31,662 bases of DNA from a virus, in IMG/VR virus record IMGVR_UViG_3300032954_000053, positions 1 to 31,662 of that record. One strand, written 5' to 3'. Shown here in pieces: positions 1-31,662 of the stretch (its first letter is position 1; every line of letters begins with the position of its first letter). The position numbers and the translations under genes were made by a program. The notes beneath the pieces are model-generated. The model had not been told where the DNA came from. It saw only the letters and a program-made list of their open reading frames with translations, and made no database searches.

Positions 1-1143
1 CTGGGCGGCGGCGTGGTCCTTGCCGCGGATAGCGTGGCTGTAGATGTCGGCGGTCGTGCGCACTGATGAGTGGCCGAGGCGCGCGGAGACGGTCGCGAGG
101 TCCACGCCGTCGGCGAGCAGGAGGCTCGCGTGGCTGTGTCGGAGGACGTGGAGTGATGCTCCCTTGGGTAGGCCCAGGCGCCGACAGAGCCGCGATACGG
201 TGGACGAAATCGAATTAGGCATCAGCGGAGTCCCATCCGGGTTGGCGAAGATCAGGTCCAAATCGCTGCGATAGTCCGGGCCGAACTGCCGACGGAACTC
301 ATCCTGGCGCAGTCGATGCGCGTCGAGGCAAGCCACCATCGACGGTGGCAACTCCACCTTGCGAGGCTCCTCAGTCTTGGTGCTCTTGAACACCAGCCCG
401 TCCCTTGTCTGGCAAAGTGATCGGTCAATCAAGACGACCATGCCTTTGAGGTCCGACCATCGGAGAGCCAAAACCTCTCCGCGCCGCGCGCCGGTCGCTG
501 CCGCCATATCCAGGAACACCGGGAGGCACCATGGGCCGGTTGCACACTGGGTCAGGCGATCCTGCTCGGACGGGAGCAGTGCCATTCCGATGCGCTTCCT
601 CACCTTTGGGAGGTCGCTGTGGGTGACAGGATTTGTTGTGGCTAGACCCCACTTGATTGCCCGCGCATACGCGGAGGACACCAAGCCGGCGATATTCCTG
701 ACGGTCTTCGGCTTCATCGCGCGCGGCGCCTTGCTCTTGTGCGTGTCGCCACCGCACTTCAGCAACCGCGTCCACTCGCGACTGAGATGAAGCGGAGTGA
801 TCTCGGCCAAGCTCATTGCGAGCAGTTCCGGCGCGACGTACGCTGCCATCTCGCGATATCGCTCGACGGTTTTCGGAGCCAGGTTTTCCTCGGCGTGCTG
901 CTTCATGAATTCTGCCAGGAGCATCGACAGAGTCGTCGGCATGGGAGCGGCCACGCCGCCGTTTGCAGCCTGACGCACCAGTTCCTCTGCGCGCCGCACC
1001 GCCTCGGCGTCTATCGCCTCCTGCTTCGTAGCGAATCCAGACTCGGTGACAAGATTCTGATTCTGCCGCGTCGATCCTGACAGGGCGAATTGGTAGTACC
1101 ACACCACCTTTCCCGACCGATACTTGCGTTTGTAGACCGGCAT
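1..1143 (-). CDS. int: Tyrosine-recombinase integrase (C-terminal end cut by window edge)
   Basis: This is a site-specific tyrosine recombinase that would integrate the phage into the host chromosome and, with the neighbouring HTH protein, excise it. Reading from the ATG at 1143, 381 codons stay open to position 1, so only the last few residues are missing. The catalytic set is visible: Arg220 in TGARRGE, His332 and Arg335 in HVLRHSHAS, His358 in LGHSS and the nucleophile Tyr368 in ADIYSH. The N-terminal part (about residues 1-60) looks like an AP2-type arm-binding domain, followed by a SAM-like core-binding domain at about 70-160. The start lies 4 bp from the stop of the upstream HTH gene, so the two are probably co-transcribed leftward. 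The att site would be expected just beyond the left edge and is not seen. Confidence 0.96.
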   Translation of the reverse strand, partial: MPVYKRKYRSGKVVWYYQFALSGSTRQNQNLVTESGFATKQEAIDAEAVRRAEELVRQAANGGVAAPMPTTLSMLLAEFMKQHAEENLAPKTVERYREMAAYVAPELLAMSLAEITPLHLSREWTRLLKCGGDTHKSKAPRAMKPKTVRNIAGLVSSAYARAIKWGLATTNPVTHSDLPKVRKRIGMALLPSEQDRLTQCATGPWCLPVFLDMAAATGARRGEVLALRWSDLKGMVVLIDRSLCQTRDGLVFKSTKTEEPRKVELPPSMVACLDAHRLRQDEFRRQFGPDYRSDLDLIFANPDGTPLMPNSISSTVSRLCRRLGLPKGASLHVLRHSHASLLLADGVDLATVSARLGHSSVRTTADIYSHAIRGKDHAAAQ

Positions 1144-1147
1144 AGCG

Positions 1148-1453
1148 TCACGTCACCTTATGCTCGGTTTTCCGTTGAAGTCCAGTCGGCATCCCGCACG
1201 TCCGTTCCCAGTTTTCGAAAGCGTGGCGGGTTACGATCCACCGTCGGCCGAGCCGAATGGCAGGAATAATGCCCTGTTCCAACATCGTGTAGACCGCCAG
1301 GCGACCGAGGTCCAGACGGTGGGCGATCTCCTCAACTGTCATCCTTGCCCGAGGGTTAAAGCTCAGCCCGCCTTCGTTTTCCAAGTCGAGGGGATCGGAA
1401 CAGAGGGCTCGCGCATGATTGGAATCAGGTTGGAGATTTGGGCGGCTTCGCAT
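1148..1453 (-). CDS. Small HTH protein, probable excisionase / DNA-binding helper of the integrase
   Basis: This is a small DNA-binding protein with a MerR/excisionase-like winged helix: the segment from MTVEEIAHRLDLG through LAVYTMLEQGIIPAIRLGRRWIV to HAFENWE has the pattern of the HTH_17 family. Its place directly upstream of the integrase, 4 bp away and on the same strand, points to an excision directionality factor, although such proteins can also be regulators. The start is uncertain. I chose the ATG at 1453. The frame also allows a TTG at 1477 and an ATG at 1342; the latter would give a 64-residue protein that is only the HTH domain. None has a good Shine-Dalgarno sequence. The family call is firm; the excisionase role is inferred from context. 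Confidence 0.8.
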   Translation of the reverse strand: MRSRPNLQPDSNHARALCSDPLDLENEGGLSFNPRARMTVEEIAHRLDLGRLAVYTMLEQGIIPAIRLGRRWIVTRHAFENWERTCGMPTGLQRKTEHKVT

Positions 1454-1811
1454 GGCGTGTCGGTTTGACACCCACAACGAGTTCCGCTTTGCGGCCGACC
1501 CGCTATCTGGTGGTAGTCACTGATATATACTCGCAGACTTGCGAAAATGTCTCAGATAATGCTGATCAATAGCAGATCGGCCTATCTTTAGGTCAAAACA
1601 ATTCAGACTGTTCGTGTCGTAACCAATTCTTAACACAATCGAAATCATTCCGTCGTTTCTTCCCGCTATGATGCGGGCATGTCGGCAATTTCTTTGTGCT
1701 GTGCAGGACTCGTGGCCAAACCCCTTGGCCATCCAGGGGAATTGAGACAACCGCCCGCGGCCGACCGTTAGCGGGCCCCATCGGAAGCCCTCGCCAGGAA
1801 AAGGGGGCTTT
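1454..1811. promoter_or_regulatory. Divergent control region between the integration genes and the rightward genes
   Basis: I see no convincing gene in these roughly 360 bases. The part from about 1520 to 1670 is clearly richer in A/T than its surroundings, as expected for back-to-back promoters serving the leftward integrase pair and the rightward gene at 1812. A TATGAT hexamer at 1667-1672 could be a rightward -10 box, but no good -35 box accompanies it. Two inverted repeats follow: TGGCCAA / TTGGCCA with a 5-base spacer (1713-1731), and GCCCGC / GCGGGC with a 12-base spacer (1753-1776). These could be operators or leader hairpins. An immunity-type control region is the natural expectation here, but no repressor gene of the cI type lies beside it. 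Confidence 0.45.
1713..1731. repeat. Perfect 7-bp inverted repeat, possible operator or leader hairpin
   Basis: TGGCCAA at 1713-1719 and TTGGCCA at 1725-1731 are exact inverted copies around the 5-base spacer ACCCC. The site lies about 80 bases upstream of the GTG start at 1812. It could be a dimeric operator or an RNA hairpin in the leader. No run of T follows, so it is a poor terminator. Confidence 0.4.
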
Positions 1812-3014
1812 GTGTCTCAACCGTACAATCCGCGCGTCGTCGTTGAAAAAACGCCGAACGCACTCCTTCAACGTTTCTTCTCCCACCACCACACATTTTC
1901 GGACGTCAATTGGAAGACGCTCGCCGAGAACGACGCGGAAGTGATTCTGCAGCGCGTACGCAGACTGGATGAAACTGACCGACGATTGGTTGGTGTCAGG
2001 TTCCGGCAGGTACACGCACTAGCTGATTCACGCGGGACAACTGTATTGATCGCCGCTGCAGGCACAAGGGGACCGGCCATCGCGGCGCACTTGCAGGCTA
2101 TGAGGAATGCATACGAGCGGGCATTTTGGTGTCTGGTCGAGCACCCAAAGCTGTTCGACAGTGAAGCGATCTATGCCTATGCCTATTCCATTCGCAAGGC
2201 TTCCCGAGAAACCCGTGTTGGATTCCCCGATGGGAAGCTCGCCATCAACGACGCCATGATCGAAAAGCTGAGGGAGCACATCCGGGCTACATTCAGACCG
2301 GAGGAACGCGGCCTGAAATGCAAGATCGACCACCGGGAACAGGATGGCGTCCACCTGTTTCATGCCTATCCCTCTGACTACAGCGATGAAATCGACTCCT
2401 ATGGCCCGGACGATCAAATCATCGGAGTAGCGGTCCTGCCACCGTTTCCGGTCGTCTATTACTTCGACGAATCTGCGGGTGGCGTGACAGTGCTGACCAA
2501 GGGCGGCGCTCACAAAGTGGAGGCGCTGTTTGACGGTTTCGGAAAGGCCATATTCAACGTTTCCGCGCCTCCGAAGGCGGGCAAGAAGACATACGACCTG
2601 AGCATCTTCAAGAACCCCAATTTCGAATACAAAACCGACCCGGCAGACCAGCTCCAGCAGCTTCGCGTAACAGCGATGAAGATCCACTTCCCAGGCGAGC
2701 CAGACCACAAGGCAAGGTTCGAAGTGAATCCGGATGACCGGCACGATAACATCTATGCTGTGCTCCGATCCGAACTGCGGGGCGAACTCAACAAGCTCGT
2801 GCGCTCAACGATCCTCAGTGTTGATCTGCAAGCGATCTTCGGAGGAACAGGCGGCACCGAAGAAGTCATTGACTTCAAGATCACTGCGCCGAGATGGTGC
2901 ACACTGGGGTTCGACGGCCGCGACGGCACGCTCCGGCGATACCTCCGGCTCTGGAGGATCGAACACGATGGAAAGCGCGTGGCAGCTTTTCCTAAGTCAA
3001 CTCGCGTCGCCTGA
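1812..3014 (+). CDS. Protein of unknown function, first gene of an overlapping pair
   Basis: This 400-residue protein is not one I recognise. The start is GTG at 1812, preceded by a purine-rich AAGGGGG at suitable distance. It has no signal peptide and no obvious membrane segment. The N-terminal third (about 20-180) appears mostly helical, with an HHHTF patch near residue 25. The middle (about 180-270) looks beta-rich, with IIGVAVLPPFPVVYYFDE and acidic residues. No Walker, HTH or nuclease motif is obvious. The stop lies 47 bases inside the next gene, so translation is probably coupled and the two products may work together. Its position between the integration genes and the early operon is a common place for phage cargo or lysogeny-control genes. 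Function is left open. Confidence 0.8.
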   Translation: MSQPYNPRVVVEKTPNALLQRFFSHHHTFSDVNWKTLAENDAEVILQRVRRLDETDRRLVGVRFRQVHALADSRGTTVLIAAAGTRGPAIAAHLQAMRNAYERAFWCLVEHPKLFDSEAIYAYAYSIRKASRETRVGFPDGKLAINDAMIEKLREHIRATFRPEERGLKCKIDHREQDGVHLFHAYPSDYSDEIDSYGPDDQIIGVAVLPPFPVVYYFDESAGGVTVLTKGGAHKVEALFDGFGKAIFNVSAPPKAGKKTYDLSIFKNPNFEYKTDPADQLQQLRVTAMKIHFPGEPDHKARFEVNPDDRHDNIYAVLRSELRGELNKLVRSTILSVDLQAIFGGTGGTEEVIDFKITAPRWCTLGFDGRDGTLRRYLRLWRIEHDGKRVAAFPKSTRVA

Positions 3015-3861
3015 TGCCGAGTTCACGTACGACGACGTCTGCGGGTGGAGCGCTGATGAATTCAAGGCTCTGACCAGGGAAGGCCTTATCAGCGAGATTG
3101 CCCGGGCGACGCGAGTCGTTTGTGACGCCTGCCCGAAGGGACATCGCGAACGCGTTCGGTGGTGCGAGGATGGCGAGCGGGCATCGATTCCATGCCCGTC
3201 GGCGGGTAATGTAGCAGTCGATCCCGAGCGCCTGCGTCGTTGGCGAGCCAATGCTGACCGACTGTCGGCCCTCCTCTCCACGGCGATCACTCCTCCCGGT
3301 AAAGTTAATCCCCTGCCCGCCAGTCAGATTTGGTTTCTGGGGCGGCGACGGGTTGGGGGCTTTACTCCCTACTTCTTCTTCGCCGCGATGGGGCCTGATC
3401 AACTGTCCCCGGCTACGGATGCCGTGCAAGCGGCTTACGGACGGGTTAATTCCGTTGTGTTGGTTCCGTTCTCCCCGCCCAGTTCTCTACCGGACGCAAA
3501 GCTGCGGATCGTCGACGTTGCCAAAGTCGCCACGCTGGAGAATCGGCGCCTCAGCATCGATCTGTCCCTGATCGAAGCGCAATTTGGCGACGAAAAATCG
3601 CCGAAAAAGCTCGCGAAGCGGCCTCCGAAGTCTCTCAAGGACCATCGCATGTCGATTCTACGATCCTACATGCCGAGCGCCGGCGTACACGACATGAGTG
3701 GACTTGCAACCCACCTCCGGATTGATCGCAGCGTCATCTACGGGATTGTCCGTGGCGACCGAAGCAAATTCGGGGAAAGCACGCTGTCGGCAATGCTGAA
3801 TACGATCGGCTGTCCGCGAGCGAAATGGGATCATGTCCCCAATCCGGTCAGCCGCGCGTAA
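2968..3861 (+). CDS. Unknown protein with Cys cluster and C-terminal HTH, second gene of the pair
   Basis: This 297-residue protein starts at ATG 2968, preceded by GGAGGA about 10 bases upstream, inside the end of the previous gene. An early cluster, CDAC at 52-55 then Cys66 and Cys76 (in IPCP), resembles a small zinc-binding module. It is followed by DPERLRRW and a segment with QIWFLGRRR. The C-terminal 45 residues (from VHDMSGLATHLRIDRSVIYGIV) read as an XRE-like helix-turn-helix. The Cys module plus WxLGR-type segment reminds me of uncharacterised proteins in accessory regions of Proteobacteria; that is recollection, not a search result. A DNA-binding role is likely. It could be the lysogeny regulator of this phage, which otherwise lacks one, or the DNA- or RNA-sensing half of a two-gene cargo system. 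Confidence 0.8.
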   Translation: MESAWQLFLSQLASPDAEFTYDDVCGWSADEFKALTREGLISEIARATRVVCDACPKGHRERVRWCEDGERASIPCPSAGNVAVDPERLRRWRANADRLSALLSTAITPPGKVNPLPASQIWFLGRRRVGGFTPYFFFAAMGPDQLSPATDAVQAAYGRVNSVVLVPFSPPSSLPDAKLRIVDVAKVATLENRRLSIDLSLIEAQFGDEKSPKKLAKRPPKSLKDHRMSILRSYMPSAGVHDMSGLATHLRIDRSVIYGIVRGDRSKFGESTLSAMLNTIGCPRAKWDHVPNPVSRA

Positions 3862-3862
3862 T

Positions 3863-3947
3863 CTCCACGATTTTCTCCACAGTCCTCCACGTTCTCCACA
3901 TCAGGCTTGACTTATAAACGCTTCGCCGTGGAGATGAACACGTGGCA
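3863..3947. repeat. Repeat locus A: four CTCCAC copies plus an inverted copy
   Basis: CTCCAC occurs at 3863-3868, 3875-3880, 3885-3890 and 3894-3899 (steps of 12, 10 and 9 bases). The inverted form GTGGAG lies at 3928-3933, and a shorter GTGG follows at 3943-3946, in the start region of the next gene. The inverted copy overlaps the Shine-Dalgarno of the HTH gene that starts at 3942. A TATAAA at 3913-3918 lies between the two orientations and may be a promoter -10 box. The layout suggests an operator for autoregulation by the small HTH protein, or binding sites shared with the two other repeat loci. Confidence 0.6.
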
Positions 3948-4190
3948 GCTCTAACAAGCCAATCCGCACAGAGTGATAACGACCTGTTAACCGAGAGCCA
4001 AGTCCGCGAACAGGAATTGCCAATGTCGCTGGCTTGGTTTCGACGCATGCGAGTACAAGGGGGCGGCCCGCCGTTCATCCGCATCTCGAACCGTATCTTC
4101 TACCGTCGAGCAGATCTCCGGCGATGGATTGCCGAGCGGGCGACTCCCGACGCCGGGGGCATGGCGACTCGGGTCGCGGCGAGGACCTAA
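3942..4190 (+). CDS. Small HTH DNA-binding protein (AlpA/excisionase-like)
   Basis: This 82-residue protein contains the short winged-helix pattern LLTESQVREQELPMSLAWF...GGGPPFIRISNRIFYRRADLRRWI, typical of AlpA-like phage regulators and excisionase-family HTH proteins (about residues 16-66). The start is GTG at 3942 with GGAG at 3930-3933. It opens the rightward early operon, and the start site lies inside repeat locus A, which would suit an autoregulator. The AlpA family includes both transcription activators and excision factors. As another excisionase-type protein already sits beside the integrase, a regulatory job is more likely here. Confidence 0.85.
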   Translation: MAALTSQSAQSDNDLLTESQVREQELPMSLAWFRRMRVQGGGPPFIRISNRIFYRRADLRRWIAERATPDAGGMATRVAART

Positions 4191-4194
4191 ACCG

Positions 4195-4536
4195 ATGGCC
4201 ACTCCTGACCGATTCAGCCAACTTTCCGCTCCCCGCCAGGCATTGGTCCGCCTGTTCCAGTCGATCAACTTTGGTCAAGTCCTCGGGATAGTCGTTCAGA
4301 ACGGCGATCCGGTTTTCCATCCCGAACCAACCGTGCTGCTCGACGTGAAGCTGGACGCCGACGAGGGCATCCGGCAGGAGGCGGACCTGCCAGATTTCGC
4401 TCTCCGGGATGAAGTGCGCCGATTGATGTCGCGCCTAGAGGGAATCAAGCAGGGACGAATCGAACGGATCGAGGTTCGAGCCGGCATTCCACGGCGCGTC
4501 GTCATCGAGCGCCGCATGACGGAGGTGGCCCTATGA
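4195..4536 (+). CDS. Small conserved phage-associated protein, unknown function
   Basis: This 113-residue protein starts at ATG 4195, 4 bases after the previous stop, with GAGG about 10 bases upstream. The N-terminal half (SAPRQALVRLFQSINFGQVLGIVVQNGDPVF) is followed by an acidic, probably helical part and a C-terminal strand-like tail (IERIEVRAGIPRRVVIE). I recall similar small proteins beside sigma-like genes in prophages, annotated only as hypothetical. It overlaps the sigma-like gene by ATGA, so the two are translationally coupled and may work together, for example as a regulator of that factor; this is inference. Confidence 0.8.
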   Translation: MATPDRFSQLSAPRQALVRLFQSINFGQVLGIVVQNGDPVFHPEPTVLLDVKLDADEGIRQEADLPDFALRDEVRRLMSRLEGIKQGRIERIEVRAGIPRRVVIERRMTEVAL

Positions 4537-5114
4537 CGGTGATCGATCCGTACGTTGCCGAGCAAGCGGCCTGTCGGGCGAGCTTGTTGGTCGCCTCTGC
4601 CGGCTTCAGGCCCGACGATTGGGATGATTTGCACCAGGAAATCGTCCTCGACTGTTTGCGCCGTGCTCCGAAGTTCGACGCGGAGCGCGGCGACTGGCCG
4701 GGTTTTGTGCGGGGCGTGACGCGGAACTGCGCCGCGGTGCTAGTTGTGCGCCAGCGCCGGCGGGCGGCTGTGATTCTCGGTGAGGACTTAATGAGCAGTG
4801 AGGCCTCCGACGGCGATTCGCTGGACATACTCGACAAACGTCCGTGCTCGTGTGCAGTGGATGCCCTTGACCTCAGTCTTGACGTGCGCCGGGTGATCGA
4901 GAGCCTCCCAGCACAGCTCCAGTTGCTGGCGGTTCTGATTGGGCAGATGCCCATCCGTGACGTATGCCGGCGGCTCGGCAAATCCCGTTCTCGGGTCTAC
5001 CAGATGACCAGGCAGTTGAGAGACGCCTTTGTGCGTGCGGGATTTCAGCCCTGCCGTCCTCGAAAAAGCGGCGGTGCGGCGATGAAGCCCTTCTCGGTCG
5101 GAGTGAAACGATGA
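4533..5114 (+). CDS. Sigma-70-like (ECF-type) transcription factor
   Basis: This 193-residue protein has the two-domain plan of a small sigma factor. Residues 28-75 resemble region 2 (DDLHQEIVLDCLRR, then FVRGVTRNCAAVLVVRQRRR). Residues 114-160 resemble region 4 with its HTH (IESLPAQLQLLAVLIGQMPIRDVCRRLGKSRSRVYQMTRQL). It would be expected to bind RNA polymerase core or phage promoters. It starts at the ATGA overlap with the gene before, and its own stop overlaps the next gene by ATGA, so it is in the middle of the early operon. A phage-encoded factor of this kind could switch transcription to later genes. It may instead be a regulator that kept the fold but not full sigma activity. Confidence 0.8.
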   Translation: MTVIDPYVAEQAACRASLLVASAGFRPDDWDDLHQEIVLDCLRRAPKFDAERGDWPGFVRGVTRNCAAVLVVRQRRRAAVILGEDLMSSEASDGDSLDILDKRPCSCAVDALDLSLDVRRVIESLPAQLQLLAVLIGQMPIRDVCRRLGKSRSRVYQMTRQLRDAFVRAGFQPCRPRKSGGAAMKPFSVGVKR

Positions 5115-6679
5115 GCACAAAGAAAGCCGCTCGCTTTTTGCAGCACCACCTTCCCTGGGACCGTTTCTCCAAACCGGCACCGAGGTTGGTAATCACGCCG
5201 AAGCCTTCGATCGCCGCCAACAATCCCAACCTGGACGATCTTGCCTGCCAGATCTGGCGACACCTGAAGGATCTCAACAAGCCGCATTTTCTGTTTCGGC
5301 GTGATGGGAGGCTCTGCCGCGTCGAGGCGGATGATACGGGAGCCCCAGTGCCTGTCAGCGTGGACGTTCAGCGAATGCTGTTCCTGCTGGTCGAATTGTT
5401 TGATTGGACCGAGACAAAGACAACAAAGGACGCCGACGGAAACGCTGTCGAGGAGGACGTGAGTGTTCGCCCTCCGAAAGACTTGGCTCCCCATCTCGTA
5501 GCAGATCCTGATCCTCCAGTGCCAACTCTTCGCCGGATCGTGACGGCGCCGGTTTTCGCGGCCGGCGGTCAACTACTTAGGAAGCAGGGCGAATACGCCG
5601 ATGGCCTTCTCTATTTGCCGCCCAGATCGTTTCGTCTGGCCAGACTCCCGCGCTGCCCAAGCAAGGACGACATCCGGTCGGCCGTAAGCTTTATCGAGAG
5701 AAATCTGCTGGCGGATTTCAATTTTGTGGGCGAGGCGGAAAAGGCCAACTGCTTCGCTGCGCTTCTGACGCCGCTCGTGCGTGAGATGGTCAACGGACCG
5801 ACTCCGCTGTTCTGGGTCGATAAGTCCACCGGGGGCAGCGGCGGCACTCTCTTGTCCTGCGTCATCGCCGCGCCGCACCTCGGTGCGCCGCCTTCCGGCG
5901 TCACTGCACCGCGCGACGAGGCGGAGTGGAATCGCGTGATACTGTCCACTCTGCTGCGCTCGCCGAATGTGTTCTTCATCGACAACTGCAACGAGCACCT
6001 CTCTTCGGAGGCGCTCGCCCACGCGATCACCGCGTCACGATACGAAGGCAGAATCATAGGTTCCTCCAAGAACGAAGCCGCCGATGTGCGGTGCCTTTGG
6101 GTCATCAATGGTAACAACCTGCGATTCGGATGGGAGCTTGCGCGCCGAGTAATTAGAATCCGGATCGACGCCCATGTTGGCGGCCGGAAGTTCGTCCACA
6201 CCAACCTGCTGGCCTGGATATTCCAGAATCGCCCAGAGGTCATCTACAATCTCCTGATTCTTGTGCGGGCCTGGCAAGCTCGTGGGCAATCGGAGCCAGC
6301 CGCCGGCACACCGGATTTTGGCAGCTTCGATTCATGGCGCAGTGTGGTAGGCGGCATCCTGAACGCCTGCGGAATTACTGGCTTTCTGCTGAACCTGGAG
6401 GATGCCCGGAGAGAGGCAGACCAGGAGTCTGCAGTGATTCGCGCCTTTCTTGAGACGTGGCGGATGGAACGAGGGCCCGGGCCGGTCACCGCCACTGATT
6501 TGCTGGTGATCGGCCAGCGGTTCTTCGAATTGCCCAAGTCTGTTCACCCTGCGTCGATTCGGCTCGGCCTGATCCTCAGTAAGTACGAGAACCAGGTTCA
6601 CGATGGCTGGCGCATTCAGCGACTGCCGCCATCCAAAGGCAAGACGCAGTGGCAACTGCAGGCGGTGTCGCTGCCATGA
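5111..6679 (+). CDS. Helicase-type AAA/SF3-like replication protein with degenerate Walker A
   Basis: This 522-residue protein starts at ATG 5111 with CGGAG upstream. Its C-terminal half resembles the ATPase part of phage primase-helicases. The P-loop position reads WVDKSTGGSGGTLL (235-248), where the invariant Lys of GxxGxGK[TS] is replaced by Gly. A Walker B-like FFIDN lies at 288-292, a sensor-like NGNN at 333-336 and an arginine-rich RRVIRIRID at 345-353. The last 100 residues resemble a winged-helix domain (QVHDGWRIQRLPPS at the end). The N-terminal 200 residues have no motif I can name. It could be an ATPase with Lys238 taking over, or a non-hydrolysing loader or initiator for the RepA-like ATPase downstream. 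The operon context makes a replication role likely. Confidence 0.75.
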   Translation: MSTKKAARFLQHHLPWDRFSKPAPRLVITPKPSIAANNPNLDDLACQIWRHLKDLNKPHFLFRRDGRLCRVEADDTGAPVPVSVDVQRMLFLLVELFDWTETKTTKDADGNAVEEDVSVRPPKDLAPHLVADPDPPVPTLRRIVTAPVFAAGGQLLRKQGEYADGLLYLPPRSFRLARLPRCPSKDDIRSAVSFIERNLLADFNFVGEAEKANCFAALLTPLVREMVNGPTPLFWVDKSTGGSGGTLLSCVIAAPHLGAPPSGVTAPRDEAEWNRVILSTLLRSPNVFFIDNCNEHLSSEALAHAITASRYEGRIIGSSKNEAADVRCLWVINGNNLRFGWELARRVIRIRIDAHVGGRKFVHTNLLAWIFQNRPEVIYNLLILVRAWQARGQSEPAAGTPDFGSFDSWRSVVGGILNACGITGFLLNLEDARREADQESAVIRAFLETWRMERGPGPVTATDLLVIGQRFFELPKSVHPASIRLGLILSKYENQVHDGWRIQRLPPSKGKTQWQLQAVSLP

Positions 6680-6861
6680 CCCTTCACACCCTAAAACACA
6701 CCCTCAAGTGCAAGCGCTTGAAAACACGATCTAAGAAGGATGTGAAGGATGTTGTGGATGTTGCACTGGTATTCGGCCTCAGGAGATTGAGCATTTGGGG
6801 TTCAGTGAGCGTGAGGGCTTACTGCTTGGAAAACACCCTTCAGACCCTTCACATCCATCTG
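6679..6861. repeat. Repeat locus B: 9-bp repeats ACCCTTCAC in both orientations
   Basis: The 328-base gap between the helicase-type gene and the primase gene holds no convincing gene but a set of 9-bp repeats. ACCCTTCAC is at 6679-6687 and 6844-6852, and ACCCTTCAG at 6835-6843 directly abuts the second copy. On the other strand, GATGTGAAG, GATGTTGTG and GATGTTGCA run head to tail at 6739-6765. Arms GGATGTGAAGG (6738-6748) and CCTTCACATCC (6846-6856) are perfect 11-bp inverted repeats, 97 bases apart. A palindrome CAAGCGCTTG lies at 6711-6720. Repeats of this type between replication genes suggest iterons or an origin; this is inference. Confidence 0.65.
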
Positions 6862-7007
6862 GCTGGTTGTTGTCATGGGCTTGGCGACAAGGGTGTTCCT
6901 GCTACGACTCCCCTATCGGTCCCTGCTGGCCCGGCGCTTCTTGCGGCGCTCCGATTTGGCTCCTCGGGCAGCGCCGCCCGTGCACTCGCAGGATCCTCGG
7001 AGTCTCG

Positions 7008-7733
7008 ATGACGACCCAATTCAACGAGATTGTCTCTGCGTTGGAGGGCCGGCGCTCCGGATCGAGTTGGATGGCCAGATGTCCGGTGCACGAAGATCGC
7101 AACCCTTCCTTGAGTATTCGCTCCGGGCGCGATGGGCAGGTCCTGGTACACTGCCATGCCGGCTGTGATCAGGCCGACGTGATCGCCGCGCTGCGGGATC
7201 GGGGTCTGTGGCGAGATAGCAGCAAATCCGAGTCGGTAATCACGGCGACGTACGACTACACGGACGAAGAAGGGTACCTCCTTTATCAGGTAGTGCGCAA
7301 AGAGCCTAAGCACTTTCTCCAGCGACATCCTGATGGCGCAGGTGGCTGGATCTGGAGGAAGGCTGATCGGCAGGTGCTTTATCGGCTGCCCGAGGTGCTG
7401 GAGTCACCCATCGTGTTCGTGGTCGAAGGCGAGAAGGACGCTGAGCGCTTGCGCGACAACGGCTTCGTCGCCACCACGAACTCGGGCGGGGCATCGGCCG
7501 CTTGGCTGCCGGACTATACTGACGCGCTTCGCGGTCGCGAGGTCATCCTGATCCCGGACAATGATCCGCCTGGGCGGCAGCGCGTTCTCAAGATCGCACG
7601 AGCATTACTCGGAAACGTGGCCAAGCTCAGCATCCTTGAGCTTGACGGGGCAAAAGACGTCTCGGAGTGGTTCGACCAGGGGCACTCCGAGCTCGAACTC
7701 ATTCATCAGATCGAGGCCGAGCATGCGCTATGA
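7008..7733 (+). CDS. DNA primase-type protein with CHC2 zinc finger and Toprim domain
   Basis: This 241-residue protein joins a CHC2-like zinc finger to a Toprim catalytic domain and would make RNA primers for phage replication. Zinc ligands are Cys25 and His28 (CPVH), Cys49 and Cys53 (CHAGC). The Toprim motifs are Glu140 in FVVEGEKD, the glycine-rich TTNSGGAS (156-163), and Asp184/Asp186 in ILIPDND. The start ATG at 7008 has CGGAG about 6 bases upstream; an upstream extension in the same frame reads into the repeat-filled gap and looks non-coding. The order zinc finger-Toprim without a helicase fits a phage in which the ATPase is on a separate gene, here the next one, overlapping by 11 bases. 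Confidence 0.9.
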   Translation: MTTQFNEIVSALEGRRSGSSWMARCPVHEDRNPSLSIRSGRDGQVLVHCHAGCDQADVIAALRDRGLWRDSSKSESVITATYDYTDEEGYLLYQVVRKEPKHFLQRHPDGAGGWIWRKADRQVLYRLPEVLESPIVFVVEGEKDAERLRDNGFVATTNSGGASAAWLPDYTDALRGREVILIPDNDPPGRQRVLKIARALLGNVAKLSILELDGAKDVSEWFDQGHSELELIHQIEAEHAL

Positions 7734-8817
7734 CGTCACCACCGCCGATGACGTAGTGGTCACCGAGCGGAAGTTCAAGGCCGCCGGCAAATTGGAGGCT
7801 GTGTCGGGCAGGGATCGTCCCGCAGCAGCTCTGCCTCGGGTTCACAGCGCGGCCGAACTCTACAACGGCGCGATCCAAGAGTTGCGGCCATTAGTCGACG
7901 GCCTCCTGTACGACGGCCTCACGATGCTGGTCGCCAAACCCAAAGACGGCAAATCCTGGCTCGCATTGCAGTTGTCAGTCGCGATTGCCGGTGGAAGGGC
8001 GATTGACGGAATCGAACCACGCGAAACAGGGCTCGTTCTCTTCGTGGCACTGGAGGAGCCGGCCGCGCGGACTGCAAACCGGCTACGGAAGCTCGCTCCA
8101 CCAGGACCGTGGCTCGATGGCCTGACTTTCGTCTACGAGTTGCTCCCGCTGATGGGCGGAGGCGCCGAACAACTCGCCGAGCTGATTCGCCAGCACACTC
8201 CCCGATTCGTTGTCGTTGACACGCTCACTGCCCTGGTCAGGGCGGCCAAGCGCGAGACCGACGTATTCCGCGGCCAGTACGAGGAGATAAACCGTCTCCG
8301 GCAGATTTGTGCGGACGCCAAAATCTGCTGCCTGCTGATTCACCACACGCGCAAGGGAGTCTCTGACGGGCCGGTTGAAGCCGTTGCCGGGACAGGGGGA
8401 ATAGCCGCGGCCGTGGACGCCATCTGGCACCTTCGGCGCAGACCAGGGAACGACGCCACGCTCGATGTCCTGGGGCGGGAAGTGGAAGAGCGCAGTTTCG
8501 CGTTGCACTTCGAACGCGAGACGCCATTCGGCTGGCGATTCGTCGGCGACGGTCAGGAGGCGGTCCTGAGCGCTGAGCGCGAGGAGATCCTGGAACTCCT
8601 GCGGCATGAAGCGCCCCTTACCCCGGCGAAGATCGCCTTGATGCTGAGAAAGAACGCCAACACGATTCGAAGTCTGGTTCACCGCCTCCACAAGGACGGG
8701 CACGTGAGCCGCAACAGCAAAGGCGGCTACTCTCTCAGCAGCAGTGGTAGATCTGTAGATCACTCACTCAACCGCGTAAACAGTGTAAACGCGAGTGAAA
8801 GAACGAATGAGGAATGA
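7723..8817 (+). CDS. RepA/DnaB-like hexameric helicase-type ATPase with C-terminal winged helix
   Basis: This 364-residue protein has a RecA-fold ATPase of the RepA/DnaB-like group. Walker A is KPKDGKS (72-78), Walker B is RFVVVDTLTAL (161-171), the IHHTRKG histidine motif lies at 206-212, and VAGTGGIAAAVDAIWHL (221-237) matches the motif before the sensor strand. Residues 290-345 (ILELLRHEAPLTPAKIALMLRKNANTIRSLVHRL) form a winged helix. The gene starts at ATG 7723, inside the primase gene, so the two are coupled and likely act together at the fork. The last 15 codons encode NRVNSVNAS-type repeats because the gene end runs into repeat locus C, so the exact C-terminus may be shaped by the DNA repeats rather than by protein function. 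Confidence 0.88.
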   Translation: MRYDVTTADDVVVTERKFKAAGKLEAVSGRDRPAAALPRVHSAAELYNGAIQELRPLVDGLLYDGLTMLVAKPKDGKSWLALQLSVAIAGGRAIDGIEPRETGLVLFVALEEPAARTANRLRKLAPPGPWLDGLTFVYELLPLMGGGAEQLAELIRQHTPRFVVVDTLTALVRAAKRETDVFRGQYEEINRLRQICADAKICCLLIHHTRKGVSDGPVEAVAGTGGIAAAVDAIWHLRRRPGNDATLDVLGREVEERSFALHFERETPFGWRFVGDGQEAVLSAEREEILELLRHEAPLTPAKIALMLRKNANTIRSLVHRLHKDGHVSRNSKGGYSLSSSGRSVDHSLNRVNSVNASERTNEE

Positions 8818-8908
8818 GACGGTTACGGCGTTGTTTACGACTACGCACACGGATGGCGTTGCGACCGTTTACGCCGTTTACGGCGTTGCGGGTGTTTATA
8901 CCGTTGTG
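8776..8908. repeat. Repeat locus C: 9-bp repeats around GTTTAC in both orientations
   Basis: Five exact GTTTAC motifs occur within about 110 bases. The inverted form GTAAAC is at 8776-8781 and 8785-8790, spaced 9 bases, and the forward form at 8833-8838, 8867-8872 and 8876-8881, the last two again spaced 9. From 8864 to 8908 the DNA can be read as five successive 9-base units (ACCGTTTAC, GCCGTTTAC, GGCGTTGCG, GGTGTTTAT, ACCGTTGTG). The locus starts inside the 3' end of the ATPase gene and extends into the following gap. It looks like an iteron cluster or a multi-site operator. The unit differs from that of locus B (ACCCTTCAC) at only two of nine bases. Confidence 0.65.
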
Positions 8909-9113
8909 GGCCGTGGGGCATGCTGGACTGTCGGCTGGAAATGACCGCATTCAGGGTGCACATCTGAGCGGACCGCTGAGTATTGGGTAGTAGAAGCCAG
9001 TTCGATCGCGAGGCGCCCGGCGCACCGATCGGAGGGCTTTCGGTCCGTCCAACGATGGACTGAGCGCCGGGACGCTCTCGAATCCATTCCCGCAGCTTTT
9101 CCTAATACCACAC
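8909..9113. other. Non-coding stretch after the replication genes
   Basis: I see no supportable gene between repeat locus C and the small gene at 9114. The possible reverse-strand frame here (8896-9132) crosses the repeats and has no recognisable protein features. No clear terminator hairpin with a T run is visible. Confidence 0.4.
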
Positions 9114-9470
9114 GTGTGTCCAAAGACGACAAATTCGTTGATCTCTGTCTATCAAGGTGACGGCAGTTTGTACGCCATCGTCAGCGAACAGAGGTTCGCG
9201 CGACTTCAATCCAGCGGACTCGTGGCTCGCGTGGTACGCAGCCGGAAGAAACAAATCAAGCGAGCGATACTATTCATCCGGTCCGGCGAGCCAGGACCGA
9301 CTTCAGCTACCGAAGTTGCGGGCACGCGGTACAGCTTCAAAGAGCGGCTTGAGCACGGTCGGGCGTGGGAACTGAAACATCTCGGCGCAGATCGCGATGG
9401 CAAGACCTATGCTTCGCCGGAAGTTCGCTCCGCATTTCTCCAAGTTGTTGCTGATTGTACGGTCAAATGA
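9114..9470 (+). CDS. Small hypothetical protein
   Basis: A frame of 118 codons starts at GTG 9114. The protein is basic in its first half (VVRSRKKQIKRAILFIR) and has a GTRYSFKERLEHGRAWELKHLG segment, but I recognise no family. The third codon positions are less strongly G/C-rich than in the replication genes, and there is no good Shine-Dalgarno sequence, so the start may be wrong. A TGA stop at 9468-9470 overlaps an ATG at 9467, which opens a 42-codon basic frame. It is probably a real accessory gene but the support is moderate. Confidence 0.5.
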   Translation: MCPKTTNSLISVYQGDGSLYAIVSEQRFARLQSSGLVARVVRSRKKQIKRAILFIRSGEPGPTSATEVAGTRYSFKERLEHGRAWELKHLGADRDGKTYASPEVRSAFLQVVADCTVK

Positions 9471-9595
9471 AAAGCCAACGACGACAAATCGGCGCGCGTT
9501 ACATCGCACGTGTTCGCGGCGCGTTCGTTCGGAATGGCAGGCGCCCGCGTGTTAAAGCCGTAGGTACTTCCCGGCGACTTTCGGCGGCGCGTTGA
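9467..9595 (+). CDS. Very short basic protein, possibly translated by coupling
   Basis: ATG at 9467 overlaps the previous stop in an ATGA and opens a 42-residue frame rich in Arg (RRQIGARYIARVRGAFVRNG). The tight overlap is what one expects of coupled genes, and the composition would suit an RNA- or DNA-binding peptide. Such a short frame can occur by chance in GC-rich DNA, so confidence is low. The bases from 9596 to 9666 hold nothing I can identify. Confidence 0.25.
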   Translation: MKSQRRQIGARYIARVRGAFVRNGRRPRVKAVGTSRRLSAAR

Positions 9596-9666
9596 ACAGT
9601 AGCGCAACTTCGCTAGCGTCAGCCGGAAAAAGAGGTGGTCGGTGGTCACCCAATGGTCAACCCGCG

Positions 9667-10362
9667 CTAGAAGGCTTTCGGATAGACGGTCAGAACGCGG
9701 TCTGCGAGTCGGCAGCCGTCACGAATTCCTAGGGCTGCTGTCCACGGATATCGCAACCACGTCTCGTGAGCCGTGGGCTTATAGCTGCCATCATTGACGA
9801 AATTGATGAGAACAAGAAACGCCGGTACTCCGCATAAAACATGGAGAAAGTACAGAAACGCCAGCCGATTGGCCAATTGATACGCTCCGTTCATCCAGTC
9901 TGCAGGCTTCAGACCCATGTAGGCTTGCACCTCAGCCAGGCGGGCTCGGATCCGGTCGATGCTCAGCGGACTCTTTGCACCGCAACTGGAGCGGGTTTCT
10001 CCGGGATGAGCCTTGGCCTCAATCAGTAGCACAGCCGGTCCATTGGTGGAACGCAAAAGTGCGAGGCCGTCCCATTGCGGGCCGTTATCCGGCCAGAAGT
10101 TCTTTAGCGCTGCAAGGTGTTCCGGCAGATTGAGTGCCGTCGGGCCGAGGAAGTCATCGCGGTATTCGAAGTAATTCTGGTCGGCCAAAGGCGATAGCCA
10201 CGATACTTCAGCGCCCTGAAGGGCTGTAAGAATTGGGCTGCTGCGGATAATGAGTTCGCCCAGGTCCCGAGGCCGCTGCTCGACGTAGCGCTGCAAGCAA
10301 TAGCGGCTGCCCTTGCTTGCCGGTCCCTCACGCACAGCACGATGTCGCACGTCTCGAATCAT
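9667..10362 (-). CDS. PD-(D/E)XK nuclease-like protein, reverse-strand cargo
   Basis: This 231-residue protein carries the signature of the PD-(D/E)XK nuclease fold: Asp98 in QWDGLALL, then Glu115 and Lys117 in VLLIEAKAH. Residues 150-230 (YQLANRLAFLYFLH, PAFLVLINFVND, LGI, VLTVYP) fit a family of stand-alone bacterial proteins I remember as hypothetical, with the same EAKAH core. The start at ATG 10362 is the most likely; the frame is open further upstream but across the divergent gene. It points away from the ParB-methyltransferase and their starts overlap by about 20 bases. It could be a restriction-like partner of that methyltransferase or an unrelated anti-foreign-DNA protein. Nuclease activity is not proven by sequence. 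Confidence 0.8.
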   Translation of the reverse strand: MIRDVRHRAVREGPASKGSRYCLQRYVEQRPRDLGELIIRSSPILTALQGAEVSWLSPLADQNYFEYRDDFLGPTALNLPEHLAALKNFWPDNGPQWDGLALLRSTNGPAVLLIEAKAHPGETRSSCGAKSPLSIDRIRARLAEVQAYMGLKPADWMNGAYQLANRLAFLYFLHVLCGVPAFLVLINFVNDGSYKPTAHETWLRYPWTAALGIRDGCRLADRVLTVYPKAF

Positions 10363-11715
10363 AACCTGAACGCCCCTACGGTGACGCCCGCGATGGCGCG
10401 ACGCATCGAGATCTGGCCCGTGGACCGCCTGATTCCGTACGTCAAGAACCCCAGGACGCACAGCGAGGAGCAGGTGGCGCAAATCGCGGCATCGATTATC
10501 GAATTCGGATTCACTGCGCCGATATTGGTGGCTTCCGACTCGGGCATACTGGCCGGGCATGGTCGTCTGCTCGCCGCGCGCAAGCTGGGCCTCACAGAAG
10601 TTCCAGTGGTCCCGTTGGACCACCTGAGCGAAACCCAGCGGCGCGCGTACATCATCGCCGACAATCAGTTGGCATTGAACGCCGGCTGGGATGAAGAACT
10701 ATTGCGCATCGAGTTGCAGGCACTCCAGGAGAGCGACTTTAACTTGGACCTGATTGGTTTCAGCGACAAGGAACTGGATGAACTCCTGACTGATCCGGAA
10801 GACGAAGAGAGGGCCAACGCCGCTCCACCGTTGCCGGAAAACGCTGTGTCCCGGCCTGGCGACCTGTGGATCTGCGGTGAGCGCCGCAACCAACATCGGG
10901 TCCTTTGCACCGACGCAACCAGCCCCGAGGGGGTCGCGAGGCTACTTGGCGAACGTCGGCCGCACTTGATGGTGACTGACCCTCCATACGGAATCGAGCT
11001 CGATTCCGAATGGCGTGACCGCGCCGGGCTGAACGGACTTGGACCCGCCGAGGCGAGCTACATGAAACATCGCACGGAGGGCCATACCGAAACGACCATC
11101 TCCGGGGACACGCGGGCCGACTGGTCGGAAGCCTTCGAGCTCGTACCAAGCCTGCAAATCGCCTACGTCTGGCACGCGTCCATCTTCACGCGCGAAGTTC
11201 TGAACGGCCTGCTTCGCATAGGGTTCCTCTATCCGCAGCAAATCATCTGGAACAAAGGCAGGACGGTCCTGACACGGACTCACTACTGGTATCAGCATGA
11301 GCCCTGCTGGTACGTCCGGAAGAAGAACGCGCCGTGGTTCGGAAAGGCCGGAGAGAATTCGACGATCTGGGACTCGCCATCACCGAAGTTCATCATGGGC
11401 GGCTCGGGCGAAGAGAAATACGACCACCCCACGCAGAAGCCTGTTGAGCTGATGCGGCGGCCGATCCTGAATCATACCAAACGAGGGGAGTCGGTTTACG
11501 AGCCGTTCCTGGGCAGCGGCACCACACTCGCCGCGGCCGAACTGACCGAGCGGGTCTGCTACGGATTGGAACTCGATCCGAAGTACGTGGACGTGATCGT
11601 CCAACGCTGGCAAACGCTCTCCGGCAAGCGGGCCACGTTGGAGGGCGACGGCCGGACGTTCGAAGCGATCGCGGAGGAACGCCGGAAGGAACACGCGCAG
11701 GGAGAAAAGCGATGA
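10342..11715 (+). CDS. ParB-domain / DNA methyltransferase fusion
   Basis: This is a 457-residue two-domain protein. Residues 20-115 form a ParB/Spo0J N-terminal-like domain (IPYVKNPRTHSEEQVAQIAASI, then LAGHGRLLAARKLG). Residues 170-440 form an amino-methyltransferase of the N6-adenine/N4-cytosine type, with catalytic DPPY at 213-216, HPTQKP at 362-367 and the AdoMet-binding FLGSGTT at 389-395. Such fusions are common in phages and modify phage DNA, which can protect it from host restriction. The start is unclear: ATG 10342 overlaps the divergent gene, while ATG 10393 would remove 17 residues and leave the domain intact; neither has a good ribosome site. It overlaps the following small gene by ATGA. 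Confidence 0.93.
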   Translation: MSHVSNHNLNAPTVTPAMARRIEIWPVDRLIPYVKNPRTHSEEQVAQIAASIIEFGFTAPILVASDSGILAGHGRLLAARKLGLTEVPVVPLDHLSETQRRAYIIADNQLALNAGWDEELLRIELQALQESDFNLDLIGFSDKELDELLTDPEDEERANAAPPLPENAVSRPGDLWICGERRNQHRVLCTDATSPEGVARLLGERRPHLMVTDPPYGIELDSEWRDRAGLNGLGPAEASYMKHRTEGHTETTISGDTRADWSEAFELVPSLQIAYVWHASIFTREVLNGLLRIGFLYPQQIIWNKGRTVLTRTHYWYQHEPCWYVRKKNAPWFGKAGENSTIWDSPSPKFIMGGSGEEKYDHPTQKPVELMRRPILNHTKRGESVYEPFLGSGTTLAAAELTERVCYGLELDPKYVDVIVQRWQTLSGKRATLEGDGRTFEAIAEERRKEHAQGEKR

Positions 11716-11975
11716 ACGATCCAATCCTGCAGGTGCTCGTGCCCGTGGTGGCGTTGGTTTCTGCATTAATTGCTGGTTACGTGAGCCTCAAGAACCGGGC
11801 GCTGCTGGCGGAAGTCCGGAAGGAGATTGCGGAGTTGGAGAACCGCCTCATCGCGAGGATCAACGGCACGTACGTCCGCGCGGGAGAGTGCCATTTACGT
11901 GAGGAGCTGGTGGCCGAGAGGATCACTGCACTGGCAGCAGGCGTTCACAAAGTAGAACCGCCGCCGGATCGTTGA
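11712..11975 (+). CDS. Small membrane-anchored coiled-coil protein
   Basis: This 87-residue protein has one N-terminal membrane segment (ILQVLVPVVALVSALIAGYVSL, about 5-26) followed by a charged helix (AEVRKEIAELENRLIARI) likely to form a coiled coil. It starts in an ATGA overlap with the methyltransferase gene. It is not a recognisable holin or spanin, and it lies in the accessory block rather than beside lysis genes. Membrane-anchored proteins of this kind are sometimes involved in superinfection exclusion, but nothing here proves that. Its stop codon lies in the loop of the hairpin at 11956-11989. Confidence 0.75.
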   Translation: MNDPILQVLVPVVALVSALIAGYVSLKNRALLAEVRKEIAELENRLIARINGTYVRAGECHLREELVAERITALAAGVHKVEPPPDR

Positions 11976-11989
11976 ACCCGGCGGCGGTT
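11956..11989. terminator. Strong hairpin between convergent genes, probable terminator
   Basis: AACCGCCGCCGG (11956-11967) pairs perfectly with CCGGCGGCGGTT (11978-11989) around a 10-base loop. It lies between the rightward gene ending at 11975 and the leftward gene ending at 12013, where a bidirectional terminator is expected. The T run is short on the plus strand (TTT), while the minus strand reads out as AAC then TTCTAC. The first arm is inside the preceding reading frame and the TGA stop is in the loop. Confidence 0.65.
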
Positions 11990-12012
11990 TGGGTGAGGCA
12001 GTTGGGCAGTCT

Positions 12013-12423
12013 CTACTTGGTGATCTTGTAGACGCGATCACCGGCTTCGTTCTTCGAGGACTCGATGTTGACCTTCTGCTTCTTGGCGGCTGTGGAGATG
12101 AAGCCCCTGACGCTGTGGGCCTGCCAGTCGGTGGCCTTCATGATCTCGGCGAGAGTCGCGCCCTTCGCGCGTGCGATCATGTCGAGGATTTTCGCACCCT
12201 TGCTCTCAGCGCGCGGGGCGGTGGCCTTGCGTTCGGACTTGGCGGTGGCCTTTTTGCCGGCCTTGGCTTGCTTTTTGGGCGCGGCGGCCTTGGCGCTTTT
12301 CTTGGCTTTGGGCGCACCCTTCTTCTGGCTGGCACCCTTCTTCGAGGGGGCCTTCCCCGGCGCGGCTGTCGCGCCCTGTTCCGCAACGGCGGCGGCTTTG
12401 TCGTTGGTTTCTGCGTTCGTCAT
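12013..12423 (-). CDS. DUF3489 family protein with Lys/Ala-rich linker
   Basis: This 136-residue protein ends in a DUF3489 domain (about 73-136): KGAKILDMIARAKGATLAEIM, DWQAHSVRGFIS, then KVNIESSKNEAGDRVYKI. The family is a small winged-helix-like domain of unknown role, frequent in phages and mobile DNA. Residues 22-72 are a Lys/Ala/Pro-rich, histone-like low-complexity region that would bind nucleic acid non-specifically. I chose ATG 12423; an ATG at 12438 is also possible, but the purine-rich AAAAGGA lies too close to it. It stands alone on the reverse strand between the hairpin and the terminase genes, so it is probably expressed from the prophage. Confidence 0.85.
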   Translation of the reverse strand: MTNAETNDKAAAVAEQGATAAPGKAPSKKGASQKKGAPKAKKSAKAAAPKKQAKAGKKATAKSERKATAPRAESKGAKILDMIARAKGATLAEIMKATDWQAHSVRGFISTAAKKQKVNIESSKNEAGDRVYKITK

Positions 12424-12542
12424 GGTGTTTCTAGTCATCCTTTTCTGCGCTTGCTTCGCGCATGACGATTCATCACTCCGGTTGGCTCGAAAGGCAAGGC
12501 AAAATTGACCGGTTTCGCGAAGATTGGCCGAGAGGCGAAGAC

Positions 12543-13031
12543 ATGGCGATCCTGAGCCAGCGGGCCTACGCGCGGCATCGGGGAGTCGCCCTATCGGCGG
12601 TGCAGAAGGCGATTGAAACGGACCGTATCTCCACTCAACCAGACGGACGGATCGATTCGGAGCAGGCCGATGTCGCGTGGGAGCGGAACACCTCGCGCCA
12701 TGCGCCACCAATCGCCAAGCGCGGCCAGGACGAGGATGATGTGTCGATCGTCGGCGCTTCGCAGTACACCAAGGCGCGCGCCGTGCGCGAGTACTACCAG
12801 GCGAAGCTCGCCCGGATCGAGTACGAAGAACGTGTCGCCAAGCTTGTCGCAAAGGACGAGATGAAGATTGCCGCGTTCAACAAGTTCCGGCAGTTCCGCG
12901 ACCACATGCTGAACATCCCGGATCGGGTGGCGGCGATGGTGGCGGCTCAAACCGAAGCAGCGAAGTGCTACGAAGTCCTGGCGACCGAGATCCGCAGGGC
13001 ACTGAATGAATTTGCAGATTCCAACGGCTGA
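12543..13031 (+). CDS. Terminase small subunit-like packaging protein
   Basis: This 162-residue protein starts at ATG 12543, with GAGAGG upstream. Residues 5-45 (QRAYARHRGVALSAVQKAIETDRIS) form an HTH of the Nu1 type that would recognise the packaging site. After a charged linker, residues 75-115 (AVREYYQAKLARIEYEERVAKLV) are a long helix as in Nu1-like subunits that assemble into rings and contact the large subunit. The gene overlaps the large terminase by 26 bases, the usual order, and together they would cut and package concatemeric DNA. A longer upstream start at 12462 is possible but overlaps the divergent promoter area. Confidence 0.85.
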   Translation: MAILSQRAYARHRGVALSAVQKAIETDRISTQPDGRIDSEQADVAWERNTSRHAPPIAKRGQDEDDVSIVGASQYTKARAVREYYQAKLARIEYEERVAKLVAKDEMKIAAFNKFRQFRDHMLNIPDRVAAMVAAQTEAAKCYEVLATEIRRALNEFADSNG

Positions 13032-14922
13032 AGAGATCTACTCAGCAGCGGCGGCAGCCGGCGCGCGGCCGGACCCATTGCTGACGATCTCGCAGTGGGC
13101 TGACAAGTACCGCTCGCTATCGCAGCGGGCCTCGGCTGAGTCAGGCCCATGGCGCACTGATCGCACACCGTATCTGCGCGAAATCATGGACTGCCTTTCG
13201 CCGTCCTCGCCTGTGGAGCGCACGGTCTTCATGAAAGGTGCGCAGATCGGCGGCACCGAGTGCGGCAACAACTGGATCGGCTATGTGATCCACCAGGCGC
13301 CCGGCCCCATGATGGCGATCCAGCCCACCGTGGAGATGGCCAAGCGCAACTCGAAGCAGCGCATCGATCCGCTGATCGAGGAGTCGGAGGTGCTGCGGGC
13401 ACTGGTGAGCGATCCGCGATCGCGCGACTCGGGAAACACGGTCCTCTCGAAAGAGTTTCCCGGCGGCGTGCTGGTGATGACCGGCGCGAACTCCGCTGTC
13501 GGCCTCCGCTCCATGGCGGCGCGGTATCTGTTTCTGGACGAAGTGGATGGGTATCCCGGCGATGTGGAGGGCGAGGGCGATCCGGTGAACCTGGCGACCG
13601 CCCGCACCAGGACGTTCGCGCGCCGGAAGATCTTCATGTGCTCGACGCCGAAGATCACGGGCATGTCCCGGATCGAGGCGGCGTATGAAGAAAGCGACAA
13701 GCGGTTGTACTGGGTGCCGTGCCCAGTCTGCCGCGAGTTCCAGACGCTGAAGTTCGCGCAGTTGCGCTGGCCGAAGGGGGAGACAGAGAAGGTCGTTTAC
13801 GTTTGCGAGCACTGCGGGCAAGAGATTCACAACCACCAGAAGCAATCGATGCTGGCGTGCGGCGAGTGGCGGCGCAGCGCTGTTGGCGATGGCAAGACGG
13901 CTGGCTTCCACCTTTCCAGCCTCTACTCGCCGGTCGGTTGGTTCGCGTGGTCGGACGCAGCCAAGCAGTTCGAACAGGCGCAAAAGAATCCGGCGCTGCT
14001 TCAGGTCTTCGTCAACACCGTGCTCGGCGAGACGTGGACGTTGCTTGGCGAGGCACCAGAGTGGCAGAAGCTGTATGACCGGCGCGAGTCCTACAAGGTC
14101 GGAACGGTGCCGCGCGGCGGGTTGTTTCTTACGGCTGGCGCCGACGTGCAGAAGGACCGCATCGAGGTGGAGATTACCTCCTGGGGCCGGGGCAAAGAGT
14201 CGTGGTCGGTCGATTATCGCGTGTTCGAAGGCGACACATCCCGGCCACAGATATGGGAGAAGCTCACCGGCCTGCTGAACGAATCATTCCCTACCGAATC
14301 CGGTCTGGAATTGCCGATCCTCCAGCTCGCCGTCGATTCGGGCTTCGCAGCGATCGAGGTGTACCAGTGGGCGCGGCGGCAGGGCGGGCGCGTGCTGGTG
14401 ATCAAAGGCGATTCGCGGACGCCCGCGATCATTGGGCCGGCGTCTCCTGTTGAGGTTGGGCCGGCGGGCGCGAAGCTGAAGCGCGGCGTTCGGGTGTGGC
14501 CGGTTAACTCCGGCATGGCCAAGGAAGAGTTGTACCGGTGGCTGCGCCAGGATCGCCCGACCGATGAGGAAGTAGCGAAGGGCATTCCTTTCCCGCCGGG
14601 ATACTGCCACCTCCCGCGCTACAGCGAAGAGTACTTCAAGCAGATCACCGCTGAGCAGTTGGTGACGAAGATCGTCAAGGGATATCGCCGGCACGAATGG
14701 CAGAAGATGCGTGAACGCAATGAGTCGCTCGATTGCCGCGTCTATGCGCGCGCGGCGGCTGGACGGGTCGGCATCGACCGCTTCCAGGAGAAGCACTGGG
14801 CTGACCTCGAGCGTCGCGTGGGCGCGCCTCCGGCGAAAGAAGTGAAACAGCCGCAGCAACCGCCGCGCACGGATGGTAAGCAAGCCGCGCGGAACCGCGT
14901 GCGATTCAGGATGGAGGTTTGA
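13006..14922 (+). CDS. Terminase large subunit (GpA family)
   Basis: This 638-residue motor and nuclease of DNA packaging belongs to the phage lambda GpA family. The family's ATP-binding loop reads FMKGAQIGGTE (75-85) and Walker B YLFLDEVDG (174-182). A zinc-ribbon pair follows (Cys239/Cys242 and Cys267/Cys270), also typical of GpA. The nuclease domain begins near AGADVQKDRIEVEI with Asp380 as a likely metal ligand. ATG at 13006 lies within the small-subunit gene. The length agrees with the family. In lambda the next gene is W; here a reverse-strand cargo gene sits between the two. Confidence 0.96.
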   Translation: MNLQIPTAEEIYSAAAAAGARPDPLLTISQWADKYRSLSQRASAESGPWRTDRTPYLREIMDCLSPSSPVERTVFMKGAQIGGTECGNNWIGYVIHQAPGPMMAIQPTVEMAKRNSKQRIDPLIEESEVLRALVSDPRSRDSGNTVLSKEFPGGVLVMTGANSAVGLRSMAARYLFLDEVDGYPGDVEGEGDPVNLATARTRTFARRKIFMCSTPKITGMSRIEAAYEESDKRLYWVPCPVCREFQTLKFAQLRWPKGETEKVVYVCEHCGQEIHNHQKQSMLACGEWRRSAVGDGKTAGFHLSSLYSPVGWFAWSDAAKQFEQAQKNPALLQVFVNTVLGETWTLLGEAPEWQKLYDRRESYKVGTVPRGGLFLTAGADVQKDRIEVEITSWGRGKESWSVDYRVFEGDTSRPQIWEKLTGLLNESFPTESGLELPILQLAVDSGFAAIEVYQWARRQGGRVLVIKGDSRTPAIIGPASPVEVGPAGAKLKRGVRVWPVNSGMAKEELYRWLRQDRPTDEEVAKGIPFPPGYCHLPRYSEEYFKQITAEQLVTKIVKGYRRHEWQKMRERNESLDCRVYARAAAGRVGIDRFQEKHWADLERRVGAPPAKEVKQPQQPPRTDGKQAARNRVRFRMEV

Positions 14923-15032
14923 TTGAGGCTTTGAGTTTCGGTCCACGGCACGAGCTACAGAGCGCCAGATGGACTGCCAGAGCGGGTGACACTGATCTTA
15001 CTGGCCAATCGTGATCTCGTCGAGCGTCTAGC

Positions 15033-16163
15033 CTAGTCTTGGGCGGAATCTCCGCTGATGGCTTTGACGGCCGAGAGAATGTCAAAAGCGGAATCCATCC
15101 GTCGAAGCGCTTCAAGGCCCTGGCAGGTAGTGACTGCCGCATCGGTCAAAACGACGGCGCTGCCTGGTAGGGCGCATCGTGATAGTGAGCATGGCTGCCC
15201 TGAAAACATTACTCTGCAATTTCGAAACGTGCAACCGTCGAACGCGAATCCGTCCAACCCAAGGACGCGTTGGTCGAAAGTGACGCCGTCAATCGAAATG
15301 AACTGGTCATCGTTTTGAGAGGCAAGGCGCAGCCTCGGCTCGATTCTTTTTAGGGAATAACCTATGTTGTTCGTCAGCTTCGAAATGGGTTCATGAGTCC
15401 CAATCCCAATGAAATACCTCCCTCCTCGCGCCAGGGTACCTCGCAGTTCGCTGCCGCCCAATCGGAACACATCCTTGTTGATGTGTAAGTCAGCTTCTGC
15501 AAGGCGCAGCTCGATCTCAATGACCGTTAGTGGATACGTGGCCTGTGATGGACCTATGTCGTGTGCTTGGGGATACCGCGCTTGAAATTCAGCCGGGGTT
15601 GCCATCGACCGGAATTCGATCCGCAGGTAGTCACCATTCTTGTAACTGATCTTCAGCAATCGCCCGCTTGGGGGGCATTCAAGATCCTTTGGAGAGCCAC
15701 GTTGATACCAAACGCTTTCCCACATCCTCAACCGCGGACCAATAGACGCACTCGGCATATCGATGTTCATCAGCAGGAACCCGCTGAAATCTCGGTGGAA
15801 GCTGATCACCGGTCGATCGCCGTATGAGATAGGAACCCAGCAGTCCGCAGCGTAGGCGCCACCCATTACAACAATGAAATCCCGGAGCAACCAATCGAAA
15901 CGGCCGCTGACAGATGCCCCCGACGGCGTGGTTTTGAGTTCGCGAAGGTAGTCGATCGGGAACGCACCAGGCACATCCGCCTTCTTGTGATGCTCCGCGC
16001 AAAGCGCAATCATGCCGCCAGGATCGTGGTGTTCCCGCACTGACCAAGGAGGGTCAAAGTGATGATATTCGAGGTACGGACTGCCGCAGCCTCGAACCGG
16101 ACAGCCGAACCCCACTTCCTGCCTAAGAACCCGCATGACGGATGCAGGCGGATATCGATTCAT
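15033..16163 (-). CDS. HNH-type protein with pentapeptide-like tail, reverse-strand cargo
   Basis: This 376-residue protein starts with an HNH-like module: Cys21 and Cys26 (GCPVRGC), EYHHFDPP (32-39) with His34/His35, and GGMIALCAEHHKKAD (49-63) with Cys55 and His58/His59. The central Asn of classical HNH enzymes is not present, so cleavage is uncertain. The middle 200 residues appear beta-rich and unlike anything I know. Near 315-350, GFAFDGCTFRNCRVMFSG has the look of a short right-handed beta-helix. A good GGAG lies just upstream of the ATG at 16163. It is inserted backwards between terminase and portal genes, so it should be expressed from its own promoter in the lysogen. It could be a defence nuclease or a DNA-binding protein. 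Confidence 0.82.
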   Translation of the reverse strand: MNRYPPASVMRVLRQEVGFGCPVRGCGSPYLEYHHFDPPWSVREHHDPGGMIALCAEHHKKADVPGAFPIDYLRELKTTPSGASVSGRFDWLLRDFIVVMGGAYAADCWVPISYGDRPVISFHRDFSGFLLMNIDMPSASIGPRLRMWESVWYQRGSPKDLECPPSGRLLKISYKNGDYLRIEFRSMATPAEFQARYPQAHDIGPSQATYPLTVIEIELRLAEADLHINKDVFRLGGSELRGTLARGGRYFIGIGTHEPISKLTNNIGYSLKRIEPRLRLASQNDDQFISIDGVTFDQRVLGLDGFAFDGCTFRNCRVMFSGQPCSLSRCALPGSAVVLTDAAVTTCQGLEALRRMDSAFDILSAVKAISGDSAQD

Positions 16164-16280
16164 GTTCTCCAGCGTACGACAGAGGCGCTACGGGGCTGAC
16201 CTCCAGGTGATTGGTCTGTCGGCGCATTGAAAAAGTCGACCTCAGTTGACGGGCACGGCTCTGGCCGGTGCCTAAATCCT

Positions 16281-16297
16281 GCTGGATGAAATCCAGC
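16281..16297. repeat. 7-bp hairpin upstream of the gpW-like gene
   Basis: GCTGGAT (16281-16287) and ATCCAGC (16291-16297) form a perfect stem around GAA, 13 bases before the ATG at 16311. The gene after it lacks a clear Shine-Dalgarno sequence, so the hairpin may affect its translation. No T run follows it. Confidence 0.35.
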
Positions 16298-16310
16298 TCA
16301 ACACAGTTGC

Positions 16311-16523
16311 ATGGCGTTCACACAGGCGGATCTTGACGCGCTCGACGCGGCGCGTAAGCAGGGCGCGCGCAGGGTCCGGTTTCAGGATCGCGAGTTCGAA
16401 TTCGATTCGGTCGACGATTACCTGAAGCTTCGGAATCTCATCCTGAACGACATCGCGCAGCAGTCCGGGCCACAGCAAGTGCGGCAGGTGCGCGTCTACA
16501 CGACCAACGGCTGGGGCCACTGA
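16311..16523 (+). CDS. gpW-like head-tail joining protein
   Basis: This 70-residue protein fits the lambda gpW family in length, position and sequence pattern (FTQADLDALDAARKQGARRV, then FQDREFEFDSVDDYLKLRNLI). In lambda, gpW attaches below the portal after packaging and prepares the head for tail joining. It lies directly before the portal gene, as W does before B. The upstream ribosome site is weak and a hairpin sits before it. Confidence 0.88.
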   Translation: MAFTQADLDALDAARKQGARRVRFQDREFEFDSVDDYLKLRNLILNDIAQQSGPQQVRQVRVYTTNGWGH

Positions 16524-16529
16524 AGCACG

Positions 16530-18128
16530 GTGCCAATCGAAACTCTCATGACGCTCGCGCGTCAGGCTGGGCACGAGCCGATGCCCGTACCGCGCGTGCC
16601 GCGCACTCGCGCGATGGGGACGTTCCCCTTCGATGCTGCGGGTCGCGGGCGTCGGGGAATCGGGTGGAATCCACCGTTCCTCGGCCTGAACACGCTCCTG
16701 TTTTCGCACGGGCTGGAGTTACAGGCGCGGAACCGGGACGCGGTTCGAAACAGCGCGTGGGCGGCGGGGGCCGTGGACTCGTATGTCGCCAACGCGATCG
16801 GGCGTGGGATTCGCCTGGTGCCGCACCATCCGGACGAGAAGGTGCGCGAACTGATCACCAGGAAGTGGAATCGGTGGACCCGGGAGTGCGACGTCGAGTA
16901 CGACCCGCGGAATCCTGCATCTGGCCAGACGGATTTCTACGGCCAGCAGATGGTGATTGCGCGCGAAGTGATGGAGGCCGGCGAGTGCTTCGTCCGGTTC
17001 CGGCCGCGCTCGGTGAAGGAAGGACTCACGGTTCCGTTGCAACTTCAACTCATCGAGGCCGAGCAGTTACCGTTGTGGCGAACGGCTGTCGAGCGGATGC
17101 CGCCGAACAACTCAGTGCGGTGCGGCATCGAGTTTCAGACCGACGGACGGCGCGCGGCATACCACTTCTGGAAGGCGCATCCGGGCGAGACGATGTTCTT
17201 CCCGATGGACGCTCTCTCGGTCGAGCGCGTGCCCGCCACGGAGGTCCTGCACGTCTACAAACCGATCCGCGCGGGCCAGTTCCGGGGGCAGCCGTGGCTG
17301 ACATCGGTGATTGCGAAGCTCTACGAACTGGAGCAATACACGGATGCTGAGATCGTCCGCAAGAAGCTTGCGGCGATGATCACCGGGTTTATCACGCAGG
17401 CCAGCCCGGACAATCCGATCATCCCACCGGACCAGTATCAGAACGGGCCGACTCAGACGGAGCCGGGAAGTCAGATCAGCAAGCTCGAACCTGGCACGTT
17501 CCAGGTGTTGAACTTCGGCGAAGAGGTTCAGTTTGCGGAAGCGAAAGACAGCGGCGATTTCAAATCGTTCATCAGGAGCTGCCTCCAAGCTTTCGCGAGC
17601 GGTGCCGGGCTTGCCGAGTACCAGATCAGCGGCGACCTCTCGGGGATCAACTACTCTTCGATCCGCGCTGGCCTGCTGGAGTTCCGCCGCAAGTGCGAGC
17701 AGTATCAGCATTCGGTCTTCATCTTCCAGGTATGCCACCCCGTGTATAAACGCTGGCTGCGCGAAGCGATGCTGGCGCTGGTGTTCGGCATAGACCTGTT
17801 GAACGCGTACAACAAAGATCCCGAGCCGTTTGAGGAAGTGCAGTGGGTCACACCGGGATGGCCGTGGGTCGATCCCGAGAAAGACATCAAGGCTTCCAAC
17901 GATGCGATCCGCAGCGGTCTCTCCACGCGTTCGGCTGAGGTTGCGGCGCAAGGGCGAGACGCCGGTGCCGTGGATGCGGAGCAGACAGCAGACAACAAGC
18001 GTGCGGACAAACTCGGGCTGTCCTACGACAGCGATGGCCGCAAGGTGCTCACCGGGCGCAACGCTGGATTGACCGAGAGCGAGATCCAGACGGATGCCGC
18101 AAAGGGAGAGGTGGACGTCAAGCCGTGA
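16530..18128 (+). CDS. Portal protein (lambda gpB family)
   Basis: This 532-residue protein forms the ring through which DNA enters and leaves the head. The family pattern is clear: NRDAVRNSAWAAGAVDSYVANAIGRGIRLVPH (about 69-100), QLQLIEAEQLPL, EVLHVYKPIRAGQFRGQPWLTSVI, then SGDLSGINYSSIRAG and the late WPWVDPEKDIKA motif. Length equals that of lambda B-type portals. The start is GTG 16530, 6 bases after the gpW stop; an ATG 18 bases later would also serve. It overlaps the protease gene by GTGA, so expression is coupled. Confidence 0.96.
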   Translation: MPIETLMTLARQAGHEPMPVPRVPRTRAMGTFPFDAAGRGRRGIGWNPPFLGLNTLLFSHGLELQARNRDAVRNSAWAAGAVDSYVANAIGRGIRLVPHHPDEKVRELITRKWNRWTRECDVEYDPRNPASGQTDFYGQQMVIAREVMEAGECFVRFRPRSVKEGLTVPLQLQLIEAEQLPLWRTAVERMPPNNSVRCGIEFQTDGRRAAYHFWKAHPGETMFFPMDALSVERVPATEVLHVYKPIRAGQFRGQPWLTSVIAKLYELEQYTDAEIVRKKLAAMITGFITQASPDNPIIPPDQYQNGPTQTEPGSQISKLEPGTFQVLNFGEEVQFAEAKDSGDFKSFIRSCLQAFASGAGLAEYQISGDLSGINYSSIRAGLLEFRRKCEQYQHSVFIFQVCHPVYKRWLREAMLALVFGIDLLNAYNKDPEPFEEVQWVTPGWPWVDPEKDIKASNDAIRSGLSTRSAEVAAQGRDAGAVDAEQTADNKRADKLGLSYDSDGRKVLTGRNAGLTESEIQTDAAKGEVDVKP

Positions 18129-19693
18129 AGAATCTGACTCGTCTGGCATCGCGGTTCGTGAACACGCCGCTCATGATTCATCCACCCAAGCTGGATCTCA
18201 TGGTTCAGGCTTTGCGTCCGCGGTTGGGGATCATTCCGACAGCGGTGGCCGGTCCGGAGCCTGCAGAGCGGTTCGCCGCCTACGTGGAGCGAGCGGATGA
18301 CAGCGACTACCAGGTGATCGACGGAATCGCGATCGTTCCTATTCAGGGAGTCCTGACGAAGAAGGAGTCATGGGTTTCAGCTTTCAGTGGTTGCAGCTCC
18401 TATGACCTGATCGGCCGGTACGTTCGGGACGCGGTGAACGATGCTGCTGTGCGCGCGATCCTGTTGCAGGTCGACTCACCGGGCGGCGAGACGACGGGCT
18501 GCCTGGAGTTGTCCGATTACATCTACTCGCTGCGCGGCGCGAAACCGATCTACGCGGTCGCCGACGACTTCGCATTCTCGGCGGCCTACGCCCTGACCAG
18601 CGCGGCAGACAAGATCTTCGTGACGCGCATGGGCGCTGTCGGTTCCGTTGGCGTCGTGGTGCTGCATACCGAGGATTCGAAGTTCAACGAGGAGCAGGGG
18701 TTCAAGTACACCTACATCTTCAAAGGCGACAGGAAGGTTGACGCGAACCCGCATGAACCCCTTTCTGAGCGGGCAGAGAAAGACATCCAGTCCGAGATTG
18801 ACCGCCAGTACGACCAGTTCGTGGCGACCGTCGCGCGGAATCGGAAGGCAAAAGCCGACGAGATCATAGCAACGCAGGCTGGTGTGTACTGGGCGGAAAA
18901 CGCCATTCCGCTGCTGGCCGATGAGGTCGGAACGCTCGAAGACGCCATGAACGCGTTGCGCCAGGTGCTTGGCAGATCGAATCAGAGTTCGGCGGCAATC
19001 GCCGCAGTATCCCAACCCAAGGAGGCCAGTATGCCAGATGAGAAGTTACCCATCGCCGCTGAAGGCTCGAAACCAGATAACGGCGACAACGATGACGAAG
19101 ACGAGCTTGAATGCCGTGATTGTGGCGCTTCGCTCCGCAAAGACGCGAAGTTCTGCCACGCCTGCGGTGCCAAGGTCGAGGACAAGACCAAGAAACCGAA
19201 AGGTGAGACTCCGCTCGCCGGTCTCGCTGCCATTCCCAGTGAGCCGCTGAAGATGCGTCCCGAGGGTGACATCGAAGCCATCGGCGCGCTGTGCAAGATG
19301 GCCGGTTGTCGCGACAAGGCCGCGGAGTTCCTCACCAAGAAGAAGCCCAGCGGCCAATATTTCAGCGTGGCGGAAATCAGCGAAGAGTTGACTGCCGCAC
19401 GTGTGATCGAAAGCGAGAGAAGCATGATCAGTTCGCACGTCAACCCGAACCAGGGCGCGGTCGGCTCGCTTCAAGAACTCGAAGCGCAAGCCACCAGTTT
19501 CACCCGGCAGAATCGCGGCAAAGAGACTCCGAATCTTTACGCCGAAAGCGGTACCACCAAGCTGACCAAGGAGCGCGCCTACGCCCTCATGCTCGAAGAG
19601 CATCCCGAGGTTTACGGTGCGTTCGTGGCGCAGCACAACGCGAAGGGCCTGATCGCCACGCTTGAGCGGGCCGGTGTTCGCCTCGCCCGGTAG
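18125..19693 (+). CDS. S49-family head maturation protease with C-terminal scaffold region (lambda C-like)
   Basis: This is a 522-residue protein. Residues 60-290 are an SppA/ClpP-fold serine protease of family S49: LLQVDSPGGE (113-122), nucleophile Ser152 in FAFSAAYAL, the MGAVGSVGVVV strand (169-179) and the general base Lys204 in GDRKVDANPHEP. It would cleave scaffold and itself during procapsid maturation. Residues 303-522 form a second part with an acidic linker, a zinc ribbon (Cys330, Cys333, Cys344, Cys347) and a helical, charged C-terminus. This part can be made separately from an internal start at 19031 (see that entry), as in lambda C/Nu3. The start is GTG 18125, overlapping the portal stop. 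Confidence 0.95.
   Translation: MKNLTRLASRFVNTPLMIHPPKLDLMVQALRPRLGIIPTAVAGPEPAERFAAYVERADDSDYQVIDGIAIVPIQGVLTKKESWVSAFSGCSSYDLIGRYVRDAVNDAAVRAILLQVDSPGGETTGCLELSDYIYSLRGAKPIYAVADDFAFSAAYALTSAADKIFVTRMGAVGSVGVVVLHTEDSKFNEEQGFKYTYIFKGDRKVDANPHEPLSERAEKDIQSEIDRQYDQFVATVARNRKAKADEIIATQAGVYWAENAIPLLADEVGTLEDAMNALRQVLGRSNQSSAAIAAVSQPKEASMPDEKLPIAAEGSKPDNGDNDDEDELECRDCGASLRKDAKFCHACGAKVEDKTKKPKGETPLAGLAAIPSEPLKMRPEGDIEAIGALCKMAGCRDKAAEFLTKKKPSGQYFSVAEISEELTAARVIESERSMISSHVNPNQGAVGSLQELEAQATSFTRQNRGKETPNLYAESGTTKLTKERAYALMLEEHPEVYGAFVAQHNAKGLIATLERAGVRLAR
19031..19693 (+). CDS. Nested in-frame scaffold protein with zinc ribbon (Nu3-like)
   Basis: An ATG at 19031, in frame with the protease gene, is preceded by AAGGAGG at 19019-19025, with a 5-base spacer. 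This is one of the best ribosome sites in the window and it lies inside a gene. The product would be 220 residues, the same as the C-terminal part of the protease. This is the arrangement of lambda C and Nu3, where the nested product is the head scaffold. Residues 1-25 are acidic and Gly/Asn-rich. Residues 28-45 are a zinc ribbon (CRDCGASLRKDAKFCHACG), unusual for a scaffold. The rest is helical with a basic-acidic mix. The role is inferred from layout. Confidence 0.75.
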   Translation: MPDEKLPIAAEGSKPDNGDNDDEDELECRDCGASLRKDAKFCHACGAKVEDKTKKPKGETPLAGLAAIPSEPLKMRPEGDIEAIGALCKMAGCRDKAAEFLTKKKPSGQYFSVAEISEELTAARVIESERSMISSHVNPNQGAVGSLQELEAQATSFTRQNRGKETPNLYAESGTTKLTKERAYALMLEEHPEVYGAFVAQHNAKGLIATLERAGVRLAR

Positions 19694-19714
19694 GGCGAAA
19701 GGAGACCAACAGAC

Positions 19715-20098
19715 ATGGCATTCGAACAGACATTACGCAATGTAGGCCTTCCGGCGGCAGCGGACCTCACGAGCGGCGGAACTGTAAATCCGCAGTTCTA
19801 CTTCGTGACCGTCAACTCGTCCGGGCAGATCAACTTCACCGGGGCTGGCGCTGTCGCCGATGGCGTCGTGCAGGACAAGCCCAACGCGCAAGGAGTCGAG
19901 GGAGAGGTCGCGATCCTCGGCATCACCAAGCTGGTCACGGGCGCGGCGGTCAATGCAGGCGACCCACTCATGGCCAACGCCAGCGGCCAGGCAATCACGG
20001 CGACCTCCGGCAATTTCGTGCGGGCGCGCGCGCTAGCTGCCTCGTCGGGGGCTGGCGTAATCATTCCCGCGCTGCTTCTCGGCCCGTACAAGATGTAG
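19715..20098 (+). CDS. Head decoration protein (DUF2190-like)
   Basis: This 127-residue Ala/Gly-rich beta protein matches the DUF2190 capsid-cement pattern: GGTVNPQFYFVTVNSSGQINF, GVVQDKPNAQGVEGEVAILG, and AVNAGDPLMANASGQAI. It would sit on the outside of the expanded capsid, like lambda gpD. AAAGGAG lies 11 bases before the ATG. It lies between scaffold and capsid genes, exactly where D lies in lambda. Confidence 0.9.
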   Translation: MAFEQTLRNVGLPAAADLTSGGTVNPQFYFVTVNSSGQINFTGAGAVADGVVQDKPNAQGVEGEVAILGITKLVTGAAVNAGDPLMANASGQAITATSGNFVRARALAASSGAGVIIPALLLGPYKM

Positions 20099-20124
20099 CG
20101 ATTCCCCAATAGGAGAAATCAACA

Positions 20125-21138
20125 ATGCCTCAGCCAACACTGCAAGACGTTCACGTCAATCGGCCGCTGACGAACATTTCGGTAGCCTACCTTCAGGAGG
20201 CCGCCGGAGTTGAATTCGTCGCGGACAAAGCCTTTCCGGCGGTGCCGGTCGAAAACAAAAGCGACCTCTACTACACCTACGCGCGGGCGGATTTCAACCG
20301 CGACGAGATGCAGAAGCGCGCGCTTTCGACCGAGTCCGCCGGCACCGGCTACAACCTGAATTCCACCGGCACGTACAACTGCGACGTCTGGTCGCTGCAC
20401 AAGGACGTGGATGACCAGATCCGCGCGAACAGCGACTCGCCGCTTGCACCGGACCGCGACGCCACCATCTTCCTCACGCAGAAAGCGCTGATCCGCCGCG
20501 AGAACCAGTGGGTCTCGAAGTTCTTCGGTACCGGCATCTGGACCAACCAGCTCAGTGGCCAGGCGACCGCGGACTCCACGCATGTCATCTACTGGGATGC
20601 CGCGAATTACCCGAACGGCAGCCCGATCACCGATATTCGAAACGCCAAGACGCAGATGCGGCTTTCGAGCGGCGGCTTCGCTCCTAACATCTTCGTGGTC
20701 AGCCGTCCGGTGTTCGACAAGCTCGTGGATCACCCCGACTTCATCGACCGCACCAAGTATGGCCAGACCGCGCCGAACCCGGCAGTGGCGACTCGCCAGA
20801 TCATGGCCGAGATTCTCGAACTGGAAGAGATCCTGGTCATCGACGCCGTGTACAACCAGGCGGCGGAAGGCGCAACCGAATCGAACGCGTTCATCGGCGG
20901 TCTGAGCGCGGCGCTGTTTTACCGCCCAAAGAACGCTGGTTTAATGACTCCCAGCGCGGGCTACGTGTTCAACTGGACGGGCCTGATCGGAACCACCGGC
21001 GGCGCCGGCGTCCGCATCAAGACGTTCCGCATGGAGCACCTGGCTTCGGATCGTGTCGAGATCGACTCGGCGTTCGATATGCGCCTGGTCTCTGCGGATC
21101 TGGGGTTCTTCTTCAACAACGTGATCTCGGCGGTGTAG
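20125..21138 (+). CDS. Major capsid protein (lambda gpE-like)
   Basis: This 337-residue protein has the HK97-fold pattern of the gpE family: VEFVADKAFPAVPVENKSDLYYTY, DVDDQIRANSD, the IFLTQKALIRRENQWVSKFF helix, and near the end RMEHLASDRVEIDSAFDMRLVSADLGFFF. It is the main shell protein. A clear AGGAG lies 9 bases before the ATG. Position after the decoration gene and length (lambda E is 341) agree. Confidence 0.94.
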   Translation: MPQPTLQDVHVNRPLTNISVAYLQEAAGVEFVADKAFPAVPVENKSDLYYTYARADFNRDEMQKRALSTESAGTGYNLNSTGTYNCDVWSLHKDVDDQIRANSDSPLAPDRDATIFLTQKALIRRENQWVSKFFGTGIWTNQLSGQATADSTHVIYWDAANYPNGSPITDIRNAKTQMRLSSGGFAPNIFVVSRPVFDKLVDHPDFIDRTKYGQTAPNPAVATRQIMAEILELEEILVIDAVYNQAAEGATESNAFIGGLSAALFYRPKNAGLMTPSAGYVFNWTGLIGTTGGAGVRIKTFRMEHLASDRVEIDSAFDMRLVSADLGFFFNNVISAV

Positions 21139-21140
21139 TC

Positions 21141-21431
21141 ATGATGCTTCGTCGTGAATCATGGGCGCGGCTTACAAGGGGCCGGGTCCCGCCGCTATTT
21201 GTCCTGCGCCCACTCAAGGGCTTCACCTCGTCCGACATCGGCGACGAGTATCCCGCGCCCGACGCGACCAACAAAGTCCAGTTGACGCGCGCCCGGCAGC
21301 TTTACGAACAGCGTCGGATCGGGACGCGGGAGGAAGTCGAGCGGGCGCTGTCCAGAGTCCCAAAGCACGAACCGGCTGAGCCGGGAAAGGAGAAACGTCA
21401 TGGCCGTCAAAGTGGAAAAAACGCCCGTTAG
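21141..21431 (+). CDS. Small connector-region protein, unknown
   Basis: This 96-residue protein begins 2 bases after the capsid stop. The middle (LRPLKGFTSSDIGDEYPAPDATNKVQLTRARQLYEQRRI) has a compact fold-like pattern and the C-terminus is basic. In the lambda order it stands where FI is found, but I see no firm similarity. Codon third positions are G/C-rich in this frame, which supports coding. It has no strong ribosome site and may be coupled to the capsid gene. It overlaps the next gene by 32 bases. Confidence 0.7.
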   Translation: MMLRRESWARLTRGRVPPLFVLRPLKGFTSSDIGDEYPAPDATNKVQLTRARQLYEQRRIGTREEVERALSRVPKHEPAEPGKEKRHGRQSGKNAR

Positions 21432-21708
21432 CGCTCCGGAGTTTCAGAGCGCGGGTCCGCAGCCGAACTTCAAGGGGAGCTATCCCTCGAAGCAGAAGCT
21501 GCTCTTGTCGGCGGTGCAGACGGGCAACGGCTCGCAGCAGAGTATCGCGCACGGGCTCGGCGCAGTCCCTGCGGGCGTGCTGGTGACGTGCGTGGATAAC
21601 AGCGGGAGTTCGAATGCGTTCACTGCAACTGAGGGAACGCACGACGCTACGAACGTGAAGGTCACCGTCACCAACTTGGCGAAGTACAAGGTCCTGGCCT
21701 GGCTCTGA
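21400..21708 (+). CDS. Small structural-region protein, unknown
   Basis: This 102-residue protein has a good AAAGGAGAAA before the ATG at 21400. After a disordered N-terminus (1-30), the part from LLLSAVQTGNGSQQSIAHGLGAVPAGVLVTCVDN onward is a small beta-sandwich-like domain. Such short beta proteins near capsid genes can be fibres or decoration proteins. I do not recognise the family; the place in the late operon supports a virion role. Confidence 0.78.
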   Translation: MAVKVEKTPVSAPEFQSAGPQPNFKGSYPSKQKLLLSAVQTGNGSQQSIAHGLGAVPAGVLVTCVDNSGSSNAFTATEGTHDATNVKVTVTNLAKYKVLAWL

Positions 21709-21713
21709 TTCCG

Positions 21714-22040
21714 ATGAAAGCAAACTCATTCGGCAAGATTGATGTCCCAACGCCGGGGACGCCCGTTCCCGTTAGCAGCGACCCGAATCTGCGTGTGGAG
21801 CGTCTGCGCTTCGCTGCGGTCATCGGCGAGACGGGCCGCGTGTTTCTCGGCGCCTCGGGCATGAACAAGGCGAACGGTACAGGCGTGATCAAGGAGTTCT
21901 GGCCCACGGGCTCAGGTGGCGGTGTCGCCGATTCGTTCGATATCTGGGCGGAAGACTCGCGCCATCTGCTGGTGCCTTCGGACTACTTCGTTGACGCCAA
22001 TAACGCTGGTGAAGGATTGATCGTCGCGTATTGGACGTGA
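21714..22040 (+). CDS. Small structural-region protein, unknown
   Basis: This 108-residue protein starts 5 bases after the previous stop. The pattern TPGTPVPVSSDPNLRVERLRFAAVIGETGRVFLG followed by GVADSFDIWAEDSRHLLVPSDYFVDANNAGEGLIVAYW suggests a compact beta domain. It resembles small proteins found between capsid and tail completion genes of siphoviruses, for which no clear function is known. No motif gives a specific role. Confidence 0.78.
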   Translation: MKANSFGKIDVPTPGTPVPVSSDPNLRVERLRFAAVIGETGRVFLGASGMNKANGTGVIKEFWPTGSGGGVADSFDIWAEDSRHLLVPSDYFVDANNAGEGLIVAYWT

Positions 22041-22041
22041 A

Positions 22042-22365
22042 ATGGCGAACTGGCCCACTATCGAGGCACTGGTAGACCGCGTCATGCTGCAAACCTTCGG
22101 CGAGCCTGTTGTGTACCAGCCGGTGCAGTCAGGCGCAGCGCAAGGCGATCCCTTCACGGTGACCGCGATTCGGCACCTGCGGCCGCGCGAGGAGTCGGGA
22201 GCGAATGCAAACTTCGAAGAGATCTCGGTGAATCCGTCCGACTTCTCGAATCCGCCGGCGAAGGGCGACTGGGTCACCGCCTGGGGCACGCAGTATGTCG
22301 TGACGACGGTGCGCCAGCCTGACGCGTACGGGATGCTCAACCTGGCACTTCTTCAGCGGTCGTGA
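22042..22365 (+). CDS. Probable head-tail connector protein (gpFII-like)
   Basis: This 107-residue protein has the size and beta-rich pattern of lambda gpFII-type joining proteins: EPVVYQPVQSGAAQGDPFTVTAIR, then PPAKGDWVTAWGTQYVVTTVRQPDAYGMLNLALL. gpFII completes the head neck and binds the tail. The place, right before the tail completion gene, agrees. The family call rests on pattern and order and is moderate. Its stop overlaps the next start (GTGA). Confidence 0.7.
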   Translation: MANWPTIEALVDRVMLQTFGEPVVYQPVQSGAAQGDPFTVTAIRHLRPREESGANANFEEISVNPSDFSNPPAKGDWVTAWGTQYVVTTVRQPDAYGMLNLALLQRS

Positions 22366-22865
22366 TCAATCCAAAAACAATCCTCGGCGAATGGGTCACT
22401 GCACTCCAGGCGTGCCCGGACCTGGTCACCGCTATCGGTGGGACCGCGAGCAACATCCGGGCTTTTATGGAAGGCTTGGCGACCGACAACAACCTGCGGC
22501 TGGCGATCCTGCAAATGCAGCCTGGCTCGATCCTGGTCGCGTGGAACGGCACGACGCCGCGGCGTCTTGCGGGTGGCGCGCTTCACTTCGCGCACCATTT
22601 CTCGCTGTACCTGAGGGCGCCAGAGCAGAACTCGACCGCGACCTATGCGGATTTGTTTTCACTACTGGTAAGCGCGATCCCATCGGGCGGTGAGTCGTGG
22701 CAGTCGCTGCTGCACTTCCAGATTGATCCCGGCTGCTACCCGATGGACTTGGATCTTCCGTCGGCACAGCGAAACACCGTTGTGGTGAGCGCGGACGGAG
22801 CGACGCTCGATTACTTCGAGGTGCAAGCAACGCTGGTGGAGCAAGGCAATCCCGGCGGGGAGTGA
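22362..22865 (+). CDS. Probable tail completion / tail terminator protein
   Basis: This 167-residue protein starts with GTG at 22362, overlapping the previous stop. It shows the alpha-beta pattern of tail terminator proteins (lambda gpU-like or Z/U position): VTALQACPDLVTAIGG, helix, then HHFSLYLRAPE, LLVSAIPSGGESWQSLLHFQI and a final strand YFEVQATLVEQG. It would cap the tail at the head end. Position between the connector gene and the tail tube gene supports this; similarity is not strong enough to name one lambda gene. Confidence 0.72.
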   Translation: MINPKTILGEWVTALQACPDLVTAIGGTASNIRAFMEGLATDNNLRLAILQMQPGSILVAWNGTTPRRLAGGALHFAHHFSLYLRAPEQNSTATYADLFSLLVSAIPSGGESWQSLLHFQIDPGCYPMDLDLPSAQRNTVVVSADGATLDYFEVQATLVEQGNPGGE

Positions 22866-22874
22866 GGAGACGTC

Positions 22875-23048
22875 ATGGATTGGGTTTTTATGCAGTCGCC
22901 GCAAGGTGAAGTAAGAGAAGTGGAGGCGACCGCCGAGCAGCTTACGCCGTTGATGGTCGCCGGGTGGCATCAGGTTCCGCCGCCGACGGCCACGGGACCA
23001 AAGCCAGCGGCATCGACGCAGGAGGACAAACAGCATGGCCAACATTAA
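22875..23048 (+). CDS. Small 57-residue phage protein before the tail tube gene
   Basis: A short gene starts at ATG 22875 with GAGGAGA just upstream. It begins MDWVFMQSPQGEVREVEATAEQL and reads ...TPLMVAGWHQV, a pattern I recall from small proteins in Mu-like and lambda-like virion gene clusters (W-V-x-M-x-S-P-x-G, ending in GW). The last 20 residues are Pro/Lys-rich. It overlaps the tail tube gene by 14 bases, so it is probably coupled. Function is unknown, possibly tail assembly. Confidence 0.7.
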   Translation: MDWVFMQSPQGEVREVEATAEQLTPLMVAGWHQVPPPTATGPKPAASTQEDKQHGQH

Positions 23049-24063
23049 TGAGCTTCTGAACGGCTGGGGCTTCGGCAAGCAGACCGCAATCGGGACGGCG
23101 AATGCGTCCGCGACGATCTGGCGTCATACCAACCTCAATACGAAGCCGTGGGCGAAGGTGCCGGTGAACGAGGACGACCGGGCTGAAATCGGCAAAGGCC
23201 ATGAGTTCCCGACGCAGCTCTTCAAGTCGCATTACAACATGCCGACCTATGAATTCTCGAAGTATGCGTCGTCGGAGATTCTCGCCTGGATGATGGCATT
23301 TTCTATGGGTAACGTGACCGTCAGCGGCACCGGGCCATATACGTACACCATCGTTCCGGCATTGGGAGCGACGAATCCGACCGGCCTCGAGCTGCCGTAT
23401 TTCTCGTTCATCCAGCAAATCCGGCCTGGCGGCTCCGCGGTTCTCGATGAAATGCTCGTTGGGTGCGCCGTCAAGGGATGGAAGCTGGCGATCAAGAACA
23501 GTCCCGGCCGCGCCAGTGCAATGTGCACGGTGGAGTGCGTAACCACGGGTCAATATACCGCTCCCAGCGGGATCACGCTTCCTGCCGTCTACTCGCCGCA
23601 TGAGTTCAATGCCGGGATGATCAGCGCGCTGACCTTCAACGGCATCAACTATCTCTCCGGCAGCAGCGCGAAGGATTTCGTGTCGTTGGACGCCTCCTGG
23701 GAAAACAATTTCCGGCCCGGCTTTTTCCCCGGATCGGGAACGCAGGATGGCTACCAGGTCCAGGGGCGTTTCGAGTGGGGCGACCGCGTCTTCGCAGTGC
23801 AGTTCGTGGTGCGCGTCGAGGCAGGATCGGCCGAGTACTCGAATCTGATCAATCTGACGACTGGGACTGCCACGTTCACCGTGAGCCGCGACGCTAACAA
23901 CTCGTTCACAATGCTGATCCAGAAAATGGGCTTCAACGTCGCCGAATTGGGAAACACGGACGGCATCGTGACGCTACAGATCACCGGCGTGCAGCTTTAC
24001 GACGCCACCAACGGAATGGTGACGATGACGGTCACCACGCCGCAACAAGGCATCTGCCAATAG
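23035..24063 (+). CDS. Major tail protein (tail tube)
   Basis: This 342-residue protein is the probable tail tube subunit. It begins LLNGWGFGKQTAIGTANASATIWRHTNL, with a pattern of beta strands as in siphovirus tube proteins, and has EMLVGCAVKGWKLAI and the late repeats of TFTVSRDANNS and DGIVTLQITGVQLYD. AGGAGG lies 10 bases before the ATG at 23035. Its place ahead of the chaperone genes is that of lambda V. Length is longer than lambda V but usual for this group. Confidence 0.87.
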   Translation: MANINELLNGWGFGKQTAIGTANASATIWRHTNLNTKPWAKVPVNEDDRAEIGKGHEFPTQLFKSHYNMPTYEFSKYASSEILAWMMAFSMGNVTVSGTGPYTYTIVPALGATNPTGLELPYFSFIQQIRPGGSAVLDEMLVGCAVKGWKLAIKNSPGRASAMCTVECVTTGQYTAPSGITLPAVYSPHEFNAGMISALTFNGINYLSGSSAKDFVSLDASWENNFRPGFFPGSGTQDGYQVQGRFEWGDRVFAVQFVVRVEAGSAEYSNLINLTTGTATFTVSRDANNSFTMLIQKMGFNVAELGNTDGIVTLQITGVQLYDATNGMVTMTVTTPQQGICQ

Positions 24064-24071
24064 GAGTCTCC

Positions 24072-24680
24072 ATGGAAACCGAAAAGAAGACAGGCTTCGA
24101 CGTCTCGAAGCCGTTTGTTGTGCCCATCCTGTCGGGCGGCGAAAAACGCTGCGAAGTTCGTTTCCCTTCCGATGATGAGTGGTGTTCCTGGGCGCGGGCA
24201 CAGCGCACCGTAAGGCACTTTCTCGGACGCGGAAAGTCGCAGAGCGAGGATGTGGACTTGCCGAAGATCAACGCGGAACTGTTCGCGAAGATCCGCACCG
24301 ACAAGGACGGTCCCGAGTTCGATGACGCCGAGGCCGGCATGGTGATCGCCAGGATTGAGCGTTGCACGGTGGCCAATGTCGAGCGCGAGGGCATCAACTA
24401 CCGGATTGAGATGAAGGTTCCTAGCGCCCGTGTGGTCCACGTGCTGCGCATGCCGACCGCCAAGGAGATGCAGGATCACGAGCGCGCCTCGACCAGCGTG
24501 GTGGCTGCGCGGCGGTCGATTGAGACTCGGGCCTTCCTGGAGCCGAGCGGCGCACTTTACGACAAGCTGCACGTCTCGCACGATGGTTACGCCGGCGCTG
24601 TGCCGATCGTCCACAAGTCGGCGGCGGTGTCCGAAGTCATCGCACAGCTCGCGATCGAGGCCGACGAAGACCCGGAATAG
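24072..24680 (+). CDS. Tail assembly chaperone (G-like)
   Basis: This 202-residue protein has a Shine-Dalgarno made by the preceding stop (TAGGAG). It is acidic at both ends with a basic helical middle (WARAQRTVRHFLGRGKSQ). In lambda-like phages, gene G in this place makes a tail chaperone that coats the tape measure, and a fraction of ribosomes shifts frame to make the longer GT. The frame -1 to this gene is open from 24524 through the TAG at 24678-24680 and into the next ORF, consistent with such a fusion. The sequence itself gives no clear family motif, so the name rests on order and layout. Confidence 0.72.
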   Translation: METEKKTGFDVSKPFVVPILSGGEKRCEVRFPSDDEWCSWARAQRTVRHFLGRGKSQSEDVDLPKINAELFAKIRTDKDGPEFDDAEAGMVIARIERCTVANVEREGINYRIEMKVPSARVVHVLRMPTAKEMQDHERASTSVVAARRSIETRAFLEPSGALYDKLHVSHDGYAGAVPIVHKSAAVSEVIAQLAIEADEDPE

Positions 24681-24733
24681 CCGCGCCCGGTGACTGGCCG
24701 GAAGAGCCGGGCGTCCGTTTCCTGATCCGGTCT

Positions 24734-25126
24734 GTGCTGCGCCAAACCGAGTTATGTGGGCGTGAAGAGGATTGCCCCGACCGGGTGTTCCGTTGCCGGA
24801 AATGCGGCTATTCGGCGCAAACGGAGTTGGACGGCTGCTTCGCGTGCGGTGCGGATTGGAAGGCCATCGACGTAAGCCACGGACCGGGATGTCCGAAGAA
24901 TCGGCTCGATGAAGCGATGGACTCGCCGAACGGCGCGCTCGTGCGGCGATGCTTCCGAATCCTGAATGCGAAGAGCATTGGAGTAACGATAACGCTAGCT
25001 GATATCACTGAAGAGGAATACCGTGTACTTGAGCTGATCGAAACTGAGCGACAGAATCAATTCAGGAATGGGGAGCGGTACACCTGGACTCATCGGGAGA
25101 ACACTTTGATCAAAGACGACAGTTGA
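24734..25126 (+). CDS. Zinc-ribbon ORF downstream of the chaperone, possible T-like extension
   Basis: This 130-residue frame has a good zinc ribbon: Cys20/Cys23 of FRCRKCGYS and Cys34/Cys37 of GCFACGADW, with an extra CPD and GPGCPKN around. A plain start would be GTG 24734, without a good ribosome site. But this frame is also open upstream past the stop of the preceding gene, and the extra stretch (reading GDWPEEPGVRFLIRSVL) has the codon bias of a coding region. This suggests it is made as a -1 frameshift fusion to the chaperone, as lambda GT. The last 37 bases overlap the reverse-strand cargo gene. Confidence 0.65.
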   Translation: MLRQTELCGREEDCPDRVFRCRKCGYSAQTELDGCFACGADWKAIDVSHGPGCPKNRLDEAMDSPNGALVRRCFRILNAKSIGVTITLADITEEEYRVLELIETERQNQFRNGERYTWTHRENTLIKDDS

Positions 25127-27135
25127 TCTAAAAGGGGGGCCCAGTTGTTGCCCGCCATCGCTGTCCCGGCGGCGTTCCCGAGCGCGCCTACCAAAAGGTC
25201 CCTGACGACCGTCAAACTCTTGAAAATCAATGAGGACCTCGGTCGCGCCTCTTGAATTTCACCTCGGAGCTCCTGAATCGCTTCCGCAAGCTTCTCTCCC
25301 TGATCTTGTGAAATCAAGAGTTCCCCTTGCCTACTCACGACCTTTTCTAGTAGAACAGGGAGTGCATCAACTTCATTAACGGTCTGATGGATATCAACCG
25401 AAGCGGTCCCGCTTGCTATTACAACTCCGGTCGCGGCTCCGGCAATCTGCACCCGATGGCCCACGGCAGCTAGAATCCGAGGTACCACCTCGTTCAGTAA
25501 CAATTGCTTCTCGATTTCCAGACGCTCGGCTCTTCTAGATTCGCTCCGCAGGGCCATCTGAGCAGCATGAACAGACTTGGCAGTCTCGCTTACATGCTCA
25601 AATGTGGTCCTATTCGCCTCCTCTATGCTGATTAACACTTTTGTTCCCCCAGGTGATTCGGTGATTGAACTCAGGCGGAGGCCGCAACCCGGATGCAGGC
25701 TAGCGAGATGATGCAGCAATGCAGGTAGCGTGCTCAGTTCAAACATCGTGATGCCCCCGCGATAAAGAAGTTCGATCTTGGGTTGGGCCGAATGCAACCG
25801 CTCAAATTCGCCTGCGTCATATCGAGTCGCTTTTGCGGCATCCTTGTCCCAAAATGCTCTTTCACAGATGACACTCTGTATTGACCAATCTGCGCGCTGG
25901 GTTTCCCAAAGCCGAATATCAGTCAGCGTGGCTCCATCGAGATTGGAATCGATCAGGTTCGCCACACGCAAGTCTGCTCCTGTAAGATCAGCCCCTCTGA
26001 AGTCCTGGCAACGAAAGTCACGCCCGCTGAGGTCTTGTCCGCTGAGGTTCGCCTTGCTGAGGCACGCACCTTTAAAATTGGCTCCCACGACGTTCGCCCT
26101 GGTAAAGTTCACGGCGTTGAGGTTGGCGCCGCTGAAATTTACATTTCTAAGGTCCGCTTCACTCAGATCCACTCCACTGAGATCTCGTCCACTGAGGTCT
26201 TGTCCGGTGAGGTTCGCTCCGCTGAGGAGTGCGCCTCTGAAACTCGTCTTAGCAAGAGCTGTCCCGCTAAGATCAATCCGCGAGAGGTCTGCCGCACCAA
26301 GGTTCGCGTCGTTTAGGTTCGCCTCCCTCAGACAGAGATCGGTGAGGTCGCATCCGTGCAGGACCGCACCGGTGAGATTCGTCTTTGTCATAATGGCGCC
26401 ACTAAGGTTGGTAGCAGTCAGGTCCGTGTTGCTAAGATTTGCGGCGTTGAGAACAGCTCTGGTTAGGTTTGTCCCAGTAAGCATCGCTCCACTCAGATTT
26501 GCGCTGCTCAGATCCTTTCCGCTCAAATCGAGCCCACGAAGATCCAGACAAGCGAGATCGGCTTCACGTAGGTCACCTTTCGCTAGATCTACTTGTGTTA
26601 GATCTCTCCCCCGGAAGTCGACAAGACGCAGACGTGCTCCCTCGAGGTTCGCACCGCTGATATCAATTCCCTTTAGATTGTGTCCACCGAAGTCCACTCG
26701 AGTGAGATTGGCGCCACTCAGATTACCCTCAAAGAAACTGGTTCCTGTAAAGTCAACGCCGGTTAGATCTGCGTTGCGAAAATTGGCTCGAAGGAGATAT
26801 GCGCCGGTTGCGTACTCCCCTACAACCACAGGCCCTGTGAAGTTCGTACCTACCAGGTTCGCGCCTTCAAAGTTTGCTCCCTCGAGGTTCGATTCATCGA
26901 AATCCGCTCCACGCAGATCCGCTCGGCTGAAATCGAAGCCGCGGAGCTCTAGGTCTCGTAGGTTCAGTCCCTTAAGGTCTCGCCCTCTTAGATCCATCGC
27001 ACGCAGGAGGTTACTAAGGCGCTCTTTGACACCGTTTCCATATGCATTGGGGTGTTCCAGCCTCCAGGTGTTCCAGGCGCTCGCACCTTCATTGAAGGCC
27101 AGTAGCAGCTCATTGCTCTCACGATCACGTAGCAT
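25090..27135 (-). CDS. Large pentapeptide-repeat protein with coiled-coil and hydrophobic C-terminus, cargo
   Basis: This 681-residue protein has a long run of A(D/N)LXX-type pentapeptides (about 47-410, some 70 repeats) forming a right-handed beta-helix. The C-terminal 250 residues are different: a globular part (MFELSTLPALLHHLASL), a long charged helix near 525-560, a small beta part (VQIAGAATGVVIASGTASVDI), another coiled coil (EKLAEAIQELRGEIQEA) and a Gly/Ala-rich hydrophobic segment (TVVRDLLVGALGNAAGTAMAG) near the end. Pentapeptide helices can mimic DNA or bind partners; a C-terminal hydrophobic helix suggests membrane association. The gene is inserted backwards between tail genes and is less G/C-rich than its neighbours, so it is probably foreign cargo. 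Confidence 0.9.
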   Translation of the reverse strand: MLRDRESNELLLAFNEGASAWNTWRLEHPNAYGNGVKERLSNLLRAMDLRGRDLKGLNLRDLELRGFDFSRADLRGADFDESNLEGANFEGANLVGTNFTGPVVVGEYATGAYLLRANFRNADLTGVDFTGTSFFEGNLSGANLTRVDFGGHNLKGIDISGANLEGARLRLVDFRGRDLTQVDLAKGDLREADLACLDLRGLDLSGKDLSSANLSGAMLTGTNLTRAVLNAANLSNTDLTATNLSGAIMTKTNLTGAVLHGCDLTDLCLREANLNDANLGAADLSRIDLSGTALAKTSFRGALLSGANLTGQDLSGRDLSGVDLSEADLRNVNFSGANLNAVNFTRANVVGANFKGACLSKANLSGQDLSGRDFRCQDFRGADLTGADLRVANLIDSNLDGATLTDIRLWETQRADWSIQSVICERAFWDKDAAKATRYDAGEFERLHSAQPKIELLYRGGITMFELSTLPALLHHLASLHPGCGLRLSSITESPGGTKVLISIEEANRTTFEHVSETAKSVHAAQMALRSESRRAERLEIEKQLLLNEVVPRILAAVGHRVQIAGAATGVVIASGTASVDIHQTVNEVDALPVLLEKVVSRQGELLISQDQGEKLAEAIQELRGEIQEARPRSSLIFKSLTVVRDLLVGALGNAAGTAMAGNNWAPLLDQLSSLIKVFSR
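25930..26995 (-). repeat. Degenerate 15-bp coding repeats of the pentapeptide array
   Basis: The DNA shows a 15-base period: on the reverse strand each unit is close to GC(A/C)AACCT(C/A)A(G/A)(C/T)GG, seen here as repeated GAGGTT or GAGATT with CGCTGAGG. The forward strand therefore also has long open frames that are not genes. Variation between units is high, so recent unequal exchange is not obvious. Confidence 0.7.
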
Positions 27136-27237
27136 AACGAGCTAAATCCAGGAGCACCTCGATGTCGGACCGCTTTCGATGTTAGCTTATCGGACGTCCG
27201 TTTAGGGGCTAAACATACCACGAGAGCCGAAATCAGT
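27136..27237. promoter_or_regulatory. Short divergent region with a CGGACGTCCG palindrome
   Basis: This 102-base gap lies between the start of the reverse-strand cargo gene and the start of the tail gene at 27238. A perfect 10-bp palindrome CGGACGTCCG at 27191-27200 is the only clear feature and could be an operator for the cargo gene. No firm -35/-10 pair is seen. Confidence 0.4.
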
Positions 27238-27696
27238 ATGGCCCGATTCCAAACGGTTCTTAAAAGTGCCCGCTTCATCTATTCCCCCTACACCGCAACC
27301 GAGATGCAGGGCTTCGCACAGGTGCTGGCCGATTCGATCCGGGCGCGCATCCAGAGCGGACAGAACATCTACGATCAGGCGGCCGCGCCGCTCAAGCCTG
27401 GACTGCCGGGCCGGCGCGGTTATCCCGATTACAAGTCGGCGCGCGGTCTCCAGCCCATCCGCGACTGGACCTGGAGCGGCCATACTCTGCGCTGTCTCAA
27501 GGTCCTTACGGCAAACGAAAATCGCGCCGCCATTGGGTTTCTCGATGAGGCTGCTCCCTGGCGGCGCATGACAGCATCGCAGATCGCATCCTTCAACAAC
27601 CACCGCGAGCGCCAGTGGGGCGTCTCGCCGCGAGATCGCGAAGCTGTGCTGAAGGCGTTCCTCGCCCGTCCAATCGTAAGCATCAAGGCAGCGTGA
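27238..27696 (+). CDS. Tail/virion morphogenesis protein (gpZ/HK97 gp10-like)
   Basis: This 152-residue protein has the pattern of small tail-completion or virion morphogenesis proteins: ADSIRARIQSGQNIYDQAAAPLKPG, DWTWSGHTLRCLKVL, AAIGFLDE, then NNHRERQWGVSPRDREAVLKAF, the last stretch being typical of the family. In lambda, Z lies before the tail tube gene; here it is beyond the chaperones and next to the tape measure. It stops 1 base before the tape measure ATG, so the two are coupled. The ribosome site is weak. Confidence 0.78.
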   Translation: MARFQTVLKSARFIYSPYTATEMQGFAQVLADSIRARIQSGQNIYDQAAAPLKPGLPGRRGYPDYKSARGLQPIRDWTWSGHTLRCLKVLTANENRAAIGFLDEAAPWRRMTASQIASFNNHRERQWGVSPRDREAVLKAFLARPIVSIKAA

Positions 27697-27697
27697 A

Positions 27698-30600
27698 ATG
27701 GCCGATCAGGCGGAAAAAGTAATCCTCGAAGCCGAGGAGCAGCCAGTACTCGACTCGGTCGCCAAAGCCAACGCGGCGCTCGAAAGCTACGAGAAGAAGG
27801 CCGAGTCCTCGAATCTGAAGGTGATCCGCATTTCGGATCAAACGCGCTCTAGCGTGCAGCGCCTGATTGCGTCGCTTGAAAAGCAGGCCGAGACGTATGG
27901 CAAGACCGGTGTGGAGCGACTGATCGCGCAACGCGATCAACTGCTACAGCGCTACAGCCGGGAGCCGCAGGCGATCGACGCGATAACCAGGTCCTACGAC
28001 AAAATGATCGCCGCCGAGGAGCACGGCCATGCTTCGGTCCACAAGCTCGGCCTCGCGATGAAGGACGTGTTCGAAGGGCGCACCAACTATGCCGGCGTCG
28101 AGGTCGGCAAGTTCATTGGGAGCCTGTCGGGAATGGCTGCTGTCGCCGCGGCGGGCGCCACAGCCTTGCTGGGGCTCGTCGCGGGCGCGGTGGAATCCGT
28201 CAAGAGTCTCGGCCAATACGGCGTTGCGGTGCGGGACGTGGAGTTGCGGACCGGCCTGACGGCAAGGGAGGTGGGCGACTTCACGTTCGCCGCCCGTGCT
28301 GCGGGCCAGGAGGTCTCCGTCTTTGAGCGCATGATGCGCGGGCTTTCTCAGGCAGCCGACGACACATCGAAGGAAGGCGAGAAGGCCCGCGCCACGATGG
28401 AGCGCATGGGCATCAGCCTGGTGGATGCGGACACCGGTGCACTGAAGCCGACTTCGCAGGTACTGGAGGAGATCTCCGAGGGCCTCTCCAAGTTGCCCAA
28501 CGCTTACGAGCGGAATGCGGCCGCGCTGGCGCTGTTCAAACGCGCCGGTATCGAGGCGATTCCGGTAATCACGGAATTGTCCGACAACCTGCGTGTCGCG
28601 CGCGAGCATGGCTACGGTCCCAGCGAGGAAGAGGTCCAGCGCTTCACCGAGTATCAGCGCGAAGTGACCGAGGCACAGATGTCGTGGGAGAAATTCACGC
28701 GCAGCATCAAGGAGCCGCTGGCGGCCACCGTCGTTGTGACCTTCAAGTGGCTGAACACCGCCTCCGAGATGCTGTCGCTGCCGGGACAGATCCTCGGCAA
28801 TATGTTGTTCGGCAAGAAACCGAGCCCGATCGATGTCGAGATGAGAGAAACGGAGGGCTGGGGATATGGTGCGAGCATGTCTCGGCGGGCGCATGAACAG
28901 GAACAAGCCGCGCTTGCATTGAACGATCGGCTCGTGGCCGCGGCGAAGGCCATCAACGAAAGCGGTAAGCAGTTAGAGGCGGCCGAGAAGAAGCTCGCGG
29001 ACCTTCAGTCGCAATTGAAGACCGGCGTCATGCCTTCGGTGAACGAGCCGGTCCTGAAGCAGATCACCGAGCAGCGTCAGATCATCGCCAGCATCAAAGC
29101 GAGAACGGAAGCGGCCAAGGAGCTGAAGGATTGGGAGCGCCAGGCGGCCGAATTTGAGAAGAGAGGCGATGAAGCCGAACTGGATGCGATCGGCAAGATC
29201 TACTATCAGCGCGACCAGCTTCTGAAGCAGGCGGAGAAGGTGAAGGCGTCGGAATCGGAGATCGCCGCGATCCGCAAGGCCGCCGATAAACAGATCGCCG
29301 TGCTGTCGAAGAAGGCGTGGGAAGAGTTCGAAAAGTACGACGCACAGCAGCAAGCCGAACGGCGCAAGAAGATGATCGCCCTGATGATGCCGTCGAAGGA
29401 GCAGATGAAGGAGTGGGAGGAAGGCTTCGCCGCGCAGGAAAAGATCGAAGATATCGGGGTCCAGGCGCAGCGCGATGAATTGCGGCGGCGCGCGTCGCAC
29501 TCCACGCGAATGGCTGAATTGGCCGGCGGCAGCGATGAGGAGATTGCGCAGCAGGCTTACGGCACGCGTCTCAAGCTGGCGGTAGAGTTGGCGAACATCG
29601 AAGCGGAACGCATCTCGAAAGAGGAGAATGCCGCAAAGCGTTCCGTTCTAGCGGCGCAGGCGCAGAAGGATCTGTTCACCGAAAGCGCTCAGGCCCAAGA
29701 CCAGTTCGACGAAAAACAGGCTCAGCTCCAGCAGAAACGAGAGCAGGAGTTGCAGTCGCAGATTGACGGTTTGCAAAAGCAGGCCGAGAAACTGATTGAC
29801 GTTCTGTTCACCAAGCCCGGGAACTTCGGCAAGGATCTGGTGAAGACGGTCCACTCCGCGGTGCTCAAGCCAGTCACGGAAACGCTGGGCGGCGCAGTGG
29901 CGAATGTACTGCATCCGATCGTCTACGGGGCGGACGGACAAGGTGGCATCAACGGGCTGTTGCGCGGCACATCGAAGGACCCGGTGCGCGTATCCACGGA
30001 CATGAACACGGCGGCGACCATGCAGAACAGCGCCGTGATGGCAGGTTTGACGGCGATCCTTGCCGCCGGGATGGGGATCGCGGCTCCGCACTCGTCTGGA
30101 GGCGCCTCTGGTGTCCCGAGTATCTCGGTTCCATCGATCTCGGTGCCCGCGCCGGTATCCGGGTCAGTCGCAGTCAGCATGCCGACCCTGTCGGGATCTG
30201 GCGCAGGGACATCGGCCCCCGGACCAATCGTTACAGCTGGCGCGGCTCCGGCCGCAGGTCCAAGCGTGGGCGAACTGATGAATCTTCCGATGAGCGCGCA
30301 CGCTGGTGCTGGCATGAACCCGCTCGCTACGATTCTGGGCTCGGGCTCCAAGGGCGGCACATCCGGTCTCTACGGGATGCTCAGCAAGGGTGGTTTTTCG
30401 AAAACGCTCTCCAACCTGAAAGGCACCGTCTGGAACCAGGACGCGTGGAACGCATCTGATAGCAACTTCTGGGGCGGCGTCCAGGGCGTCGCGAAGTCTC
30501 CCGCAGCCGGTGCCGCTGGGATGATGCTCGCGACCAGCGGTCTCTTCGGATCGAATCGCGGGACGTGGACCGGCGCTCTCGAAGATACCGCCGGAGGTGC

Positions 30601-31243
30601 GCTGATCGGCGAGCAGATCGGTGGCCCAATGGGAGCGGCGATCGGAGCAACGGCGGGCTTCACCGCTGGCGTGGTCGAGAAACTTCTCGGCATCGAGTCG
30701 CCGCCGCGGAAGGCCCACGACGACATCAAGAGCATCTACGGTGTGGACATCCCGCAGAATAGCGGCACGATTAAACAAGTTGTCCAGATCGCGCAGTCAC
30801 AGTTCGGCGGCGACATCGCGGTGGCCGTGCGGTCGCCGAGCGTGCGCCAACTTGTGATGTTGTATTCGGAGGCCACGGGCCAGAAGATGCCACTGTCGGC
30901 TACGACGCCGTATGCGGGGAGCTTAGTGGAGCAAGGCGGCAAGCTCTACCAACAAGCCAGCTACCAGGATGGGCAGGCTCACGTCTACGCATCGAGCCTC
31001 CCGACGCTAGGCGGGATCGCCGCCGGGACGTACCCGACGCCGGGCAACCCGAACACGGTGGGCGGGACCGGCGCAACGTACCTTTCGTTGAGCATCAGCG
31101 GTTCCGACGCAGCGAACTTTATGACCGGCCAGTTTGTGACGCCGCAGTTCGTGACGGACCAGGCGATGGCGGCACAGTATTCGAGCTACGGTCGCACGCA
31201 GCAATCGGCCAACATGCAGCTACCAGGATTGACGGTGGCGTGA
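27698..31243 (+). CDS. Tape measure protein
   Basis: This 1181-residue protein sets tail length and is ejected with the DNA. It has the usual architecture: a helical N-terminus, a hydrophobic stretch at about 140-170 (GSLSGMAAVAAAGATALLGLVAGAV), a tape-measure domain (LRTGLTAREVGDFTFAARAAG ... FERMMRGLSQA, about 180-280), long charged coiled coils at about 400-700 rich in Lys, Glu and Gln, a Pro/Ser/Gly-rich linker at about 800-860 and a Gly/Ala-rich hydrophobic region at about 940-1000 (GGALIGEQIGGPMGAAIGATAG). A tape measure of this length implies a tail of roughly 170-180 nm if about 0.15 nm per residue applies; this is a general rule, not a measurement. Confidence 0.94.
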   Translation: MADQAEKVILEAEEQPVLDSVAKANAALESYEKKAESSNLKVIRISDQTRSSVQRLIASLEKQAETYGKTGVERLIAQRDQLLQRYSREPQAIDAITRSYDKMIAAEEHGHASVHKLGLAMKDVFEGRTNYAGVEVGKFIGSLSGMAAVAAAGATALLGLVAGAVESVKSLGQYGVAVRDVELRTGLTAREVGDFTFAARAAGQEVSVFERMMRGLSQAADDTSKEGEKARATMERMGISLVDADTGALKPTSQVLEEISEGLSKLPNAYERNAAALALFKRAGIEAIPVITELSDNLRVAREHGYGPSEEEVQRFTEYQREVTEAQMSWEKFTRSIKEPLAATVVVTFKWLNTASEMLSLPGQILGNMLFGKKPSPIDVEMRETEGWGYGASMSRRAHEQEQAALALNDRLVAAAKAINESGKQLEAAEKKLADLQSQLKTGVMPSVNEPVLKQITEQRQIIASIKARTEAAKELKDWERQAAEFEKRGDEAELDAIGKIYYQRDQLLKQAEKVKASESEIAAIRKAADKQIAVLSKKAWEEFEKYDAQQQAERRKKMIALMMPSKEQMKEWEEGFAAQEKIEDIGVQAQRDELRRRASHSTRMAELAGGSDEEIAQQAYGTRLKLAVELANIEAERISKEENAAKRSVLAAQAQKDLFTESAQAQDQFDEKQAQLQQKREQELQSQIDGLQKQAEKLIDVLFTKPGNFGKDLVKTVHSAVLKPVTETLGGAVANVLHPIVYGADGQGGINGLLRGTSKDPVRVSTDMNTAATMQNSAVMAGLTAILAAGMGIAAPHSSGGASGVPSISVPSISVPAPVSGSVAVSMPTLSGSGAGTSAPGPIVTAGAAPAAGPSVGELMNLPMSAHAGAGMNPLATILGSGSKGGTSGLYGMLSKGGFSKTLSNLKGTVWNQDAWNASDSNFWGGVQGVAKSPAAGAAGMMLATSGLFGSNRGTWTGALEDTAGGALIGEQIGGPMGAAIGATAGFTAGVVEKLLGIESPPRKAHDDIKSIYGVDIPQNSGTIKQVVQIAQSQFGGDIAVAVRSPSVRQLVMLYSEATGQKMPLSATTPYAGSLVEQGGKLYQQASYQDGQAHVYASSLPTLGGIAAGTYPTPGNPNTVGGTGATYLSLSISGSDAANFMTGQFVTPQFVTDQAMAAQYSSYGRTQQSANMQLPGLTVA

Positions 31244-31248
31244 TCTGA

Positions 31249-31662
31249 ATGCCAGGCAGTCTCGTTCAAAGCGAACCCAACGGCGTGATGCCGGCCTCGC
31301 TGTGCACCGCGTTCACGGAGTTGCGCGAATACGTGCAGCTTCAGAACCAGTATCACGACGGGACGATCCAGCGGTCGCAGCTTGCGCAGACCTCGCGCCG
31401 CACGTTTCAGCTAAGCAAACGGCTGAACTCGTCGGCGCTTTCGGCGCTATACAACTTCTGGGTGTCCCAGAACGCCGGGCTGACACCGTTTGCCTTTTAT
31501 AATCCGTTCGATGTGGCGTCGGGCCAGCAGATCGGCAGTAACTACGATCCAACGGGCAACGAGACGCAAGGCCGCGTGACGGTCGTGTTTCGCGGCAATT
31601 GGGCGCAGGGCACGGATATCGCGCGGACCAACGTGCAGGGGTTGGACCTCGTAGAGGTGGAT
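31249..31662 (+). CDS. Minor tail protein (M-like), cut by window edge
   Basis: The frame from ATG 31249 is open to the last base (138 codons). The protein reads LCTAFTELREYVQLQNQYHDGTIQRSQLAQTSRRTFQLSKRL, then LYNFWVSQNAGLTPFAFYNPFD, and RVTVVFRGNW. This pattern fits minor tail proteins placed after the tape measure (lambda M position), which help build the tail tip. The start is 5 bases after the tape measure stop. The C-terminal end is outside the window. Confidence 0.82.
   Translation, partial: MPGSLVQSEPNGVMPASLCTAFTELREYVQLQNQYHDGTIQRSQLAQTSRRTFQLSKRLNSSALSALYNFWVSQNAGLTPFAFYNPFDVASGQQIGSNYDPTGNETQGRVTVVFRGNWAQGTDIARTNVQGLDLVEVD

What the first reader, a model, noticed from the sequence alone, without database searches (positions are those of the whole stretch)
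3863..8908. Three repeat loci sharing one short motif type across the early/replication block
Seen directly: three gaps in the early block carry repeats of closely related type, each present in both orientations. Locus A (3863-3947) has CTCCAC x4 and an inverted GTGGAG. Locus B (6679-6861) has 9-bp units ACCCTTCAC and inverted GATGTGAAG units. Locus C (8776-8908) has 9-bp units ACCGTTTAC and inverted GTAAAC. Aligned, the units share T-[CT]-[CT]-A-C at the end, and B and C differ at only two of nine bases. Each locus has its own homogenised version, as if arrays evolve in concert. Known: iterons for phage initiators (lambda O, P4 alpha) are short repeats next to replication genes. Inference: these are binding sites of one family, for an initiator or for the early HTH protein, spread over the operon. 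I know of no described case with three diverged loci like this.
Basis: partly seen in the sequence, partly recalled or inferred. Interest (0 to 1): 0.7.

Follow-up and report, generated by a model that had tools for sequence, protein, structure and literature searches.

The report
Helicase genes with private origin repeats
This soil-bacterium virus carries, right behind each of two different DNA-unwinding genes, a small two-way array of 9-letter repeats that looks like that gene's own replication start site, and the same layout with a different repeat each time recurs behind many unrelated viral helicase genes.

Summary
The repeats are real: a blind scan of the 31.7-kb window returns exactly three bidirectional short-repeat arrays, at loci A, B and C (0.12 expected per shuffled window). 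B and C are one kind of thing. Each starts at the stop codon of a replicative ATPase gene with a predicted C-terminal winged helix (B: an SF3/D5-type protein; C: a RecA-fold AAA_25 helicase) and consists of ~9-bp units on both sides of a spacer. The layout is general: 31 of 90 AAA_25 genes have it at the 3' end against 5 of 1063 control gene ends (p=6e-32), and it also follows PrimPol-D5, VapE and phrog_10537 genes, including one archaeal virus. Two known origin regions, P4 crr and phage Sfi21 ori, have the same layout and place. Best reading: private initiator sites (origins), one per helicase, two in this phage. Units turn over completely even when the ATPase stays ~78% identical. Locus A differs: its unit and spacing are fixed in two relatives, so it is probably an operator. 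Binding and replication are untested. Known kind of origin, new variants and breadth.

The parts
3862..3933 (+). Locus A: four CTCCAC units (3863, 3875, 3885, 3894) and one inverted GTGGAG (3928), filling the gap between gA and the HTH_17 gene
   Evidence: same unit and near-same spacing at the same place in L027 and L257
2968..3861 (+). gA: Zn-finger-like + HTH protein gene just 5' of locus A
   Evidence: weak HTH_31 match at its C-terminus; relatives at 57% (L027) and 45% (L257) identity
3942..4190 (+). HTH_17 (excisionase-like) gene 3' of locus A
   Evidence: PF12728 8.8e-6, phrog_66 5e-7
5111..6679 (+). hel: phrog_10537-type SF3/D5-like replication protein, Walker A degenerate (GGSGGT)
   Evidence: phrog_10537 3e-70; Foldseek hits AsfvPrimPol, SaPI5 primase-helicase 7ola, Cch 5dgk, PriRep1 7pds
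6494..6664 (+). C-terminal winged helix of hel (residues 462-518)
   Evidence: AlphaFold2 H462-471, H478-491, E500-508, E511-518; block pLDDT 74-91
6678..6861 (+). Locus B: bidirectional 9-bp array (GGATGT at 6738, 6747, 6756; CCTTCA at 6681, 6837, 6846; inverted ACATCC at 6851), starting at the hel stop codon
   Evidence: relatives of hel carry their own arrays at the same place
7008..7733 (+). TOPRIM/CHC2 primase-like gene, partner of the AAA_25 gene
   Evidence: PF01807 4e-6, phrog_6088 3e-34; 55% identical partner in L318
7723..8817 (+). AAA_25 RecA-fold helicase gene
   Evidence: PF13481 3.9e-27; Foldseek Taq DnaB 2q6t 3e-11, DNA helicase RepA 1nlf 1.3e-9
8551..8736 (+). C-terminal winged helix of the AAA_25 protein (residues 277-338)
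   Evidence: AlphaFold2 H277-295, H301-308, H312-324, E328-330, E336-338; block pLDDT 85-96
8776..8908 (+). Locus C: bidirectional 9-bp array (GTAAAC at 8776, 8785; GTTTAC at 8833, 8867, 8876), overlapping the disordered C-terminus and stop codon of the AAA_25 gene
   Evidence: L262/L318 (48% identical protein) has TGTAAC units at the same place

Best explanation
Loci B and C are clusters of binding sites (iterons) for the winged-helix domain at the C-terminus of the replication protein encoded immediately upstream, and most likely serve as its origin of replication. The protein would bind the two inward-facing half-arrays, assemble on the spacer between them, melt it and load itself as a helicase. 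This phage carries two such cassettes with different specificities: hel+B, and primase+AAA_25+C. Locus A is a separate, conserved site cluster, probably an operator for an early regulator. Shown here: the repeats, their placement, their recurrence behind several helicase families, and the predicted winged helices. Inferred: binding, melting and origin function.
For: Placement and enrichment: bidirectional arrays at 31/90 AAA_25 3' ends against 5/1063 control gene ends and 0/81 regions upstream of the same genes; lag-9 mean score 4.41 against 0.45. Terminase-selected relatives (869 kb, chosen without regard to replication genes) gave 7 arrays, 6 of them 3' of a helicase-type gene and 1 a palindromic coding artefact. 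Different ATPase families have the same layout. Known origin regions used as positive controls: P4 crr, where the record annotates type 1 repeats 9 and 18 bp apart in both orientations right after the alpha gene, and Sfi21 ori, annotated as origin right after a putative primase gene. RepA of an IncQ plasmid, with a separate repC gene, has no array. Winged helices are predicted at both C-termini. Spacers are richer in A+T than flanks in 33 of 44. Literature: SaPI Rep binds downstream iterons with its C-terminal domain, and SCCmec Cch2 binds repeats just 3' of its gene (PMC7581432); PICI origins are two iteron sets flanking an AT-rich region 3' of rep (PMC6092414).
Against: No binding or replication data. 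Most members of a large hel clade have no strict array (3/78 hel loci in all), and two thirds of AAA_25 genes miss the strict exact-match test. Unit similarity does not correlate with winged-helix identity across all pairs (Mantel P 0.82); only close relatives tend to share units. AT enrichment at C itself is slight (0.46 against 0.42). GC skew gives no origin signal.
Confidence: 0.75

Rival explanations
1. The arrays are operators: the replication proteins repress or time their own operon by binding them, with no origin function.
For: Locus A sits between two HTH genes and looks like an operator cluster. The arrays lie between genes transcribed in the same direction.
Against: B and C follow the 3' end of the helicase gene; the start regions of AAA_25 genes have none (0/81). 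No sigma-70-like promoter above chance in 3700-9150. P4 crr and Sfi21 ori have the same layout and are annotated as replication elements.
Confidence: 0.12
2. The arrays act as one large stem-loop (cruciform DNA or RNA), as proposed for the pRN1 origin downstream of orf904, or as transcription terminators.
For: Inverted half-arrays are necessarily complementary over 20-30 nt. The pRN1 and BIP-1 stem-loops lie at the same place relative to their replication genes (PMC4234260).
Against: Linkers are no more alike in the hairpin register than out of it (0.62 against 0.70). L113 and L122 keep the core CTAACA while left-array linkers change. Many arrays have three or more blocks or unequal arms. No terminator-like site is reported at B or C.
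Confidence: 0.08
3. One reading: A, B and C are diverged sites of one DNA-binding protein acting across the early operon.
For: Units share a loose theme; B and C copies agree at 7 of 9 bases.
Against: Unit cores cluster only at their own locus. The B and C cassettes occur separately in other genomes. A keeps its unit in relatives with other replication arrays. The theme is shared by unrelated phages.
Confidence: 0.05

Closest known systems
Phage P4 alpha protein with crr/ori1 (type I iterons)
   Same: Helicase-primase with a C-terminal winged helix (PMC4234260); 8-bp units at ~9-bp steps in both orientations directly 3' of the gene
   Different: P4 uses one protein and one unit at two loci; here two different proteins each have a private unit. 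AAA_25 is RecA-fold, not SF3.
PICI/SaPI replicon (pri-rep-ori)
   Same: Two iteron sets around a spacer, immediately 3' of the initiator-helicase gene, each element with its own unit (PMC6092414, PMC7581432); hel folds like the SaPI5 primase-helicase
   Different: The window has its own terminase and other phage genes, so it is not a satellite; it has two such modules and a degenerate Walker A in hel.
Streptococcus phage Sfi21 origin (302-bp phage inhibitory sequence)
   Same: Annotated origin directly 3' of a putative primase gene; AGTTAC units 8 bp apart facing across an AT-rich spacer
   Different: Unrelated host and unit; single module.
RSF1010/IncQ RepA-RepC system
   Same: AAA_25 protein has the RepA fold (1nlf)
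   Different: IncQ RepA has a separate RepC initiator and no array at its gene end; here the DNA-binding domain is fused to the helicase.
Crenarchaeal plasmid pRN1 orf904 downstream stem-loop origin
   Same: Origin just 3' of a PrimPol-SF3-winged-helix gene; fast sequence turnover at a fixed position (PMC4234260)
   Different: There a stem-loop without iterons; here repeated units without a hairpin register.

Membership tests
P4 crr / PICI-type origin (initiator gene followed by two iteron sets) | array immediately 3' of the initiator-helicase gene | tested here: met
   B starts at the hel stop, C overlaps the AAA_25 stop; general in the survey
P4 crr / PICI-type origin (initiator gene followed by two iteron sets) | two oppositely oriented sets of short units about 9 bp apart flanking a spacer | tested here: met
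P4 crr / PICI-type origin (initiator gene followed by two iteron sets) | AT-rich spacer | tested here: inconclusive
   33/44 spacers richer than flanks overall, but C only 0.46 against 0.42
P4 crr / PICI-type origin (initiator gene followed by two iteron sets) | initiator with C-terminal DNA-binding winged helix | tested here: met
   AlphaFold2 models of both proteins; prediction only
P4 crr / PICI-type origin (initiator gene followed by two iteron sets) | initiator binds the units and replication depends on them | not testable with these tools
   needs binding and replication assays
PICI (phage satellite) | no full structural gene set of its own | tested here: not met
   the window has a large-terminase gene at 13006-14922 conserved in many viral contigs and further long ORFs; not filed as a PICI
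IncQ RepA-RepC | separate RepC initiator | tested here: not met
   no RepC-like match among the ten early proteins scanned
pRN1-type stem-loop origin | arms complementary along their whole length in one register | tested here: not met
   matched-register linker identity 0.62 against 0.70 unmatched over the arrays surveyed
Intrinsic terminator | GC hairpin followed by a T run | tested here: not met
   no site reported at B or C; 3 found in the region against 4.4 expected

The most novel reading that the evidence does not exclude
One phage genome holds two self-sufficient origins, each recognised only by a different class of helicase (a degenerate SF3 protein and a RecA-fold protein) encoded beside it. 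More widely, winged helix plus 3' array forms a specificity cassette attached to unrelated replicative ATPases in phages, integrative elements and an archaeal virus, and its recognition code changes far faster than the enzyme, which would set replicon compatibility groups.
Probability: 0.35. Interest if true: 0.75.

Novelty: new variant of a known kind. Interest (0 to 1): 0.58.

Why it matters
[quoted passage not shown] The data here show the same layout behind unrelated helicases in many phages and integrative elements. If the arrays are origins, the start of replication of many uncultured viruses can be read from sequence: look just behind the helicase gene. Each winged helix comes paired with its own likely target, which gives natural data for learning a DNA-recognition code. 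The window phage, with two helicases and two private arrays, raises the testable question of why a phage would keep two initiation systems.

Tried and rejected
Single-protein viral scans with AAA_25, hel and gA found no relatives; relatives came through the terminase and alignments. Two scans for closer AAA_25 relatives gave few loci. A Mantel test of unit against winged-helix identity was negative, so co-variation is claimed only as suggestive case studies. Hairpin and terminator readings were tested and disfavoured. GC skew was uninformative. Rfam gave nothing above a curated threshold. Literature searches for AAA_25 with iterons found no paper, but most subscription papers are not held. The 12-bp and 15-bp periodic stretches at 12.1 kb and 26.0 kb are coding and were set aside.

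Full report
OBSERVATION. At each, 6-mer pair counts exceed all 2000 dinucleotide shuffles, and the lag-9 signal of B and C is the strongest in the window. A blind detector of bidirectional short-repeat arrays run over the whole window returns exactly A (3863-3933), B (6738-6856) and C (8776-8881) and nothing else; 60 shuffled windows contain 7 arrays in all, or 0.12 per window. A is not 9-bp periodic (spacings 12, 10, 9). Each unit core clusters only at its own locus.

SURROUNDINGS. The window is an IMG/VR-type virus record. Relatives of its early genes lie in Terriglobia and Bryobacteraceae genomes, so the host is probably an acidobacterium (inference). Gene order: gA (Zn-finger-like + HTH), locus A, HTH_17, two small genes (one sigma-like), hel, locus B, TOPRIM primase, AAA_25 ATPase, locus C. 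B starts at the hel stop codon; C overlaps the disordered tail and stop codon of the AAA_25 gene. AlphaFold2 predicts a winged helix at the C-terminus of both: hel residues 462-518 and AAA_25 residues 277-338. The hel model matches SF3/D5 proteins including the SaPI5 primase-helicase and SCCmec Cch. The AAA_25 model matches DnaB, RAD51-type proteins and DNA helicase RepA.

THE PATTERN IS GENERAL. Eighty viral AAA_25 loci and others (90 in all) were compared with the 3' ends of 1063 other ORFs in the same loci. The lag-9 repeat score averages 4.41 against 0.45, with a smaller peak at lag 8. Bidirectional arrays with at least two exact units each way occur at 31/90 AAA_25 ends, 5/1063 control ends and 0/81 upstream regions (odds ratio 111, p=6e-32). 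Across the arrays examined, unit spacing is 9 bp in 105 of 164 steps, the median spacer is 44 bp, and the spacer is richer in A+T than its flanks in 33 of 44.

It is not tied to one ATPase family. Relatives chosen by the terminase alone (869 kb) gave seven strict arrays. Six lie 3' of a helicase-type gene: PrimPol-D5 (L014, L088), VapE-like and D5_N (both in L091, so a second two-module phage) and phrog_10537 hel (L053, L057). The seventh is a palindromic coding artefact. L016 (DUF3854-D5), L257, L292, L293, L303 and L304 (hel in acidobacterial genomes) and the Methanosarcinales virus vir525 (L002, TACCCG units in both orientations, some pairs 8-10 bp apart) show the same kind of arrangement with other units. 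Exceptions: the large hel clade mostly lacks strict arrays (3/78 hel loci in all). In L027 the hel protein appears to end inside the winged helix and no array follows.

CALIBRATION ON KNOWN ORIGIN REGIONS. The detector was applied to P4 and Sfi21. In P4, crr lies directly 3' of the alpha gene with annotated type 1 repeats at +4314, +4323, -4366, -4384. In Sfi21 the annotated origin lies directly 3' of a putative primase gene, with AGTTAC units 8 bp apart facing across an AT-rich spacer. RepA of the IncQ plasmid pRAS3.1, which has a separate repC gene, has no array.

MECHANISM. The simplest reading is that the winged helix of each replication protein binds the array just behind its own gene, assembles on the spacer and loads as a helicase. 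Precedents: SaPI Rep and SCCmec Cch2 bind repeats directly downstream of their genes with their C-terminal domains (PMC7581432), and PICI origins are two iteron sets around an AT-rich region (PMC6092414). A pure hairpin is disfavoured: linkers are no more alike in the hairpin register than outside it (0.62 against 0.70). In L113 and L122 (nearly identical ATPase domains) the left array lies in coding sequence and its linkers differ, changing the encoded tail from NIANIAN to NTPNTAN, while the core CTAACA is kept.

UNIT TURNOVER. Units change fast. In L115, L116 and L137 the ATPase domain is similar (78% identity for L115/L116), the winged helix has diverged more (52%), and the arrays are CGTCAC, CCTAAG and ACTCTC-type at the same place. 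L111 and L169 are similar (0.69 and 0.38 identity; different units). Over all 594 pairs there is no correlation of unit with winged-helix identity (Mantel P 0.82), so co-evolution is suggestive only. A loose theme, G..AC or GT..C, occurs in 18 of 39 cores against 2.6 expected. This can explain why B and C resemble each other without one protein binding both.

LOCUS A. In L027 and L257, gA relatives at 57% and 45% identity are followed by the same cluster with the same unit and near-same spacing, while the replication genes and arrays downstream differ. A is therefore a conserved site cluster of the early regulator region, most likely an operator (inference, moderate confidence), not a third origin-type array.

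MODULARITY. The primase+AAA_25+array cassette occurs without hel in L318, and hel+array occurs without AAA_25 in L257 and L319. The window phage carries both. Whether both are active, or one is a relic (hel has a degenerate Walker A, as do many of its relatives), is open.

VERDICT. Observation confirmed; interpretation partly supported. The origin architecture is known (P4 crr, Sfi21, PICI). New here, as far as the held literature shows, are its extension to RecA-fold AAA_25 helicases and phrog_10537 proteins, its breadth across unrelated helicase families, and two private modules in one phage.

Noticed in passing
window 9062-9092, upstream of ORF 9114-9470: Possible conserved H-type pseudoknot: stem GAGCG/CGCTC, loop CCGGGA, downstream TCCCG. 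Found upstream of 20 of 22 homologues of ORF9114; stem letters vary together (CGAGGTG/CACCTCG, CGTGGTG/CACCACG, CGAGAG/CTCTCG) while CGGGA and TCCC stay. No Rfam family matched.
   Followed up: partly
window 5822-5851 (hel residues ~238-247): Walker A of hel is degenerate (STGGSGGT, lysine missing); the consensus in 19 relatives is GTGAT, whereas L053 has GTGKT and L066/L257 GSGKG.
   Followed up: partly
L113 and L122, C-terminus of the AAA_25 gene: Array units inside coding sequence force tripeptide repeats (NIANIAN, NTPNTAN) in the protein tail; such tails in phage helicases may reflect DNA sites rather than protein function.
   Followed up: partly
L091 16-1314 and 13254-14855: A second contig with two helicase+array modules (VapE-like and D5_N), each with its own unit.
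   Followed up: partly
window 25090-27135 (-): 681-aa protein with pentapeptide-type repeats by eye; explains the 15-bp periodicity near 26 kb.
   Followed up: no
window 10342-11715: 457-aa ORF that by eye joins a ParB-like N-terminus to a DNA methyltransferase; many terminase relatives encode several partial homologues. Domain assignment not tested.
   Followed up: no
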